A model generated the notes under the pieces. The model was not told where the DNA came from, did not search any database, and was given only the letters and a program-made list of their open reading frames with translations. Below are positions 1-64,000 of a stretch of 64,000 bases of DNA, piece after piece; positions within the stretch are counted from its first letter, which is position 1; each line of letters opens with the position of its first letter. The stretch is from Blastopirellula retiformator (GTDB lineage: Bacteria; Planctomycetota; Planctomycetia; Pirellulales; Pirellulaceae), in assembly GCF_007859755.1 (NCBI RefSeq), contig NZ_SJPF01000001.1, positions 1,042,082-1,106,081 of the forward strand. The letters run 5' to 3'. A program made the position numbers and the translations under genes.

Positions 1-64
1 GTCGTTATTTTGGGAGCGCATCCGTGCGATCACGCAGTCCGTCGAGAAAATCAACGGACTGTTA
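1..64. repeat. Partial copy of a multi-hairpin repeat, cut by the window edge
   Basis: These 64 bases match 24357-24420 with three or so substitutions. They contain the right arm of the AAAATAACGAC hairpin, a degenerate copy of the hairpin with loop TCCG (8-30 region), and the AGTCCGT/ACGGACT hairpin with an 11-nt loop. The last three bases (TTA) are the reverse complement of the stop codon of the peptidase gene on the minus strand, so the element begins at that stop codon, as the other copy does at 24418-24420. The left half lies outside the window. Confidence 0.85.
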
Positions 65-2236
65 TTCTTGAAGCGCCGCTTCCACGCCAGGGATGTCGGC
101 TGCGCCAGCAGGGATTTCGAGCTTGGCGCCGACAAACGCATCGCCAATCGGCTCGAAACGACCACCCAGGTTTTCGGCCAGGAAGGCTTCGGTGACTGCG
201 TTAAAGGCGAAGCGATTTTCCGGTTTCGCGAAACCATGCCCTTCTTCGGGGAACAGTACGTAAGTGACCGGAATTTTCTTCTCTTCCATCGCTTTGACGA
301 TCTGGTCGGCTTCGGCCTGTTTGACGCGGGGGTCGTTGGCGCCTTGGCCGATCAACAGCGGCTTGGTGATCTTGTCGACGAAGTTGAGCGGCGAACGTTC
401 GTTGAGGAACTTGATGCCTTCTTCGGTCTCGTGATCGCCCACTTTGTCTTTCATGACCGGCATAAAAGGCATCCAGTAGGGCGGAACGTTGTTGAGCAGC
501 GTGACCAAGCTCGACGGGCCGACGATGTCGACGCCGCAGCAGAATTTCTCTGGGGTGAAGGTCAGGCCAACCAGCGTCGCATAGCCGCCGTAGCTGCCGC
601 CCATGATGGCGACCTTGTCGGGGTCGGCGATACCTTCGGCGATCGCCCAGTCGACGGCGTCCAGCAAGTCGTCATGCATCTTGCCGGCCCACTCTTTGTT
701 GGCGGCGTTGAGAAAATCCTTGCCAAAACCGGTTGAACCCCGGTAGTTGACGCTGAGCACCGCATAGCCGCGATTGGCCAGCAATTGGTGCATTGGGTTG
801 AAGCCCCAATTGTCGCGAGCCCACGGGCCGCCGTGCACGTCCAGCACCAACGGCAGCGGTTGCGAAGGCTTCAGGCCGCCGTCGGGATTCGAGCCTTTCG
901 GCAGCGACAAATAGCTGACCAGCTTGAGACCGTCGCGGGCGTCGATCACGACCGGGTGCATCTTCACCAACGGCAATTCGGCCAACTCGGGTTGGCTGGA
1001 GAAGAGAAACTCCGCCTTCTTCTCTTCACCACGATGGTAGAGGTAGAAATCGATCGGGCCGTCATCGCGAATATAGGCGACAGTCCAGAGGTCGTCTTTC
1101 AAGGTGCGGCTGGTGACCTGGATTTCACCGTCCTGTTGTTCCTTCAGGAACGCCAGATCGGCTTCCAGCGACTTGTCGAGGATATCCCATTCTTGCCGCT
1201 CGTAGTTGAACGCAACCGCTTGGATCGTCTTCTCGGTCGGGTGCGTCAGCACGCCCGAGATATCGGCCTTGTCGTTTTCGGCAATCAGTTTCTCTTCGCC
1301 GGTCTTCAGGTCGAGCGACTTGAGGGCGGCCGTGTTGCGTTCGCGGCTGTCAAATAAATAGGCGACGTCGCCGCTCTTGTCGAAGCCAGCGATCCCGGTC
1401 GTCATGGCGTCGGCCGCGTCGATTTTCAGGAACTCTTTCCAGTCTTGCTTGCCGTCGGTTTCGGTCGGCGTCAGGTACAACTGTCCGGCGTCGGGCGTGT
1501 AGGTCATCGCGAAGCGAACTTTGTAGTTGTCGTCGGTCAGGAACCCGGCGAAACCAGGGTTTTCTTGTAGCAGCTCTTTTTCGCCCGTCTCGACGTTCAG
1601 ACGATAGATATCATGCAACTGTGGATTGCGATCGTTCAGGCCGACCAGAATTTCGTTGGGGAACAGGTCGCTGACGTTGTCGATCTCGGCGCGGATGTTC
1701 TCCAGCGGCGTCAGGTCTTTGATTTCATCGGTCGACAGGTTGACGGCGTAGACGTGGAAGTTTTCGTCCCCGTCTTTGTCTTGCGTATAGAGGACGTGGT
1801 TGTTGGTGTACGACCAGCTAAAGCTGCGAATGCCGCGATGGGTGTCTTTGGTGATCGGCTTGGCGTCTTTGCCCAGCGACTGAGTCGAGCCGACCCAGAC
1901 GTTAAGCACGCCGTCGACCGGCGCCAGGTAAGCGAGCTTCGTTCCGTCAGGGCTCAAGCGGGCTCGGGCTTTTTCGGGGTTGCCAAAAAACTTGCGGCGA
2001 GGAATCAACGGCACGGCGCTCATATCAAAAGCTTCCTTGTCTGTCGCGGTCGTTTCGGGCTTCATCTCTGGTTTTCCTTCCGCCGGTTTCGCTTCTTCGC
2101 CGAGCGAGACTTCCGGCGTGCTGACGTTGTTCGCCGGAGCGGTCGTCTTTTCGGGGGCTGGAGTACAGCCAGCTAGCCAGGCGAGCGCCGCCACGCCAAA
2201 AGCGAGCGAACAGAGATGCCGTTGCAGAGCGATCAT
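62..2236 (-). CDS. S9 family prolyl oligopeptidase-type lipoprotein
   Basis: A 724-residue serine peptidase of the prolyl oligopeptidase / dipeptidyl aminopeptidase family, expected to cleave peptides outside the cytoplasm. The N-terminus has a hydrophobic stretch ending in a lipobox (LAGC, residues 21-24), so it is probably a lipoprotein. A beta-propeller-like region fills roughly residues 60-440. The C-terminal alpha/beta-hydrolase domain shows the nucleophile motif GGSYGG (Ser about 548), a later GANDPRV Asp motif and an EEGHGF His motif, giving a complete Ser-Asp-His triad. An AAGGGA ribosome binding site precedes the ATG at 2236. It appears to be a single-gene unit ending directly at a structured repeat (1-64) that may terminate transcription. 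Confidence 0.93.
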   Translation of the reverse strand: MIALQRHLCSLAFGVAALAWLAGCTPAPEKTTAPANNVSTPEVSLGEEAKPAEGKPEMKPETTATDKEAFDMSAVPLIPRRKFFGNPEKARARLSPDGTKLAYLAPVDGVLNVWVGSTQSLGKDAKPITKDTHRGIRSFSWSYTNNHVLYTQDKDGDENFHVYAVNLSTDEIKDLTPLENIRAEIDNVSDLFPNEILVGLNDRNPQLHDIYRLNVETGEKELLQENPGFAGFLTDDNYKVRFAMTYTPDAGQLYLTPTETDGKQDWKEFLKIDAADAMTTGIAGFDKSGDVAYLFDSRERNTAALKSLDLKTGEEKLIAENDKADISGVLTHPTEKTIQAVAFNYERQEWDILDKSLEADLAFLKEQQDGEIQVTSRTLKDDLWTVAYIRDDGPIDFYLYHRGEEKKAEFLFSSQPELAELPLVKMHPVVIDARDGLKLVSYLSLPKGSNPDGGLKPSQPLPLVLDVHGGPWARDNWGFNPMHQLLANRGYAVLSVNYRGSTGFGKDFLNAANKEWAGKMHDDLLDAVDWAIAEGIADPDKVAIMGGSYGGYATLVGLTFTPEKFCCGVDIVGPSSLVTLLNNVPPYWMPFMPVMKDKVGDHETEEGIKFLNERSPLNFVDKITKPLLIGQGANDPRVKQAEADQIVKAMEEKKIPVTYVLFPEEGHGFAKPENRFAFNAVTEAFLAENLGGRFEPIGDAFVGAKLEIPAGAADIPGVEAALQE

Positions 2237-2370
2237 GATGAGTTCCCTTCCGTGACGTCTTAGCCGCCTAAGCTGGCGGCGCGTTCAATTTTACCCAATC
2301 AGCAGCGCCTATCAGGATAAGGGATCGCAAGCGGCACGCCAACGGAGGGAACGACTTTCTATGGATGGGG

Positions 2371-3387
2371 CTATTTTTTACCAACCTGCACTGCAGCGCC
2401 CATGTTGGCGAGGCCAGGCCCGTGGTAGGTTTTCCCCAAAGGCAAGATCATCGGCTCTTCATACGGCCGATGGGGGAGCATCGAGGCGATTTCGTGCAAT
2501 TGCTCGAGCGTTTCCGGCGGTAGCGGACCAAGCTTGGCCCCGGTGACGCTCGTTTCGAGTTGCTCGCGCGTTTTGGCGCCGATCAACGCGGTTGAAATGT
2601 TCGGGTTGCTCAGGACAAAACGGAGGCAGAGTTCAGGAAGATCGAAGCCGGTTTCCTCCAGGAACGTATAGAGCCGTAGCAATTGTTCACGGCGGCGGCG
2701 ACTCATCCAGCGGGGGCGCTCGAGCACTTCCTTGTCAAAGCGGCGACCTAAAAAGCCTTGTCCCAAGGCTGAGCCGATGATGACTCCCATTCCTTGTTCT
2801 TTGGCGGCTGGCAACAACTCTTCTTCCGCCTCGCGAAACAGCAAGTTGTAGTTGAAAGCCGTCAGCAAGACGTCAAACAGGCCCGTTCGCACGAGTGACG
2901 TCATCTCGGTGACGGTCGTGCCGGCCAGCCCGATCGCTTTGACCTGGCCTGAGTCTTTTAGCTCTTGCAGATAATCGAGCACCGGCCCGGCAAGCGGTTG
3001 GTAGCCGCTCCACCACGGGTATTGTTGAGGGCGATCGGGCTCATGGACTAGCAGGATATCGATTTGCTCGCGACCGAGTAGACGCCGGCTTTCGGCCAAC
3101 GATTGTTTCATGTGGTCGATGTTCTGCGGATCAAACGGGTGCGGTCGGCCGCCGAACTTGGTGGAGACGATAAATGGTTTGCCTGCCGCTTGCAGCGCGG
3201 CCCCCAGCACGCGTTCGCTGTCGGCGTAGGCGGGCGCGGTATCGCAGTAGTTGATCCCCAGGTCCGAGGCGGCGGCCAACAGTTGGGCCGTTTCGGCCTC
3301 GCCGCCAGCCAGCGAAGAGGTAAAGAGTCCGCCCAGCGAAAGCTCGCTGACTTCGAGTCCGGTACGTCCGAGGGGGCGCATTTGCAT
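2371..3387 (-). CDS. Aldo/keto reductase
   Basis: A 338-residue NAD(P)H-dependent oxidoreductase of the aldo/keto reductase superfamily, a cytoplasmic TIM barrel. Seen: the N-terminal LGRTGLEVSELSLGG signature, catalytic Asp/Tyr in NYCDTAPAYADSE, catalytic Lys in VSTKFGG, His in LLVHEPDR, and a C-terminal cofactor-binding segment with NISTALIGAKT. Length is normal. The substrate cannot be read from sequence; this type resembles D-threo-aldose 1-dehydrogenase / L-fucose dehydrogenase-like members. It is divergent from the toxin-antitoxin genes at 3486. Confidence 0.92.
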   Translation of the reverse strand: MQMRPLGRTGLEVSELSLGGLFTSSLAGGEAETAQLLAAASDLGINYCDTAPAYADSERVLGAALQAAGKPFIVSTKFGGRPHPFDPQNIDHMKQSLAESRRLLGREQIDILLVHEPDRPQQYPWWSGYQPLAGPVLDYLQELKDSGQVKAIGLAGTTVTEMTSLVRTGLFDVLLTAFNYNLLFREAEEELLPAAKEQGMGVIIGSALGQGFLGRRFDKEVLERPRWMSRRRREQLLRLYTFLEETGFDLPELCLRFVLSNPNISTALIGAKTREQLETSVTGAKLGPLPPETLEQLHEIASMLPHRPYEEPMILPLGKTYHGPGLANMGAAVQVGKK

Positions 3388-3485
3388 GGTGGGGCTAACC
3401 TGGAAAGACGATTCGGCGAAACAAGCCGTTTAGCATAGAATAGTAAGAGCCGAATTACCAATTCACCCGTTTGGATCGTGGCGCT

Positions 3486-3758
3486 ATGGATCTACCTTTA
3501 AGCGAAAAAGCGGAATCGCTCATTCAAAAACATCTGGCCAGCGGCAAGTTCGCCACGCCAGAGCAGGTGGTTGAGCAGGCGCTGGCGATATTGGATCAGC
3601 AGGCGGCGGAATGGGCGGCGACGAAGGCCAAGATAGAGAAAGGGGGCGACGATATCCAAGCTGGTCGCTACGACGAGATTGCGACCCAAGAGGACGAAGA
3701 GCGACTGACGCAAGAGATTTTAGCAAGTCTCCGCCAGGGAAGCTTGCTGGAGCGTTAA
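3486..3758 (+). CDS. ParD-like type II antitoxin
   Basis: A 90-residue protein starting MDLPLSEKAESLIQKHLASG, with the pattern SGKFATPEQVVEQAL typical of ribbon-helix-helix ParD/CC2985-type antitoxins: an N-terminal dimerising DNA-binding domain followed by a charged C-terminal tail that would wrap the toxin. An upstream TTG (3471) is in frame, but the ATG at 3486 fits the family start. The stop codon abuts the toxin start (TAAATG), so the two are translationally coupled. By family it would neutralise ParE and repress its own promoter. Its partner toxin is interrupted by a stop codon, so this gene may survive as an orphan. Confidence 0.82.
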   Translation: MDLPLSEKAESLIQKHLASGKFATPEQVVEQALAILDQQAAEWAATKAKIEKGGDDIQAGRYDEIATQEDEERLTQEILASLRQGSLLER

Positions 3759-4049
3759 ATGTCCTACCGCATCACCGCTTCCGCCAAGGCGGACCTGCGC
3801 GAGATTGTGGAATACGTCGGCGATAAGTCGGAAGGCGGCGTACGTCGTCTACTTGGTCGATTTTACGACCGGTTTTGAGTTCTGGCGTCTCATCCGCTGG
3901 TCGGTCAAAGTGTCGAAGGCACGGCCGACTGGAGGCTAAGCGTGGTGGGTGTCTATGTGATTTATTACCGCTCGGCTGGTCCTCATGTCGAAATCCTCCG
4001 CATTCTCCATGGTAACCGCGACATTGCAGCTCTATTGCGACAATCATGA
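3759..4049 (+). pseudogene. ParE-like toxin interrupted by an in-frame TGA
   Basis: Reading from the ATG at 3759 gives MSYRITASAKADLREIVEYV..., a typical RelE/ParE start, then an in-frame TGA at 3876-3878 after ...GRFYDRF. The same frame continues without another stop as VLASHPLVGQSVEG..., and ends with VEILRILHGNRDIAALL and a TGA at 4047-4049. The distal half is the conserved ParE C-terminus. Intact length would be 96 residues, normal for ParE. No frameshift is needed; one substitution such as CGA to TGA explains the break. ParE toxins usually act on DNA gyrase, and loss of the distal strands should inactivate it. A sequencing error cannot be excluded. The 3' end overlaps the next gene by ATGA. 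Confidence 0.8.
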
Positions 4050-4372
4050 CCGATCCGATCGACAATCTGAATGGCGAGAACCCATTTGCGTCTCCCAATC
4101 GCGACAAGCCGGATCGGCCCCAGCGCGATTGTCCCGACTGCGCGGCGCCGATGGAGTACGGGATGGTCACCTCCTACGCGCCGATTAAATGGCGGATTCT
4201 CGATCGGTCGATGCTCGAGCGGATCTTGGCCGGCGGCGACGAACCGGTGGTAGGCTCCGATTTTGCTCTGCGGCTCGGGCCGTTTCGCAGCGATAGCTTT
4301 CGCTGTCGGCTCTGCGGGATGGTGATCATCGCGCCACGCGATGTGCAGTCTGAGGATCCGCCGAAGAAGTAG
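4046..4372 (+). CDS. Small zinc-ribbon protein (DUF6487-like)
   Basis: A 108-residue protein with CPDCAAPMEYGMV near residue 29 and a second pair CRLCGMV near residue 87, forming two CxxC knuckles expected to bind one zinc ion. The pattern CPxCxxPMExG followed by a tryptophan segment (IKW) resembles the DUF6487 zinc-ribbon family; this is recognition by eye. The ATG overlaps the toxin stop (ATGA), so it is co-transcribed with the toxin-antitoxin genes, though functional linkage is unproven. It converges on trmB, whose stop lies 4 bases away. Function unknown. Confidence 0.75.
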   Translation: MTDPIDNLNGENPFASPNRDKPDRPQRDCPDCAAPMEYGMVTSYAPIKWRILDRSMLERILAGGDEPVVGSDFALRLGPFRSDSFRCRLCGMVIIAPRDVQSEDPPKK

Positions 4373-4375
4373 CGC

Positions 4376-5020
4376 CTATTGCGGTTTGCGAAACTGGCTG
4401 CGGAAGACGTCCAGTTCGTTCTTGCGCATTCGGCGCTCGAAGTGGGTGCGATAGTCGAGATCATGCTCGGCCGGGCGTTCTTCGACGTCGATCGGGCCTG
4501 CCAGCTTCGTGTGAGCATGCAGCAGTTCGACCGTCATGTCGAAATACTCTTCAACGTCGGTCCAGAAGTGGAGCGTGCCGCCGGCGGCCAGCACTCGCTC
4601 GATCTGTTGCGAGAACGTTTCGTTCATCACGCGGCGGCGATGATGACGCTTCTTCCACCATGGATCGGGGAAGTAAACATGGATTGCTACGGCCGACGCA
4701 TCGGGGAAGACTTCCGGAAAGATCTTCTGTCCGTCGCCATGCACCATGACCGCGTTGGTACGGCCTTCTTTGCCCAAGCGATACCCGGCGTACTCCGAGT
4801 ACTTGTAGGCGATCTCGATGCCGAGAAAATCGTGCGCGGGATTGACGCCGGAGGCGGTTCGCATGAACAGCCCTTTGCCGCAGCCGACCTCGATTTCGAG
4901 CGGGGCGGCGCGGCCGAACAGCGATTCGGGATCCCAGGGGCGCGGCAGTTTTTCCGCCGTTAGGAAGTTGCGACTATAGTCGACGCTGGGATTGAGTTTG
5001 GGAAGCGCTTTACGGCCCAT
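4376..5020 (-). CDS. trmB: tRNA (guanine-N7-)-methyltransferase TrmB
   Basis: A 214-residue SAM-dependent methyltransferase that makes m7G46 in the tRNA variable loop. Seen: the SAM-binding motif LEIEVGCGKGLFM (residues about 41-53), FLGIEI, and the TrmB hallmark VYFPDPWWKKRHHRRR (about 114-129), followed by LHFWTDVEEYF. Length and motif order are normal. It starts MGRKALPKL at the ATG at 5020. The FabZ-like gene lies 29 bp upstream on the same strand, so the two may share a transcript. Confidence 0.95.
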   Translation of the reverse strand: MGRKALPKLNPSVDYSRNFLTAEKLPRPWDPESLFGRAAPLEIEVGCGKGLFMRTASGVNPAHDFLGIEIAYKYSEYAGYRLGKEGRTNAVMVHGDGQKIFPEVFPDASAVAIHVYFPDPWWKKRHHRRRVMNETFSQQIERVLAAGGTLHFWTDVEEYFDMTVELLHAHTKLAGPIDVEERPAEHDLDYRTHFERRMRKNELDVFRSQFRKPQ

Positions 5021-5049
5021 AACGTACGTTTGACAGAGCTAAAGGCCGA

Positions 5050-5544
5050 TTACAGATTGGCGGGAAGAGGAACGCCGCGGATCTCTCCCTCGCAGACCAG
5101 ACGCTCGTCGATGAAGGCCTGGAAGCGGCAGACGATGATTCGCCCGGCGCGACCCTTGGTCTTCTGGAGCACGATCACGAGGCGGTTGCCCGGTTGGACG
5201 ATGCCGCGAAACTTGACCTGGTCGAGACCGCCAAAGCCCAGCTTGTAGTCTCCCATCAGATTATGACGAGTGACGTACCACGAGCTGACCTGGGCGGCCG
5301 CTTCGCACATCAAGACGCCAGGCATCAGCGGCATGCCGGGCATGTGCCCACGGACCCAGAACTCATCTTCTGCTAGGTCTTTGTACCCGACGCAGATGTC
5401 TTTCTCGGTGTCTTCATAGACGATCGCCGTCAACTGCTCCATTTCGAAGCGTTGCGGGTTCAGTTCGCGGATCGCTTCGAGATCAGCGATCACGTTGTTG
5501 CAGTCGATCGTCGCGGGATCGAGGATGTAGTCTTCGCGCGGCAC
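5050..5544 (-). CDS. FabZ/FabA-like beta-hydroxyacyl-ACP dehydratase
   Basis: A 164-residue hotdog-fold protein. The active-site helix reads WVRGHMPGMPLMPGVLMCEAAAQ, corresponding to the family pattern HFPGxPxMPGVLxxEAxAQ, with catalytic His and Glu present. A second conserved segment is GLDQVKFRGIVQPGNRL. By family it dehydrates 3-hydroxyacyl-ACP in fatty-acid elongation, or acts in a specialised acyl pathway. The start is a GTG at 5544; GGAGGA lies 10 bases upstream, and no in-frame ATG fits better. The main fab cluster is 45 kb away and contains no dehydratase, so this could be the housekeeping enzyme or a paralogue. Confidence 0.85.
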   Translation of the reverse strand: MPREDYILDPATIDCNNVIADLEAIRELNPQRFEMEQLTAIVYEDTEKDICVGYKDLAEDEFWVRGHMPGMPLMPGVLMCEAAAQVSSWYVTRHNLMGDYKLGFGGLDQVKFRGIVQPGNRLVIVLQKTKGRAGRIIVCRFQAFIDERLVCEGEIRGVPLPANL

Positions 5545-5604
5545 GGCGCCACACTCCTCCGCAGGCGGTCAGCGAAACGAAAAATTCACGATGGAGGGAA
5601 GAGA

Positions 5605-5703
5605 CTAGGTCTTGATCGAGCGGCGTTTGGCTTTGCGGGCCTTGGCGTTCGCCGGACGACGACCATGATTGGCTTTCTTCAGCTTGCGGTGCGGTTTCGC
5701 CAT
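5605..5703 (-). CDS. 32-residue highly basic protein
   Basis: The frame encodes MAKPHRKLKKANHGRRPANA followed by KARKAKRRSIKT and a TAG. An AGGAA ribosome binding site lies 7 bases upstream of the ATG. About half the residues are Lys or Arg and none are acidic, the composition of very short ribosome-associated or nucleic-acid-binding proteins. The same shape of short basic frame is, to my recollection, found in other planctomycetes, but I did not confirm this. It sits alone between the FabZ-like gene and the MMPL exporter. Function unknown. Confidence 0.65.
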   Translation of the reverse strand: MAKPHRKLKKANHGRRPANAKARKAKRRSIKT

Positions 5704-5816
5704 TTCTATATTCCTATTGCAGCGTAGTGATTACGGCTAGGTAGTTACGAATCCATGATTTTAACGCGCCGGCCCCCGAGGGGAAAGGACCGTTTGGAAG
5801 ACCCCCAAGTGGCGGG

Positions 5817-8696
5817 TTAGGGAGAGCGGCGGACCGGCACGATCAGCGATTTGTCCGAGCTCACAACGCCGCTGGCCCCGCTTTTTGGCGATTCTTCCGG
5901 ATCGGTCCCAGAGAAGGGCTCGCTCTGACGAGTCTCCTGCGAGACGACCGCCTCTTTGCCGATGGGATCAAAAATCCCGGGACGAATACGTTTACGCGTC
6001 GCCTCCGGCTTTGGTTTGCGGGGCGGCTCTTCTATTTTCCGATTGCCGGTGATCGTTGACAGGAACGCCGGCAGCAAGATTAGCGACGTGAACAGGCAGC
6101 AGGTCACGCCGATCGTCAGCACGCGTCCCAGGCTCTGCAGACCTTGGTGATCGGCCAGCATGAGCGAGCCGAAGCCGATCATCGTCGTCAGCGAGGTGAT
6201 CAGCACGGCGGTCGCGGTCGATGCCGAGATACGATATCGCCGACCGGACTGGCAGCGGAAGTCGTGCAGTACGTGCACGCCGTCGTCGATGCCGATCCCC
6301 AGGATCAACGGCAACACGATCATGTTGGCCGGGTTCAGCGGGATATCCATAAAGCCTTGAATGCCAAACAGCATCGCACTGCCAAAGCCGACCGGCGTCA
6401 GCGCCAGCAGCGAGTGCCGCAGGCTGCGGAAGTCGAGGATCAGCACCATCAGCACAGCCAACAGCGAGTAGATCGCCGCGTGGATGTAGCTCTTTTGCAT
6501 CTGCCGTGAGGCGTAGTAGGTTTGCAGCGGCTGCCCAGTCACTTGGGCGTCGACTGACTGCACTTCTTCGACAAAATCGGCCAGCGACTCCATGTCCCAG
6601 ATATCGCCGTTGGGATAAATCCGCAGCAGGTATTGATTGTTCTTGCCGACGAATCGCGTCACCAGCGCTTCGGGAAAGTCGTCGACATTGGGCGTCGTCG
6701 GATCAGAGACCGCGTACAGCGAATGCATTTGCGTCAGCATCTCGCCGGCCGAACGTTGTTGCAGCGAACGCATGATCGCCTCGTAATGCGCTTGCGGCAT
6801 CGTCCGCAATAGCTCTCGCGCCTGGGAGATTCGCCGGCGGGCCTGCATCGCAGTCGCGTCGTCGGCCGGAAGCAGTTGCTGCGATTGGGCGAGGACCTGC
6901 GCCAATTGTGGCGCCGGGGCGATCGGCAAGGTTGGCGGATATTCTGGCAAGTTGGTCAGGCGATTGCGAATTCGCAGAATCTGTGCCGAGCGCGACTCGT
7001 CGTCCGGCGGCAGCAGCGAGGCGATCTCCTCCACATGGTCGACGTGCGACAGTTTCTCGAACGTCTCTTTCCGCGCGATCAACTCTTGTCGACTGCTGGC
7101 GATCGAAAGGGCGAACCAGACGCTGCGGTCGGTTTCTTCCAGCAGCTTCTTTTCCCACTCGACGCTTTCCAGGTCTTGAGCCTGCAGGTTGAGCAGGTTG
7201 TGGTCATAGTAGAGCTTCGATGCGCCGGTCGCCAGGAAGAGGCAAAAGACCAGCGATCCCAGCAGCGTCGCCCTGGGCGCCTGCATCATGGGAGCGATCC
7301 AGCCGTCAATTCGCAGCGGATGCGGCATCAGGTAGCGGTTGCGACTGCGATCGCCGAGCACGATCATCGCCGGCAGTAGCGTGAACGCGCCAACCAGGCA
7401 GACCAGGATGCCGCCGCCGGCGATCACGCCCAATTCGGCGACGCCGGTGAATTCGGTCAGTGCGGCGGTGAAAAATGCGATCGATGTGGTGGCCGCGCCG
7501 GTCACAATCCCGGGGCCAACGCTGCGGGACGTTTCGATCAACGCTTCGCCGCTGTCGCCGATTTTCTCCCGCAGTTGCAGGTACTTGGCGACGTAATGAA
7601 TGCCAAAGTCAATCCCCAGGCCGATCAGGATCACGCCGAACGAGACGCTGAGGATATTCAGGTGGCCGATCGAGACGGTGACGAAGCCAAAGCTCCAGGC
7701 CAAACCGACAATCAACGTGCCGACCGCCAGCAGCGGATGACGCAAGCCTCCAAAACCAGCGATGAACAGAACGGCGACGCCGACCAGGCTCAGGACGCTC
7801 GACAGGATCATGTCCTTCTGGCTTCCTTCCATCTCGTCATTTTCCATCACCGGCAGACCGGTCAGACCGATCCTTACCTCGGGATGGTCGTCTTGCACGT
7901 TGCGGATGATCCCGCGTAGCCGTCGAATCGCTTCGCCGCCTTGCGAGAAGCTTGATTCGTTTTTGACCAGACGCAACAGGACGAAACCCATGCGTCCTTC
8001 GTTGGCGGTGAAGTATTCGGAGTCGAGTTGGCTCATCACCGAGAGTGACTCATTCGGCTCGTCCCAGATCGAAGCGTCGTCGCCATCTTCGCGCAGGGCG
8101 TGGAGCAAACCGTCGGCCAGGCGATTCATCTCGGCGGCGGCGGCCTGTTTTTGTTGGGGAGAGTCGATCAGCAAACGCTGATTGGCGCCCCAGAGCAAGC
8201 GATCAAACGAGATCGCCTCCCAGTTGCCGTTTAAGACTGGCTCGAGCCCAACCAGCTTGCCTTCCATCTCGGCCAACTCATCGGGCGGTACGTAGTGAAG
8301 CGCTTTGGCTCGCACGTTGGCCAGACCGCGCTCATGCAAGACCGCGTAAAACGATTCGCGATTGGCCGAGAGGCGGCTGTAGAGCGCCTCCAGAACAGGC
8401 GAGACGTCGTCTTTGTCGTCTCCTTCGACGACGACCACGACATCATCGTCGGCGCCAAACTGCTCCAGGTACTCAAGCCACAACTGGTTGTAGTTGCTGT
8501 TGGGATTGATTAGATCAAGCCGGCTTGTTTTGAAGCCGAGCGACTTGGCTGTGCCTAGAACCGACACGGCGGCCAGCAGCAGCCCTAAGACGATGACCGT
8601 AACCGGATTGCGAATGACGAGACGCGTCAACTCGGCCAGCGGGATCGCCAGCATCGAGCGGTCGGCAGCGGTCTCGTCGGGCGATCCGGACGCCAT
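5817..8696 (-). CDS. MMPL/RND-family exporter
   Basis: A 959-residue inner-membrane protein with the duplicated RND/MMPL layout: a single TM helix near residues 28-48, a first soluble loop, a bundle of about five helices (about 295-450, including SFGVILIGLGIDFGIHYVAKY), a final-of-repeat TM helix, a second soluble loop (about 490-700) and a second bundle (about 715-870, including ILGIGIDDGVHVLHDF). The paired GIDxGxH segments contain the acidic residues used for proton coupling. The closest recognised relatives are hopanoid/lipid exporters of the HpnN type, so a lipid cargo is plausible. The last 90 residues are a charged, probably disordered tail. No membrane-fusion or outer-membrane gene is adjacent. 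Confidence 0.9.
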   Translation of the reverse strand: MASGSPDETAADRSMLAIPLAELTRLVIRNPVTVIVLGLLLAAVSVLGTAKSLGFKTSRLDLINPNSNYNQLWLEYLEQFGADDDVVVVVEGDDKDDVSPVLEALYSRLSANRESFYAVLHERGLANVRAKALHYVPPDELAEMEGKLVGLEPVLNGNWEAISFDRLLWGANQRLLIDSPQQKQAAAAEMNRLADGLLHALREDGDDASIWDEPNESLSVMSQLDSEYFTANEGRMGFVLLRLVKNESSFSQGGEAIRRLRGIIRNVQDDHPEVRIGLTGLPVMENDEMEGSQKDMILSSVLSLVGVAVLFIAGFGGLRHPLLAVGTLIVGLAWSFGFVTVSIGHLNILSVSFGVILIGLGIDFGIHYVAKYLQLREKIGDSGEALIETSRSVGPGIVTGAATTSIAFFTAALTEFTGVAELGVIAGGGILVCLVGAFTLLPAMIVLGDRSRNRYLMPHPLRIDGWIAPMMQAPRATLLGSLVFCLFLATGASKLYYDHNLLNLQAQDLESVEWEKKLLEETDRSVWFALSIASSRQELIARKETFEKLSHVDHVEEIASLLPPDDESRSAQILRIRNRLTNLPEYPPTLPIAPAPQLAQVLAQSQQLLPADDATAMQARRRISQARELLRTMPQAHYEAIMRSLQQRSAGEMLTQMHSLYAVSDPTTPNVDDFPEALVTRFVGKNNQYLLRIYPNGDIWDMESLADFVEEVQSVDAQVTGQPLQTYYASRQMQKSYIHAAIYSLLAVLMVLILDFRSLRHSLLALTPVGFGSAMLFGIQGFMDIPLNPANMIVLPLILGIGIDDGVHVLHDFRCQSGRRYRISASTATAVLITSLTTMIGFGSLMLADHQGLQSLGRVLTIGVTCCLFTSLILLPAFLSTITGNRKIEEPPRKPKPEATRKRIRPGIFDPIGKEAVVSQETRQSEPFSGTDPEESPKSGASGVVSSDKSLIVPVRRSP

Positions 8697-8823
8697 GCTA
8701 AAACTCTTGGGGCTCTATTTTCGGCAGATTGGGAATCGGCGCGACCATAGAGCGCCAGCGGGGGATTCTAGTGAGACCGCGCTTAAGGGGAAAGAGCGAA
8801 CCTCCGCTGATGCTAGCAGTTGG

Positions 8824-9222
8824 CTACGATTTGAGGCCGAACCAATTGCTGAGTGACGGGCTGTTGAAGGCCTCGATCGCCCCTTTTTCATCCTTTTGGA
8901 TGTCCAGAACTTTGTTCAGCTTCATCAGCTGGAAAATCTCATTGATCTTGGCGCCAACGCCGCACAGTTTCAATTTGACCTTCGCCTCTTTGCACTTTTT
9001 CGACAGCCCGAGCAGCTTGCCGATCATCGCCGACGACATGTATTCGACGCCGCGGAAGTTAAGCAGCAGTTTCTTGGCCGTGACCGCCTCAAGAACCAAG
9101 CGGTCAAACTCGACCCCGATTCGATCGATCGCCGCTTCGTCCAAAATCGAGGACTGCTGGAAGTCGGCGACGACCACTTCGCTGTTGTCACGGACGCGTA
9201 GAAAGCTGTACTTGAAACTCAT
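8824..9222 (-). CDS. STAS-domain protein (anti-sigma factor antagonist-like)
   Basis: A 132-residue single STAS domain. Seen: LLLNFRGVEYMSSAMIGKLLGLSKKCKEAKVKLKLCGV, which aligns with the SpoIIAA/RsbV core in which the phosphorylatable Ser follows the central strand. The ATG at 9222 is chosen because CGGAGGA lies 8 bases upstream and the domain begins there. The frame stays open another 192 bases upstream, but that part reads through a relic of nrfA and does not belong to this protein. By family it would bind an anti-sigma kinase or a partner-switching regulator; none is adjacent. Confidence 0.88.
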   Translation of the reverse strand: MSFKYSFLRVRDNSEVVVADFQQSSILDEAAIDRIGVEFDRLVLEAVTAKKLLLNFRGVEYMSSAMIGKLLGLSKKCKEAKVKLKLCGVGAKINEIFQLMKLNKVLDIQKDEKGAIEAFNSPSLSNWFGLKS

Positions 9223-9370
9223 TGTGCGGTCCTCCGTGCTAAACGCATCGGTGATTTCAGATATTCCTAGTATCTTCGCAAAACCTCCCCTTGGGTAGGG
9301 GAAAACTTGATCCTTAGTAAACATGGACTCTCGCGGGGGAGTCCGCCAGCGAAATCTACGCTTCGCGGGG

Positions 9371-9596
9371 TAGAAAGCCGAGAAGTCGGCGCCATGGGGG
9401 GGATCGGTCGTCACTTCATCGACCTCGACCCGTCGCGCACAAACGGGACGCGGGCTTCCTGTTTGCGTTCAATGATGCTGACCAACGTGGCGGTCACGGC
9501 GAACGTCACGCCGGCAACGACCAAGGCCAGAAAGCACAAGCACAAGAAACGTCCGCCGGTCGAAGGGGAGGAGTCGCTGGCTGGTTTTCCGCTCAT
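9371..9596 (-). pseudogene. nrfA: 5' remnant of nrfA (cytochrome c nitrite reductase)
   Basis: From the ATG at 9596 the frame encodes a soluble leader, one TM helix (FLCLCFLALVVAGVTFAVTA) and SIIERKQEARVPFVR, which matches the N-terminal anchor and ERKQEA segment of planctomycete-type NrfA. It stops after 61 codons, but one frame over the text continues as VEVDEVTTDPPHGADFSAFY, which again fits the next NrfA segment (VxExxxDTTDPxxWGxxF). Similarity ends near 9371 and the roughly 400 residues carrying the five hemes are absent. It lies 52 bp downstream of the nrfH relic, the normal nrfHA order. Calling it NrfA rests on recollection of family sequences, not on a search. Confidence 0.68.
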
Positions 9597-9647
9597 GGCT
9601 GTCTCATCGATGGCTAAAGTTGGTTCGCTAGGGTATCTACATTCCGT

Positions 9648-10152
9648 TTAGCGCAACGCATGCCCGACACTAGGGTGACAATGGACGCACGACATTGTCT
9701 CGAATTTCGAGCTGGTCGGTTCCATCGAATGAACGAAGTCGGCGTGGCTGTGCTGACAGGCATGCTGCGCAACGAGGGCGTTGCGCGGCCTGATTTGAAT
9801 CGGTTCGTGAAAGTCATCCATCGTGAAGGCCAATGAATGAAAGAAGCCGTTGTCAGCTTTGGTGACCCATTTGCCCACAAAGTCGTGCGGCAAGTGACAG
9901 TCATTGCAGACGGCGACATCCTTGTGGCTCGACTTCTCCCACGAGTCCATATGCCCCTGCATCACATGGCAGTTGGCGCAGGTCTGCGGATCGTTGCTGA
10001 GATAACTCCAACCTTTGCCATAGCCAAAGGTGAATGCGCCTAGAACCGCTGGCCATTCCGAGAAGGATGGCGAGCACGGCGGAGATAATGCCGAAATAGG
10101 TCGCCGCCTTGCGACGTTTGCGTCGTCGAGTTGTGCTGGTCGGCTTCGCCAT
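9648..10152 (-). pseudogene. nrfH: nrfH relic: NapC/NirT-type tetraheme cytochrome with frameshift
   Basis: The ATG at 10152 gives MAKPTSTTRRRKRRKAATYF and a TM helix. Near 10040-10057 the frame must shift by one base; the next frame continues GAFTFGYGKGWSYLSNDPQ and heme motif 1 (CANCH, with the downstream Met), then CNDCH (heme 2), CQHSH and CVHCH (heme 4). In motif 3 the second Cys is Ser (AGC for TGC), so that heme could not attach normally. NrfH is the membrane quinol dehydrogenase that passes electrons to NrfA. Two independent lesions and the truncated nrfA next to it indicate decay rather than one sequencing error. Confidence 0.8.
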
Positions 10153-10244
10153 GTCGGTCGGTTCCCACTCCGTTAGAGAACTTTTCTGACGGGGGGATTG
10201 TAAGGGAAGTCGCGTCTGTAGGCGAATATAAATTTGAAGTACGC

Positions 10245-10283
10245 AAAAAAAGAGCGACGCCCGTTTTGCCTCGGACGCCGCTC
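10245..10283 (-). terminator. Rho-independent terminator after the PAS gene
   Basis: On the minus strand a 12-bp stem (10272-10283 pairing with 10252-10263, with two G-U pairs) and an 8-base loop is followed by seven T residues (10251-10245). It lies 35 bp after the stop codon of the PAS-PAS gene. Confidence 0.8.
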
Positions 10284-10317
10284 AGAGCCTCTCGCAGCTG
10301 TTGTGTTGTTTCTGCGA

Positions 10318-11154
10318 CTACAGTTTCGTCAGTTGTCCGCTTAGATGAACGAGATCTTCGGCAGTCGCCTTCATGCCGGTGATGATGGTCGATTGCTCTT
10401 CGATCGCCGCGCCGACGTAGTTTTGCTGGGAGTCGAAGACCGGATGCACCATCAGTTCGATCGTTTCGGGGCCCAGCGGGAACTGCGTTTTCACCGGCAG
10501 GTTGTTCGGGTCAGCCAGCAGACGGCGCTGATGGAATTGATCGATCTCGGCGCCAACAATTTGATCGACGGAAATCGGCAGCAGGCCGCGCAGCTTCGTC
10601 AGCGTCTCGCGGGATGATCGGTTGATGTAGAGAATGACCAGGTCGCGATCCGCGAACATGACGTTCAGCGGGATATTGTCGAGCATGTAAGCCGCTTGAT
10701 CTGTCGATTGTTTATCGCCTACCAGCTGCGTGATGTCGTTCAAGATAGCGACGATTTTCGTCGGCCGCCCATCGGCGCCCAGGAGAGGATTGTAGACGCC
10801 TTGTAAATGGAGAGGGCGACCGTGCTTGGTGATGTATGGGAATTGTTCCTCGACCGCCTGGCCCAGGCGAAGCGATTCCCAGCAGCGGGCGAAATTCGGC
10901 GAATCGGCCTGTTCGGAATCGAGCAGGAAGCGATGGTTCCGTCCTTCGATTTCGCCGAGTCGATATCCAGCCAAGTGCAGTAATTTTTCGTTGGCGGAGA
11001 GGATCGTCCCTTCAAGCGAGAATTCGACAATCGTGGTCGAGCGACGCACCGCATCGGAGAAACCGCGGGGCTCGTGATATTCGGAATTGGAGAGGGGCGT
11101 TTCGGTCTCCGATCGCGTCGACGAAAACCAACGAGATGCGATTATTCCCAACAT
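10318..11154 (-). CDS. PAS-PAS sensor protein without an output domain
   Basis: A 278-residue protein with two PAS domains. PAS 1 (about residues 38-145) shows STTIVEFSLEGTILSANEKL and a PAC-like end (PTKIVAILNDIT). PAS 2 (about 158-260) shows MLDNIPLNVMFADRDLVILY. The architecture matches the sensory half of planctomycete PAS-PAS methyl-accepting proteins, but the protein stops at TAEDLVHLSGQLTKL with no MCP signalling, kinase or GGDEF domain, and a terminator follows at once. It may be a stand-alone ligand sensor or a truncated chemoreceptor. The N-terminus lacks a signal peptide, so it is probably cytoplasmic. Confidence 0.78.
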   Translation of the reverse strand: MLGIIASRWFSSTRSETETPLSNSEYHEPRGFSDAVRRSTTIVEFSLEGTILSANEKLLHLAGYRLGEIEGRNHRFLLDSEQADSPNFARCWESLRLGQAVEEQFPYITKHGRPLHLQGVYNPLLGADGRPTKIVAILNDITQLVGDKQSTDQAAYMLDNIPLNVMFADRDLVILYINRSSRETLTKLRGLLPISVDQIVGAEIDQFHQRRLLADPNNLPVKTQFPLGPETIELMVHPVFDSQQNYVGAAIEEQSTIITGMKATAEDLVHLSGQLTKL

Positions 11155-11370
11155 TTCATTCCATTTTTTAGATCACTGCAGCAGAGAGAGGGGGGCTACG
11201 GGATGCAATCCGTTTGACGTGACAGGACGCACGGAGATATATGGAACCCAAATGCCAGTAAGGCGATGAGCGTCTGCGGAATTCTGGCCAATTTGCACGA
11301 CTTCGCGGTTCGTGTGCGAAGAAATGCGCACGACCCTTAGAGAGCCGTCGAGTCGTACCGAATATTCCGG

Positions 11371-12519
11371 TTAGAGGGCCGCGTCGTAGAGCGACTTCAG
11401 CGAATTCGCGTCAACTTCACGGGGATTAAAGCTGCCGGTCCATTGTTTGGCGGCATCAACGCCCAGTTGCGTTGTGCTGTCTGGCGTGACCCCTAGCGAC
11501 GTCAGGTCGGTCGCCAAGTCAGCCTCTGCGACTAGTTGCTTCACAAAGTCGGCGAGAGCCGCCGGATTGTCCCCGCTGGGGAAACCGTCAATCGGAACGT
11601 CGACTTGCAGCAGTTCGCGATACCAGTCGCCGACCTTTTCGGCATTGAAGCGAATCACGTGCGGCAACATGACCGCGACCGCCTGGCCGTGGACGACGCC
11701 AAAGGTCGAGGTGAGCGGATTGGCCAAGGCGTGCGCCGCGCCGAGCATCGAGTTCTCGATCGCCAGTCCCGCAAAGCAGGCGCCCAATTGCATTCCGCCC
11801 CGCGCTTCCAGGTTGGTCGGATCTTTCAGTACGGTCGAAAAGTTGCTGGCCAGCATCCGCCAGGCGCCACGACTAAACGCCAGCGAGCAACTGTTGCGTT
11901 TGCGGGTGACGAACGTTTCGAGCGCGTGGGCGATCGCGTCGATGCCGGTAAGCGCCGTGACGCGCTGCGGCTGGGTAACGGTTAACTCCGGGTCGAGCAG
12001 CGCCACTTTGCAGCTTGCTTTGGGATCGCCACACGCCATCTTTACATGCGTCTCAGCGTCGGAGATCAGGGCGAACGATTGCGTTTCGCTGCCGGTCCCG
12101 GCGGTGGTCGGCACGGCGATCATCGGCAACATCGCGCTGTGCGCCTTGCCGACGCCCCAGTAGTCTCTCATCTGCCCGCCATTGGTGAGCAGGAAATTGA
12201 TCCCCTTGGCGCAGTCCATCGCGCTGCCGCCGCCGAGCCCAACGATCAGCTGGACGTCGTTCGCCTTGGCGACGGCGATGCCGGCGTCAACATTGGCGGT
12301 CGTCGGGTTCTCTTGCACGCCGTCAAATAGGATCGATTCGACGCCGGCCGCGGCAAGCGAATCGATACCTTTCTGGCTGTGGCCGGCTTTGATGACGCCG
12401 GGGTCGCTGACGATCAAAACGCGCTTGGCGCCTAGCTCAACCGCCAGATCGCCCAGTTGGTTGACGACGCCGGGGCCGAAGACGATGCGGGTACGAGGTT
12501 GAAAATCAAACGGGATCAT
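11371..12519 (-). CDS. Iron-containing alcohol dehydrogenase (group III)
   Basis: A 382-residue NAD(P)-dependent alcohol dehydrogenase. Seen: the N-terminal FGPGVVNQLGDLA, the nucleotide-binding GGGSAMDCAKGI (about 96-107), PTTAGTGSE, and the metal-binding region with GAAHALANPLTS and FGVVHGQAVAVMLPHV, which carry the metal-ligand histidines. Length is normal. By family it interconverts an aldehyde and a primary alcohol or diol. It is the third gene of a minus-strand set after the aldehyde dehydrogenase (97 bp gap) and an adenylate-forming ligase, so its likely job is the last step of acid-aldehyde-alcohol interconversion. The natural substrate is not evident. Confidence 0.92.
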   Translation of the reverse strand: MIPFDFQPRTRIVFGPGVVNQLGDLAVELGAKRVLIVSDPGVIKAGHSQKGIDSLAAAGVESILFDGVQENPTTANVDAGIAVAKANDVQLIVGLGGGSAMDCAKGINFLLTNGGQMRDYWGVGKAHSAMLPMIAVPTTAGTGSETQSFALISDAETHVKMACGDPKASCKVALLDPELTVTQPQRVTALTGIDAIAHALETFVTRKRNSCSLAFSRGAWRMLASNFSTVLKDPTNLEARGGMQLGACFAGLAIENSMLGAAHALANPLTSTFGVVHGQAVAVMLPHVIRFNAEKVGDWYRELLQVDVPIDGFPSGDNPAALADFVKQLVAEADLATDLTSLGVTPDSTTQLGVDAAKQWTGSFNPREVDANSLKSLYDAAL

Positions 12520-12616
12520 TTGGGCCTAGTCCGTTCCAGCTTTGTACGATGTCCCCGCGACTTCTTGCAACAGCGCCCGCCGTGGGAGACGACGGGCGAT
12601 ACCGATTTCGTGATGA

Positions 12617-14056
12617 CTAGACGACGGCCGTTTCCAGCGGCGCCATCTGGTAGGCGCGGTTGCGGAACAGGAACTCGATCAGGTTTCCTTCGTGCGGCTG
12701 CAGCCAATCGAGCTTGATCGTTGGGATCGGCCCGATGTTCAAGCGATCGATGTTGGTCGCGTCGATCAATTGGCGACTCCACGCCTCGTCGCCGGTGATC
12801 GCTGTGCCGACTAGGGTATAGCCGATGTTCTTCAGCATCTGATCTTGCGGGCACTCGACCACGCTGACGAATGGGAACATGTATTCCTTCTTCGCGACGG
12901 CGCGTTCGGGGCTATCGGCATGAACCACCATCGGCTTCAGATAGTCGCACAGTTCACGTTCTTCCAAACGGGGGCCAAACTTTTCGGTCACGTGGGTTAC
13001 GCCAGATTCGGCCAGGTCTTGTTCGATCATGCCCCAAACCGCCGTCGCCATTCCCTTTTGGGTGAACGCGGCGAGCGACGCCGTCGGATCGGTCGGGTCG
13101 GTCGGTTCCACTCCGCCAATCTTTTCTGCGATCGCTTCCGCGATTTCTTTGGTGTGTCGCGAAGCCCAGATGCCGGAGGCGTTGATGCAACTGCGACCGC
13201 TGTTGGCGAAAACGCTTTGCACTATCAGGTCGAGGTAGCGTTCCCAGTCGTCTACAACGTCGTCGCCCAGCAAGATCTTGCTGAAGCCGGGGCCGTGCGC
13301 CTGAACGCGGGGGTTGCCATGGTACTGATCGATCGTCTGCTGACCGCCGAAGACCATCGAGCGATCGCAAGCCGCCAGCAGCGCTGCGCCAACATCACCG
13401 CCGGCGCCTGGATACAGACCGAACGCTTCGGCCGGCACGCCTGCTTCGACCATGGCGTAGAAAATGCGGTACGGCGTCCACGGCTCTTTGCCGCCCGGCT
13501 TTAGCACCAAGCCAAGTTGCAGCGGAATCACCGGTAGCCACAAGGTGTGCACGCCGGGCGAGTTCGAAGGCAACACGGCGCCCAGTACCGGGCTTTGTGC
13601 CTGGTAGCTCAGCGTGACGCCGCGATCTTCTTCGCCGTAGCCGCGTGAGAGGATATCGAGATCGAGCCCGCGGGTCAGCGAGTCGAGAATCCGGTCCATG
13701 TTCGACAGGGCATAGGAGTTTTTCTCCATGTTGAAACGGCACATGTTTTCCGGCAGGCCGGTGCTGGCGCTTTGAGCATGGACGAACTCTTCCGGCGTCT
13801 GGGTTCCATCTCCCATCGGCAGCGTCGCGTTCATGAACAGGTCGGCCGCCTTCTTCAGCAACTCGAGCAACTCCGTCGGCGGGATTTCACGCAGGGCGTT
13901 GCGAGCCTTCTGGGCGTGTCGCATGTCGCGCTTCAGCAGACCGCCGCCAACCTGGCTCAATTGAGCGATCGGTTCTCCGGTGGCGAAGTGAACGACGTCT
14001 TCGACTTCCAGCGATTCGTACGGCTTGCCCCAACGGATGGCGGGAATTTTGAGCAT
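12617..14056 (-). CDS. Aldehyde dehydrogenase-superfamily protein (acyl reductase candidate)
   Basis: A 479-residue ALDH-fold protein. The catalytic Cys is in NSGRSCINASG (Cys about 290). The N-terminal NAD-binding half has PVLGAVLPSNSPGVHTLWL and KPGGKEPWTP. It diverges from ordinary ALDHs: the usual catalytic-Glu motif (ELGGK) is replaced by GPGFSKILLG, as in acyl-CoA or acyl-enzyme reductases of the ALDH superfamily, which do not hydrolyse the thioester. That, with the neighbouring ligase and alcohol dehydrogenase, suggests reduction of an activated acyl group to an aldehyde. The start is placed at the ATG at 14056 (MLKIPAIRWG), because the 29 upstream codons look non-coding. Confidence 0.85.
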   Translation of the reverse strand: MLKIPAIRWGKPYESLEVEDVVHFATGEPIAQLSQVGGGLLKRDMRHAQKARNALREIPPTELLELLKKAADLFMNATLPMGDGTQTPEEFVHAQSASTGLPENMCRFNMEKNSYALSNMDRILDSLTRGLDLDILSRGYGEEDRGVTLSYQAQSPVLGAVLPSNSPGVHTLWLPVIPLQLGLVLKPGGKEPWTPYRIFYAMVEAGVPAEAFGLYPGAGGDVGAALLAACDRSMVFGGQQTIDQYHGNPRVQAHGPGFSKILLGDDVVDDWERYLDLIVQSVFANSGRSCINASGIWASRHTKEIAEAIAEKIGGVEPTDPTDPTASLAAFTQKGMATAVWGMIEQDLAESGVTHVTEKFGPRLEERELCDYLKPMVVHADSPERAVAKKEYMFPFVSVVECPQDQMLKNIGYTLVGTAITGDEAWSRQLIDATNIDRLNIGPIPTIKLDWLQPHEGNLIEFLFRNRAYQMAPLETAVV

Positions 14057-14103
14057 GACGATTCTCGCAGACGAAAATGAAAGAATGGTGATCGATAGTC
14101 TTT

Positions 14104-14256
14104 CACTAGCCCGCAGCGCAAGCAAGGGAATGCGGCCGGCCAAGTGAGAATGGAAAGCGGGAAGTCGCTAGAGCGAATCTGGTGCAAGCTCTAGCGAAAT
14201 GGTTGTCAGCTTCTGCCGGTTCGACCGCACTGCCTCGCTTGCGCTGCGGGCTAGTG
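14104..14256. repeat. REP-like inverted repeat pair between ALDH and ligase genes
   Basis: A 24-base unit at 14104-14127 (core ACTAGCCCGCAGCGCAAGC) recurs in inverted orientation at 14233-14256. The arms are perfect over 20 bases, then one mismatch and three more matches; the spacer is 105 bases. Size, GC-rich core and inverted pairing in an intergenic gap resemble bacterial REP/BIME elements. It sits inside the presumed ligase-ALDH transcript, where a long stem could affect processing or attenuation. Confidence 0.75.
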
Positions 14257-14292
14257 TGGGGCGAACCGGCGGTTCTTATCTTACCACTGCGG

Positions 14293-15426
14293 TTAGTAAA
14301 CGCCGACGGTGGTGCTCGACGCGATGCCGTGGAAGGGGCGAACGCCGCTGACGCCGTCCCAGGGGTATTTCTCGAACGGCATTTCGCGTTCGCCCTCGTC
14401 TCGTTCCAGGAAACCAGGAACGAAGAATTCCTTGGTCAAGGTCGTCAGTTTGACGCGACCCGTTTCGCCGTACGGTACGACTTGCATCGGATCGTCAAAG
14501 CTGACCACTTCGGTGACCGCCCGCGGTTGCGGTGCGTAGTAGCTGATCTTGTAACCTTCGGCCGCGGTGACCGGCTTGCTGCAAGCCAATCCCATCAGCG
14601 TATTGCCATAGGTCGGCGTCATGTAGATGCCGCTCTCTTCCGGTGGGCCGCCGAACAACTCTTCGACGCAGTAACGGGTCCACTGCGGGGTGAACTCAGT
14701 ACCGCCGCTGAAGATGCCGGTTACGCCGACTTCGGCCAGCGTCGTGCCCCGTTCTTCCAGGCCCAAGCAAAGCGATTCGATCAGCTTCGGCGTGCCGAAC
14801 ATGCACTTCACATCGTGTCCAGCCGTCAGGATGGTAATCGCCTGATCGATGCAATGCTTTTTGTATTCTTCCAGGTGCTCCATCCACCCCTTCTTGATCA
14901 ACTTGACGACCCACCGCGGATCCAAGTCGATGCAGAACGAGATGCCGCCCCGATGTTGGGCCAGGTGTTCGACCGCCAGACGCAAGCGTCGCGGGCCCGA
15001 CGGGCCAAGCATCAACCAGTTAGCGCCTTTGGGGAAGTATTGATCGGGCAGGGTGTCGCTAAACAGCGAGTAATCGGTACGGAAGTCGGAGATCGCGATG
15101 CGGCTTTTCGGAATCCCGGTGGTGCCGCCGGTTTCGAACACGTAGACAGGATCGTTCTCAAACGCCTTGGGAACCCAACGACGAACCGGACCGCCGCGGA
15201 GCCATTCGTCTTCAAACAGGGGGAACTTCTGAATGTCTTCGTAGTTCTTCACTTCGGTCAACGGATCGAAGTTCAGCTCTTTCTTCTTTTCGAGCCAGAA
15301 GGGGCAGCCGGTCGACTCGTGAAAGTGCCACTGGACCGTCTCGTAAGCATGTTGATCGAGCTTGTCCTTTGCCGCTTGGGCTTTCGCCTGAATCTCGTCC
15401 GAAAAGACGCTTTCGCCAGAATTCAT
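14293..15426 (-). CDS. Adenylate-forming ligase (LuxE / phenylacetate-CoA ligase-like)
   Basis: A 377-residue member of the AMP-dependent ligase superfamily. The P-loop reads VFETGGTTGIPKSRIA (about 102-117); a later MTPTYGNTLMG segment resembles the adenine-binding motif and PYGETGRVKLTTL the hinge region. It is shorter than full acyl-CoA synthetases and resembles LuxE-type acyl-protein synthetases or PaaK-like proteins without the full C-terminal lid. By family it activates a carboxylic acid as acyl-AMP and passes it to a thiol. The start MNSGESVF (15426) has GGTGGTG just upstream. It is first in the ligase, ALDH, Fe-ADH order. Confidence 0.82.
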   Translation of the reverse strand: MNSGESVFSDEIQAKAQAAKDKLDQHAYETVQWHFHESTGCPFWLEKKKELNFDPLTEVKNYEDIQKFPLFEDEWLRGGPVRRWVPKAFENDPVYVFETGGTTGIPKSRIAISDFRTDYSLFSDTLPDQYFPKGANWLMLGPSGPRRLRLAVEHLAQHRGGISFCIDLDPRWVVKLIKKGWMEHLEEYKKHCIDQAITILTAGHDVKCMFGTPKLIESLCLGLEERGTTLAEVGVTGIFSGGTEFTPQWTRYCVEELFGGPPEESGIYMTPTYGNTLMGLACSKPVTAAEGYKISYYAPQPRAVTEVVSFDDPMQVVPYGETGRVKLTTLTKEFFVPGFLERDEGEREMPFEKYPWDGVSGVRPFHGIASSTTVGVY

Positions 15427-15736
15427 CTTCACCACCTGCGCGCAAAACATGGGGTAGGAAAATCGCCGCACGACGGACGCCGAAAGGGGTGAGAAACCGG
15501 GCGTCGCGGGCCTGTCCCAATCAGCATAGAAAGGAAAACTTGTTTCGACAACCATTGTCGGACGGAATAATTTGGAAAACAGCCAAATGGGGGTGTTTGC
15601 GGGTCTGTTGCGACGAGTCTCTCAGAAGCTGAATTTCGCCCGTTTTGTAGCCGGCGCTCAGAAATTGACCAGGAATCCGCACCTGGCTGCGAAGTGCTGT
15701 TTTCGGAGAATTTGGCCGACAAGTAGGCGCCATCGC
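15427..15736. other. Gap between divergent genes, no gene assigned
   Basis: About 310 bases between the ligase start and the membrane-protein start. An in-frame ATG at 15572 would extend the downstream gene by 55 codons, but that stretch is rich in Arg, Cys and Ser with no family likeness, so I treat it as upstream sequence. I see no RNA gene or clear repeat. Both divergent promoters must lie here, but no confident boxes were found. Confidence 0.5.
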
Positions 15737-16243
15737 ATGAATCAAGCGGGCAAAACCAAGCCGACAGCCAAACAGGTGGCGAAGACAGTAAGGTCGCGCG
15801 CCCGCGGTATACGCCCATCAACCCTGGTCGTGATCATGCTCTTGTCGGGGATCGCATTTCTTGCGATGGGGATCGCCGGCGGTAGCGTCTGGCGCGGATT
15901 GTTGGCGGCGCCTTTTGGGGCGATCTTTGGTTGGTTTCTTGCGGTTGAGATTTACCATGGCATCCAGTTGACGAGGGGAACCTCGCGGACCCTCTTCGCT
16001 CCCAAGTCAAAATGGATTTGGCTTGTTTCTTTGGTGGTGGCGATTGGCGTGGCGGCGCCGCTCGCCTATCTGTTTGATTTGAGTATGGTGATGATCGGCG
16101 TCGCGATTGTCGTACCGTTTGTCGCAACGGCGATCGTATGTGATGTGGCGTTTCAGATCTTTCGTGATCTGGGATCGCTGGCCTCTTGGTGCTGGGGGTT
16201 GATTGCCCCTGCAAAGCGGCGTTCTGAATCTAAAGAGCCGTAA
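15737..16243 (+). CDS. Four-helix membrane protein of unknown function
   Basis: A 168-residue protein starting MNQAGKTKPTAKQVAKTVRS. A basic N-terminal tail is followed by four hydrophobic helices: about residues 27-47, 50-68, 92-110 and 117-137. The C-terminus is basic (KRRSESKEP). I recognise no family. The next gene, also a membrane-associated hypothetical, starts 20 bp downstream, so the two probably form a unit. A longer version from an ATG at 15572 is possible but less likely. Confidence 0.6.
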   Translation: MNQAGKTKPTAKQVAKTVRSRARGIRPSTLVVIMLLSGIAFLAMGIAGGSVWRGLLAAPFGAIFGWFLAVEIYHGIQLTRGTSRTLFAPKSKWIWLVSLVVAIGVAAPLAYLFDLSMVMIGVAIVVPFVATAIVCDVAFQIFRDLGSLASWCWGLIAPAKRRSESKEP

Positions 16244-16263
16244 GAGCGAATTTCGCGACAGAG

Positions 16264-16932
16264 ATGAAGCGATACGTTAGAACTAGGCAGGAGATATCTC
16301 TATACCGCCAGGCCTGCATTTTGGCCGCCTTCTACAAAATCTGCTGCGACCACTGCGATATCGATCCGAAGGTCGAGGAGTGGTTTGACGAAGACCAGGG
16401 GTGCTGGATTCGGCATGGTCGAGGGATTTCAACAAAGGGATATGGGTGCTATGACCCATGCGACGAAGAAGTTCGGGAGTGGTTCGCTCGCCCTAACTGC
16501 TACAGTACGCTGCGAATTTGGGTTGATGAGAATCGCCGGCCAAGTTCGACCAAGGGGTGGAGATATCGAGTCTTCCTGTGTCGCCAATGCGGTGCGGTAA
16601 ATGCCTTGCCTTGCAGCGCATTCAGGAACGTCACCGTTCTCTTCTTCGCGACCTTACCGTTTGTCATTGCCGCCTGGCTAGAGAGCAATTCGTTTGGACT
16701 TGCATTGCTCACTTTCAGCTCTATCTTCTACCCATGCTTGGGTCTAGGGGCATTGTTTCATTCTTGGCTCGTCTGGTTTAAGTGGCAACCGTGTGCCGCA
16801 TGTAGCTCGCACAAGTTCATCACCTTTCCGTGGGCAAAATGGCGTAAGAATCGTTGTCCGAATTGCGGCGAGCAATCGTTGCGCGTCACCGTGCGTCATG
16901 TGATATTGAACGGAAGTAGTCATGCACAATGA
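16264..16932 (+). CDS. Membrane protein with paired zinc-ribbon motifs
   Basis: A 222-residue protein. The N-terminal region has several Cys (CCDHC, about 27-31; CYDPC, about 62-66), then a CRQCGAVNALPC knuckle (about 107-118), two hydrophobic segments (about 124-142 and 146-165), and a C-terminal half-ribbon pair, CAAC (about 178-181) and CPNCGEQSL (about 199-207). This looks like a cytoplasmic zinc-ribbon protein anchored by a helical hairpin. No family recognised. It follows the four-helix protein at 15737 by 20 bp. Its codon use is less GC-rich than most neighbours, suggesting weak constraint or foreign origin. Confidence 0.62.
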   Translation: MKRYVRTRQEISLYRQACILAAFYKICCDHCDIDPKVEEWFDEDQGCWIRHGRGISTKGYGCYDPCDEEVREWFARPNCYSTLRIWVDENRRPSSTKGWRYRVFLCRQCGAVNALPCSAFRNVTVLFFATLPFVIAAWLESNSFGLALLTFSSIFYPCLGLGALFHSWLVWFKWQPCAACSSHKFITFPWAKWRKNRCPNCGEQSLRVTVRHVILNGSSHAQ

Positions 16933-16999
16933 CGATCTATTCGGCGCCGTTTGACTAGCATATCGACGCAATAAATAGCCTCAATCTCCTGTTATTTTC

Positions 17000-17029
17000 T
17001 TGACCCATTTCTCGCTCAAATTATATAAA
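17000..17029 (+). promoter_or_regulatory. Candidate sigma-70 promoter for the first DUF1559 gene
   Basis: TTGACC at 17000-17005 is followed after 16 bases by TATATA (17022-17027), or after 18 bases by TATAAA (17024-17029). The AT-rich block contrasts with the GC-rich surroundings. It would give a leader of about 125 bases before the ATG at 17162. Confidence 0.5.
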
Positions 17030-17161
17030 CGAAGAGCGAGATGATGACATACCTAGCGCCTTTGATTCGATCCTGACGTTTCCTTCGAAGCGTTTTCCCC
17101 GATTGATTGGCGGCGCGATTGCTTCTCTTTCCCTTATCCCCTCGGAACAGCGAGTCGACTT

Positions 17162-18214
17162 ATGCGCTTTTCGAAGAATTCCCAGCTGCGCGATCGGCGA
17201 TTCGCTTTTACGTTGGTCGAACTTCTCGTCGTGATCGCGATCATCGGCGTCTTGATCGCCCTGTTGTTGCCGGCGGTGCAGCAAGCTCGTGAAGCGGCGC
17301 GGCGGATGCAATGCGTCAACCGAATGAAGCAAGTCGGATTGGCGCTGCACACCTATCACGACGCCTACTCCGCTTTCCCGGCACTGCAGATGCAGGTGCA
17401 GCCGACCCGACCAGCCGGTTTCGCGGCGCTGTTGCCTTACCTGGAGCAGACGGCGATCTATGACGACATGACCAGCGCGAGTCCGCCGTATGGCGCAAAC
17501 GACTGGAACCCGACTCATCAGAACACGACGATCAGCGAGTTTGCCTGTCCGTCCGATCCCAACTGGGGAAGCCGTGCTGGCGTCAGTGGGCGTCAGCCGC
17601 GTAGTTATCACCTGTCGGTCGGCGACAGTATTCGGAACAACCACACGACAAGTTCGTCGAAGCGCGGGATGTTTGTGCCGCTCGAGAATCGCACATTCGC
17701 CGATTTGAGCGATGGGACCAGCAACTCATTCGCCGTATCAGAAGTAGTGATCGGTCCGAACAGCGTGACTCGCTTCCTGAAAGGAAACGTCGCCGTCACA
17801 CCAGGCATTAACACCAATCCGTCGAGCCCCGCCGATTGTTGGGCGGCTCGCGGCAGCAATGGCCTGGTCGCCTCGGCGGTCGAAGTGACGGCCGAGTCCT
17901 ACGTCCATCGGGCGCCCGGCAGTCGGTGGGCGGAAGGTCGCGTCTTCTTTACCGGCTTTAGTTCTGTCTTGCCTCCCAATTCGCCTCGCTGCACGATCGC
18001 GCACAACGACGGAACCTGGGGCATCTGGACTCCCAGCAGTTTTCACACCGGCGGCGTGAACGTTGGTTTCGCCGATGGTTCGGTTCACTTCATCAGCGAG
18101 ACGATCGACGCAGGCAACCCCACCGCGACCGAGGCCGCCAGCGGCCCGAGTCCGTACGGCGTCTGGGGCGCGCTGGGCTCGATCAACGGCGGCGAGACGC
18201 AAAGCGAATTCTAA
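17162..18214 (+). CDS. DUF1559 prepilin-like protein
   Basis: A 350-residue protein of the large planctomycete DUF1559 family. The N-terminus carries a type IV prepilin-like signal, RRFAFTLVELLVVIAIIGV, followed by LLLPAVQQAREAARR. The residue before FTLVE is Ala where prepilins normally have Gly, which may weaken processing by prepilin peptidase. The C-terminus has the family H-x9-DG motif (FHTGGVNVGFADG). Family members are thought to be exported pseudopilin-like proteins, but their role is not settled. The lipoprotein gene starts 23 bp downstream, a pairing that recurs at 44914-46351. Confidence 0.92.
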   Translation: MRFSKNSQLRDRRFAFTLVELLVVIAIIGVLIALLLPAVQQAREAARRMQCVNRMKQVGLALHTYHDAYSAFPALQMQVQPTRPAGFAALLPYLEQTAIYDDMTSASPPYGANDWNPTHQNTTISEFACPSDPNWGSRAGVSGRQPRSYHLSVGDSIRNNHTTSSSKRGMFVPLENRTFADLSDGTSNSFAVSEVVIGPNSVTRFLKGNVAVTPGINTNPSSPADCWAARGSNGLVASAVEVTAESYVHRAPGSRWAEGRVFFTGFSSVLPPNSPRCTIAHNDGTWGIWTPSSFHTGGVNVGFADGSVHFISETIDAGNPTATEAASGPSPYGVWGALGSINGGETQSEF

Positions 18215-18237
18215 GATAGAGCGGGCGGAGAGTGATA

Positions 18238-18711
18238 ATGCGGACGAGTCAATTAGCTTTGCTGTTGATTGTGACGGTTGCCGGCATCGGTTGCGGAAAG
18301 GCCCGCGATCCGAATCGCCCAAAAACGGTGCCGGTCACAGCAGTGGTTACCTATCAGGGCAAACCCGTCGAAAAGGCGACCGTCACGTTCGCCGGAGCGG
18401 AAGTAAGAGGCGCCGTCGGTCACACCGACGACCAAGGGGAAGTCAAGCTCTGGACCTATGAAGAAGCAGACGGCGTTATCCCGGGAACTTACGAGGTTGC
18501 GATCCGCAAACTGGAAGTGCTGGCGCTGCCCGATCCTGAGACTGTTTCGCCGGCCGAATATAGTCGCTTGTCGCGGCAAATGAACTCCGCCCTCTCGGGC
18601 GCTCCGCAGCATTTGCTGCCGAAACGATACGCCAGCGAAGAGACGAGCGGGCTAACGGTCGAAGTTAAAGACCCCGGCGAGAACGTGTTTGCGTTTGAGC
18701 TAGAGGACTAA
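18238..18711 (+). CDS. Lipoprotein with transthyretin-like / carboxypeptidase regulatory-like fold
   Basis: A 157-residue protein starting MRTSQLALLLIVTVAGIGCG; the lipobox GIGC puts it at a membrane surface. The mature part begins with TVPVTAVVTYQGKPVEKATV, the start of a small Ig-like beta-sandwich related to carboxypeptidase regulatory-like domains, and has TDDQGEVKLWTY and IPGTYEVAI. The ATG at 18238 is preceded by GGAG. It is the second gene of a DUF1559/lipoprotein pair; such pairs are common in planctomycetes and the two products may act together at the cell surface, which is inference. Confidence 0.82.
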   Translation: MRTSQLALLLIVTVAGIGCGKARDPNRPKTVPVTAVVTYQGKPVEKATVTFAGAEVRGAVGHTDDQGEVKLWTYEEADGVIPGTYEVAIRKLEVLALPDPETVSPAEYSRLSRQMNSALSGAPQHLLPKRYASEETSGLTVEVKDPGENVFAFELED

Positions 18712-18723
18712 GCGATCGCGCTC

Positions 18724-19692
18724 TCACTTCCACTGCCAGACGTCGCTTTTCTTTAGCGTCGTTTCCTTGCGGGGCTGGTTCGACTGCAGCCACTGTTTGG
18801 CGGCGGCGTCGTTCTTCAAATAGGCGTCCCAAAACTTCAGGCTGATTTGCTGGATCGCCGGATGGTGGTCCGGATCACGTCGGCCGACGCGAAGTCCGGT
18901 AGTGTCAGAAAAGGCGGAGTGCTGGGCGCCGTCGAAAACCAACTCGTACTTATCGCCGGCCGGCAGCGCCTTGTAGACTTCGCGGCGCGACGCCGGCGTC
19001 GTATTGCCGTCGATGTGGCTGCTGTCTTCGGTGCCGGTCATGCAGAGCATCGGGGCTTTGATTTCGCCAAACGAATCTGCGGCTGACATGCCCTTGCTCG
19101 TCTGCGGGCTCATCGGCAGAAAGGCGTCGAGCCGCGGTTCGCTGGTGGTCATGCCGAGCGGAAACTTGCGACCGGCGACCGCCGTCGTGGTGACCGCGCC
19201 GAAGCTATGCCCGGCCATGCCGATATGTTTGAGATCGAGTTTGCTGTGTAGGGCGCTGTCGTGTTGTTTATTCCAGATTTCCAACTGATCAAGAATGAAC
19301 GAGACGTCTTTGTTGCGGTCGAGCATGTTCTTGCCGTTGGCCGCTTGTTTCATTGCCTGCAAGATCTGGCGGCGCTCGACTCCTTTCCAGACTTCCTCAT
19401 CGCTCCCGGCATGCTGCAGGAAGACGCTGACGTAACCATGCTCGGCCCAGAAGTCGCCCAGGTAACGACTGTTCTCTCGCGAGCCCCCCAGGCCATGCGA
19501 AAAGAGAATTACCGGTAACGGCTTCTCTGTTTCGGGCAGGTAGATGCGAATTGGGACGACGCGATCCCGCGAGGCGTCTTTCGGCTCTTGATCGATTTGA
19601 CGAACCTGGGGCGCCGCTGCCGCTACGGTGGGCGCCAGCAATAGGGTGGTCAGCAGCAGGGGGCTGAACAAGGACCGATAGAGCGTCGCCAT
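18724..19692 (-). CDS. Secreted alpha/beta hydrolase (PAF-acetylhydrolase-like)
   Basis: A 322-residue enzyme with a signal peptide (MATLYRSLFSPLLLTTLLLA...AAAAPQ). It has an oxyanion-hole region LPVILFSHGLGGSRENSRYL, the nucleophile elbow GMAGHSFGA, an acidic segment LCMTGTEDSSH and a late His in FDGAQHSAFSD. This resembles platelet-activating-factor acetylhydrolase-type or dienelactone-hydrolase-type secreted esterases. The start at 19692 is preferred over the upstream in-frame ATG because it begins the signal peptide and has GGGAA upstream. It converges on the 18238 lipoprotein gene, with 12 bases between stops. Substrate unknown. Confidence 0.86.
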   Translation of the reverse strand: MATLYRSLFSPLLLTTLLLAPTVAAAAPQVRQIDQEPKDASRDRVVPIRIYLPETEKPLPVILFSHGLGGSRENSRYLGDFWAEHGYVSVFLQHAGSDEEVWKGVERRQILQAMKQAANGKNMLDRNKDVSFILDQLEIWNKQHDSALHSKLDLKHIGMAGHSFGAVTTTAVAGRKFPLGMTTSEPRLDAFLPMSPQTSKGMSAADSFGEIKAPMLCMTGTEDSSHIDGNTTPASRREVYKALPAGDKYELVFDGAQHSAFSDTTGLRVGRRDPDHHPAIQQISLKFWDAYLKNDAAAKQWLQSNQPRKETTLKKSDVWQWK

Positions 19693-19795
19693 GGCAAGGT
19701 TCCCGTCGAAGATTAGGAGATGGGCGTCCATGGAAAGCTACTTCCCAGCTGGCAGACAGGTTTCAGCGGTTGAGCCGTGCGGCGAGAATTCGCGC

Positions 19796-19825
19796 AGAAA
19801 AAAAGCCCCGTCGGAAGCGGGGCTT
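19796..19825 (-). terminator. Rho-independent terminator
   Basis: On the minus strand AAGCCCCG (19825-19818) pairs with CGGGGCTT (19810-19803) across a 7-base loop and runs into a T tract (complement of the A run at about 19797-19804). It lies about 45 bp after the stop of the gene at 19868-20320. Confidence 0.88.
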
Positions 19826-19867
19826 GGTGGTTGGGGCGGCGATCGCGATGTCCATTGCAGGCAAGGT

Positions 19868-20320
19868 TTATTTGCCCGGCGAGTGCGGACTGCCGAGCTG
19901 CGCCAGCATTTGCAGCACTCCGTTCAGGTGGGCGATCCGCGGGCCGAAGCGATCGACGAATTCGGTCAGCATAAATTCGCTGTCGATCATGTCTTCGCCG
20001 CTATCGTCGATTTCGCTGGCGATCGAGTCGAGAAACTCGGTGTGGACTTTGCTTAGCGCTTCGGCCGCCTTGCGGCATTTATCGGCCAGCTCTGGGTTGG
20101 CTTTCCGCCAAGCCGCTAGCTCGGTTTGTCGTTGTTTTTGCTGCGAAATCTGGTTTTGCAGCATTTCCTCCATCAGTTCGGCCTGCCGTTCCTGCAGCGT
20201 TACCATACGTTGCAGCAAACCGGCGATATTGCCGCCTGTCGAATCGTCATTACCTGTGGGAGAACCGGCAGTTACGTCGACGTGAGTGAAGAGGGAGGGG
20301 AAATTATTCGGGCCAGACAT
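19868..20320 (-). CDS. Coiled-coil hypothetical protein
   Basis: A 150-residue protein without signal peptide or TM helix. After a Gly/Ser/Asp-rich N-terminal tail (about 30 residues), residues 33-100 are strongly helical and Gln/Glu-rich (LLQRMVTLQERQAELMEEML, QKQRQTELAAWRKANPELADKC), predicting a coiled coil. The C-terminal part (IDDSGEDMIDSEFMLTEFVDRFGPRI) is acidic and helical. I do not recognise a named family; it looks like a conserved planctomycete hypothetical. It has its own terminator and is divergent from the SNF2 operon. Confidence 0.72.
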   Translation of the reverse strand: MSGPNNFPSLFTHVDVTAGSPTGNDDSTGGNIAGLLQRMVTLQERQAELMEEMLQNQISQQKQRQTELAAWRKANPELADKCRKAAEALSKVHTEFLDSIASEIDDSGEDMIDSEFMLTEFVDRFGPRIAHLNGVLQMLAQLGSPHSPGK

Positions 20321-20500
20321 TGATAAAAACTCCAGGGGGGGAAGACCCTAAGTATAGTCACGTTGGCCAGCGATTGTCGAGCATTTGCGGAATTTGGCAG
20401 TGCCGCTAGCAAGCCCCGCTCTTGGCGCCTTCGCTGCGACAGTTAAAGTCGACCGCCGCGCAGCACCGATTGTGAAGGAAGCATCGTCGCATGAGGGAAT

Positions 20501-21145
20501 ATGGGCGATGTGATAGCACCCCGGATTTGCACCCCTGAGAGAAAGCTGCCTGTGACCGCGAGGGACAAGAGTTCCGTGCCGACTGTAGGATACTTGACGG
20601 TGGTCGAAGACGAGCAGCACGGCCTGTTCGGCGGATACCTATTACTTAATTCCAACGGGCGACCGTTGGAATTCCATTGCACGACGCCAGTCAGAGCGAA
20701 TCGTGCCCAGGAGATTTTGTACGGCCCGACGCTGCGTGAATATCTTTGTGGAGAGCAGATTGCGGCGGCTCTGGTTCGCAAGACGAAACTGGCGCCGCGA
20801 TTGATCTGCACCGACATGACCGAGGTGCTTGCCGTCCGGCAGCATGTCGAGGCGCCGGTGATTGCGATTCCCGCCGTCGCCGCCGAGCCGCCTGCTAGCG
20901 AGTCTACGAGCGACGCCGCTGGTCAATCGTGGCGAGTCGACGCTCCCCATGCCATTGCCGCGCCCAAGTCGGCGGCTTCATTCGCCCTGGCTGGCGCCGA
21001 CGTGTTGGTCAACGACGCGTATCCGCAGGATCAAGCGGACGTGGCCGGTATCTGGGAGACGTTCGAGGCCCGCATCGATTTGACCGAGCCGTTTGGACGT
21101 ATCCACGAAGCGATCAGCGAAGCGCAACAGTCGCAACGCGGTTAA
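20501..21145 (+). CDS. Hypothetical partner gene of the SNF2 helicase
   Basis: A 214-residue soluble protein. The first 110 residues are ordered and rich in beta-strand signals (VPTVGYLTVVEDEQHGLFGG, REYLCGEQIAAALV, PRLICTDMTEVLAVR); residues 120-165 are Ala/Pro-rich linker; the end is acidic and helical. No family recognised. The SNF2 helicase starts 57 bp downstream in the same direction, so the two are almost certainly co-transcribed. An accessory role with the helicase is inference. An 11-bp perfect hairpin lies within the coding sequence at 20648-20673. Confidence 0.75.
   Translation: MGDVIAPRICTPERKLPVTARDKSSVPTVGYLTVVEDEQHGLFGGYLLLNSNGRPLEFHCTTPVRANRAQEILYGPTLREYLCGEQIAAALVRKTKLAPRLICTDMTEVLAVRQHVEAPVIAIPAVAAEPPASESTSDAAGQSWRVDAPHAIAAPKSAASFALAGADVLVNDAYPQDQADVAGIWETFEARIDLTEPFGRIHEAISEAQQSQRG
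20648..20673 (+). other. Perfect hairpin with GCGA loop inside a coding region
   Basis: AATTCCAACGG (20648-20658) pairs perfectly with CCGTTGGAATT (20663-20673) around the tetraloop GCGA, a GNRA-type loop. It falls in the codons for LLNSNGRPLEF of the gene at 20501. It may be chance, or an mRNA structure. Confidence 0.5.
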
Positions 21146-21202
21146 TCCGACAGGTCGACCCAAGGTCGACGCCCAACAACTTCAGACCCCAAGGATGGGA
21201 AG

Positions 21203-22981
21203 ATGAATCTGCCGGAAGCCGATGCGGCGGCGCCGTCGATCGTTTCGTTCGCTAATCTGGAAGTGAGCGTCGAAACGCACAGTCAAACGTTTGACGATTC
21301 GCTGGAGCTGGCGACCGAGTCGACGCCGCTGAAGATTGACGCTCCTAAGGTGGTGTCGATTCCTTGTCGAGCGCCGCGCGTGGCGGTCAAGACTTATGTC
21401 TTCCCCGAAGCGCCTGATTGGGCGGTCGGACCTCCGCCCGCCAAAAAAACGCCGGCCGACAATCAGAATGCCCTCGAGTCTGGCGTGGAAGATAAAGAGG
21501 CGAAGCCGAGCCAGGCCAAAAAGCCGGCGACGCGGATCAAGCCGCCGGCCGACGTGATCAAACTGCAAGATCGGCTCTACTACCTACTGCAGCCTTCGCT
21601 GGAGTCGTTGGTCAGCACCGGCTCATTGGAGTTTCCGTTCGAGCCGTTTCCGTACCAGTTTGAAGGGATCGCGTTTCTCTTTCCGCGTACGGCGGCCGTC
21701 TTGGCGGACGAGATGGGATTGGGCAAGACGATGCAGGCCATTTCGACGATGCGGATGTTGATCCGCTCGGGAGAGGCCCGCAACATCTTGTTGATCTGCC
21801 CCAAGCCGTTGGTGACCAACTGGAAGCGGGAGTTCGCCACGTGGGCGCCGGAGATTCCGGTCTCGATTATTGAAGGGGACCAGGCGCGGCGAACGTGGCA
21901 ATGGCGCTCGACCGAAGCGCCAGTGAAGATCGCCAACTACGAACTGATGATGCGCGATCAAGAGATCGTCAACGACGAATCGCTGCGGTTTGACCTGGTG
22001 GTGTTGGACGAAGCGCAGCGGATCAAAAACTCCGGCAGCACCACGGCGCAGATTGTACGGGCGATCCCGCGAGATCGCAGCTGGGCGCTGACCGGCACGC
22101 CGATCGAAAATTGCACCGACGACCTAGTCGGGATCTTCGAGTTCCTGGTGCCTGGTTATCTGTACAAAGGGATGCCGCTCAAACAATTGTGCACGGCGAC
22201 CAGCGAGTACATCATTCGCCGCACCAAGGATATGGTGCTTGAGGATATGCCGCCGCGGCTGTATCGCGACGCCGACTTGTCGCTGTCGCCAGCACAACAA
22301 GAGACGTACGAACTGGCGGAGAACGAGGGGATCGTGCGGCTCGAAAAGATGGGGGAAGAGCTAACGGTACAGCACGTGTTTGAATTGGTGCTGCGGCTGA
22401 AGCAGATCTGCAACTTCGATCCGCGGACCGGCGACAGCAGCAAGATGGAACAACTGCGGGCCGACATGGAAGAAGTCGCCGCCAGCGGCAAGAAGGCGAT
22501 CGTCTTTAGCCAATGGACGCAAACGATCGAACAGATCCGCAAACAGCTGGAGCCTTTCGGGCCGCTCGAGTATCACGGCAAAATCCCGAGCAAACATCGC
22601 GACGGCGTGATCGACCAATTTAAGCATGACCCGTCGAAGCACGTCATTCTGATGAGCTATGGCGCCGGGAGCGTGGGGCTCAATCTACAGTTTTGCGAGT
22701 ATGTCTTCCTGTTTGATCGTTGGTGGAATCCGGCGATTGAAGATCAGGCGATCAATCGAGCGCATCGGATCGGGGCCAAGGGCGCGGTCACGGTTTCGCG
22801 GTATCTGGCGATGAACACGATCGAGACGCGAATTGATCAGGTGCTCAACGAAAAGCGGGAGCTGTTCAATACGCTGTTTGCCGAGGCTGGGACTCCGCAG
22901 CCGGGCGGGTTGTCGAAAGACGAGATCTTCGGCCTGTTTAACTTGCGAAGTCCCAAGGGACCGATTCGCCTGGCCGCTTGA
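21203..22981 (+). CDS. SNF2-family DEAD/DEAH-box ATPase
   Basis: A 592-residue Swi2/Snf2-type ATPase, a cytoplasmic dsDNA translocase that remodels protein-DNA complexes. After a low-complexity N-terminal region (about 115 residues), Walker A reads DEMGLGKTMQAIST (about 172-185), motif II reads VVLDEAQRIKN, motif III SWALTGTPIEN, and the helicase C-terminal half contains KKAIVFSQWTQT, MSYGAGSVGLNLQ, FDRWWNPAIEDQAINRAHRIGA. It lacks the SWIM/SNF2_N extensions of the larger bacterial RapA/HepA proteins. It is encoded 57 bp after a hypothetical gene with which it likely forms an operon. Target unknown. Confidence 0.93.
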   Translation: MNLPEADAAAPSIVSFANLEVSVETHSQTFDDSLELATESTPLKIDAPKVVSIPCRAPRVAVKTYVFPEAPDWAVGPPPAKKTPADNQNALESGVEDKEAKPSQAKKPATRIKPPADVIKLQDRLYYLLQPSLESLVSTGSLEFPFEPFPYQFEGIAFLFPRTAAVLADEMGLGKTMQAISTMRMLIRSGEARNILLICPKPLVTNWKREFATWAPEIPVSIIEGDQARRTWQWRSTEAPVKIANYELMMRDQEIVNDESLRFDLVVLDEAQRIKNSGSTTAQIVRAIPRDRSWALTGTPIENCTDDLVGIFEFLVPGYLYKGMPLKQLCTATSEYIIRRTKDMVLEDMPPRLYRDADLSLSPAQQETYELAENEGIVRLEKMGEELTVQHVFELVLRLKQICNFDPRTGDSSKMEQLRADMEEVAASGKKAIVFSQWTQTIEQIRKQLEPFGPLEYHGKIPSKHRDGVIDQFKHDPSKHVILMSYGAGSVGLNLQFCEYVFLFDRWWNPAIEDQAINRAHRIGAKGAVTVSRYLAMNTIETRIDQVLNEKRELFNTLFAEAGTPQPGGLSKDEIFGLFNLRSPKGPIRLAA

Positions 22982-23080
22982 TCAGGGAAATCCTGGCCAG
23001 AACTTTGTAAACGGCGGCGCCTGCACTACGATGGGATCGGTTCGCTCCTTCTTTTCCGGTTCTCTGCTCAAGGCGGTTGG

Positions 23081-23668
23081 ATGACTTGGCTGATTATTGG
23101 CGGCGGCGTTTGTGCTGGCGTTGTGGTCTTAATCGTATTGGCGATTATCGCCCTGATTCTCTATAGCTCGTACAGCGAAGCCGCGGCGGAAAAGCGAATT
23201 CGCGAAGACGGCAAGCCGGTCTTGGCGGTGGTGGTGATGGCCAACGCTGAGTTTTTGCGGACCAAGAGCATCGCATCGGCGCCGGCCTTGGTCATTTTTT
23301 CGCAAGAAGATCCTTCCCCCGCGTTGGCCGACGCGATGCGCGATTTAGGCCTCGAATTGTTTGAGCTTTACACGGCCGAAGCGGATGATGTCGCCGGACT
23401 GCCGCCGTTTCAGCGAGAGACCGCCGAGCTGATCAAAAATGATCGTTATCAGGAAGGACGCCGTACCCGACTGCCGCTCGAACTGACGCGAGGTCGCGTC
23501 ATCTACATGGCCGACATCTGGGTCGAACGCGAACGTCTACCGGACCATATCGCGCTATCACGCATCTTGGCGTGCCTGGCGACGGGACAGGACGAAGGGG
23601 AGATCATCGCATTGCCGCATCACGAGGAAGCGGCGAAGCGGATTTACGAGGCGGCTGGGGCGCAGTAG
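23081..23668 (+). CDS. Membrane-anchored hypothetical protein
   Basis: A 195-residue protein with one N-terminal TM helix (LIIGGGVCAGVVVLIVLAIIALILY, residues 4-28) and a soluble domain of about 160 residues starting EAAAEKRIREDGKPVLAVVVMAN. The soluble part contains APALVIFSQED, TRGRVIYMADIWVERERLP and ALSRILACLATGQDEGEII. No family recognised. It lies 99 bp after the SNF2 gene on the same strand and could belong to that transcript. It converges on the small Cys protein at 23694. Confidence 0.72.
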   Translation: MTWLIIGGGVCAGVVVLIVLAIIALILYSSYSEAAAEKRIREDGKPVLAVVVMANAEFLRTKSIASAPALVIFSQEDPSPALADAMRDLGLELFELYTAEADDVAGLPPFQRETAELIKNDRYQEGRRTRLPLELTRGRVIYMADIWVERERLPDHIALSRILACLATGQDEGEIIALPHHEEAAKRIYEAAGAQ

Positions 23669-23693
23669 AGAGGGGCCTCACCGCGACTGGCAG

Positions 23694-23960
23694 CTAAGCG
23701 ATCGTGCAGAAGTCGTGTTCGCGAGTTTCCGTCAGCTCGTGCGACGGATCAATACGCGAAATGTGATCTTCGTCGTGCGTCAGCAAGATGGGAAGTTCGA
23801 TTTCGGAGGTGGGACGCGGTTTGGGGGGAGGAGAGTGCCAGGCGCCTCGGCAACTGAAGCGAGACATGCAACCGGTGCAGGGAGAGATGGCGACGCCGTC
23901 ACTAGTAAACTGCTGTCCGCAGAACGGATGCAGTTGGACGGATACGGTCGATTGGCTCAT
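23694..23960 (-). CDS. Small Cys-motif protein, paralogue A
   Basis: An 88-residue protein starting MSQSTVSVQLHPFCGQQ. It carries four Cys in the pattern C-x13-C-x2-C-x5-C, the last part reading SPCTGCMSRFSCRG. The gene at 24418-24660 has the same spacing and nearly the same core (SPCDGCMSRFSCRG), so the two are paralogues. The spacing suggests binding of one zinc ion or an Fe-S cluster; this is inference. The C-terminal half is acidic, His-containing and probably flexible. The ATG at 23960 is preceded by GGGAG. No named family recognised. Confidence 0.72.
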   Translation of the reverse strand: MSQSTVSVQLHPFCGQQFTSDGVAISPCTGCMSRFSCRGAWHSPPPKPRPTSEIELPILLTHDEDHISRIDPSHELTETREHDFCTIA

Positions 23961-24270
23961 ACGCTCCCTTTCCAGGCATAGGCAGGACCAGCGGCGGTGC
24001 AATAGCCATCTGGCTACTCATCTATAGCTTGCCGTTGTGCGCATGCAGCGCCGAGGTGCTGAATTTCTGCAGGGATGCGGTAAGTAGAAAATTGCCAGAA
24101 CGGCAATACTTTTGCTCGAAGAACGAGCCCTGAATCGGCGCTCCTTGATGAGTGGAGCAGGCCCGCGGCGGGGAAGGGGAGAGAAGTTCGTGAAACGATC
24201 CATAGGCAAAGCCGAAGTTGCTTCGACGATTCGCCCCTTCCCAGAAAAACAGTGGCGAAGACGCTTAGCT
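23961..24270. other. Gap between the paralogues, left of the repeat
   Basis: About 310 bases before the structured repeat. Frames read through it on the minus strand but have no convincing start, ribosome binding site or family likeness. A short inverted repeat (TTGCCAGAACGGCAA, near 24093-24107) is present. The promoter of paralogue A should lie here. I see no RNA gene. Confidence 0.5.
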
Positions 24271-24420
24271 GCCTGTTGAAAAATGCCATCGTGGCATTTT
24301 CCAACCTCGCCGGGCTCAGAGCATAGCTCTTCGCGGCTCGCAAAATAACGACTTACGTCGTTATTTTGGGATCGCATCCGTGCGATCGCGTAGTCCGTCG
24401 AGAAAATCAACGGACTGTTA
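24271..24420. repeat. 150-bp multi-hairpin repeat element (complete copy)
   Basis: Five hairpins in a row: TTGAAAAATGCCA/TGGCATTTTCCAA with loop TCG (24276-24304, one mismatch); AGAGC/GCTCT (24318-24330); CAAAATAACGAC/GTCGTTATTTTG with loop TTAC (24341-24368); GATCGCA/TGCGATC with loop TCCG (24370-24387); AGTCCGT/ACGGACT with an 11-nt loop (24392-24416). The last three bases are the stop codon of the minus-strand gene that starts at 24660. The right 64 bases recur at 1-64, again at a stop codon. No protein is encoded. The left boundary is estimated from the first hairpin. A copied, structured 3'-UTR element (terminator, processing site or REP-like mobile unit) is the likely nature. Confidence 0.85.
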
Positions 24421-24660
24421 GGCGATCGACGAGTGAACTTCGTGGGCCGCACTAACGCGAGTCGATTGGTCGCCGCTGGAGGCGAGTCGAAACGGGGGCA
24501 AAGTGGCCGAAGCGGTCGATTTTTTCGCGGTCGTGAGGCCGCAACCTCGGCAGCTGAAACGCGACATGCAGCCGTCACAAGGGCTGTAGGCGGCCGCCAA
24601 AGGAGCGCCGACGCGGGTGCAAAAGAACGGCTGGCGGTCGCCGGTGGTGGAATGGGTCAT
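24418..24660 (-). CDS. Small Cys-motif protein, paralogue B
   Basis: An 80-residue protein starting MTHSTTGDRQPFFCTRV, with the same C-x13-C-x2-C-x5-C pattern as the gene at 23694 and the shared core SPCDGCMSRFSCRG, followed by an additional Cys (RGCG). The C-terminal half is Ser/Thr/Ala-rich and probably disordered. Both proteins end in a similar His-containing tail. AGAGGG precedes the ATG at 24660; an in-frame ATG at 24678 would add six residues. The stop codon coincides with the edge of the structured repeat. Function unknown; metal binding is likely from the Cys spacing. Confidence 0.72.
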   Translation of the reverse strand: MTHSTTGDRQPFFCTRVGAPLAAAYSPCDGCMSRFSCRGCGLTTAKKSTASATLPPFRLASSGDQSTRVSAAHEVHSSIA

Positions 24661-25060
24661 GATTTCCCTCTCGTACATGTGAGAGGCCGCGGCGCATTTG
24701 GCTGATTCTGAAGGGCTTTTCCCGCAGAAACAGATGCCGGCGACCCCTAATTCAAACGTGGTCCCAAAATCCGACATCCAAATGGCCAGTACGACAATTC
24801 CGCCTCTTGGCGAACTAGCGATTTCTTTTGGATCTAAACGTCCACTTTACCAAATGTTCGGCGTAGTAAAAGAGAAAAACGAAGAACATCAATGAAGATT
24901 GCTTGCGGCGAATAATTGCGATTAGAATGACGAATCTCCCCTGATTATGGTAGCTAAGGCTCTGTTCTTTTGACGGTCTAGGATTGGCGGCGAGTCGCCG
25001 ACCGTGAAATTCACCTTGTACCAACAACTTCCCTCTTGATGACGACAGGCCGGGCAGGGC
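24661..25060. other. Intergenic region between paralogue B and the ECF/kinase pair
   Basis: About 400 bases between divergent genes. A 65-codon plus-strand frame at 24698-24895 has no ribosome binding site or family likeness and is not accepted. The right part has an AT-rich block near 24830-24930 and a perfect CGGCGA/TCGCCG inverted repeat (24988-25000) about 60 bp before the sigma-factor start, which could be a regulator site. No confident promoter boxes were found. Confidence 0.5.
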
Positions 25061-25651
25061 ATGACGCAAGAATCGATCGATATCGCGGAACTCATCCGCC
25101 AAATCCGTAGTGGACAACCAGCGGCCGCCGAGCAGTTGTTTCGATATTGCGAGCCCGAGATTCGAGCCGAGATTCGCTATCGGCTGCGCAGCACGGCTGT
25201 GCGGCGAGTGGTCGACTCGCAGGATATTTGCCAATCGGTGATGTTCTCTTTCTTCTTGCGGATCGGCGCCGGGCAATACGAGATCGAGCAGCCCCAAGAG
25301 TTGCTGCGGTTGCTGCTAAAAATTGCCCGCAACAAGACGCATGACGCCTATCGCTTTCAATTGGCTGATAGACGGGATGTGCGGCGGGTGCGATCACTGG
25401 ACGATGCGAAAGAGTTGGAAGAGCGGCAAGGGCAAGAGAATGTGATCGCCGACAAGATGGAAATGTCCGAGCTGTTGGAAGAGTTGGAGCGGAAGTTGTC
25501 GACCCAGGAATTCGAGATCGCCTCGCTTCGTCGACAAGGCTATCGGTGGGATGAGATTGGGGCCAAGTTGGGCGATTCTCCCGAGACGTTGCGAAAGCGT
25601 TTTCATCGCGCCATTGAGAAAATTGGCCGCACGTTAACTCCCAGGTTTTAG
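25061..25651 (+). CDS. ECF sigma factor, kinase-associated type
   Basis: A 196-residue sigma factor. Region 2 (about residues 20-95) includes SQDICQSVMFSFFLRI, corresponding to the DxxQ -10-recognition helix; region 4 (about 140-190) includes LSTQEFEIASLRRQGYRWDEIGAKLGDSPETLRKR, a helix-turn-helix. It is 8 bp upstream of a Ser/Thr kinase gene in the same direction. Planctomycete ECF groups encoded beside Ser/Thr kinases are thought to be controlled by phosphorylation rather than by a classical anti-sigma factor; applying that here is inference from gene order. It recruits RNA polymerase to an unknown regulon. Confidence 0.9.
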   Translation: MTQESIDIAELIRQIRSGQPAAAEQLFRYCEPEIRAEIRYRLRSTAVRRVVDSQDICQSVMFSFFLRIGAGQYEIEQPQELLRLLLKIARNKTHDAYRFQLADRRDVRRVRSLDDAKELEERQGQENVIADKMEMSELLEELERKLSTQEFEIASLRRQGYRWDEIGAKLGDSPETLRKRFHRAIEKIGRTLTPRF

Positions 25652-25659
25652 TACCGCCG

Positions 25660-27411
25660 ATGCACGCTCCCAAAGACGAAGACTTGCACGCAGATTTGCG
25701 TTTGATCGATCAGCTTTGCCAAGATCAAAACCGGCGCTGGCAAGCGGGAGAACGACCGACCGTCGAGGAGTACCTGGCGCAGAATCCTGAGTTAGGGGGC
25801 GATGCCGACGATCTGTTTGATCTGGTTTACAACGAACTTCAATTGCGACGATCATTGACCGAGTCGTTTTCGTTGCAAGATTACCAATTGCGTTTTCCGC
25901 AGTTTGCCGCCCGACTTGAGCGGCAGTTGCGTTTCCACGACGCTCTCGACGCCGTGCGCGAGTCGAGCTGCATGACGAAGACGCTGTCGCCTACTGTGAC
26001 GCCGCGGGCAACTTGCGGTCTGGCCGAAGGGCAGACGCTGGGACGCTATCGCGTGCAGCGGCCAGTCGGCTCTGGCGGTTTTGGCGTCGTCTATCTGGCG
26101 ATTGATACGCAACTTAACCGCGAGGTAGCGCTAAAAATTCCGCGGGTCGACGACTTGCCGGACCTACAGCGGAAACGCTTTTTACAGGAAGCGGAATTGG
26201 CCGCGTCGCTTGAGCACCCGCATTTGGTGGCGGTGTACGACGCTGGGCAGGTTGATGAGATCTCTTACATCGCGTCCGCCTTTTGTCCGGGGCGGAACTT
26301 GGCGCAGCATCTTGCCAGCCGCGGCGAGCCGTATGACGTTCGCACAGCGGTGGAGATCGCGGCGCATCTGGCCGACGCGATGCATCATGCGCACGAGCGG
26401 GGCGTCGTTCATCGCGACCTGAAGCCAAGTAACGTCATGCTGACCGGCAAGCCGTGCGGCGAGCTTCCCTTTACGCCGCAGATCACCGATTTCGGCCTGG
26501 CGAAGCTGGGTGAACAGCGGATGCGCGAGACCAGCACCAGCCTGGTGATGGGAACTCCCCTGTACATGGCGCCAGAGCAATATCGCGGCCGCGGGCCGAC
26601 CGGCGAAACGACCGACATCTATTCGCTGGGCGTGATCCTGTACGAGATGTTGACCGGCAAGCCGCCTTACGAAGGCGAGACCTATTTTGAGGTCGCCAAC
26701 GCAGTCATCCGCGGTCAAGTTGCGTCGCCCCAGCGATCCAATCGAGAAATTTCTCGCGACTTGGCGGCGATCACCTTGCGCTGTATCGAACGCGATCCTG
26801 CCCATCGTTACCAGAACTGCGCCGATCTGGCTCGCGACTTGCGACTGGCGGCGGACGGAAAACGAGTCAGCATTCGTCGCCCCAATGCGTGGGAGCGGTT
26901 TGTGCAGTGGGCGAACGAGGGGCAACGGATCTACGACGCCGGAGCGGTCGCTTGTTGGTTGGCGGTTTGCATGACGATTTGGATGGTTTCGGCGAACCTC
27001 GGAGCGGCTTGGATCTTCGTCGATTCAGAACATGTGAAAAGCGTCGACCTGGCGTCGGAGCATCTTACCTCCGCGATTCTGATCGTGACGACCGTGTTGC
27101 CGCTGTTCCTGGCGGGCGTCGCCGTCCTCCGCGACAAGATCTGGGGCATCTATCTCGGCATCCTTTTCGCCGTGATTCCCGTGGTGATGACCCTTCTTTC
27201 GATCAGCGAAGATCCAGTCGTTCATAAGACTATTTACGGAGACAATTTACTGGCCCGGTTCTTGGTCTTTACGCTGATCGGCCTTACCCACCTGGTGTTG
27301 CTGGTAATGTTGAGCAACGCCCTGCGCGTCGTTTGGCGCGAAAAGCGGCTTGATCGGCGATATCGTCCGGCGGAACTTGCCCCGTCTGCGGAACAAACGC
27401 GAGCGAGCTAA
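25660..27411 (+). CDS. Transmembrane Ser/Thr protein kinase
   Basis: A 583-residue Hanks-type kinase. Residues 1-120 are a helical N-terminal extension. The kinase domain starts at about 128: Gly-rich loop GSGGFGVVYLA (about 137-147), catalytic Lys in VALKIP (about 159), HRDLKPSNV, metal-binding DFGLAKLG and APEQ in the activation segment. All catalytic residues are present. The C-terminal 160 residues contain about four hydrophobic helices. No PASTA or WD40 sensor domain is fused. It probably regulates the ECF factor 8 bp upstream. Its stop codon overlaps that of the sulfatase on the opposite strand. Confidence 0.93.
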   Translation: MHAPKDEDLHADLRLIDQLCQDQNRRWQAGERPTVEEYLAQNPELGGDADDLFDLVYNELQLRRSLTESFSLQDYQLRFPQFAARLERQLRFHDALDAVRESSCMTKTLSPTVTPRATCGLAEGQTLGRYRVQRPVGSGGFGVVYLAIDTQLNREVALKIPRVDDLPDLQRKRFLQEAELAASLEHPHLVAVYDAGQVDEISYIASAFCPGRNLAQHLASRGEPYDVRTAVEIAAHLADAMHHAHERGVVHRDLKPSNVMLTGKPCGELPFTPQITDFGLAKLGEQRMRETSTSLVMGTPLYMAPEQYRGRGPTGETTDIYSLGVILYEMLTGKPPYEGETYFEVANAVIRGQVASPQRSNREISRDLAAITLRCIERDPAHRYQNCADLARDLRLAADGKRVSIRRPNAWERFVQWANEGQRIYDAGAVACWLAVCMTIWMVSANLGAAWIFVDSEHVKSVDLASEHLTSAILIVTTVLPLFLAGVAVLRDKIWGIYLGILFAVIPVVMTLLSISEDPVVHKTIYGDNLLARFLVFTLIGLTHLVLLVMLSNALRVVWREKRLDRRYRPAELAPSAEQTRAS

Positions 27412-28865
27412 AACAAGGGCGTCGCCATCTCCTGGTCTAGGCTGCGCCATTGGCGAAGGATATCTTCCCGCCGTTTTTGGTGCGCTGGCGCGTCAGCTAG
27501 ATTCGTTTCTTCGCTGGGGTCGCGAGTCAGATCGTACAATTCCCAATCGGACGAAGCGTCGTGTCCTCGATCGGCGACAAGCTTCCAGCGGCCCTGACGC
27601 AGCGCGGCGCGTTTTCCTTGTCTCCAGTAGAGCGTCCTTGGTGGCGGCGATGGGGCGAGATTTTGCGACCAAGCGACGCCGTCGAGCGGATAGGACGTTG
27701 GTCGTCCGATCACTTCGGCGACCGTCGCATACAGATCGAGCGAACTGAAGACGTTGTCGGTCGTCGTGCCCGGTTGCGTATGTCCGGGCCAACACAGGAT
27801 CATGGGAACTCGGATGCCCCCTTCGTACATCGAGCCCTTGCCGGCTCGTAGCGGTAAGTTGCTGGCGGTCGTTTCGCGCGTCGGTCCCCCATTGTCGCTG
27901 AAGAACAGGATCAAGGTGTTTTCCATTTGCCCCGACTCCTCGACCGCTTGCAAGATTGCGCCGACGCTTTGATCAAGATCGGCCAACATCGCCAGGAAGA
28001 TCCGGCGATGGATATCCTCGACGTCAGAGAACTTCTCCAGCGTTTCGTTCTTGGCCTGTAGCGGACTGTGGACGGCGTTGTAAGCAACGTAGAGGAACCA
28101 AGGATGGTTCTGATAGCGATCGACAAATGAGACCGACTCGCGGGTGATCGCATCGGTCAAATACGCTTGTTCCGCCACCGCTTGCCCACCACGCAAGATT
28201 GGATTGTTTGCGTCGTACGCCGGTTCGTCATGTCCCATATGGGATGAATAAATCAGCTGGTCGTTAATGCGATATCGCTCGCCAGCGCCCTTCGGCAATC
28301 CACGCCGCCGCAACCAGGTGGTCGTATCTTGCCAAGGAGAAGGAACGAAATAGTGGCCTTCGTGTAGAAATCCGAAGAACTCGTCGAAACCATGTCGCTG
28401 TGGATGAAAATCGGCGGCGCCTCCGAGATGCCATTTGCCGACCAGTCCCGTCGTATAGCCGGCGTCGTGCAGATACTCGGCCAACGTTTTTTGCTGCATC
28501 GGCATGCCGGCGCCGGGGTCTTCGTTCCGGGCGCCAATTGGGTTGAACTCGTACCCGAACCGGGTCGGAAACCGACCGGTCAGAAAGCCTGCCCGACTGG
28601 GACTGCAATTTGGCGCCGTTACGTACGCTTGGCGGCAGAGAAGCGACTTCGCCGCGAATTTATCCAGATGCGGCGTCCGAACCTCGGTATTGCCGTAACA
28701 ACCAAGTTCCGCATAGCCCAGGTCATCGGCGACCAACAGCAACACGTTGGGCGGACGTTGGGATGAGGCGTCTTGGGCTGATGCGGCTGGCGTCAACCAT
28801 TCAGGCGAAGTGTGCGTCAACAACCAGGCGAATATCGCCAGACGCAAGACAAGCGAGCGGGACAT
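27408..28865 (-). CDS. Secreted sulfatase
   Basis: A 485-residue family S1-type sulfatase with a signal peptide ending near ...AASAQD. N-terminal metal ligands are in NVLLLVADDLGYAELGCYG (Asp-Asp). The formylglycine site is NCSPSRAG (Cys about 87 in the C-x-P-x-R pattern), so activation by a formylglycine-generating enzyme is needed. A second metal site is FFSDNGG and a further region VGKWHLGG. Length is normal. It would hydrolyse sulfate esters, probably from algal polysaccharides, in the periplasm or outside. Substrate unknown. Its stop overlaps that of the kinase gene by two bases. Confidence 0.94.
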   Translation of the reverse strand: MSRSLVLRLAIFAWLLTHTSPEWLTPAASAQDASSQRPPNVLLLVADDLGYAELGCYGNTEVRTPHLDKFAAKSLLCRQAYVTAPNCSPSRAGFLTGRFPTRFGYEFNPIGARNEDPGAGMPMQQKTLAEYLHDAGYTTGLVGKWHLGGAADFHPQRHGFDEFFGFLHEGHYFVPSPWQDTTTWLRRRGLPKGAGERYRINDQLIYSSHMGHDEPAYDANNPILRGGQAVAEQAYLTDAITRESVSFVDRYQNHPWFLYVAYNAVHSPLQAKNETLEKFSDVEDIHRRIFLAMLADLDQSVGAILQAVEESGQMENTLILFFSDNGGPTRETTASNLPLRAGKGSMYEGGIRVPMILCWPGHTQPGTTTDNVFSSLDLYATVAEVIGRPTSYPLDGVAWSQNLAPSPPPRTLYWRQGKRAALRQGRWKLVADRGHDASSDWELYDLTRDPSEETNLADAPAHQKRREDILRQWRSLDQEMATPLF

Positions 28866-29028
28866 CGTAAACCCAAAGCCGAACAGATGGGGCGATGCGA
28901 AGTTCGGAACGAGACTCGACGAGAGCGATCAGGGAAGGGGGCGTTCGTCGCTTCGCAAGGGGCAGGGTTCCATCATAGGGCAAGCGCGGGCCCGGTTCCA
29001 AGAAAATCAGACGCGTTCGCGACAGTCT

Positions 29029-29466
29029 TTAAACGGCCATCTGCCGCTTTACCAGGTCATGGGTGATCGCGGAGAACACCTGACGCAAACGATCAAATTC
29101 GCGATCCTCTCCCTGGAACATGACCAGCACCTTGGCTTCGGCAAAGTCAAATGCGCGGACCTGGGCCTGGACCAACATGTCTAGGCAATAGAAGTGCATA
29201 TTGGCGCCGTAGGTTTCGTAGTCGGCGAACGATTCGGTCGCCATCTCGTACTCGAAGTCGTCGTACGTTTCGTCCATCGCCTCGATGACCGCTTCCACCG
29301 CTTCACGCAGGTCGGCGTCGCCGGGATGGACGGTGATGTTCCAAAAAGCGTCGCTGGGACTGTAGACCGAGGCCGAGCGAGGCCATTCCTGGGCCTGTTC
29401 TTCGACCAGCTTCCAATTCTCAGGGTAAGAGAAGCTGATGCCAAAATTGTCGTATTCGGCCGCCAT
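29029..29466 (-). CDS. Small PsbP-like/DUF1795-like hypothetical protein
   Basis: A 145-residue protein beginning MAAEYDNFGISFSYPENWKL, the opening typical of the PsbP/DUF1795 type of small alpha-beta proteins (F-sF-yPenWkl). No signal peptide or TM helix, so probably cytoplasmic. The ATG at 29466 is chosen because this motif starts there; the upstream in-frame extension to 29616 lacks a ribosome binding site. It is divergent from the TPR lipoprotein gene at 29615. Function unknown. Confidence 0.7.
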   Translation of the reverse strand: MAAEYDNFGISFSYPENWKLVEEQAQEWPRSASVYSPSDAFWNITVHPGDADLREAVEAVIEAMDETYDDFEYEMATESFADYETYGANMHFYCLDMLVQAQVRAFDFAEAKVLVMFQGEDREFDRLRQVFSAITHDLVKRQMAV

Positions 29467-29614
29467 TGGTCGGGCTCCCCGGGACGATTGATTATCTAAA
29501 CTCCCGATTTTACCGATCTGGGAAAAAAACGTAACCGGCGCCGCTCTGGTCGGATTGGGCTGGTTTTGATATCGTCCGGCGCCAATACCTTCCTTCCCCT
29601 CGAATTTACCGCCC

Positions 29615-30562
29615 ATGCCGCGGCTTTTCGGCCATTGCAGAAACCGTAAATCGTGCCCCGCGGGTACGCAGGTTCTGCTGCGCCTGTCCTTGGCGGCGAT
29701 CTTGCTAGCAGTTTCGGGATGCGCCGCGTTCTCGCGACAAGGGGCCGCCCATCAACGGGTCGTCAATGGCCGGCTGCTGACCCAGCAAGGGGTTGATGCG
29801 CTTCAGCGGGGAGATATCGAGAGAGCCGAGTCGCTATTGGCGAAGGCGAAGAAGTCATGCCCGGTCGACGTGCAAACGCGTTCCCAATACGCCGAAGCCC
29901 TGCATCGCAAAGGAGACATCGACGGGGCGATCGTCGAAATGAAAGAGGCGATCCGAATCTCAGGCGACGACGCAGCGTTAATGGTTCGGCTTGGTCGTAT
30001 CTATTATCTCGCGGGTCGATTTCCCGAGGCGAACGAGCAGGCCCAACTAGCAATCTCGAAATATCCTCGCCACGCCGAAGCTTGGCTGTTAGCGGGCGAG
30101 CTGGCCGAGCGCCAGGGGAATTGGAAGGACGCGGAAGCGAGCTATCTTCGTTGTGCGTCTTACGCCGAGGACCTGCCGCCGGTCCATATTCGTCTCGCCC
30201 GAACGCAACGCCATCTATCCCAGCCGGACCGTTCGCTAGCAAGTCTAACCCGCGCCGAACGCGCCTATCCGCAAGGCGAAGCGCCGATCGAGTTGCTGGT
30301 CGAACAGGGGTATACCTGTCAGGCGGCGGGGCGCTATGAAGCGGCCTGCAACTATCTGATTGCGGCGATGGAGAAGGGGGCGCCGACGCCAGAGTTGATG
30401 TCCCGTTTAGCGCAATGCGAATTGGCGGCGGGGCGAATTGCTCGCGCCGAATGGGCTTTGCGGCAAACTTTGTCGATGGATCCGCAAAATGTCCGCGGCC
30501 GCGAGATCGCCGCAGAAATCCCCCTTGCTCGGCAGCGAATGGAGCAAACGCTGCGGCGTTAG
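29615..30562 (+). CDS. TPR-repeat lipoprotein
   Basis: A 315-residue protein with a signal sequence and lipobox (AVSGC, near residue 36), placing it on a membrane. The mature part is mostly tetratricopeptide repeats, at least six: for example GDIERAESLLAKAKKSCP, GDIDGAIVEMKEAIRIS, GRFPEANEQAQLAISKYP, GNWKDAEASYLRCASYA, GRYEAACNYLIAAMEKG and GRIARAEWALRQTLSMDP. It probably acts as a scaffold. It lies alone between divergent genes; no partner is evident. Confidence 0.85.
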   Translation: MPRLFGHCRNRKSCPAGTQVLLRLSLAAILLAVSGCAAFSRQGAAHQRVVNGRLLTQQGVDALQRGDIERAESLLAKAKKSCPVDVQTRSQYAEALHRKGDIDGAIVEMKEAIRISGDDAALMVRLGRIYYLAGRFPEANEQAQLAISKYPRHAEAWLLAGELAERQGNWKDAEASYLRCASYAEDLPPVHIRLARTQRHLSQPDRSLASLTRAERAYPQGEAPIELLVEQGYTCQAAGRYEAACNYLIAAMEKGAPTPELMSRLAQCELAAGRIARAEWALRQTLSMDPQNVRGREIAAEIPLARQRMEQTLRR

Positions 30563-30726
30563 CGGCGCAATCGCTACGACCGGCGCAACCCGAATCGTTC
30601 TGCTGCCTGCGGTGATACGCTTAACGTCTAATGGACGTTTGACAAGCGTGCGTTCGGTTCTACGTTATCCCTAGAAGCGCCAAAGTCGGCGAATTATTCA
30701 CTGACACGGGGAACCGGGGTTCAATC

Positions 30727-30951
30727 ATGTCACACTTGCTTGACGCGAATTTTGTGGATCGGCGCGATCCGAATCGACAAACTTCGCAACAGCACGAACG
30801 ACGCCAATTCTCGAACAGTCATAGCGAACTGTCCGACGCGGCGCGTGAGATTGCGGACGCGATTGACGGCTATAAGATTCAGCACCGCCGTCGATTCGTC
30901 ACCTACGAAGAGATCTTTCAGGTAATCTCGGAGCTCGGCTACCACAAGTAG
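30727..30951 (+). CDS. Conserved small hypothetical protein
   Basis: A 74-residue acidic/basic helical protein. The C-terminal half, SDAAREIADAIDGYKIQHRR followed by RFVTYEEIFQVISELGYHK, looks like a compact helical domain of a type I have seen in other planctomycetes. The GGGAACCGGGGTTCAATC stretch upstream offers a weak ribosome binding site. It converges on the DUF21 gene at 30959, with 7 bases between stops. Function unknown. Confidence 0.68.
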   Translation: MSHLLDANFVDRRDPNRQTSQQHERRQFSNSHSELSDAAREIADAIDGYKIQHRRRFVTYEEIFQVISELGYHK

Positions 30952-30958
30952 TGCGCCG

Positions 30959-31927
30959 TTAGCTTTCGCTGTACAGAATCGGCCGCATCAGTTGGTCGAG
31001 CGTGACGATCCCCAACGTTTTGCCGTCGCGGGCTTTGACGACGGCCATGCTTTCTCCGCTGCTTTGCATCCGCAGCAGCGCCGCGATCTGCGTGTCGCTG
31101 CCGGCGACCACCGGCAACATGCGATACGATTGAATCGCGTCCTCTGGCGCCAAGATCAAGTCGCACGTTCGCACGTAGCCGATCAGATCTCCTTTGTCCG
31201 CGCCCTGTTTCGCAACCGGCATCGCGCTGATCTTGTTCTTCTTGGCGTAGACCAGGGCGGTCTTCTTCTCGGCGCCCAGAATCGCCACCTGGTTTTTCGT
31301 AATCGGCGCCGCCAAGGCTCCGACTGATTGGTTGGCGACGGCGAACAGCCCTTGCGCCAGTCGGCGTTGTGCGGCGTTGAGCAGGCCCGCTTCGCCCCCT
31401 TCTTCCAGTACATCAACCAGCTCTTTGCGGGCCAGTTGTAGGCGAACCTGGGTCGGCGATTCCCCTAACAGCCACTGCAGCGCCTGGCCCAAAACCCACA
31501 GCACCGCCGCGAAGGGGGCAAACAGAATTGCGCAAAGGAAAAACAGGGGACTGCCGCGCAACAGCAGCGTATTTGGGGCATGGAAGAAGAGGCTCTTGGG
31601 CAGCGACTCGCCGTAGACGAATAGTAGCGGCGCCAATAGCGTCGGCAGCAAGAGTTCGACGGTCGAATTGCCGGGGAATAACGCTCCGGCGGCGAGCACA
31701 ATGGAGAGCGACACCAGGTAGTTCGCCAGGTTGTTGCCGATCAGCGTCGTGGCGACAAACAGCGCCGGGTGATTCGTCAAGAAGAGGAGAAACTTCGCCA
31801 TGAACCGCCCGTCGAGAGCATCCAACACCAGACGGATGCGCGTCACGCGGTAAAAGCCGGTTTCGGTGCCGCTGAAGAACGCCGAGAGAAACACCGAGAA
31901 GATGAACAGGCCGATGATCCAGATCAT
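30959..31927 (-). CDS. DUF21/CBS-domain membrane protein (CNNM/CorC-like, short form)
   Basis: A 322-residue protein. The N-terminal DUF21 domain has three to four TM helices (IIGLFIFSVFLSAFFSGTETGF..., PALFVATTLIGNNLANYLV, FLCAILFAPFAAVLWVLGQA). The rest contains a CBS-like pair, from about 205 (VGALAAPITKNQVAIL) to the end. It lacks the C-terminal CorC_HlyC domain of the upstream paralogue. Bacterial members of this family are implicated in magnesium or cobalt export and tolerance. Its ATG overlaps the stop of the upstream gene by four bases, so it is translationally coupled and may form a heteromer with it. Confidence 0.88.
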   Translation of the reverse strand: MIWIIGLFIFSVFLSAFFSGTETGFYRVTRIRLVLDALDGRFMAKFLLFLTNHPALFVATTLIGNNLANYLVSLSIVLAAGALFPGNSTVELLLPTLLAPLLFVYGESLPKSLFFHAPNTLLLRGSPLFFLCAILFAPFAAVLWVLGQALQWLLGESPTQVRLQLARKELVDVLEEGGEAGLLNAAQRRLAQGLFAVANQSVGALAAPITKNQVAILGAEKKTALVYAKKNKISAMPVAKQGADKGDLIGYVRTCDLILAPEDAIQSYRMLPVVAGSDTQIAALLRMQSSGESMAVVKARDGKTLGIVTLDQLMRPILYSES

Positions 31928-33195
31928 GTCGACTCCTCCTCGTTCTCAATCAGAGACAGGCGGACGATCGGTTGACCGCGAAGCGGTACCGACACGACAT
32001 GAAAATGAAACGAGCCCCAGGTCACTTCGTCGCCCGGCTCTGGCAATTGCTCCAACTCTTCGTGTAGCAAACCGTTGACCGTCGTCGGACGAACTGGCGG
32101 GATCTCGACCCCAAAGCGTTTCGCCAATCGACGCAAGCTGGTCATGCCGGGGATTAGCCAGACGCCTGGCTCTAGTTGCTCAAACGTTTGTCGCTGCAGC
32201 AGCCGCTCGCTACGGCCCGAGTGGTAGCTGAAGATCGCCTCGGCCGCGTCGCTGAGCGTCAGCACGCCGATCACTTCTCCCAACTCATTGACGACCGCGG
32301 CGACTTCTCGCTGCCGCGTGATCATCTGCTGCAGCACGACCGACGCTTTGGTGCACCAGGGAGCATACAGAACCGGGACCGCCAGCCGCTCCAGATTTTC
32401 TTCCGGCAGGTCGGTCGCCGTCATCAGGTTGAAGCCGCCAGCGACATCTTCCGAGTCAGGCTCGGTCACCAGCAAGTAGCCGCTAGGAGGCACTTCGCCG
32501 TCGAGATCCGCCTTCGCCACTGGCGGACGAAACGAACGGTATTGCCGACGGGGCCGCATCAGTTCGTTGACCGTTAAGTCGGAGAGCGAAACGATGTTTT
32601 GCAGCGCCACTTGTTCTTGCTCAAGCAAAGCGGCGTTCTCGGTCGAAAACTGGATCGCTCGTTCCAGGTCCGAGACCTGCAGGTACGGTTCTGGCTGAAA
32701 GCCGGGCCAGATGACGCGGCGCGAGAGGGTGATCACCATCCGTAGCAGCGGTAGGATCGGATCGGCCAGCTTGATGGCCAGCGCCACCGGCAAGGCCAGG
32801 ATGGTCGCAATCGCCGGGGCGCGGAGCACCGCCAGGCTCTTCGGCAGCATTTCGCTGGAGAAGATGATCATCATCAGCGATCCGGCCGCGAATCCCGCTG
32901 CCGCGGCTCCGCCGAAGTCTTTTTCGATCCGAATGCCGACGACCGACGCCAAGCTGAAGTAGAGCACGTTGACGACGAGGTTCCAGAACAACACAGCCGA
33001 CAACAGGCGATCGGGGTCGTTCAGTAGCTGCGCAGCAATCTGCTGCGTACTATTTCCGGCAGCCAGCTTCCGACGGTCATCGACCTTCAAGTAGAAGAAA
33101 GCCGCTTCGGCTGCTGAAAATATCGCGGATAGAGCGAGTAACGCCGCCATGAAGATCAACCACGGCGAGATCGCCGCAATCAATTCCATGACCAT
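31924..33195 (-). CDS. DUF21/CBS/CorC-domain membrane protein
   Basis: A 423-residue protein with the full CNNM/CorC layout: DUF21 transmembrane domain (about residues 5-180, four hydrophobic segments), a CBS pair (about 205-325, including DLTVNELMRPRRQY and AAVVNELGEVIGVLTLSDAAEAIF) and a C-terminal CorC_HlyC-type domain (about 345-420, LRRLAKRFGVEIP and EELEQLPEPGDEVTWGSF). By family it is an inner-membrane divalent-cation (Mg/Co) transport or tolerance protein. It is followed by a shorter paralogue overlapping by four bases and preceded at 24 bp by an ABC-2 permease. Confidence 0.9.
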   Translation of the reverse strand: MVMELIAAISPWLIFMAALLALSAIFSAAEAAFFYLKVDDRRKLAAGNSTQQIAAQLLNDPDRLLSAVLFWNLVVNVLYFSLASVVGIRIEKDFGGAAAAGFAAGSLMMIIFSSEMLPKSLAVLRAPAIATILALPVALAIKLADPILPLLRMVITLSRRVIWPGFQPEPYLQVSDLERAIQFSTENAALLEQEQVALQNIVSLSDLTVNELMRPRRQYRSFRPPVAKADLDGEVPPSGYLLVTEPDSEDVAGGFNLMTATDLPEENLERLAVPVLYAPWCTKASVVLQQMITRQREVAAVVNELGEVIGVLTLSDAAEAIFSYHSGRSERLLQRQTFEQLEPGVWLIPGMTSLRRLAKRFGVEIPPVRPTTVNGLLHEELEQLPEPGDEVTWGSFHFHVVSVPLRGQPIVRLSLIENEEEST

Positions 33196-33219
33196 GTTCC
33201 GGCGTGAGGGCGATTCTCC

Positions 33220-35097
33220 TTACGAGTCATCTTGCCCCGACGTTCTCCCCATTTCGACGTCAAATTCAAAGATCGCTGGAATCAGCATAGCGCAGGTCGT
33301 AAAGCCGTAGGCGAAAACCGTCACCAGGAAGACTTCCAAATTCTTGTTCAGCAGCAGCGTCGTAATCGCGTAGAACGTCGCCAGCGGCACCATGAAGGCC
33401 GCAAGTGCGATCGCTCCCGAAGGATTGCGATGCCCGATCGTCACGTACAGCCCCAAACCGCCGCCAGCGATAAACCCGAGGAACGGGAAGAGCTGGAAGT
33501 GGAACGAGTCGCTAAACGAGATCATCAGCAATATACAGGTAATCACGCCGAGGAACAGGAAGAAAACCGTTCCCAGGCTCACGCCGATCGCCACGCGGCT
33601 GCTGGCATAGATCATGCCGCAGTGAATTCCCAGCGTCGTCACAAACAAATACATCACCGCCAGGCCGAGCGATAGGAAGACGAGATTCTCGGTGTACATT
33701 CCCCCTTGCCACCAGAGATAAAGGGTCAGCAGCAGCGGCGCGACCACCATTTCCTTGGTCACCCACAGCACGCCTGCCAGCTTGCCGAAGATAAACTCGC
33801 GTGGGGTCAGATCGGTCACCAACAGAATATCGAGTGATCTACCGTCCCGCTCGTTAGTGATCGAGGTGACCGCCAGGGCGTTCACGATCACCATGCTGAC
33901 CAGGTAGAGCGGGGTGAGCGCCTGAGCTGCGTCCGGAATGATGGCGCCCGCCTGATCGATGACTGACTTGGCGGCATGGCTGGCGATCAGCTGATGCAGC
34001 GCCACCGCAGCCGCGGCGACCAACAGCATGTAGACGATGCGAATGATGATCACTTTGCGACCGTACGCCCAGGTCTGCGTTTCGCGCCAAAGAACCGGGT
34101 TGTCCCACACCTCGCGATGCTTGGAGGCCATTTTGCGAGTCCGGGCGTCGACATGCTCGGCGCGACGCGTTTCGTCGTCTCCGGCGGCCTGTTTGTCGTT
34201 TTGGGCCAGGTCATGTTCGGCGCCCCAGATTGACTCTTGGGTTTCCGCTTTCGGACCAGCGTCACGGCGGGCTTCTCGCGACGGATTCCAGACGCGAACC
34301 AGCCCGATCGCCAAGCCGTTCAGCACCAAGGTCGTTGCCGCGGCAATTGCCAGATAGAGCCAGATCGGATTGCCGAAGACGCCGAGATCGGTAGACAGGG
34401 TCGGAAACGGGCGAGCCGCTTCCAGCACGGCCCGAATCGGACTCAGGGCGGTCGCCAGCGTCGCCGGGGCCATCCCCAGCGGCAAGTCGCCAATCAGCCT
34501 GTTGAGGGCTCCGGCGGCGATCGCTTCGCAGAAGCCGAGCCAAAACACGATCGTCAGGGCGGTCAGGGCCAACGTCTGGAAGGTCTTCTCACGCCACAAC
34601 GCCAGGGTCGAGCCCAAACTGCCGGCGGCGATCGTCGTAAAGAACGTGACCAGAAAGACATAAATGATTTGTGAGGGGGAAACGCCGCCAAATAGCACGA
34701 TTGCCGTAAACAGCGGCAGGGCCGCCAGGATCAGCACCAGCACGTTCAGCAGACTGGCCAGCATCTTGCCCAGGACCAGCTCCGAGTTGTTCAGCCGGGT
34801 CATCAGCAGCAGGATCAGCGTCTTCTTGTCTTTTTCTTGCGCGACGGCGCTGGCCGAGGAGAAGGCGGCGAAAAAAATCACCAGACTCAGCTGAATCGGC
34901 GCCAAAATCTGGAAGAGAACCGCGCCAAACCGGGCCATATCCCCCACGTTGCGAATGATTTGCGTCCCCGCCATCACCAGCCAGGCGGTGCACATCAGCA
35001 GGAACAGGGCGGCGACGTAGACGGTGCGGTAAGTGTAAAACTTGCTGCGCCGCGGGGTCACGGCGGCTTCTCGCGTAAAGACAGGCCCGATAAACAA
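33220..35097 (-). CDS. ABC-2 type transporter permease
   Basis: A 625-residue polytopic protein with about twelve TM helices in two halves, split by a charged loop (about residues 275-345). Both halves have the ABC-2 pattern: TAWLVMAGTQIIRNVG, FAAFSSASAVAQEKDKKTLILLLMTRLNNSELVLGKM and, in the second half, TNERDGRSLDILLVTDLTPREFIFGKL. The two ExDxxxLxxLLxTxL-like repeats suggest a fused tandem permease. No ATP-binding subunit is adjacent, so it must use one encoded elsewhere. It is 24 bp upstream of the DUF21/CBS pair on the same strand. Confidence 0.85.
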   Translation of the reverse strand: MFIGPVFTREAAVTPRRSKFYTYRTVYVAALFLLMCTAWLVMAGTQIIRNVGDMARFGAVLFQILAPIQLSLVIFFAAFSSASAVAQEKDKKTLILLLMTRLNNSELVLGKMLASLLNVLVLILAALPLFTAIVLFGGVSPSQIIYVFLVTFFTTIAAGSLGSTLALWREKTFQTLALTALTIVFWLGFCEAIAAGALNRLIGDLPLGMAPATLATALSPIRAVLEAARPFPTLSTDLGVFGNPIWLYLAIAAATTLVLNGLAIGLVRVWNPSREARRDAGPKAETQESIWGAEHDLAQNDKQAAGDDETRRAEHVDARTRKMASKHREVWDNPVLWRETQTWAYGRKVIIIRIVYMLLVAAAAVALHQLIASHAAKSVIDQAGAIIPDAAQALTPLYLVSMVIVNALAVTSITNERDGRSLDILLVTDLTPREFIFGKLAGVLWVTKEMVVAPLLLTLYLWWQGGMYTENLVFLSLGLAVMYLFVTTLGIHCGMIYASSRVAIGVSLGTVFFLFLGVITCILLMISFSDSFHFQLFPFLGFIAGGGLGLYVTIGHRNPSGAIALAAFMVPLATFYAITTLLLNKNLEVFLVTVFAYGFTTCAMLIPAIFEFDVEMGRTSGQDDS

Positions 35098-35245
35098 CGT
35101 GCAGTCCTTGGTCGAACGTTAGCGGTGAAGCGCGGAAAAGCTTCGATTATAGCTAGAGCCGAGCGAATTTAGGACGCCGACCGCCCCGGCAGCGTGTTAA
35201 AACCTGAGGTGTTTTCCCACCTGACGCCTATCTGGATCCCCCCAG

Positions 35246-35908
35246 ATGGGACTTTTCGGCGCGATTTCTCAATTTTTCGCCAATATCGATCCCCGTCGGC
35301 GGCTCTTAGCTGTGGTTTCTCGAGACGATCCAAAACGACAGACCGAGCCCTTGAGTAAGGCAGACGCCGCATTCCAAGAGGCGGCGCTTGATGCGGCCGC
35401 CGTTGAAACGTACTACCGCCAGCATGCCGATCGATTGCAACGATTCGTCTGGGGCGTGGTGCGCGACGCGCCCACGGCGGCCGATGTGGTTCAAGCGACG
35501 TTCGTTAAATTTGCCGCCTTGGGCGGCTCGGTAGATCCAGCCGCTCGCAAGAGCTGGCTCTACCAAGTCGCCTATCGCGAAGCCTTAGCGATTCGCCGCC
35601 GCTTGGCGACGGGCCGCAAGGTGGACGAGCGATTGCAATGGCTGCACGCAGGGTGGGACTCGGCGGCGCCCGATACCGAGTTGGTTCGCGGAGAGTTGGT
35701 GGACGAAGTTCGCCAGGCGATCGATCGCCTGCCGGACGACTTGAAGCAGATCGTTAACCTGCGGACCTACGAAGAGAAGACGTTCGCCGAAATCGCCGAG
35801 CAGCTGCAGATCCCGCTCGGGACCGCACTGGGGCGGATGCGAAATGCGCTCGCCAAGTTGAAAACTTCGCTCGCCAAACTGAATCAACAAACGAAACGCG
35901 AAAACTAA
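35246..35908 (+). CDS. ECF sigma factor
   Basis: A 220-residue ECF sigma factor. Region 2 (about residues 50-115) has YYRQHADRLQRFVWGVVRDAPTAADVVQATFVKF; region 4 (about 155-210) has AIDRLPDDLKQIVNLRTYEEKTFAEIAEQLQIPLGTALGRM, a helix-turn-helix. The first 40 residues precede the domain and the true start may be further in. It is the first gene of an operon: next is a membrane protein with anti-sigma character (11 bp gap), then a coiled-coil protein, then the DUF1549/DUF1553 and DUF1501 genes. It likely directs this operon and others. Confidence 0.9.
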   Translation: MGLFGAISQFFANIDPRRRLLAVVSRDDPKRQTEPLSKADAAFQEAALDAAAVETYYRQHADRLQRFVWGVVRDAPTAADVVQATFVKFAALGGSVDPAARKSWLYQVAYREALAIRRRLATGRKVDERLQWLHAGWDSAAPDTELVRGELVDEVRQAIDRLPDDLKQIVNLRTYEEKTFAEIAEQLQIPLGTALGRMRNALAKLKTSLAKLNQQTKREN

Positions 35909-35919
35909 CCGCTGGCAAT

Positions 35920-36492
35920 ATGAATCAACTCCCGGAAACTGACGACTTCGATCTCACCGCTTTGCGGTATCTGGCAGGCGAGCTTTCGCCGGCCGAGACG
36001 GCGGCGTTTGAGAATCTCTTAGCGGACGACGTAGTGATCGGCGACGCCACCGCGGGCGAACGCCTGGCCGACGTCGTCGAGCTGACCGCAGCGATGTTGA
36101 CCGTCTCGAGTGCGCCGGATGCGCGGACGACGCGAGGCGGTCTCGCTGCGGCGCCCACACATCGGTTCTCGATCTGGACCGCCGTGTTGGCCGCTTCCAT
36201 CTTGGTCGCCCTGACAGGCGGATTGATCACGCTGCTCGCTTCTGGCGACGACGCCGAAACCCGGCTCGCCCAATCGTGGCTCGATTCGTCGGAAGCCGTC
36301 GAAGAGATGATGCAGGTGGATGACCTGTTGGTCGCCGAGCAAACGCTAGCGCCGCAGCTTGACGTGCTCCCCTTGGTCGAGACGGACGATCTTGATTGGG
36401 ATACGCCGCCCGCTTGGATGTTGGCCGCCGTAGAGCTGGATCAGCAGGACGATCTTGATCGAGAAGCCGCCGCCGAAGAGGTGAACCAATGA
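35920..36492 (+). CDS. Anti-sigma-like single-pass membrane protein
   Basis: A 190-residue protein encoded 11 bp after an ECF sigma gene. The N-terminal domain (about residues 1-60: FDLTALRYLAGELSPAETAAFENLL) has the helical pattern of anti-sigma domains, although no HxxxCxxC zinc motif is present. One TM helix lies at about 86-106 (AVLAASILVALTGGLITLLA). The C-terminal region is acidic and would be outside the cytoplasm. Calling it an anti-sigma factor is inference from position and architecture. Its stop overlaps the next start (ATGA at 36489). Confidence 0.75.
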   Translation: MNQLPETDDFDLTALRYLAGELSPAETAAFENLLADDVVIGDATAGERLADVVELTAAMLTVSSAPDARTTRGGLAAAPTHRFSIWTAVLAASILVALTGGLITLLASGDDAETRLAQSWLDSSEAVEEMMQVDDLLVAEQTLAPQLDVLPLVETDDLDWDTPPAWMLAAVELDQQDDLDREAAAEEVNQ

Positions 36493-37157
36493 TCTGCAAC
36501 TACGGCCTGACGCTACTCGGGTTTTTTCTCTTGGTTGCTTCCGCGGCAGCGGAACCGCAACCCCGCGTCGTCGCTCAAAACGCCGTTTCGATCGAGGCCA
36601 AGTCGCCTGGCAAGAAGGCGTCGCGCGCCAATCAAGATGACGCAGTGAGCGAAAGCGAACTGGCCCGCCGTGAGGAGCTCGCGTTCGCGCTGGTCCGCAA
36701 GCATCATCCCGAACTCGTCACGCTGTTGCGTCAGCTGAAGCAGGCGCGTCCACGTCAGTATGACTCGGCGATTCGCGAATTGTCGCGGGTCAGCGAACGT
36801 TTGGATCAGATTCAAGAGCGGTCGCCTGAGCGGTACGAAGTGGAGCTTGAACTCTGGAAATCGAAATCGCGCCTTCAGCTGTTGACGGCTCAATTGCGGA
36901 TGACGCCGGATGATCAGCCGTTGCGTGAACGCTTGCGGGAAACGATCGCCCAGCAACTAGCGTCACAGCGGCAGTTATACGAATTGGAAAAAACGCGAAT
37001 GACGCAGCGAATTGAGTTTTTGAACAAGCAACTCGATCGACTCGACGGCGACGTTGAGACGCTGATCGACCAACGTTTTCGCTCGATCGAAGCGGCTGCC
37101 AAACGGGCGCCCAAAAATCGTGGCGGCGCCGCTGAGAAAGAAAAAAAGAAGAAGTAA
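36489..37157 (+). CDS. Exported coiled-coil protein in the ECF operon
   Basis: A 222-residue protein with a signal peptide (MICNYGLTLLGFFLLVASAA). The mature part is highly charged and helical from about residue 50 to 195 (LVTLLRQLKQARPRQYDSAI and later LYELEKTRMTQRIEFLNKQL), predicting a long coiled coil, and ends in Lys-rich KEKKKK. No family recognised. The ATG overlaps the anti-sigma-like gene stop. It precedes the DUF1549 gene by 79 bp. A periplasmic structural or sensing role for the membrane regulator is possible. Confidence 0.75.
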   Translation: MICNYGLTLLGFFLLVASAAAEPQPRVVAQNAVSIEAKSPGKKASRANQDDAVSESELARREELAFALVRKHHPELVTLLRQLKQARPRQYDSAIRELSRVSERLDQIQERSPERYEVELELWKSKSRLQLLTAQLRMTPDDQPLRERLRETIAQQLASQRQLYELEKTRMTQRIEFLNKQLDRLDGDVETLIDQRFRSIEAAAKRAPKNRGGAAEKEKKKK

Positions 37158-37236
37158 CGCTCAACCCACCCCCACACGCTTTCAAATCTCCCACAGTCGG
37201 ATGTCGGTTCGACCCGAATCGAACAAGGAGTTTTCG

Positions 37237-39945
37237 ATGACGCACCGCTCGCTCGCCCCACTCGGTTTGATTTCCGCGGCTTGGCTTTGTTGTTTCGCCA
37301 TTGGCGAAATTAGCGCGGCGGAACTGCCGACGCTGGACCAGCGCTTTGCCGACGAAAATGTGGACGAAGTTCCCGATTTTCAGCGTCACGTGATTCCGCT
37401 GATGAGCCGTTTGGGATGCAACGGTCGCGCTTGCCACGGTTCGTTCCAAGGACGCGGCGGTTTCCAGCTTTCGCTGTTCGGCTACGATTTTCAGGCCGAT
37501 CACGACGCGATGATGAAGGGAGAAAGCCCGCGCATCAATCTGGCTGAGGTCGACGAAAGTTTGATCATCTCCAAACCGACCGATGAGTTCACCCACGAAG
37601 GAGGCGAGCGGTACAAGCTGGGAAGTTGGGAGCATCGCGTCTTCACCAACTGGATCAACGCCGGCGCCAAGTTTGACAAAGACGACGTAGCGAAACTTGA
37701 GCGTCTGGAAGTGACTCCGGCCGAGGTGCTGTTTGGCGCCGATCCGAAAAAGGTTCCGCTCAAAGCGATCGCCGTCTGGGCTGATGGGACGCGTGAGGAT
37801 GTAACGCCGCTTTGCCGCTACACCACCAACGACGAAGAGATTGCCGCCGTGGATGGCGATGGGGTGATCAGCTCGGGCGAAAAAGGGGATACGCACGTGA
37901 TCGTCGCCTACGACAAAGCGGTGATCTCGGTGCCGGTTCTGCGTCCGATGACCAACTTGACCGGCCAAGACTACCCGCAAGTTGCGGCCGCGACCAAGAT
38001 CGATCAGTTGGTTGGCGAAAAGCTCCGTAAACTGGGAGTTGTTCCTTCGCCGGTTGCATCGGACGAAGAGTTCCTGCGTCGCGTCAATCTTGATATCGCG
38101 GGCACACTGCCGACCCCAGACGAAATTCGCGCGTTTGTCGCCGACCAAGATCCGAATAAGCGACAGGCCAAGATCGACGAATTGCTGGAAACGCCCGCCT
38201 ACGTCGCCAAGTGGACGACGCTGCTGTGCGACATGACCGGCAACAATGATCAGCAGCTTAACAACGTTTCGCCGATCCGATCGGGTCCGAGCCAGGAATG
38301 GTACGACTGGATCTATCGCCGCATCGAGCAGAACATGCCGTACGACGAATTGGCGACCGGGATCATCCTGGCCCGCAGTCGCGAACCCGGCGATTCCTAT
38401 CGCGAGTATTGCGAAGAGATGAGCGATCTCTACCGCAAGAATGGCTCGTATGCCGAACGCGACACGCTGACCCATTACTGGGCGCGGCTCAACTTCCGCA
38501 CGCCGGGAGATCGGGCTATTGGTTTCGCCTATTCGTTCATGGGCATTCGAATCCAGTGCGCCCAGTGTCACAAGCACCCGTTCGACGTTTGGTCGAAACA
38601 AGACTTTGACGACTTCAAGACCTTCTTCGCCCAGGCCCGCTTCTTGCGGCAACCGCGCAAGAACGATCCCTCGTACGAAGAGTATCAAGCTCTGATGGAG
38701 GAACTGGACGTCCAGGGTAAGAACGGGGGCGAAATGCGGCGGGACATTACCCGCAAATTGACCGAGGGCCGGACCGTGCCTTTCCCTGAGGTTGAACTGC
38801 TGCCGACGGCGGCGGTTTTTCGTCAGCCGCAGCGGAAGGGGAAAAAGAATCGGAACATGCCGAAACCTGACATGATGGCCAACATCCTGGGCGAAGAGGA
38901 GGTCGACATGTCGCAGGTCGAGGACATCCGCGAGCCGCTCATGAACTGGCTTCGCAGCGAGTCGAATCCGTATTTCGCCAAAGCGCTGGTCAATCGAGTC
39001 TGGGCCGCCTATTTCAACGTCGGGATTGTCGATCCGGTCGATGACTTGAGCCTTGGCAATCCGCCCTCGAATGGGCCGCTGCTCGATTACCTGGCCGCCG
39101 GCTTTATCAAGAACGGCTACGACATGAAATGGCTGCATCGTGAGATCACTGCCAGCGACGCCTACCAGCGAACTTGGAAGCCGAACGAAACCAATCGCAT
39201 GGATTATCGCAACTTCAGCCGGGCCATTCCTCGCCGTCTGCCGGCCGAAGTCGCCTACGACATCGTCAATCAGGCGACCGCCAACGATAAGACTCTCGAG
39301 AACTACGCGGCGACCTTGGAGGATCGGGCCGTGTCGATCCCAGGCACCGCGCCGCAAGGGAAGGCTCGTACCGCTCAGTACGCCTTGCAAGTCTTCGGAC
39401 GTTCGACGCGAGACAGCAACTGCGAGTGCGATCGGTCGATGGAAGCGAGCCTATTGCAGACGGTCTATCTACAGAACGACGCTGACGTGCTGAAACGTTT
39501 GACCGACAATGGCGGCTGGGTCGCCGACTTGGAACGTCAGATCAACGGCAATCCTGGCGGCGACAAGCAACTGGAACGTCGCGTCGAACAAGGTCGCGAG
39601 TTGATCGAGAAAGGTCGGCAGCGGGTCGCTCGCCTGAAGAAGAGCGACGCGAAGCTGGAAGCAATCGAACAGGCCAAGAAAAAACTGGCCGCCGCACGGT
39701 CGCGGCTAGAAACGCTTGAACGTCAACTGCGTCGGCAGAACCTGCCGACCGCGAAACAGTCGACGCCGACCGATGTCGCATCGCTGGTCGAGGAGGCGTA
39801 TCTGCGGACCCTCAGCCGCTTGCCGGATGCAGAGGAAAAGGAGATCGCCCAGCGTCACTTGGAACAAGTCGACAACCCGGTCGACGGAATTCGCGATCTG
39901 ATGTGGGCCTTGGTCAACACCAAAGAGTTCATCGTAAATCACTAA
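37237..39945 (+). CDS. DUF1549/DUF1553 planctomycete cytochrome-like protein with BIG2-like domain
   Basis: A 902-residue exported protein with a signal peptide (ending near ISAAEL). Near residue 60, GCNGRACHGSFQG is the C-x4-C-H motif of this family. A region around 165-240 (VPLKAIAVWADGTREDVTPL) is an Ig-like BIG2 domain. DUF1549 starts near 250 (KIDQLVGEKLRKLG) and includes a classical heme-type CAQCH motif (CAQCHKHPFDVW). DUF1553 follows (about 550 on, PLMNWLRSESNPYFAKALVNRVWA). Residues about 760-840 form a coiled coil. The ATG is preceded by AAGGAG. It is paired with the DUF1501 gene 63 bp downstream, as is usual in planctomycetes. Biochemical function of the family is not established. 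Confidence 0.92.
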   Translation: MTHRSLAPLGLISAAWLCCFAIGEISAAELPTLDQRFADENVDEVPDFQRHVIPLMSRLGCNGRACHGSFQGRGGFQLSLFGYDFQADHDAMMKGESPRINLAEVDESLIISKPTDEFTHEGGERYKLGSWEHRVFTNWINAGAKFDKDDVAKLERLEVTPAEVLFGADPKKVPLKAIAVWADGTREDVTPLCRYTTNDEEIAAVDGDGVISSGEKGDTHVIVAYDKAVISVPVLRPMTNLTGQDYPQVAAATKIDQLVGEKLRKLGVVPSPVASDEEFLRRVNLDIAGTLPTPDEIRAFVADQDPNKRQAKIDELLETPAYVAKWTTLLCDMTGNNDQQLNNVSPIRSGPSQEWYDWIYRRIEQNMPYDELATGIILARSREPGDSYREYCEEMSDLYRKNGSYAERDTLTHYWARLNFRTPGDRAIGFAYSFMGIRIQCAQCHKHPFDVWSKQDFDDFKTFFAQARFLRQPRKNDPSYEEYQALMEELDVQGKNGGEMRRDITRKLTEGRTVPFPEVELLPTAAVFRQPQRKGKKNRNMPKPDMMANILGEEEVDMSQVEDIREPLMNWLRSESNPYFAKALVNRVWAAYFNVGIVDPVDDLSLGNPPSNGPLLDYLAAGFIKNGYDMKWLHREITASDAYQRTWKPNETNRMDYRNFSRAIPRRLPAEVAYDIVNQATANDKTLENYAATLEDRAVSIPGTAPQGKARTAQYALQVFGRSTRDSNCECDRSMEASLLQTVYLQNDADVLKRLTDNGGWVADLERQINGNPGGDKQLERRVEQGRELIEKGRQRVARLKKSDAKLEAIEQAKKKLAAARSRLETLERQLRRQNLPTAKQSTPTDVASLVEEAYLRTLSRLPDAEEKEIAQRHLEQVDNPVDGIRDLMWALVNTKEFIVNH

Positions 39946-40008
39946 CGACAAAACCGCAGGCACCCCGTGGCGCTCGGTCGCCGCGATCATACTTACGGAG
40001 ACTGGACT

Positions 40009-41307
40009 ATGTCGATTCATCGAACTTGCGACGGAGTAACCCGCCGCGACGTGTTGAAAATCGGCCTAATGGGCGGAGTAGGACTCAGCTTGTCGGGCTA
40101 CTTGCAGCTTTCGCACGCCGGCCAGGTCGCCGACAAGAGTGCGAAAGCCGGGATCTTTATCGATCTGACCGGCGGTCCGACGCATCTCGACACGTTCGAT
40201 CTCAAGCCCGACGCTCCGCAGGAGTTTCGCGGCGACTTTAAACCGATCGACACCATCGTTCCCGGCATCCGCATCAGCGAGCACCTGCCGAAGCTGGCCC
40301 AGCAGGCCGACAAGTTCTGCATCTTGCGGGGCGTGTCGCATACGCTGGCCGCCCATCGTCTGGGCTCGGAGTATGTGAATACCGGCACGCGGCCGATCGC
40401 GTCCCTCTCGTATCCGTCGTACGGTTCGGTTGTCGCCAAAGAATTGGCGGCGCCGACCGATTTGCCGCCGAATGTGGCGATTCCTCGCGCATCGCATACG
40501 TCTGGTTTTCTCGGTGTGAAGTACGCTCCGCTCAACACCAATTCGACGCCAAGGGCAGGCGTTCCCTACTCGGTGCGCGGCGTTAGTTTGAGCGGTGGAT
40601 CGACGATCGAAGAAGTGAATCGTCGTCAGGACTTGCTCACGTCGCTGGACCGCAAGTTCCGCGGCTACGAGTCGGACGATCAACTGCTGGAGGGTTTGGA
40701 CCAGTTCAGCAAGCAGGCGCATGCGATCATCACCTCGAAGAAGGCCCGCGAGGCGTTTGACGTCAGCAAAGAATCGCCAGCCTTCGCCAAAGCGTTTGAG
40801 GCCGACAACTTCAGTATGAGTTGCTTATTGGCGATTCGTCTGGTCGAAGCGGGCGTTCGCTTCGTCACCATCACCAACGGCGGCTGGGACACGCACCAAG
40901 ATGCGTTCAATCGTCTGAAGGATCGTCAGTTGCCGCCGCTCGATAACGGCTTGGCCGCGCTGTATGGCGGCTTGGCCGAAAAGGGCTTGCTCGATCAAAC
41001 GGCGGTCTTTGTGACCGGTGAGTTTGGCCGTACGCCGAAGGTCAACAACAACGGCGGTCGCGATCACTATCCTCGCTGCATGACCATGCTGATGGCTGGT
41101 GGCGGAATTCGCGGCGGCCAGGTGATCGGCGAAAGCGATGAGAAGGGAACGGCGCCAGCCGACGGTCACGGCATCACGCCCGATGACGCGGCCGCCTCGT
41201 TCTATCACGCCCTCGGTATCGACCATACGAAGGAATACCACACCAACACCGGCCGACCGATCACGATTGTGCGAGACGGCAACGTGATTGAAAAGCTGTT
41301 TGCGTAG
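40009..41307 (+). CDS. DUF1501 protein with Tat-like signal
   Basis: A 432-residue protein. The N-terminus TRRDVLKIGLMGGVGLSLSGY is a twin-arginine-type signal, so export in folded form is likely. The rest matches DUF1501, a family related to alkaline-phosphatase-like sulfatases: GIFIDLTGGPTHLDTFDLKP, ILRGVSH, TNGGWDTHQDAF, VFVTGEFGRTPKVNNNGGRDHYP. It is the regular partner of DUF1549/DUF1553 proteins. The ATG at 40009 is preceded by CGGAG and begins the signal; an in-frame upstream extension is unlikely. Confidence 0.93.
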   Translation: MSIHRTCDGVTRRDVLKIGLMGGVGLSLSGYLQLSHAGQVADKSAKAGIFIDLTGGPTHLDTFDLKPDAPQEFRGDFKPIDTIVPGIRISEHLPKLAQQADKFCILRGVSHTLAAHRLGSEYVNTGTRPIASLSYPSYGSVVAKELAAPTDLPPNVAIPRASHTSGFLGVKYAPLNTNSTPRAGVPYSVRGVSLSGGSTIEEVNRRQDLLTSLDRKFRGYESDDQLLEGLDQFSKQAHAIITSKKAREAFDVSKESPAFAKAFEADNFSMSCLLAIRLVEAGVRFVTITNGGWDTHQDAFNRLKDRQLPPLDNGLAALYGGLAEKGLLDQTAVFVTGEFGRTPKVNNNGGRDHYPRCMTMLMAGGGIRGGQVIGESDEKGTAPADGHGITPDDAAASFYHALGIDHTKEYHTNTGRPITIVRDGNVIEKLFA

Positions 41308-41405
41308 AACCTCAAATATTTCAGAGCCCAAGCCTGGCGCCATTTGCGTTGGACAATGCGTACCGCGCGGCGCCAGAATTCTTTTCTTACGTGGAGTGCC
41401 CCCCC

Positions 41406-41900
41406 ATGAAAAATGTTGTTCGTACCGCATTGATTCTCACCTTCGCCGCTTTGATCGCGCTTCCCGCTTTCGCCGCCGATAAAGCGGAAAAGAAGGGTAA
41501 AAAGAAACCGGCCGCCGGCGCCGGCGTCTTCGCGGTTGTCAGCAAGATCGAATTGACCGACGCGCAGAAAGAGCAAGTCGCCGCGCTGAAGAAGGAATTC
41601 GGCGGTAAACTGGCCGAAGCCAACAAGGCGGTCGGCCTGACCGACGATCAGAAAGCGGCTCGTAAGACCGCCATGGCCGAAGTCAAAGACAAAGGCCTGA
41701 AAGGCAAAGAAGCCCGCGAGTACATCATGGGCAAAGTTAACCTTTCGAGCGAGCAGCAAGCAGCGCAAAAGGAACTCGGCGCGCTGACCCAGGTCGTCCG
41801 CACCAAGTTGATCGCGATCCTGACGCCGGAACAAAAAGAAGCCGCCGGCATCAAAGACGCCCCGGCGAAAAAGAAGAGGAAGGAAAAGGCCGCGAAGTAA
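41406..41900 (+). CDS. Exported Lys-rich helical protein
   Basis: A 164-residue protein with a signal peptide (MKNVVRTALILTFAALIALP...AFAA). The mature part is highly charged and helical: IELTDAQKEQVAALKKEF, VNLSSEQQAAQKELGALTQ and AILTPEQKEAAG. The repeated xLTxxQxxxxxxL pattern recalls small Spy/CpxP-like periplasmic proteins, but I cannot confirm that. GGAG precedes the ATG. It lies 98 bp after the DUF1501 gene and is followed by a terminator, so it may be the last gene of the ECF operon. Confidence 0.78.
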   Translation: MKNVVRTALILTFAALIALPAFAADKAEKKGKKKPAAGAGVFAVVSKIELTDAQKEQVAALKKEFGGKLAEANKAVGLTDDQKAARKTAMAEVKDKGLKGKEAREYIMGKVNLSSEQQAAQKELGALTQVVRTKLIAILTPEQKEAAGIKDAPAKKKRKEKAAK

Positions 41901-41929
41901 GCTTCCGAGCTCTTGATCTACAAGAAACG

Positions 41930-41962
41930 AAAACGCCGACGGGTAACCCGTCGGCGTTTTTT
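41930..41962 (+). terminator. Rho-independent terminator closing the DUF1549/DUF1501 operon
   Basis: A perfect 14-bp stem: AAAACGCCGACGGG (41930-41943), loop TAA, CCCGTCGGCGTTTT (41947-41960), followed by further T residues. The stem is symmetrical, so it may also serve the converging gene at 41989. Confidence 0.93.
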
Positions 41963-41988
41963 GTTTCGAATCCATCGATAGAGTTCGA

Positions 41989-42759
41989 CTACTCGTCCAA
42001 CTCCATGATCTCCACCTTGCGGAACTCGCACGGGTGGCTTTCGGACTGCAGCGAGATCGTGCCGCCGCTCAGCATCAGATCGCCATCTTTAGCCAGGCTT
42101 TTGGCGTGCGCGTCGCGGGCGTCGATCTGCGGCTTTTCGTATTCCAGGACCAGCTTGCCGTTGACGAAGTGTTTGATCTTGCCGTTGCCATGCACTTCGA
42201 CTTCGCAGGTGACCCATTCGTCTCCATGGAAAGTGTCGCTGCTGCTGTTGGTGCAGTGCGGCATGAACAGTTCGTCCTTCATCACGACGTTGGTGCCCGG
42301 CGTGCAGAGGTTGGCGGTCGAACGCTTGCCTTTGCCGCTACCGCCCAAAAGTTGAACTTCAATCGAAGCGGGGAAGTCTTGGTCTTTCGCCATCGTTTCC
42401 GGCGATTCGCCATGGATCATGATGCCGCTATTGCGAAACGCCCAGCCAGGACCTCCTTTGCACTGATCGCCGACAAAACGGTACTCAACCCGCAGGCGAT
42501 AGTTCGAGAACGGCTCGTTAAAGAAGATGTGCCCGAACGTTTCGTTGAACTCTGGATACTTCTCGGCGTCGTAACCGACCTTCATCACGCCATCTTCAAC
42601 GCGGAACGTGTTGCCGTAGTTTTCGCCGGCTTCGTGATAGCGAATCTTCGGCGTCCAGCCTTCCAGGTCTTTGCCATTGAACAATTGTCGCCACTTGCCT
42701 TCTTCGGCAAACAGGGCGCCGGTCATCAACAACGTCAATCCAAGGGCGAGAGCTCTCAT
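41989..42759 (-). CDS. Secreted DUF1080 protein (3-keto-disaccharide hydrolase-type domain)
   Basis: A 256-residue protein with a signal peptide (MRALALGLTLLMTGALFAEE). The mature part begins WRQLFNGKDLEGWTPKIRY, the DUF1080 start, and has the concanavalin-like beta-sandwich features FSNYRLRVEYRFVGDQ, NSGIMIHGESPETM, PASIEVQLLGG and ECRKVEIMEL-like end (CEFRKVEIMEL). Some DUF1080 members hydrolyse 3-keto-glycosides; others have no known activity. The start at 42759 begins the signal peptide; the upstream frame to 42810 is not supported. Confidence 0.9.
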   Translation of the reverse strand: MRALALGLTLLMTGALFAEEGKWRQLFNGKDLEGWTPKIRYHEAGENYGNTFRVEDGVMKVGYDAEKYPEFNETFGHIFFNEPFSNYRLRVEYRFVGDQCKGGPGWAFRNSGIMIHGESPETMAKDQDFPASIEVQLLGGSGKGKRSTANLCTPGTNVVMKDELFMPHCTNSSSDTFHGDEWVTCEVEVHGNGKIKHFVNGKLVLEYEKPQIDARDAHAKSLAKDGDLMLSGGTISLQSESHPCEFRKVEIMELDE

Positions 42760-42952
42760 GGGGGTCGCTTTCTTCGTGGAATGGGGGAATGTGAACGCTG
42801 CGTCGATCAATGGCAGCGATTTGGAGGCGTTTCCATTTCAACTATAGTCGATCAATCGGGAGTCGTCTTGCCGCCCAATGCGATTGACCCCAATCGAGTC
42901 TATTTTCACGGATGCTTAGAGGTTTTTCCCCACAGCGGCCAGTTTGAGCCGG

Positions 42953-44110
42953 CTAGGGGATCGCCGATTTGGGGGCGATCGGAGTTACATCTTGGAAGGT
43001 CTCGCCGAGGCGAATCTCGTCGAAGTCGGTGGAATAACGGCCCCGGATCGAAATCGTATCGAAGCGGAAGTCAGGCGTCGGCAGTCGGAGCGTCGAATCG
43101 GTATCCTGAGGGACCTCCGTCAGATCGGGATTGATCCAGATGGTGGCTTGTTCGGCCCCGGGACGAAATTCAATCCGCGCTACGATTATGACGCCTTCGC
43201 CTGATGGTTTTTCACTCGCGCGCAGATTGATCTCGGCGCGGTTGGTGACGGCGGCGACGGACCAGTTGCCGTTCGGAACATTCCGAAGTTTGCCCAGACG
43301 CAGACCAGCGTCATCGTCCCCTAATTGCAAGTAGGCGTACCGGCCATCGCCGCTGCTGTCAAACGACTGTGCCAGGAAACTGATCCAGAGTTGGCTGCCG
43401 TCAGCGCCAAGTTTGTCGCCATGGCGGAGCGAAGCGGACGCCGCGGAAACGTCAATCTTTCGGTGCGTATCGGACAAGGGGCCGGCGCTAGACCGCAGTT
43501 GATTTCCGACGCTCTGCAAAATGTTCCCAAATCGATCGGAGTATCCGAGCTGGCCAAACTGTCGCATATCCTGCGGCGTCCAGGGGTGGTCAGACGGATT
43601 CGCTTCGATAATCGAGACCAACGAGCCTGACTCGACCCAGGCGGCGGCGAAGCCTTCGCCGCCATCGCGGCCGTCGAGTCCACCTGTGGCCGGCCAGTCG
43701 CCCAGAGGCGGCGGAACCTCATCCGGCGGATAGTCGAAGCCTTCGTAGGCAAACGGGTGCGAGCGTCGCGGTTGCGGAAGAGTGCTGATCGTGGGAAGCA
43801 GCAAGCCGCCCAGAACGATCGCGATCAAAGCAAGGACCGCGCCAACGGCGCTCCAGCGCGAGAAACGTTGCGGTGGACCAGACGAACCGTCGAGCGAAGA
43901 CTGGGGCGATTCGTTTTCAAGATCCGGCAGCGGCGGAAGGGCCTGTAATTGCTGACGCAGATAGGAGTGCAAGAAGATCCGTCGAAAGGCGTCGTCGGCG
44001 TTCTCTTGGCGACGCTTAATCCATTCGGTGAGCGCGTCAGAGTCCGCGTCGCTCAGCGGTTCGCCGTCGAGATGGGCGTCGATCAATTCCAACGCGCGCC
44101 TCGTGTCCAT
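42953..44110 (-). CDS. Anti-sigma-type membrane protein with LamG-like domain
   Basis: A 385-residue protein. Residues 1-60 (RALELIDAHLDGEPLSDADSDALTEWIKRR) form a FecR/anti-sigma-type N-terminal helix bundle; a TM helix lies near 90-112 (SAVGAVLALIAIVLGGLLLP). The remaining 270 residues outside the membrane start FAYEGFDYPPDE and contain concanavalin/LamG-like strands (QLWISFLAQSFDSSGDGRY, VARIEFRPGAEQATIWINPD, FDEIRLGETF). Its start codon is 1 bp from the stop of an ECF sigma gene. This architecture is common beside planctomycete ECF genes. It probably sequesters that sigma factor and senses a surface ligand, by inference. Confidence 0.83.
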   Translation of the reverse strand: MDTRRALELIDAHLDGEPLSDADSDALTEWIKRRQENADDAFRRIFLHSYLRQQLQALPPLPDLENESPQSSLDGSSGPPQRFSRWSAVGAVLALIAIVLGGLLLPTISTLPQPRRSHPFAYEGFDYPPDEVPPPLGDWPATGGLDGRDGGEGFAAAWVESGSLVSIIEANPSDHPWTPQDMRQFGQLGYSDRFGNILQSVGNQLRSSAGPLSDTHRKIDVSAASASLRHGDKLGADGSQLWISFLAQSFDSSGDGRYAYLQLGDDDAGLRLGKLRNVPNGNWSVAAVTNRAEINLRASEKPSGEGVIIVARIEFRPGAEQATIWINPDLTEVPQDTDSTLRLPTPDFRFDTISIRGRYSTDFDEIRLGETFQDVTPIAPKSAIP

Positions 44111-44111
44111 T

Positions 44112-44675
44112 TTAGCCGTTGGCCCTTCCCAAACGCTGATTCACGCAATCGGAAAGTGCGGTTCGAATTCGCGACAGGGTGACGCGAACGGCAGCCGCCG
44201 ACATGCCTAACGCTGTGGCGATCTGGCGCGGCTTCATATCCTGGGCGTAACGCAACGTCAGCAGTTCGCGCGATCGGCCCGACGTCTGCGCCAGGCATTC
44301 GCGCAGCGCTTGCTGTTCCTCGGTCATCAGATCTTGGACACGGGCGCACGCCTCGACGAGGGCATCCATCGCTTCGCCGACGAAGACTAACTTTTCTCGT
44401 TTCTTGCCGCGGTAGAAATCGGCGATCTTGATCTTGGCGACCCACAGAGCCCAAGGAAGAAACGGGCGGCTGGGGTCATAGTCGTCAAAGCGAATCGCCA
44501 CCTCGGCGGCCACCTCTTGCAGCAAGTCCTCGGCGTCGGTGAACTGCGGCGCCGAGGCGATCACGAACGCCAAGACCGACGGTTGCGCTTTCACCCAGTT
44601 CCGCGCCAAGAGCTCGCGAGATTGTGCCGGAGTCAGTGCGTTGGTAGATGGCGTTTTCTTAATTGGCTGGTTCAT
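44112..44675 (-). CDS. ECF sigma factor
   Basis: A 187-residue ECF sigma factor. Region 2 (about residues 22-85) includes APQFTDAEDLLQEVAAEVAI and RPFLPWALWVAKIKIADFYR; region 4 (about 125-180) includes SRELLTLRYAQDMKPRQIATALGMSAAAVRVTLSRIR, a clear helix-turn-helix. The start MNQPIKK at 44675 is preferred; an in-frame ATG five codons upstream is possible. It is followed after 1 bp by a membrane protein with an anti-sigma-type N-terminus, so the two form an operon and a likely regulatory pair. Confidence 0.92.
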   Translation of the reverse strand: MNQPIKKTPSTNALTPAQSRELLARNWVKAQPSVLAFVIASAPQFTDAEDLLQEVAAEVAIRFDDYDPSRPFLPWALWVAKIKIADFYRGKKREKLVFVGEAMDALVEACARVQDLMTEEQQALRECLAQTSGRSRELLTLRYAQDMKPRQIATALGMSAAAVRVTLSRIRTALSDCVNQRLGRANG

Positions 44676-44913
44676 AAGGCCAAGTTGCAAAGAAAGGACG
44701 TAATGGCCGGGATTCAGGGCGATATCATTCGACTGTCAATACAGGTGGTCTTGTTGCCCTAAATGGCGGGTTTGTTCAGGTTTGATGAATTCGGCAGCGG
44801 ATCTGCTAACGAAATGCGGCGTCACGCGACATTCACATGTGCGGAGAATTGGGCCTTCGTTCGGCCCGGTCCGGCACGCGTTATCGTAGCATACTACTCC
44901 AGGATTTCGTTTG

Positions 44914-45873
44914 ATGCGTCGAGAAATAGAAGTTGCCGTTCGCCGTGGCTTTACCCTTGTTGAGTTGTTGGTGGTCATCGCGATCATCGGCGTGTTGATC
45001 GCCCTTTTGCTGCCGGCGGTACAGCAAGCCCGCGAGGCGGTCCGTCGAATCAGCTGCAACAACCAGAGCAAGCAACTGGGCTTGGCGCTGCACAACTACC
45101 ACGACACGTTCAACTCGATACCTCCGGGCAACTACGGCATGAGCGGCTCGGGCAGGTACGACGGCGCCAACTGGCGGGTGCTCGTTCTGCCGTTTATCGA
45201 GCAGTCGGCGCTGTTCGATCAGCTCGACTTCACCGGACGCTTTGAAGGGGACAATCTCGCAGGAAATGAGATTCTCCGGGAATTGATCGTGCCGGGACTG
45301 ATTTGTCCTTCGAGCGCTCTAGACCCGTTCTCCAATCCGCATGGCCGCAACGATGAAAAGGCGATGAATATCAGCTACGCCGGAATCTCTGGCGGCGCTC
45401 CCTCGACGACGCAACCGTTGGTCGGCTATATGGATTGCGGTTACGGTTGGTTCGCCAACAACGGCATGCTGCTAACCAACGAGGCGACGAAACTGCGCGA
45501 CGCGACCGACGGAACTTCCAATACGATGATCGTGGGAGAGCAATCCGGACTGACTGACGGTCAAGAGCTGACCGCAAATTACCGCGGCGGTTGGCATGGC
45601 GCCAGCAGCAAGGATAAGGCCAGTACGCCGACTTGTAGCAAGACCTGGTTCGCCGGGACGACCACGGTGCGATACAACCCGAACTACGACATCATCACCC
45701 CCGGCAACAGCTATCAATATCGTCACAACACGGTTCTGAACTCCTTTCACCCCGGCGGCGTCAACATTTTGCTGACCGACGGCAGTACCCGATTCATTTC
45801 CGATACGATCAGCTTAGAAACGCTTAAGAACCTAGCGGTTCGAAACGACGGTCAGGTGCTGGGTGAGTTTTAG
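44914..45873 (+). CDS. DUF1559 prepilin-like protein
   Basis: A 319-residue DUF1559 protein. The N-terminal prepilin signal is intact: VRRGFTLVELLVVIAIIGV, with Gly before the FTLVE cleavage site, then LLLPAVQQAREAVRR. The C-terminus has FHPGGVNILLTDGSTRFIS, the H-x9-DG motif. AGGA precedes the ATG at 44914 (an adjacent TTG at 44911 is not needed). It is followed by a lipoprotein gene, repeating the arrangement at 17162-18711. Confidence 0.93.
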   Translation: MRREIEVAVRRGFTLVELLVVIAIIGVLIALLLPAVQQAREAVRRISCNNQSKQLGLALHNYHDTFNSIPPGNYGMSGSGRYDGANWRVLVLPFIEQSALFDQLDFTGRFEGDNLAGNEILRELIVPGLICPSSALDPFSNPHGRNDEKAMNISYAGISGGAPSTTQPLVGYMDCGYGWFANNGMLLTNEATKLRDATDGTSNTMIVGEQSGLTDGQELTANYRGGWHGASSKDKASTPTCSKTWFAGTTTVRYNPNYDIITPGNSYQYRHNTVLNSFHPGGVNILLTDGSTRFISDTISLETLKNLAVRNDGQVLGEF

Positions 45874-45922
45874 CGTCAGCGTGGTTCGATTGGTCGATAG
45901 CCGCTTGGAAAAGGAATATTTT

Positions 45923-46351
45923 GTGAACAGCCTCGTATCACTTGTACTCGCGTCACCGCTCCTGTGTTTGTCTCTCGGATGTGGCCCACCGCAGCCTGAG
46001 GGGATTGTCGAAGGGAAGCTCCAATGTGATGGGCAAGCCGTCTCGGGCAACGCACGCGTCGTGTTGATGAGTATGCAGACCGGCACCGCGGTGGCGGCCG
46101 ATCTGGACGCCGAGGGCGTCTTCGCCGCTGAAAAGCGACTGCCTCCGGGGCACTACGTCGCTTTTCTCGTACCGAAGACCTATGATGAAGCGGCCCCCGA
46201 GGCGCCGACTGGCCGGAGTCGGGCGACAAAATCGAAAGATAGCGCCGGAGCCAGCGTCGTGCCGCGAAAATACTGGGACGAAGGAACCAGCCCGTGGCGC
46301 GTTGATGTAGTTGCTGGTCTGAATGACATCCAGTTGCAGGCCGATCGGTAA
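45923..46351 (+). CDS. Small lipoprotein paired with DUF1559
   Basis: A 142-residue protein starting at GTG 45923 (VNSLVSLVLASPLLCLSLGCG), with lipobox LSLGC and an AAGGAA ribosome binding site 8 bases upstream. The mature domain begins GIVEGKLQCDGQAVSGNARV and contains LPPGHYVAFLVP, which looks like a small carboxypeptidase-regulatory-like beta-sandwich. A longer frame from 45863 overlaps the DUF1559 gene and lacks a signal at its start. It pairs with the DUF1559 protein upstream; the next gene overlaps its 3' end. Confidence 0.75.
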   Translation: MNSLVSLVLASPLLCLSLGCGPPQPEGIVEGKLQCDGQAVSGNARVVLMSMQTGTAVAADLDAEGVFAAEKRLPPGHYVAFLVPKTYDEAAPEAPTGRSRATKSKDSAGASVVPRKYWDEGTSPWRVDVVAGLNDIQLQADR

Positions 46352-47210
46352 TCATCCACAGTCCATCGCCTTGCCGATCGCCTCTCCTTTGTTCTCCTTG
46401 TTGAAAGTTCGAATCTTCGTGAACTGTAGCCCGTTGGCGATCACGATTGCGCTGTTGTTCGCCTCGTTCGCCTCTGCCGAGACGCCGCAATCGCTCCGAG
46501 TACTTTCCTACAACATCCACCACTGCGAAGGCAGCGACGGGAAGGTCGACTTGCCGCGGATCGCCAAGGTGATCAAATCGGCGGCGCCTGACGTGGTGTT
46601 ACTGCAGGAGGTGGATCGCCACGTCGCGCGATCTGGAAATATCGATCAGGCGGTCGAAATCGGCAGGCTGACTGGGATGCATGTCGCGTTCGGCGGCAAC
46701 CTGAAGATTCGTGAGGGAGACTACGGCAACGCGATTTTGTCACGTTATCCGCTCCGCGACGTCGAGAACCGCCAGCTTCCCAACAGTAACGGTGGAGAGC
46801 CGCGCGGCGTGCTAAGCGTTGTCGTGACGGTGCCCAATGCCGAAGGGGAGCAAGATTGCCGCATTTTGGCGACGCATTTCGACCATCGACCCGCGCCTGT
46901 CGATCGTTTGGCCTCCGTCGACGATATCGAACAATGGCTCTCGACGGAGAATCGACTGGTCGTCTTGGGGGGCGATTTTAACGCGACGCAGGTAAGCTCC
47001 GTCTTGGAGCAAATAAGGAAGTCGTGGCGTCTGGCCGTCGATGGTCAGAAACCGACGTTTCCCGCGACCACGCCTAGTCGGCAGATTGACTTCATCAGTT
47101 ACCGCTCGCCGGCGCCGATCCAGGTCAGCGAAGTTCGCGTCTTGGACGAAGCGGTCGCATCGGATCATCGCCCGATCCTCGCGACGTTAATTCTGGCGGG
47201 CGACCAGTAG
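46323..47210 (+). CDS. Exported endonuclease/exonuclease/phosphatase (EEP) family protein
   Basis: A 295-residue EEP-superfamily metal-dependent phosphoesterase. Seen: RVLSYNIHHCEG (Asn metal ligand), VVLLQEVDRH (Glu), NAILSRYPL, VLGGDFNATQ (Asp/Asn) and SDHRPILATL (catalytic Asp-His), so the catalytic set is complete. A hydrophobic segment (NCSPLAITIALLFASFASAE, about 34-53) acts as signal peptide, implying export. The true start is uncertain: the ATG at 46323 overlaps the lipoprotein gene by 29 bp, while in-frame TTG/GTG codons near 46401-46422 would give a normal signal peptide. Substrate could be nucleic acid, phospholipid or a sugar phosphate. Confidence 0.85.
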   Translation: MTSSCRPIGNHPQSIALPIASPLFSLLKVRIFVNCSPLAITIALLFASFASAETPQSLRVLSYNIHHCEGSDGKVDLPRIAKVIKSAAPDVVLLQEVDRHVARSGNIDQAVEIGRLTGMHVAFGGNLKIREGDYGNAILSRYPLRDVENRQLPNSNGGEPRGVLSVVVTVPNAEGEQDCRILATHFDHRPAPVDRLASVDDIEQWLSTENRLVVLGGDFNATQVSSVLEQIRKSWRLAVDGQKPTFPATTPSRQIDFISYRSPAPIQVSEVRVLDEAVASDHRPILATLILAGDQ

Positions 47211-47225
47211 CATTTGGCGGGCGCG

Positions 47226-49160
47226 TCAGTTGGGCGTCGCCAGCGCTTGCCGGACGGCGGCCAGGTTTCGCTTGATGGTGGCGTTTTGTGGATCCACGGC
47301 GAGCGCCGCCTGTAGATGCTGGCGAGCCAGGTCGTAGCGCCCAACGCGGACGAAGAGGTCGGCGACGTTGTTGTGGGCCTCGATGTTTTGAGGGGCTAGT
47401 TGAATCGCCGTTAAAAAATGAATTGCCGCCTGCTTGTCGTCTTGCCCGGCCAGACAAACGCCGAGCAGATTGTGGGCGATCGGCTCGAGCGGATTGGCCG
47501 CCAACTCTTCACGCAGATATTTCTTCGCCTGTTCCTTGTCGCCAATTTCGATTTCAATCGCGGCCAGCATGAGCCGCATACGTGGAAAGTCATGACTAAT
47601 CTGATAGGCTTCTATTAGCTGTTCTTTCGCCTCCGCATACCGCTTTTGGTCGATCAGCATCGACCCGTAGTTAAAGCGAGCGGCGCCAAATCTTGGATTG
47701 TCGTCGATCGCTTGCTGGTAGCAAATTTCGGCCTGGCGGTAATCTTGCCGCTTGGTTTCCAGGATGGACGCGTAGTTGGTCAGCGTGCGATGGTCAGTAG
47801 GATTTAGCTCGTACGCCTTAGTAAAGAATGGCATCGCCTTGGCGTATTCGTTGCGTCTGGCGTAGTAGTTGCCGATGTTGGTGTAGCTGCGCCAATGATG
47901 CGGCGCTTTGTGCATCACGTCGGACCAGAGTGTAAGCGGAGTATCGTAGACGTCGTTGCGAAGCGTCGTAGTGATCCCGAGCGCAAGTGCGATCGCCCCT
48001 GCGGCCGTCGCTGCAATCTTGAATTGCTGCGTCGCTGGAGCGTAGCGGACGATCAACTCATATCCGCCAACAACCGCCATCGCCGCCAGCGTCAGCAGCG
48101 GAAGATACATCCGATGCTCAAACGCCAAGTCCATGATCGGCGCAAAGCTGGACGAGGGCGCCAGAATGATAAAGAACCAGCCGCCGAGAAAGCCGAGAGC
48201 CGGCGCTTTCCAAACCGCCCAGATCGTCAGACATAGCAGGATCACGATCGCCAGATCGGCGGCATAGAGCGCGGCGTGATTGTCCCAGGGTTGCCAGCCG
48301 TAGTCCAGGTTCTGCCCCTGCGGCCAGAACGCCAAGCGAATGTAATAAAGAATGACGGGGCCTTGATTCATCGCATAGGCAAGTGGCGATAATTGCTCGT
48401 TAAAGAGCGTCCCGCGCCGCGAGATGACGCTCCACTGCCAGGCGAGGAAAAAGGCGAGCGCCCCGAGTGCGACGAGAAAAAACGCGTAGTAGCCCCAGCG
48501 CTTGCGCCACAACTGCCGCCAACTGTCGGCGAGGAAAACGCGGTCATACCACAACGCCATGATCGGCGCCGCGGCCATCACTTCTTTGGTCCCCATCCCC
48601 AGCAGGCAAAAGCCGAGCGATGCGACGTACCAACTCCATTTACCGCTATCGGCCCCGCGAATCAGGCAGGCGATCATCGACAGGAAGAACAGTCCCATCA
48701 ACGATTCGTATCGCTGCACGATGTAGGTGACGCTCTGCGTCTGCAGTGGGTGCAGCGTCCAGACGAGCGTGATGATCCCGGCCAGCGGGATCGCTACGGC
48801 TGCGTACCGCTGGGAGAGTCTAGCAGACTCAAAGGTGCGCCAGACGAGCCAGTAGAGCACCAGCGCCGCACTTAGATGAATGACCAGATTGACCAGGTGA
48901 TAGCCGAAGGTGTTGATTCCACCTAGCCGGTAGTTCAGGCCGAAGGTCGCAGCGCCGACGACGCGGGGGCCGGGACGAACCCAGCTGTTCCAAGAGGAGG
49001 CGGCCAGACGCTGCGAGTGAGTCAGCATCATCTCGTCATCGAAGACGAACTCGCCCCGAAAGCTGTTGGCGTAGAAGATCGCTCCTAAGAGGACGATCAT
49101 CACGATCCAGAATCCATGCACGCGATAGAGCGGGGGCGAATTGGCGTGACTGGGAGACAT
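47226..49160 (-). CDS. Polytopic membrane protein with C-terminal TPR repeats (TMTC-like)
   Basis: A 644-residue protein. The N-terminal 395 residues hold about ten TM helices, with FRGEFVFDDEMML after the first, the loop position where glycosyltransferase-C-fold enzymes carry their catalytic Asp. The C-terminal 220 residues are TPR repeats (NEYAKAMPFFTKAYELNP, QDYRQAEICYQQAIDDNP, KRYAEAKEQLIEAYQIS, GRYDLARQHLQAALAVDP). This layout resembles TMTC-type O-mannosyltransferases and related bacterial proteins. A sugar-transfer role is inference. It converges on the EEP gene. Confidence 0.82.
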   Translation of the reverse strand: MSPSHANSPPLYRVHGFWIVMIVLLGAIFYANSFRGEFVFDDEMMLTHSQRLAASSWNSWVRPGPRVVGAATFGLNYRLGGINTFGYHLVNLVIHLSAALVLYWLVWRTFESARLSQRYAAVAIPLAGIITLVWTLHPLQTQSVTYIVQRYESLMGLFFLSMIACLIRGADSGKWSWYVASLGFCLLGMGTKEVMAAAPIMALWYDRVFLADSWRQLWRKRWGYYAFFLVALGALAFFLAWQWSVISRRGTLFNEQLSPLAYAMNQGPVILYYIRLAFWPQGQNLDYGWQPWDNHAALYAADLAIVILLCLTIWAVWKAPALGFLGGWFFIILAPSSSFAPIMDLAFEHRMYLPLLTLAAMAVVGGYELIVRYAPATQQFKIAATAAGAIALALGITTTLRNDVYDTPLTLWSDVMHKAPHHWRSYTNIGNYYARRNEYAKAMPFFTKAYELNPTDHRTLTNYASILETKRQDYRQAEICYQQAIDDNPRFGAARFNYGSMLIDQKRYAEAKEQLIEAYQISHDFPRMRLMLAAIEIEIGDKEQAKKYLREELAANPLEPIAHNLLGVCLAGQDDKQAAIHFLTAIQLAPQNIEAHNNVADLFVRVGRYDLARQHLQAALAVDPQNATIKRNLAAVRQALATPN

Positions 49161-49258
49161 CCGGTAATCTGATCGAGAGCGATTTCAAAACGACAAACCG
49201 TCTAGTTTCTCCGTTCTGTGTTCAGATCTTGTGAAGAATTTGTAAAGACTGCCGCGGC

Positions 49259-50821
49259 TTACAGCGTTGGCCCGACCAGCCAGGGGACGAACTCTTCTTC
49301 CCCGATTCCCAGCTTCTCGCTCTTGGTCGGCTTGCCGCTGGCGACCGCCAGGATCTCGTCGAAGATCTTCTCGCCCATGGCGTCGACCGAAACCCCGCTC
49401 AGAATCTCGCCGGCGTTAATGTCCATGTCATCGACCATCCGCTGGTACATCGGCGTGTTGGTGGCGATCTTGATCGACGGTGCCGGCTTACAGCCAAAGC
49501 AACTGCCGCGGCCGGTCGTAAAGACGACGACATTCGCCCCGCCGGAGACCATGCCGGTGACGCTGGCCGGATCGTAGCCTGGGGTGTCCATCACCATCAT
49601 GCCGCGCTTGCTCGGCGGTTCGGCGTATTGCAAAACGTCCACTAGGGCTGTGCACCCGGCTTTTGCGACGGCGCCAAGCGACTTCTCGGCGATCGTGGTG
49701 AGGCCGCCTTCTTTGTTGCCGGGCGAAGGATTGTTGTCGAGTTCGGCGCCAAACATCCCAACGTAGCCCTTCCACCATTCGATCCGCTCGATCAACTTGT
49801 CGGCGACGCTGACGCTTGTCGCACGGCGGGTTAACAGGTGCTCGGCGCCGTAGATCTCCGACGTTTCCGACAGGATCGAAATACCGCCGGTCGCGACCAC
49901 GCGATCGGCCGCCGCGCCAACGGCTGGATTGGCGGTGATGCCCGAGTAAGCGTCGCTGCCGCCACATTCGGTCGCTAGGACGATTTCGCTGGCCGGGATC
50001 GGTTGTCGGCGAACGTCGTTGACCCGCGGCAGCATTTCGACCAGTCTCGCGACGCCAGCTTCGATCGTTTTGGCGGTGCCTCCTTGATCTTGCATCGAGA
50101 GGATCAGCGGAGCGCCTGCCGGTTGCGAGGCGCCGCCGTCAAGCTGAAGCAGTTGCTCTTGCTGCACCAGGTAACCCATCGCCCCGGTCTCGCAGCCAAG
50201 CCCGATCAGCAGATAGCCGCCGATGTTGGGGTGCCGTGCGATGCCGGCCATGACCCGATTGAGCGTCTGGTGCATGTCGCCGCCAAATTGCATGCCGCAG
50301 CCGCTATGATGGGTGAAGGGGACAATGCCGTCGATATTGGGAAAATCGGCCAAGCGGCTTTGGTCAAACGCATGGGCGACATACTTGGCGACGCTGGCCG
50401 AGCAGTTGACGGTCGAAATGACCGCAATGTAGTTGCGCGTACCGGCCCGGCCGTCGGCCCGTCGGTAGCCGTCGAAGGTTCGCCCGGTGATCGGCGTTGG
50501 CGGCGGGGGCGTCTGGCTCGCTTTGGCGTACTCGAGGTGCAACTCGCCCAGGTGCAGATTGTGGCTGTGGACGTGTTCGCCTGGGGAAATCGGCCGCGAG
50601 GCGTAGCCGATGACCTGGCCATACTTGTAGACTGGCTCACCGGCCGGGATCGCCGCCAGGGCGACTTTGTGGCCAAATCGGACCTCTCCGATGGCCGTCA
50701 GAGAACCGCCTGAGAGGGCGAATTTCTCACCGCGGGCCAGCGTTTTGGCGGCTACGGCGACGTTGTCAGCCGGGTGAAGGTGGATAACGCTCGGCGGGGC
50801 AGAGGAGTGGGACGCGGGCAT
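49259..50821 (-). CDS. UxaA-family altronate/galactarate-type dehydratase
   Basis: A 520-residue fused protein. The N-terminal 95 residues form a SAF-like domain (VIHLHPADNVAVAAKTLARG, IPAGEPVYKYGQVIGYAS), and the rest is the UxaA/GarD dehydratase domain: FDGYRRADGRAGTRNYIAVI, FTHHSGCGMQF, ECGGSDAYSGITANPAVG, VVFTTGRGSCFGCKPAPSIKIA. By family it removes water from a sugar acid such as D-altronate to give a 2-keto-3-deoxy acid, using iron. No uronate isomerase or reductase gene is adjacent, so the substrate is open. It lies alone, divergent from the rpmF/fab cluster. Confidence 0.9.
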   Translation of the reverse strand: MPASHSSAPPSVIHLHPADNVAVAAKTLARGEKFALSGGSLTAIGEVRFGHKVALAAIPAGEPVYKYGQVIGYASRPISPGEHVHSHNLHLGELHLEYAKASQTPPPPTPITGRTFDGYRRADGRAGTRNYIAVISTVNCSASVAKYVAHAFDQSRLADFPNIDGIVPFTHHSGCGMQFGGDMHQTLNRVMAGIARHPNIGGYLLIGLGCETGAMGYLVQQEQLLQLDGGASQPAGAPLILSMQDQGGTAKTIEAGVARLVEMLPRVNDVRRQPIPASEIVLATECGGSDAYSGITANPAVGAAADRVVATGGISILSETSEIYGAEHLLTRRATSVSVADKLIERIEWWKGYVGMFGAELDNNPSPGNKEGGLTTIAEKSLGAVAKAGCTALVDVLQYAEPPSKRGMMVMDTPGYDPASVTGMVSGGANVVVFTTGRGSCFGCKPAPSIKIATNTPMYQRMVDDMDINAGEILSGVSVDAMGEKIFDEILAVASGKPTKSEKLGIGEEEFVPWLVGPTL

Positions 50822-50917
50822 GGCAGGGGCTCGGATGTGCGTAAATCGAGTGCTGTTAATAGCTTACAGCCCGTCGCGGCTTGCGGCAATCATTCTGCTA
50901 GAAGCGGGGACCGCCCT

Positions 50918-50946
50918 TTGACACGCTGGCCGAAGATTCCTAAAAT
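50918..50946 (+). promoter_or_regulatory. Near-consensus sigma-70 promoter of the rpmF-fab cluster
   Basis: TTGACA (50918-50923) matches the -35 consensus exactly; after a 17-base spacer comes TAAAAT (50941-50946), five of six for the -10 box. Transcription should start near 50953, leaving a leader of about 93 bases before rpmF at 51046. There is no other gene between. Confidence 0.8.
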
Positions 50947-51045
50947 GATCCGTTTACTCTGAGGCGATCGGGGCCGAGTGTAGTTTTCGCTCCCAAGCAG
51001 CAGGGATCCAGCTGGCCGCCAGTCTTAACGTAAAGCGAAGTCGCC

Positions 51046-51237
51046 ATGGCAGTACCGAAGCGTAAACAATCGAACTCTCGTACCGGAATGCGTCGCTCGC
51101 ACGACGCCCTGAAGGCTCGCGAACTGCAGTCCTGCTCGAACTGCGGAATCGCCGTACCGACGCATGTCGTTTGCCCGAACTGCGGCACGTACATGAAGCG
51201 GGCCATCATCAAAGACGAACAAGCCGCCGCCGAGTAA
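51046..51237 (+). CDS. rpmF: 50S ribosomal protein L32
   Basis: A 63-residue bL32 starting MAVPKRKQSNSRTGMRRSHD, the family hallmark, with a zinc ribbon formed by CSNCGIAVPTHVVCPNCG. It is a component of the large ribosomal subunit. Its position just before fatty-acid genes is the conserved rpmF-fab neighbourhood of many bacteria, but plsX and fabH, which usually come next, are absent here; fabD follows directly. Confidence 0.97.
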   Translation: MAVPKRKQSNSRTGMRRSHDALKARELQSCSNCGIAVPTHVVCPNCGTYMKRAIIKDEQAAAE

Positions 51238-51306
51238 GTTCGCTCACGCGTCGCGTTTGTGCGACAGCACGCATTAGCGCATCGCGACCATGAGAAGGGG
51301 AATCGC

Positions 51307-52215
51307 GTGAGCAAGATCGCGTTCTTGTTCCCTGGTCAGGGAGCTCAATACGTCGGCATGGGCAAGCAGCTCGCCGCTTCGAGTCCGAAGGCGGCTGAGT
51401 TGTTCGAGCGCGCCGCTGACATTCTTGGCTACGATCTCGCTGAGCTTTGTTTTAATGGTCCGGCCGCTCGGCTCGATTCAACCGTTTACAGCCAGCCGGC
51501 TTTGTTCGTAACTAGCATCGCCGCGCTCGAATCGATGCGCGAAGAAAACCCCGATGCACTTCTATCGTGCGAAGGAACCGCCGGGCTAAGCCTGGGCGAG
51601 TACACCGCGATGGTCTTCGCCGGGGTGATGCAGTTTGAAGACGCCTTGAAGGTCGTGCAGATCCGGGGCGCTGCGATGCAAGCTGCCGCCGACGCCGTCC
51701 CCAGCGGGATGGTCAGCGTGCTGGGACTCGATCGAGATCAAGTCGCCGCCATCTGTGCGGAGGCGCGCGAAAACGATATCCTCGAAATCGCAAATCTGCT
51801 TTGTCCCGGCAATATCGTCGTTTCCGGGTCCAATGACGCCTGCGAACGCGTCCCGGCCGTTGCTGAAAAAGCAGGGGCGATGAAGGTGATGCCGCTGGCG
51901 GTAGCCGGCGCGTTTCATACGCAAATCATGCAGCCTGCGGTCGAAAAACTGACCGCGGCCCTGGCTGATGTGCCGATGTCGGCGCCGCGGATTCTGGTGG
52001 TGTCGAACGTCGACGCCGTGCCGCACAGCGATCCAGAAGAAATTCGCCAGCTGTTGATTCAGCAGGTTTGCTCCCCGGTTCGCTGGGAAGATTCGATGCG
52101 TTTTCTGCTAGAAGCGGGATTCGACGAGTTTTATGAGATCGGCGCTGGTCGCGTGCTTCGCGGCTTAATGAAGCGAATCGATCGCAAAGCGCAATTCAAC
52201 AACATTTCGGCCTAA
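51307..52215 (+). CDS. fabD: Malonyl-CoA:ACP transacylase FabD
   Basis: A 302-residue enzyme that loads malonyl groups from CoA onto acyl carrier protein. Seen: FLFPGQGAQYVGMGKQ at the start, the nucleophile region GLSLGEYTAMVFAG, and the catalytic His in VAGAFHTQIM. The residue before the active Ser is Leu (GLSLG), where FabD usually has His (GHSLG). The start is GTG at 51307, with AAGGGG upstream; the upstream in-frame codons are not typical of FabD. It is followed by fabG after 37 bp. Confidence 0.94.
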   Translation: MSKIAFLFPGQGAQYVGMGKQLAASSPKAAELFERAADILGYDLAELCFNGPAARLDSTVYSQPALFVTSIAALESMREENPDALLSCEGTAGLSLGEYTAMVFAGVMQFEDALKVVQIRGAAMQAAADAVPSGMVSVLGLDRDQVAAICAEARENDILEIANLLCPGNIVVSGSNDACERVPAVAEKAGAMKVMPLAVAGAFHTQIMQPAVEKLTAALADVPMSAPRILVVSNVDAVPHSDPEEIRQLLIQQVCSPVRWEDSMRFLLEAGFDEFYEIGAGRVLRGLMKRIDRKAQFNNISA

Positions 52216-52252
52216 GGCTCAATCGCGCCGCAGCCAACAACGTAAGGTGATT

Positions 52253-53026
52253 ATGATGAGCGACACAGCCCACGCCGTATTGCCGGTCGACCTGACCGGC
52301 CTAACCGCCATCGTCACCGGCGCCTCGCAGGGGATCGGTCGATCGATCGCCATCGCGTTGGGTTCGCGTGGCGCCAAGGTCGCCGTTATCGCTCGCAACG
52401 CCGAGAAGCTGGCCGACACCGTCAAGACGATCACCGAAGCCGGCGGCGAAGCCGAGGCCTACAGCTGCGACGTGACCCAGCGCGAGAGCGTCGAGTTGGT
52501 CATCGACTCGGTCGTCGAGAAATGGGGCAAGCTCGATATCCTGGTCAACAACGCCGGCGTGACTCGCGACAACCTATTGCCGGTGATGACCGACGACGAA
52601 TGGGACAACGTCATTGAGACGAACCTTCGCGGCATGTTCCTCTTCACCCGCGCTGCGTCGAAGCAGATGATGCGTGCTCGCTTTGGTCGAATCATCAACA
52701 TCAGCTCGGTTTCGGGGTTGATCGGCAATCCGGGCCAGACCAACTACTCGGCCTCGAAGGCGGGCATGATTGGCTTCACCCGCAGCCTGGCCCGCGAGCT
52801 TGGCAAACGTAAGGTGACCGTGAACGCGGTTTGCCCTGGTTTTATCGAAAGCGATATGACCAAAGCCCTGGGCTCGGCGGTGATGGACGAGGTCAAAAAG
52901 CGGATCCCGGCACAGCGAATGGGAAAACCGGAAGAGATCGCCGATGGCGTACTTTTTCTGGCAAGCCCGCAAGCTGCCTACATTACTGGGCAAATTCTGA
53001 CAATTGACGGCGGAATGATCGGTTAA
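52253..53026 (+). CDS. fabG: 3-oxoacyl-ACP reductase FabG
   Basis: A 257-residue short-chain dehydrogenase that reduces 3-oxoacyl-ACP with NADPH. Seen: TGASQGIGRSIA (cofactor loop), LVNNAGVTRDNLL, INISSVSGLIGNPGQTNYSASKAG (catalytic Ser, Tyr and Lys) and NAVCPGFIESDM. Length is normal. Two ATG codons (52253 and 52256) follow the AAGGTG site; either could be used. It stands between fabD and acpP in the conserved order. Confidence 0.95.
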   Translation: MMSDTAHAVLPVDLTGLTAIVTGASQGIGRSIAIALGSRGAKVAVIARNAEKLADTVKTITEAGGEAEAYSCDVTQRESVELVIDSVVEKWGKLDILVNNAGVTRDNLLPVMTDDEWDNVIETNLRGMFLFTRAASKQMMRARFGRIINISSVSGLIGNPGQTNYSASKAGMIGFTRSLARELGKRKVTVNAVCPGFIESDMTKALGSAVMDEVKKRIPAQRMGKPEEIADGVLFLASPQAAYITGQILTIDGGMIG

Positions 53027-53249
53027 TCGGGGGTTCCCCTAATCGACGAAACTTGCTGACCTGAATACATTTAAGACTAGAGTCTCGCAAGTCTTCCGGA
53101 TCGGAACGAATTACCGCGGCACAGGTCTCTTCCACCTTGACCTGTCTTGCAGAATTCCTCTATCTTGTTGGACTTGAATTTTTAACGTTTGCACAGTTTA
53201 CAAAGTAAATAAGCCAGATTCATTGGTTTCTTGCGGAGGGCTTCAGGCC

Positions 53250-53486
53250 GTGTCGGTACAAGAACGCGTATTTGAGATCGTCGCCAGCCAATTGGGCGTC
53301 GACCAAGACAAAATCACGATGGAGAGTTCGTTCGTCAACGATCTCGGCGCCGATTCGCTCGATACGGTCGAGTTGGTGATGGAACTGGAAGAAGAGTTCG
53401 ACATCGATATTCCGGAAGACGCCGCTGACAAGATCGAAACGGTCGGTCAGGCGATCAAGTTTATCGAAGAAGCTAAGAATTCTTAA
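53250..53486 (+). CDS. acpP: Acyl carrier protein
   Basis: A 78-residue acidic protein starting at GTG 53250 ([11 protein letters not shown]), with GGAGGG 9 bases upstream; an earlier in-frame start at 53223 would lack this spacing. The 4'-phosphopantetheine site is [11 protein letters not shown] (Ser about 38). It carries growing acyl chains for FabD, FabG and FabF, all encoded alongside. The 223-bp gap before it is AT-rich near 53160-53220 and may hold a separate promoter, which is common for acpP because ACP is needed in excess. Confidence 0.96.
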
Positions 53487-53516
53487 TTTCGTCGACCTTC
53501 GGAAGAGTTCAAGGGA

Positions 53517-54758
53517 ATGAAACGACGAGTCGTCGTTACCGGTCTGGGAATCGTCACCTCCCTCAGCCATCGTCTAGATGAATTCTGGACGAAGCTGACG
53601 GCGGGGGAGAGCGGCATTCACGACCTGAAGCTGCTGGATACCTCCCGCTTCAAAGTAAGGTTTGGCGGGGACGTCTACGACTGGAACCCGGTCGATTACT
53701 TTGATTCGAAAGAGATGAATCGCGTTGACCGCTTCACGCAATTTGCGATGGTCGGTGCGGTTGATGCGATCAGCGATTCGAAGATCGACTTCTCGAACTA
53801 CGACTCTTTCCGTTGTGGTGTGATTCTCGGATCTGGAATCGGCGGTTTGCAGACGATCGAAGATCAAGTCGAGCGTTTGCTGATGAAGGGCCCCGACCGG
53901 GTCTCGCCAATGACGATTCCGAAGCTGATGCTCAACGCAGCTGGCGGAAACATCTCGATCCGCTACGGCCTTCGCGGTCCCAATTTCACGGTTGCGACCG
54001 CCTGTGCCAGCGCCACCAACGCCATCGGCGATGCGATGAAGGCCATCCAATACGATGAAGCCGACGTCATGGTCACCGGCGGTACTGAAGCCGCGATCAC
54101 GCCGATGGGCATGAGCGCCTTCGCCAATATGCGAGCCCTCTCAACTCGCAACGCTGATCCGACCAAAGCCAGCCGTCCGTTTGACCTTGGTCGCGACGGG
54201 TTCGTGATGAGCGAAGGCGCAGGCATCGTCGTGTTGGAAGAATTGGAATCGGCCAAAGCTCGCGGCGCCACCATCTATGCCGAACTGGTTGGCTATGGAT
54301 GTAGCGGCGACGCCGGGCACATCACGTCGCCGGACGAAGAAGGACGTGGAGCCGCTCGCGCGATGCAAAATGCACTGAACGACGGTCGCCTCGATCCGAC
54401 CAAGATTGATTACATTAACGCCCACGGCACCAGCACGCCGCCGGGTGACATCGCCGAAACGACGGCGATCAAAAAGGTGTACGGCGATCACGCCTACAAG
54501 CTGGCCGTCTCCAGCACCAAGAGCGCCTTGGGGCACTCCCTGGGCGCCTCGGGCGGTATTGAAATGGTGATCTCGATCATGGCGCTCAAGACCAGCACCA
54601 TCCCGCCGACAATCAACCTCGAAGATCCTGATCCGAAGTGCGACCTCGACTACACGCCGAACGTCGCCAAGCAGCGCGATCTTACCTACGTGATGAGCAA
54701 CAGCTTTGGCTTTGGCGGCCATAACGCTTCGGTCATCATCGGTAAGTATGACGGCTAA
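53517..54758 (+). CDS. fabF: 3-oxoacyl-ACP synthase II FabF
   Basis: A 413-residue condensing enzyme that elongates acyl-ACP with malonyl-ACP. Catalytic Cys is in TVATACASATNAIGDAM (about residue 163), the two catalytic His in NAHGTSTPPGD and SALGHSLGASGG. Length and motifs are normal for KAS II. It starts at ATG 53517, 30 bp after acpP, and ends the cluster, followed by a terminator at 54782. Confidence 0.96.
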   Translation: MKRRVVVTGLGIVTSLSHRLDEFWTKLTAGESGIHDLKLLDTSRFKVRFGGDVYDWNPVDYFDSKEMNRVDRFTQFAMVGAVDAISDSKIDFSNYDSFRCGVILGSGIGGLQTIEDQVERLLMKGPDRVSPMTIPKLMLNAAGGNISIRYGLRGPNFTVATACASATNAIGDAMKAIQYDEADVMVTGGTEAAITPMGMSAFANMRALSTRNADPTKASRPFDLGRDGFVMSEGAGIVVLEELESAKARGATIYAELVGYGCSGDAGHITSPDEEGRGAARAMQNALNDGRLDPTKIDYINAHGTSTPPGDIAETTAIKKVYGDHAYKLAVSSTKSALGHSLGASGGIEMVISIMALKTSTIPPTINLEDPDPKCDLDYTPNVAKQRDLTYVMSNSFGFGGHNASVIIGKYDG

Positions 54759-54781
54759 GCGCCGCGACGCTTTGAACCAAC

Positions 54782-54812
54782 AAAGGCGTTCCGCTAGGGA
54801 CGCCTTTTTTTA
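54782..54812 (+). terminator. Rho-independent terminator of the fab cluster
   Basis: AAAGGCGTTCC pairs with GGGACGCCTTT around a short loop, followed by a run of T (54804-54811). It lies 24 bp after the fabF stop codon. Confidence 0.9.
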
Positions 54813-54976
54813 TGCGCTTTCGTCAGTCCCGTTTCGCGAATTGGGAGAGATCCCAGATGCGGGCCTCTCGGCTTGAGCGATAACGTCCTAATTCCTGCGC
54901 ACATTTGAGAGCCAGCCCTGGCTCTGGTATGGATTTGATTACCAACATCAACCACCACCAGAACCAAGGACTGACC

Positions 54977-56197
54977 ATGACGAATGTACCAGAAGAACGG
55001 ACCAGCGAAGAGATCCGGGATGCGATTAAAATTGACGGCGACGCGGTGCGGGGGCATCTTGATGAGCTGGTCCGCTCAACCGTCGAGGAGACGTTGAATC
55101 AGATGCTCGATGCCGAAGCGGATCAGATTTGCAAGGCGAAACGCTACGAACGTTCACCAGACCGCGTCGATTCGCGAGCCGGGTCGTATTCGCGGAAGCT
55201 GCAGACCAAGGCGGGCGAGGTTTCGCTGAAAGTTCCGCGACTGCGGAGCTTGCCGCTCGAGACGCAGATCATCGAACGCTACAAGCGACGCGAATCGAGC
55301 GTCGAAGAGGCGCTCGTTGAGATGTATCTGGCAGGCGTTTCGGTCCGTCGCGTTGAAGACATCACCGAGGCGCTTTGGGGAACGCGAGTCAGCTCCAGCA
55401 CCGTCAGCGAGCTGAACCAGAAGATCTACGAGCGGATCGAAGCGTGGCGAAATCGGCCGCTGGAAGGCGAACATCCGTACGTGATGCTCGACGGCATCTG
55501 GCTGAAACGTAGCTGGGGCGGCGAGGTGAAGAACGTGGCGATCTTAGTGGCGGTCGGCGTCGGCGCTGATGGACATCGCGAGATTCTCGGGGTCGCCGAA
55601 GGGAAGAAGGAGGATAGCGAAAGCTGGCGAACGTTCCTGCGTTACCTGAAGGAGCGCGGATTGAAGGGCGTGCGGCTGATCACGAGCGACAAGTGCCTCG
55701 GCCTGGTCGAAGCGCTGGGAGACTTCTTCCCAGACGCGGCCTGGCAGCGCTGCATCGTCCACTTTTATCGCAACGTGTTGAAAGACGTGCCGCGAGCGAA
55801 GTCAGGCGACGTGGCGGCGATGCTGAAGGCGGTTCACGCGCAAGAGGATCGCGCGGCGGCGGAAGCGAAGGCAGCACTGGTCACCGAGAAGCTGATCTCG
55901 CTTCGGCTGGGCGCGGCGGCGAAATGCTTCCGCGACGGCTACCAGGAAACGCTGGCGTACATGGCGTTCCCGCGAGAACACTGGACGCGGCTGCGGAGCA
56001 ACAACATGCTGGAGCGGATCATGAAAGAGATCCGGCGACGAACACGAGTCGTGGGAGCGTTTCCGGACGGCCAAAGCGCCCTGATGCTGGTCGCAGCCCG
56101 GCTGCGCCACATCGCCGGCACGCACTGGGGGACAAGGCGCTACCTCGACATGGACCGCCTCCGCGAACCGGAGGAGCGAGAAGACGGCAAAGTTTAA
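54977..56197 (+). CDS. IS256-family transposase
   Basis: A 406-residue mutator/IS256-type DDE transposase. Catalytic residues are seen in PYVMLDGIWLK (D), RLITSDKCLGLVEAL (D) and SNNMLERIMKEIRRRTRVVG (E), with the RCIVHFYRN segment in between. Length and the C-terminal YLDM motif are normal, so it looks intact and may be active. The ATG at 54977 follows AAGGA; the frame is open further upstream through the left inverted repeat, which is not expected to be coding. Confidence 0.93.
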   Translation: MTNVPEERTSEEIRDAIKIDGDAVRGHLDELVRSTVEETLNQMLDAEADQICKAKRYERSPDRVDSRAGSYSRKLQTKAGEVSLKVPRLRSLPLETQIIERYKRRESSVEEALVEMYLAGVSVRRVEDITEALWGTRVSSSTVSELNQKIYERIEAWRNRPLEGEHPYVMLDGIWLKRSWGGEVKNVAILVAVGVGADGHREILGVAEGKKEDSESWRTFLRYLKERGLKGVRLITSDKCLGLVEALGDFFPDAAWQRCIVHFYRNVLKDVPRAKSGDVAAMLKAVHAQEDRAAAEAKAALVTEKLISLRLGAAAKCFRDGYQETLAYMAFPREHWTRLRSNNMLERIMKEIRRRTRVVGAFPDGQSALMLVAARLRHIAGTHWGTRRYLDMDRLREPEEREDGKV

Positions 56198-58641
56198 AAA
56201 ATTGTTTTTGCCGCGCGCGGCAAAAACAATTTTCCAGAGTCAGGCTGAAAATCAAATGTGCGCAACTTGACGGACGGTACCCTTGAGCGACTGACCAGCG
56301 AATCGTTCTGAGGAGAGAACGCGACCGCGACGGCGCCCGGGTGGGGCAGATGTGCGATCACCGCGCCGCTGCGTGATTCTCGTAGCGTAACTCCTTGCGG
56401 CGCGTCAGAATCGATGGTCGCCGCCACCGCTCCGTCGTTGGCGAATTCGATATAGCCCGCGTGCGGAAGCGTGGAAACGATCGCCCCGGTCGCGGCGTCA
56501 TAGAGGCGCGTCTCGAACTCGGCCGGCGCTCCGCCGGCTTCCAGTAGTTGCGAGCCGTCAGGCGTAAACTGAACTGATTGGGGCGCGCCGCCGATCGGCT
56601 GTTCCAGCGACCACCGAGTTTCTTCGCCTGCGATCACCAGTTTGACGACGCTTTGGTAGTTCCTTTCATCGGCCCTGACTGCTGCGAACAGGTCGAGTTC
56701 GGCTCGATTTCCCATTACCACTTCGCTGCCGGTAGGCAGCGTCTGCGCGATCGCATTTTTGTAAGGAGCAAGCGGAGTCGGTCGTGGGGGATCGACTTGC
56801 GAGTAGGCGAGTTCCCACAGCCCAGAGCTGGCCATGTACAGCGACTTGCCCGATGTGCTCCACCAGATTCTCTCAACCCGATCGTGGAATGAGTGGACTT
56901 GTTTCCGCTCACCAGTGCTGCGGTTCCAGAGCGAGAGTTGACCGCCGGGCTGGCGTCGGTCGCCACCTCCCAGGACTACGTCTTCTCCATCGGCGGAAAA
57001 CGTAATCGTGCTGACGTTGGCCAGACTCTCATGACGCTTCTGCCCCAGGGGCGTGCGTAGTTCCTGTTCGCAGGCGAAAGTCTGTAGATTCCAGAGACGA
57101 ACCATTGCCCCCAGCTGTCCCGAGGGCTTCTTGTTGCGCTCGTCACTGCAGTCGGCGATCGCCAGGTACTTGCTGTCGGGGCTGAAAGCGAGGCAGTGCG
57201 AGTCGGCGGAGCATTCTTGAATCGTCTTCAGTTCGCGTCCCGATGCTAACTCCCATAGTTTGACTTCCGCCCGGTTAGCCGCCGCACTTTCGGCCGCACT
57301 CGAAGACTGGGAAGCGGTTGCCAGCAATTTACCATCGGGCGAGATGGTCATCGTCAGGAAGCAAGGGGCCTCGTCGCGAAGAGAAAATCGCTCGGTTTGC
57401 GTTGGCCAATCCCAAACCGATAGATAGGTGCGGCTGTCGGGCGAATTGGGGTAAGCATTTTCCTCGCTGAGTAAGACGAGCGTATGAGCATCGTCGGACA
57501 GCAAGATTTTTTTCACCTGATGCGGGAGGTTGATCGTTTCGATTACTTCGTTCGTCGAAAGATCCCACAGATTTAATCTCCCCCGTAGCGGCCGACGGAG
57601 CGTTAACGCCACCAGCTCGTTAGCGAGGATCTTCGTCGCATTCCCCGTCTCGGCTTGAAAGGGATCGCCAAGAGCGGCCGCCAATTGGATCTCGTGGATC
57701 GACTTGCCGGTCGTAGGGTCCGAGATCGTCAGGCGGCGGTCGCTCAGACGGGCAATGTTTTTCGTGTCGATTTCTGGCAAGATCGGGCGCAATACTCGAT
57801 GAACAGGTACATCGGTTCTGGTTGGATCGAAGGCGCCTTGCTCGATGTCCCAGAACTGTGTTGTCTCGGGCCCAGTTTGCGAGATCGAAAGACCGGAATT
57901 ATCGGCGGCGAATGCAAGGGATGGCATGGTTGGCTCTTCGGTCAGCGGCAGAACCGGAGAGGGAAGGGGAACGCCGGTCAACGCGTCCCAAATTGATATC
58001 TGCAGCGTTCCCCGCTCTGGATCGACAAACGATTGGGGAACGAAGCCGGTTAGATATTTTCCGTCGCGAGAAGCCAGCGGATTGGCGATGACGCCATGCG
58101 GAACGTTAGCGATCTTGACCGGATCCCAGGTTTGGCGATCTAGGATACGGACTTCGCACAGACGCTCGGCCGGCAGTCGCGCATCGTAGCAAGAGGTGAT
58201 CATCACGTTGGCTTCACTGACTAGAAACTCGATCCCGTCGATGTTGCGTTGTTGCAACTGGGCGATCTTGTGTCCCGATGCGCAATCAACGACGCTGCAA
58301 AAACGATCGTCGCTCCAGACGAAGAACTGGCTGTCGGGGGAAAAGCGAAACTCGCGCCAGCCGGTTCGAACGCAGGCGATCTCTTGGCCAGAGTCGACCC
58401 GCCGAAGCGAGAGGTAGTTATCGCGCAGCGACCAGGGGCGGTAGTAATCGTGCGGTTCCTGTTGACGCGACAAGACGACATACTGCCCGTCTGGACTGTA
58501 TTGCATTTGCGGCAATGGAGCGTCGAGTGAGACGATGGCAGCCGGGGCGATTGGCTCGGCGGCAACTGGCGTCACTTCTTGCGCGGTGAGGACTCCCGGG
58601 GAGAGAGTGAACAGTCCGAGAAGAATCGAAGTGCGGAACAT
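56194..58641 (-). CDS. Exported WD40/beta-propeller protein with IS-derived C-terminus
   Basis: An 815-residue protein with a signal peptide (MFRTSILLGLFTLSPGVLTA). Repeats of about 40-50 residues run throughout: SLDAPLPQMQYSPDGQYVVL, EFRFSPDSQFFVWSDD, TMTISPDGKLLATASQSS, CLAFSPDSKYLAIADCSD, TITFSADGEDVVLGGGD, SVQFTPDGSQLLEAGG and VAVAFSPQNDSLVS. These look like WD40-type blades. At ...VPSVKL the frame enters the right inverted repeat of the IS256 element, so the last 20 or so residues (RTFDFQPDSGKLFLPRAAKT...) are IS sequence and the native 3' end is lost. Whether the truncated protein is stable is unknown. Confidence 0.83.
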   Translation of the reverse strand: MFRTSILLGLFTLSPGVLTAQEVTPVAAEPIAPAAIVSLDAPLPQMQYSPDGQYVVLSRQQEPHDYYRPWSLRDNYLSLRRVDSGQEIACVRTGWREFRFSPDSQFFVWSDDRFCSVVDCASGHKIAQLQQRNIDGIEFLVSEANVMITSCYDARLPAERLCEVRILDRQTWDPVKIANVPHGVIANPLASRDGKYLTGFVPQSFVDPERGTLQISIWDALTGVPLPSPVLPLTEEPTMPSLAFAADNSGLSISQTGPETTQFWDIEQGAFDPTRTDVPVHRVLRPILPEIDTKNIARLSDRRLTISDPTTGKSIHEIQLAAALGDPFQAETGNATKILANELVALTLRRPLRGRLNLWDLSTNEVIETINLPHQVKKILLSDDAHTLVLLSEENAYPNSPDSRTYLSVWDWPTQTERFSLRDEAPCFLTMTISPDGKLLATASQSSSAAESAAANRAEVKLWELASGRELKTIQECSADSHCLAFSPDSKYLAIADCSDERNKKPSGQLGAMVRLWNLQTFACEQELRTPLGQKRHESLANVSTITFSADGEDVVLGGGDRRQPGGQLSLWNRSTGERKQVHSFHDRVERIWWSTSGKSLYMASSGLWELAYSQVDPPRPTPLAPYKNAIAQTLPTGSEVVMGNRAELDLFAAVRADERNYQSVVKLVIAGEETRWSLEQPIGGAPQSVQFTPDGSQLLEAGGAPAEFETRLYDAATGAIVSTLPHAGYIEFANDGAVAATIDSDAPQGVTLRESRSGAVIAHLPHPGAVAVAFSPQNDSLVSRSRVPSVKLRTFDFQPDSGKLFLPRAAKTIF
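56198..56233. other. 36-bp perfect palindrome after the transposase stop
   Basis: AAAATTGTTTTTGCCGCG (56198-56215) is followed at once by its exact reverse complement, with no loop base. It starts one base after the transposase stop codon and ends at the right inverted repeat. It would act as a bidirectional terminator and may shield the element from outside transcription. The stop codon of the beta-propeller frame (56194-56196) lies just beyond it. Confidence 0.9.
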
Positions 58642-58784
58642 GTTGTCGGCCCTGGCTTGATCAAGTTACAGAGGATCACATCCATGTCTCGGCCCCTATT
58701 AGAACGATCCGCTTATCGATTGCCAGAATGTTTTTGCAGATTACGACAAGGCGCATGCGTCGTTCGCACGTGAACCAGCAGTAC

Positions 58785-59031
58785 GATTGCGCGCCCGGTA
58801 AGTTGCTGCGTCATTTGGTCGGGCCCGAGTTCTAGGATCGTTGTCGTCAGGACGTTATGGTCGATGACGTCGCCGCGAATGTTATGGAATTCGATCCGAT
58901 CGCCGAGTTTGAAAGGTCGACCGACCGCCTTCATGATCGAACCGGAGATGCACTGAATCAATTCTTTCAGTGCGATTACCACCGCTACGGCGAACGCCAA
59001 GATCGAGATCGTCACGTGCTAAATCTGCGAC
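58785..59031 (-). pseudogene. Fragment of an MscS-type mechanosensitive channel
   Basis: The frame reads TISILAFAVAVVIALKELIQ followed by GRPFKLGDRIEFHNIRGDVIDHNVLTTTILELG, which matches the pore-lining helix and start of the beta domain of MscS-like channels. The upstream part is missing: an in-frame TAG lies just before it and the IS3-family remnant abuts at about 59032. Downstream, similarity ends near GRAIVL and the frame runs out at 58713 in unrelated sequence. Only about 75 of several hundred residues remain, so it cannot function. Confidence 0.75.
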
Positions 59032-59453
59032 TGGCCTGCCCCCTTTTTCTGTACCAAGCCTTATGAAAGATCGGTTTGGGAAACAGGTAACGATTGGGTG
59101 GGGTCGCTGTGCTGCTGCAACGCAGGGAGCGCAGCGACTGGAGTGGAAGCGGCACAGCAACGCGCGAACTCGGACGGGATCAGGTAGCCCAAGCTGCTGT
59201 GCGGGCGTCGCTCGTTGAAGTCTTCTCGCCAGGCCCGAGCTTTGATCCTCGCGTCCTCCTCGTTCAGCAGGTCGGTCTGGTGCAGGTACTCGTCGCGAAG
59301 GCGGCTGTTGAAGCTTTCGCACAAGCCGTTCTGGCTGGTTGCGGCCGCGCTGGTCGGCGTTGACCTGCATCGACGAATCTTGAGGATTCGCCTGCTTCGG
59401 TCGCCTGGACCAGCTTGCCTCACTAACGCCAGAAACGCTACACCTATCAGCAA
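59032..59453 (-). mobile_element. Remnant of an IS3-family insertion sequence
   Basis: The block holds the 3' end of an IS3-type orfB (59061-59453) and, at 59032-59057, TGGCCTGCCCCCTTTTTCTG, similar to the terminal repeats of IS3-family elements of the IS407 type (TGACCTGCCCCC). The element ends exactly where the MscS fragment begins. The other end and most of orfAB are missing. Confidence 0.62.
59061..59453 (-). pseudogene. 3' fragment of IS3-family transposase orfB
   Basis: Residues about 40-105 of this frame, QNGLCESFNSRLRDEYLHQT followed by WREDFNERRPHSSLGYLIPSEFA, are the C-terminal part of an rve-type integrase core, including the catalytic Glu region (CESFN). The first 38 residues (LVRQAGPGDRSRRILKIRRC) are not recognisable transposase and probably come from an internal deletion. 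The first two catalytic Asp residues are missing, so it is inactive. Confidence 0.8.
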
Positions 59454-59546
59454 AACGCTCTAATCGGGATCTTGTAGCTTTTTCGCCCGCTTAGACAGGG
59501 GGAATTTCTTTTGGCTCGGGGAAACCGTAGCTCCATCAAAGCCGGT

Positions 59547-60008
59547 TTAATCGGCAGATGGCTCTTTGGGGATTGGAGATTTGCCCGGAAATTCACATAA
59601 GGGGACGCTTTCGCTTGGTTCCGCGATCACTTCGGCGAGTGTCGTGCCGCCAAACGCCTCTTCGACCCCTTTCATCGCGTTGTCCAATCGGCGGTGGAGT
59701 GGGCAGAGCCGAACCCCGTGAGTCGAAATTCCCAGCGGACAGGTGTGAATCCTCTGGATCGGATCGACCGCATTGACCACCTCCAGGATCGTAAGTTGGT
59801 CGGGCGTCTTGACCAACGACATCCCGCCGCCAATGCCCCGTTGTGACCGGACAATTCCGCCGCGAGCCAGCCCTTGCAGCACCTTCGAGAGATAGGCCAG
59901 CGGAACCTTGGTGCTGGTGGCGATCTCCTCGGTGGTGCACGAGTTAGGAGCCATGATCGCCAGGTGACAGACGGCTCGTAGGGCGTATTCAACGGTTTGC
60001 GAAAACAT
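59547..60008 (-). CDS. Rrf2-family transcriptional regulator
   Basis: A 153-residue Rrf2-type regulator. The winged-helix domain reads MFSQTVEYALRAVCHLAIMA and VPLAYLSKVLQGLARGGIVRSQRGIGGG. The Cys region has TCPLGISTHGVRLCPLHRRL (two Cys 12 residues apart, plus His) and a later Cys (PLCEF), a possible [2Fe-2S] or [4Fe-4S] site as in NsrR/IscR, though spacing differs from NsrR. It is divergent from a protoglobin gene; the shared 149-bp region has a palindrome over the protoglobin -35 box. It likely represses that gene and senses NO or redox state; the signal is inference. Confidence 0.88.
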   Translation of the reverse strand: MFSQTVEYALRAVCHLAIMAPNSCTTEEIATSTKVPLAYLSKVLQGLARGGIVRSQRGIGGGMSLVKTPDQLTILEVVNAVDPIQRIHTCPLGISTHGVRLCPLHRRLDNAMKGVEEAFGGTTLAEVIAEPSESVPLCEFPGKSPIPKEPSAD

Positions 60009-60030
60009 GCAGACGAAATCCCATTGGGGT

Positions 60031-60054
60031 TAATTGGATATTGACGTCCAATTA
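60031..60054. promoter_or_regulatory. Candidate Rrf2 operator
   Basis: TAATTGGA and TCCAATTA form perfect 8-bp arms around an 8-base spacer (TATTGACG). The dyad contains the -35 box of the protoglobin promoter, so bound regulator would block polymerase. It lies 22 bp upstream of the Rrf2 start, so it may also mediate autoregulation. Confidence 0.68.
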
Positions 60055-60069
60055 TTAGTGGCTTATACT
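60041..60069 (+). promoter_or_regulatory. Sigma-70 promoter for the protoglobin gene
   Basis: TTGACG (60041-60046) and TATACT (60064-60069) are separated by 17 bases, each matching five of six consensus positions. Transcription would start near 60076, leaving a leader of about 80 bases. The -35 box lies inside the palindrome at 60031-60054. Confidence 0.75.
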
Positions 60070-60157
60070 TCAGGAAATCGGACACAATCGTCCAGGTAGT
60101 CGATTGATTCCAATTCTAGCCAAAACTACCTATCCGGACAGATCGAAGGTGATCGCC

Positions 60158-60733
60158 ATGAAGAACATTGACGAACCGCGTCTTGAGGAAGATGTCGCTT
60201 ATCGCTTTGAGTACTTGATGGAGTTCACCGGTTTTGGCGCCGATGACATCGCAGCGATCCATGGCGCGGCGCCTGTGCTGGCACCGGTCGTGCCGGCGCT
60301 GGTTGACGCCGTCTACGACAAATTGCATCAATACGACGCCACCTGGCGGCATTTCATGCCGCGTCAGCATGGCTATGACGGGCCCATGCCCGACAAGATG
60401 GAAGATCTGGGGATGGATCACGACCAGATCAAGTTCCGCAAGCTGCACCTATCGCGTTATCTCGAGTCGCTCGTGACCCGGCCCTACGACGGCAAAATGC
60501 TCAGCTATCTGGATATGGTGGGCAAGATCCATACTCCGGACGCGGGCAACAAAGAGATTGTTGTGCCGCTGGTCCAGATGAACGCCCTGATGACGTTTGT
60601 CGCCGACGCGATCATCGTCACGATCTGCGGCCTCAATCTGCCCCGCGAGACCGAAGTGGCGACGCTACGGGCCTTCAACAAGCTGTTGTGGATTCAGATG
60701 GATCTGATCTCCCGCCACTACGTTCCTTCGTAG
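60158..60733 (+). CDS. Protoglobin-family heme protein
   Basis: A 191-residue single-domain globin of the protoglobin / globin-coupled-sensor type, all helical. Seen: LEEDVAYRFEYLMEFTGFGADD, the N-terminal Z-helix region, and RKLHLSRYLESLVTRPYDGK, where the His is placed as the likely proximal heme ligand; then YLDMVGKIHTPDAG. There is no fused output domain. It probably binds O2, NO or CO in the cytoplasm. AAGGTG lies upstream of the ATG at 60158; an in-frame ATG at 60104 is less likely. The divergent Rrf2 regulator suggests a role in NO or redox response. A terminator follows. Confidence 0.87.
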   Translation: MKNIDEPRLEEDVAYRFEYLMEFTGFGADDIAAIHGAAPVLAPVVPALVDAVYDKLHQYDATWRHFMPRQHGYDGPMPDKMEDLGMDHDQIKFRKLHLSRYLESLVTRPYDGKMLSYLDMVGKIHTPDAGNKEIVVPLVQMNALMTFVADAIIVTICGLNLPRETEVATLRAFNKLLWIQMDLISRHYVPS

Positions 60734-60753
60734 TTCCAAATTTGCTCGGATGC

Positions 60754-60791
60754 AAAGGGGCCGGCGACGTCTGTCGTCGGTCCCTTTTTTT
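60754..60791 (+). terminator. Rho-independent terminator after protoglobin
   Basis: AAAGGGGCCGGCGACG pairs with CGTCGG-TCCCTTT (one bulge) around a short TCTGT loop, followed by a T run (60784-60791). It lies about 20 bp after the stop codon. Confidence 0.88.
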
Positions 60792-60815
60792 CTGTCGTCG
60801 CCCAGCCGGGGCGGT

Positions 60816-60844
60816 TTGCCGAGCAGGGAAAATCGGACTATTCT
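60816..60844 (+). promoter_or_regulatory. Possible promoter of the PVC-type dehydrogenase gene
   Basis: TTGCCG (60816-60821) and TATTCT (60839-60844), spaced 17 bases, each match four of six consensus positions. Position between the protoglobin terminator and the next start is appropriate, but the match is modest. Confidence 0.35.
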
Positions 60845-60918
60845 GAACATAATCCTCCGCGTCGCTGAGCCTGGTTTCGCTAGTGGCGTTTTCCCTTCCG
60901 CTAACCGCCCACCACCAC

Positions 60919-63900
60919 ATGTATCGAAGCATCTTTCTCGCCCTGTTTTGTCTTCTTGGCTCGACTCCGCTATTGGTAGCCGAGCAGCCTTCTGACTTGC
61001 CCTTGGTTGTCTCTGACGGGTTTGAGCAAGGCGCTGGCGCCTGGAGTCCAACCGATCCAGCGACCTGGTCGGTGGTCGAGTTGGAGGATGGCGGCCACGC
61101 CTACAAGCTGAGCGGCGTCGGCAAGTACAAGCCGCCGTTTCGCAGTCCCTTCTCCCTCTCGATTCTCAAGGGAAAGCTGTTTGGCGACTTTGTCCTGACC
61201 GCCAAGGCGAAAACCTTGCAAACCTCGCGCGGTCATCGCGACATGGTGGTTGCCTGGGGAATGCAGGATCCGGCCAACTACTACTATGTGCATCTGGGCG
61301 AAAAGACCGACGACCACTCAAATCAGATCTTCGTGGTCGATGACGCACCGCGGATCAAGATCAGCGAAAAGACGAGCGGCGGTACGTCCTGGAAGGACGA
61401 CACCTGGCACGAGATCAAGGTCGTCCGCAAGGTCGACAGCGGTTTGATCGAAGTTTACTTCGACGATATGGAAACGCCGCAGATCGTCGCCCATGACAAA
61501 CGATTCGCCTGGGGCGAGGTTGCGATCGGATCGTTTGATGATCTCGGTTTGTGGGACGACATCAAGATCAACGGCAAACTAGTTGCCCGCGCCGACGCAA
61601 CTCCACAGCCGAAAGAGGAAACGCCAGAGGAGCAGAAGAAGGCCAAGCCGCCAGCCAAAGCGAAGGGGGCGGACGCCAAGATGATGTCGAAGGCGGATCC
61701 CTCGACGCTGGAGTTCATCCGCTGGAGCGGCGACGTCAATGTGCCCGATCCGGTCGCGATCAGTTTAGATAATCAAGGTCGGGCCTACGTCACGCAGACG
61801 ATGCGGCGAAAGTCGCAAGACTTGGACATCCGGGCCAACACCGACTGGATACCCGATGACGTCGCGTTCGAGTGGCCTGCCGACAAGCAGGCCTTTTTTC
61901 ATGCGCAAATGCCCGTCAGCGGTCCCGAACCGAAAAAGAAGCGAGTCGACGACATGAACGTGGATGGCGTCAAAGATTGGCGCGATCTGATGGTCCTGTC
62001 GGAACAGATTCATCGCCTGGAAGATATGGATGGCGACGGAACCGCCGACAAGATCGAGACCTACGCCGACGACTTTCGGACCGAAATTACCGGAATCGCC
62101 GCAGGCGTGTTGTGGCACGATGGCGACGTCTACGCGACGATCGCACCCGATGTCTGGCGAATGCGCGATACCAACGGCGACGGGAAAGCGGATCAGCGCG
62201 AGATCATGGCGACCGGCTTCGGCTTTCACATCGCCTATGCCGGCCATGACATGCATGGTTTGACGGTCGGTCCCGACGGCAAGATCTATTGGTCAGTCGG
62301 CGATAAGGGGATTCACGTCGTCTCCAAGGAAGGGCGGGAGTACCGCTTTCCAAACCAGGGAGGCGTGATGCGCTGTAATCCTGACGGAACCGACTTCGAA
62401 GTCTTCGCCCACGGCTTGCGGAACGTGCAGGAGATCGCGTTTGACGCGTATGGCAACCTATTTGGCGTCGACAACGACTCGGACCAAAAGGGAGAGAAGG
62501 AACGGGTCGTCTACATCGTGAAGGGAATCGACGCCGGCTGGCGCTGCAACTATCAGTACCGGGGCGATCGCTACAACCCCTGGATGAAAGAGAAGCTGTG
62601 GGAAACGCGGCAAAATTCGCAGCCCGCCTACGTGACGCCGCCGCTCGCCTACTCGCTCGATGGACCAGCCGGATTCACCTTTAACCCTGGTACCGCCCTC
62701 AGTCCCCAGTACAAAGATTACTTCTTTCTGACCGGGGCGCCGGGCGGGATTCAGGCTGCGTTTCAAGCCGAGCCAGCTGGAGCGTCATTTAAGGTGATGA
62801 ACGAACATCGCATTGGCAAAGGGGTGCCGCTAGTCGGCATTAACTTTGGTCCCGACGGCGGACTTTACGGCGTCGACTGGGGCGGCGGATATCCGCTGAA
62901 CCAAAAGGGCGCCGTCTGGAAAATTGACGTGCCGGGGGAAGCCTCTTCGCCGGCTCGCCAAGAGGTGCGCCAGTTGTTGGCGGCTGGTTTTGTAATACGC
63001 CCTAGCCCCGAGCTGATTACCTTGCTGGGGCACGCGGATCAACGGATTCGCCTGCAGTCACAGTTCCAACTGGTCAAACGGAACGATCTGGCCTCGTTAA
63101 AGTTGGTTTTGCATTCCCCGACAGATCAGCTTGCCAAGATTCACGCCATCTGGGGACTCGGGCAATTGGCTTGTCAGGGGAACGTCGCGGCTATCGAGCA
63201 ACTCGGTAAATTGACCAGCGCTGGCGACGCCGAACTTCGCGCCCAGGCGTTGCGGATGATCTCGGATTCGCCCAGCTACCAAGGTCTGAAATTGGCGCCT
63301 CTGCTGAAGGACGAAAGCCCCCGCGTTCGCTTCTTCGCCGCCCAGGCTTTGGCCGCTCATCCCGAAGCGGACGCATTGCCGGCGATTGCCGCAATGTTGG
63401 CGAATAATAACGGCGACGATCTCTATCTGCGGCATGTCGGCGCCTTGGCGCTTGCGGCGTGCGATAACGTCTCTACTTTGGCTGAACATCCGTCGGCCGA
63501 GGTTCGCCTGGCGGCGGTCGTCGCGCTGCGTCAACAAGCCGATCCCGCCGTGACCAACTTCCTGGAGGATGCCGATTCCCGGGTTGTCCGCGAAGCGATC
63601 CTGGCGATCCACGACGACTATTCGATTACGGCTGCGATGCCGGCGGTGGCTGCGCTGTTGACGGACACGCAGATTGAAAACGAAGGGGCGCTGCTCCGGA
63701 TGATCAACGCTAATTATCGGCTGGGTGATGCGGCCAGCGCACAGCGCGTTATCGCTTTCGCCAAAGAGACGCAGCGGCCGCTTGCGATGCGTTTGGAGGC
63801 GATCGACGCTCTTGCCAATTGGCCCCAGGAGCCGCGTTTGGATCGCGTTGATGGTCGTAACCGAGAGAAATACCGCATTGCGACCGAACGGATGTTGCCG

Positions 63901-64000
63901 CCGGAAGGCGTGACCTCGCTGATCGTCACGTTGATGGAAGATCCTAGCCAAAAACTTCGTGCCGCGGCGATCGCGATGGCCGACAAATTGAAGATGACGA
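60919..64000 (+). CDS. PVC-type heme-binding dehydrogenase, 3' end beyond window
   Basis: An open frame of at least 1027 codons with no stop before the window edge. It starts MYRSIFLALFCLLGSTPLLV, a signal peptide. Residues about 30-225 form a concanavalin/LamG-like domain (VVSDGFEQGAGAWSP, VEVYFDDME-like strands and VAIGSFDDLGLWDDIKING). After a Lys/Pro-rich linker, residues about 270-690 form a beta-propeller of the PVC-type membrane-bound dehydrogenase (GLTVGPDGKIYWSVGDKG, HGLRNVQEIAFDAYGNLFGVDNDSD, GINFGPDGGLYGVDWGGGYP). HEAT-type repeats follow from about 690. The C-terminal cytochrome domain expected for the family would lie beyond the edge. Substrate unknown, often a sugar derivative. 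Confidence 0.88.
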   Translation, partial: MYRSIFLALFCLLGSTPLLVAEQPSDLPLVVSDGFEQGAGAWSPTDPATWSVVELEDGGHAYKLSGVGKYKPPFRSPFSLSILKGKLFGDFVLTAKAKTLQTSRGHRDMVVAWGMQDPANYYYVHLGEKTDDHSNQIFVVDDAPRIKISEKTSGGTSWKDDTWHEIKVVRKVDSGLIEVYFDDMETPQIVAHDKRFAWGEVAIGSFDDLGLWDDIKINGKLVARADATPQPKEETPEEQKKAKPPAKAKGADAKMMSKADPSTLEFIRWSGDVNVPDPVAISLDNQGRAYVTQTMRRKSQDLDIRANTDWIPDDVAFEWPADKQAFFHAQMPVSGPEPKKKRVDDMNVDGVKDWRDLMVLSEQIHRLEDMDGDGTADKIETYADDFRTEITGIAAGVLWHDGDVYATIAPDVWRMRDTNGDGKADQREIMATGFGFHIAYAGHDMHGLTVGPDGKIYWSVGDKGIHVVSKEGREYRFPNQGGVMRCNPDGTDFEVFAHGLRNVQEIAFDAYGNLFGVDNDSDQKGEKERVVYIVKGIDAGWRCNYQYRGDRYNPWMKEKLWETRQNSQPAYVTPPLAYSLDGPAGFTFNPGTALSPQYKDYFFLTGAPGGIQAAFQAEPAGASFKVMNEHRIGKGVPLVGINFGPDGGLYGVDWGGGYPLNQKGAVWKIDVPGEASSPARQEVRQLLAAGFVIRPSPELITLLGHADQRIRLQSQFQLVKRNDLASLKLVLHSPTDQLAKIHAIWGLGQLACQGNVAAIEQLGKLTSAGDAELRAQALRMISDSPSYQGLKLAPLLKDESPRVRFFAAQALAAHPEADALPAIAAMLANNNGDDLYLRHVGALALAACDNVSTLAEHPSAEVRLAAVVALRQQADPAVTNFLEDADSRVVREAILAIHDDYSITAAMPAVAALLTDTQIENEGALLRMINANYRLGDAASAQRVIAFAKETQRPLAMRLEAIDALANWPQEPRLDRVDGRNREKYRIATERMLPPEGVTSLIVTLMEDPSQKLRAAAIAMADKLKMT

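Follow-up and report, generated by a model that had tools for sequence, protein, structure and literature searches.

A 149-bp repeat of Blastopirellula retiformator has the ends, target-site duplications and copy number of a MITE, together with an interior of five hairpins whose architecture recurs in eight families of the order and varies there by compensatory change. We came upon it in the 64,000-nucleotide stretch of DNA analyzed here (the window). Our preferred reading, held with about even confidence, is that this MITE is moved by an IS1182-like transposase and carries a conserved structured RNA domain bound through its fourth hairpin, H4, by CsrA-family proteins.

Comparison of 50 distinct copies from the same genome (the home genome) set the repeat unit at 24269-24417, with TTAG on both sides (Table 1). 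The preliminary description of this DNA had reported a 150-bp element at 24271-24420; the element is confirmed, its limits moved to those given here. The same description had the right 64 bases recurring at 1-64, which holds for the recurrence itself, over 61 bases (1-61). Copies go far beyond these two. With up to 3 mismatches, the last hairpin, at the right end, gave 289 matches (150 + 139) in the 6,196,617-base assembly, where the reversed pattern gave 0, and a degenerate core pattern gave 250 in the home genome. In 1.2 Mb of contig we located 65 places, 32 on the + and 33 on the - strand, 46 of them full length. Short, non-coding and present in many copies, the unit has the properties of a MITE, with imperfect terminal inverted repeats of about 11 bp (C[A/T]GCCTGTTGA / CAGTCCGTTGA). 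Three copies (C1:131810, C1:152404 and C1:248720) have the same H3 deletion, with its junction at the short repeat TCGCA, which is either recurrent slippage or a small subfamily. The ORFs that flank the window copy, 23694-24002 (-) and 24418-24777 (-), have CMSRFSCRG in common and look like paralogues.

Table 1. Features of the element and of its second copy in the window.
Feature	Coordinates	Strand	Remarks
Left target-site duplication TTAG	24265-24268		Duplication identical in 35/46 full copies
Complete 149-bp MITE	24269-24417	-	Strand is the sense of the putative structured RNA; from copy comparison and structure
Left terminal repeat, also 5' arm of hairpin H1	24269-24287		
Hairpin H1	24275-24305	-	Loop ACGAN on - in most copies
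H2 and closing helix	24306-24339	-	CGAGCC / GGCGAG on -, tandem G.A
Hairpin H3	24341-24368	-	GNRA loop GUAA at 24353-24356 on -
Hairpin H4	24370-24387	-	Loop ACGGAU at 24376-24381 on -; candidate CsrA/RsmE-type site
Hairpin H5	24391-24417	-	Formed by right terminal repeat (CAGTCCGTTGA on -)
Right target-site duplication TTAG	24418-24421		Includes TAA stop of ORF 24418-24777 (-)
Second copy, right part only	1-61	-	Remainder left of window edge
Second copy's right target-site duplication TTAT	62-65		Includes stop of called gene 62-2236 (-)

The repeat had been called mobile, and its target-site duplications support this. The 4-bp flanks, mostly YTAR, are identical in 35 of the 46 full copies, whereas shuffling gave 9.4 on average and 18 at most. 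For gene context we took these 46 and not the 19 partial places; gene calls came from our own dicodon script, in which the ORF beside the window copy is absent. No copy among the 46 falls within a called gene, versus 2232 of 4015 YTAR sites, and the duplication coincides with a stop codon in 21 of the 46, versus 346 of 1783 other extragenic YTAR sites (binomial P = 5e-5). The simplest account is that TAA and TAG stops match the YTAR target and that insertion there causes little damage. Orientation at the abutted stops is unbiased (H5 next to the stop in 9 copies and H1 in 12, counted among the 46), and therefore selection for sense transcription does not show. Shorter derivatives in the same genome, down to 26 bp, also lie between YTAR-like flanks.

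The ends point to a likely type of transposase. The home genome has a 5'-truncated transposase gene with the domains PF05598, PF01609 and PF13751; we take transposases with the first two to be IS1182-like. Its right end, CAGCCCGTTGAAC, adjoins CTAG. We fetched 30 IS1182-like loci in the bacterial family and scanned 14 of them for ends; 12 had YTAR plus CAGC..GTTGA at both ends, and by our own reading only 5 of those 12 had identical 4-bp flanks. The element thus matches the IS1182 family in flank and ends, within the same family of bacteria, except for CTG in place of CAG at the left of most home copies. Unlike the IS, it is too short, at 149 bp, for a DDE transposase gene, and blastn of its interior against the 30 IS loci returned the ends and short words only (E of 0.15 or more), so that we rejected derivation from the IS by internal deletion. 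A GGA hexaloop hairpin of at least 5 bp was found inside 0 of 12 IS. Relatives of the truncated gene in the home genome were that gene itself and a fragment. L083, an open frame of 434 aa that shares the Pfam domains of the truncated gene, had no such ends at up to 2 mismatches in a YTAR setting; the only matching ends near it belong to a neighboring copy of the element. We infer that the element depends on the IS1182 family without being a member of it, the transposase being supplied in trans.

Five stems lying end to end had been proposed for the repeat, and all were recovered where they had been placed, the stem proper of H2 being 24318-24330. Predicted folding is well below that of 200 dinucleotide shuffles, none of which folded as low, both for 24265-24425 on the + strand (z = -6.2) and for 24269-24417 on the - strand (z = -8.1). 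Rfam 15 returned no family at gathering score within the window, nor over the element in 24 loci (one of which, L082, is without the element) searched with E up to 1. The sole match that overlapped the element in those 24 loci was a sub-threshold hit to ncS035 in L252, at 20.9 of 79 bits. An intrinsic terminator was considered and rejected, as no T run follows either end in the copies read.

Compensatory change argues that this architecture has been kept. We aligned 33 elements chosen for complete ends, 27 from the 40 order-level loci and 6 from the home genus (alignment A3, two rows of which include some flank). Counts from A3 are without H4 because MAFFT misplaced that hairpin. In A3, 95.0% of cells pair (shuffled, 85.7%; partners slid by 1 to 3 columns, 34 to 43%), 20 pairs changed on both sides (shuffled, 12.7), 122 cells did so (shuffled, 35.7; slid partners, at most 19), and covariation was 0.293 (shuffled, 0.130; slid partners, at most 0.074). 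None of 500 shuffles reached any of these four values. The fifth measure, further pair types, stayed at the shuffled level (45 versus 42.9), with 108 of 500 shuffles as high. A hairpin-by-hairpin count that includes H4 gave double changes at 42 of 43 pairs and Watson-Crick pairing in 1394 of 1629 cells versus about 850 after shuffling; it picks hairpins by maximal Watson-Crick pairing, which favors pairing, whereas the shuffles are made without that choice, and 9 of the 59 elements gave no H3 or H4 loop. All of these counts ignore phylogeny. They support retention of the five-hairpin interior by compensatory change, above controls on four of five measures. Thus the idea of a repeated structured RNA element proved largely right: copies are many, and the lack of covariation that would have spoken against it was not what aligned copies displayed.

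Covariance searches extended the interior well beyond the home genome. Model R1, built from 14 sequences, found it in the family (10 of 241 genomes) and in the class (21 of 397). For the order, model R2, built on the - strand from 33 sequences, gave 44 of 396 genomes and 24 of 144 genera, a few matches being weak. Copy numbers from these searches are minima, because 7 to 15 candidates were scored per genome. Of 40 loci read from other families, 32 had both ends recognized, 29 of them 148 to 152 bp long and three 137 to 140 bp; 15 of the 32 have identical duplications, and 8 further loci of the 40 are without a recognized right end. The architecture is common to eight families (f1, f4, f5, f7, f8, f13, f16 and f17). 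A weak match in f2 (L354) was taken as false, as transposon ends were absent. We also read twelve loci of a distinct type, called f9-type, with units of about 119 bp and a divergent middle, in which the ends and the GGA loop are kept and the same YTAN stands on both sides in 6 of 12 (by eye). At one of the f9-type loci (L335, genome G733), two elements lie in direct tandem, with starts 123 bp apart.

A different setting was met in genus g43, where 5 of 9 genomes carry a single copy inside a long tRNA array, with tRNA-Val on one side and tRNA-Asp on the other (ARAGORN called the first of these tRNA-Cys in two genomes). The stems covary in these copies, and transposon ends are not recognized. 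The window's + strand runs along the tRNAs, so that an RNA from the - strand would be antisense to the array. Three of the nine genomes have that tRNA spacer without the core, and one was left undecided. In at least one genome the core-less spacer keeps an H1-like hairpin; because loss and never-inserted are then indistinguishable, we did not count empty spacers as movement. The g43 copies may be an old insertion or a domestication. An origin as an RNA of the tRNA array was dropped once class and order searches gave transposon-flanked copies in other families. Arrays of 10 to 19 tRNA genes in about 3 kb occur at L087, L089, L090, L091, L092, L209, L210 and L212 of g43; similar ones are found in the home genus (L218 and L219), and spacer lengths differ between species.

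Several features support assigning the structured RNA to the reverse-complement (-) strand: the consensus energy, an excess of wobble-type mismatches, GNRA loops and a tandem G.A helix. Neither this strand nor the conserved loops had been part of the preliminary description. The consensus folds at -50.7 kcal/mol on the - strand versus -28.7 on the + strand. Isolated mismatches read on the + strand are A.C (i.e., G.U on the - strand) rather than G.U by 53 to 16 in raw counts and by 31 to 14 when collapsed by genome (P = 0.016), whereas rare within-genome changes, our neutral yardstick, are balanced at 11 to 13; the contrast between collapsed and rare mismatches is only suggestive (Fisher P = 0.075). 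The propagated mismatch types of A.C or G.U kind number four, all A.C. Alignment A2, of 14 chosen sequences, was balanced when folded on the + strand (G.U versus A.C, 16 to 14, own count). The H3 loop is GUAA or GCAA in 29 of 50 loops found in 59 elements, and is of GNRA type on the - strand only. Under H2, CGAGCC and GGCGAG are both exact in 34 of 58 elements and would place tandem G.A pairs inside a G-C helix, which is a stable RNA motif. In genomes G424 and G592 this helix is CGAGCC / GGCTCG, with full Watson-Crick pairing.

The H4 loop, read on the same strand, carries GGA in 44 of 50 loops found (59 elements examined), although every pair of its stem varies. It is usually A(N)GGA, and CANGGATG occurs in 76 of 83 distinct home copies, the variable base N being C in 42, G in 25, T in 8 and A in 1. 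We then applied a strict rule, namely A, an optional N, GGA and N closed by 4 Watson-Crick pairs, to 58 elements (40 loci from other families, 13 from the genus and 5 from g43). The loop was present on the - strand in 40 of 58 elements, 7 of 12 f9-type ones and 6 of 7 further ones, versus 1, 0 and 0 on the other strand; background over the whole contig, elements included, is 0.008 per 150 nt. When the 64 loop triplets were ranked, GGA came up in 24 of 34 genomes and CGA, from H1, in 13, and the next ten listed in 3 or fewer. Two strict sites in one element were seen in 1 of 58, 0 of 12 and 0 of 7. The H1 loop is usually CGA, not GGA; by eye, many f9-type loci also have GGA there.

A GGA hexaloop on a stem is the arrangement of the CsrB/RsmZ small RNAs and of CsrA/RsmE target hairpins. 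The H4 loop of the window copy, ACGGAU, is that of the hcnA hairpin solved with RsmE, as given in the available part of the report (PMC4005645). The accessible text of PMC7652899 gives RUACARGGAUGU as the CsrA SELEX consensus and ANGGAN hexaloops as high-affinity RsmE sites, and adds that very stable stems may lower CsrA affinity. Unlike CsrB/RsmZ, the element usually has one canonical candidate site and is transposon-borne. We checked 19 genomes that had R1 matches, and every one has CsrA domains, 4 to 14 in number, which is a precondition rather than a correlation; the control for this search found csrA in 3 of 14 well-known genomes. The home genome has 13 CsrA-domain matches, and among ten of these regions that we read, two, at C3:867596 and C3:895634, have the canonical core VHR(R/Q)EVY. 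The structured RNA domain is probably a CsrA-family ligand. Two of the home matches belong to open frames 277 and 264 aa long, and the home ORF L314 has two CsrA-like segments.

The same conservation could instead act at the DNA level, if the transposase recognized folded single-stranded or cruciform DNA, so that the loops were a DNA-binding code and RNA irrelevant. The terminal repeat itself makes up H5, the window genome has palindromes of H5 or H1 alone between YTAR-like flanks, and tandem G.A pairs can form in DNA too. A precedent is IS1272, a member of the IS1182 family that targets stem-loops and replaces them; the part of PMC5678879 available reports no duplication for it, in contrast to these elements. 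Against a DNA code, the interior has no counterpart in the 30 IS loci beyond the short words noted above, and derivatives of 26 to 27 bp keep YTAR-like flanks; unless these lost sequence once inserted, the interior would seem dispensable. The GGA hexaloop, the GNRA loop and the wobble excess are moreover RNA-type features of one strand. We regard a DNA-level role as unlikely, though it deserves serious attention. It is quite improbable, in our view, that the element is a plain MITE with unselected structure, its stems matched by quasipalindrome correction through template switching. The stems are indeed long near-perfect palindromes, and double changes appear at 17 of 36 pairs already in the 14-sequence, one-family set; however, correction predicts neither the conserved loops, nor a strand-specific excess of wobble-type mismatches, nor the swap from CGAGCC/GGCGAG to CGAGCC/GGCTCG.

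The g43 genomes, in five of which a single copy lies between one particular pair of tRNA genes, its stems covarying and its ends not recognized, would suit a host-domesticated regulatory RNA gene that is multicopy by chance. We find this very unlikely, given that copies in the window genome are dispersed, duplication-flanked and even on the strands, that identical duplications also flank loci of other families, and that part of the core is lost in 2 of the 5 g43 copies. Finally, the suggestion of a REP-like unit was not borne out. A REP, BIME or REPIN moved by a RAYT would likewise be palindromic, intergenic and of high copy number, yet the element is 149 bp long rather than a tagged palindrome of 20 to 40 bp, has five different hairpins and IS1182-like ends, and makes 4-bp duplications; on ends, length and duplications we rejected this class, which we consider to have hardly any chance of being right. 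GTAG/CGTC-tagged REPs, palindromic repeats reported from Planctomycetes too, are 20- to 40-bp units with a tag according to the portion of PMC3733652 available, an architecture unlike that of the element.

Under our preferred reading, that of a MITE with a CsrA-bound RNA domain, an IS1182-like DDE transposase acting in trans would recognize the ends and insert the element at YTAR, often at stop codons, with a 4-bp duplication. A copy transcribed in the - sense, e.g., by read-through of a gene whose stop it abuts, would yield an RNA of five hairpins in the order H5, H4 with GGA, H3 of GNRA type, H2 on the tandem G.A helix, and H1. Of the several CsrA-family proteins in the host, one or more may then bind the H4 loop, and if so, the copies would form a dispersed set of CsrA sites. 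Such binding might protect the host transcript, titrate CsrA for the element, or dampen the cost of insertion.

The interior of bacterial MITEs is usually regarded as an unimportant IS remnant. Here, compensatory change appears to have kept it across families, and it displays the type of loop that a global RNA-binding regulator recognizes; these hosts have multiple copies of that regulator's domain. Should the binding hold, it would offer a transposon route for spreading regulatory RNA sites, and the many csrA-like genes of these bacteria would gain a concrete candidate ligand. Prokaryotic MITEs such as Correia, ERIC, QMITE and Chunjie are likewise short, non-coding and intergenic, with terminal repeats, a duplication, high copy number and folding transcripts (PMC10969869, from the part available). 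Unlike them, the element keeps one covarying multi-hairpin architecture in its interior over eight families of an order, a case not described in that part of the review. The highly conserved domains reported for eukaryotic SINEs (PMC6887750) show mobile elements keeping one internal domain over deep lineages; unlike SINEs, the element has DNA-transposon ends and resides in bacteria, and reverse transcription is not implied. We tentatively propose, as something possible rather than probable, that the element is to bacteria what a SINE with a conserved domain is to eukaryotes, namely a MITE found across the order and carrying a CsrA-binding RNA as cargo. Its about 250 to 290 home copies would then make up a genome-wide network of CsrA sites that can transpose and is linked to an unusually large csrA paralogue set, and transposition would rewire posttranscriptional regulation. 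The literature matches listed, mostly without subscription journals, include no CsrA-binding MITE by name and no MITE family from these bacteria.

Searches outside the genomes gave no match for the window element in plasmids or for the element of genome G334 in phages. Of two contig scans, one found none and the other found 5 stretches in 3 Planctomycetota MAGs. On viral contig L238, the stretch 11120-11262 ends within a copy of the element, with CTAG before the H5 end. In G334 (L244), the element at 488-636 precedes the RNase P RNA gene, which starts at 841, by about 200 bp. On contig C1, an insertion sequence, presumably IS4-like by its motif, occupies an identical position in the H1 loop of two copies of the element, each time with a 13-bp duplication (TGCCCTCGTGGCA), and is a hairpin-targeting guest of the MITE.
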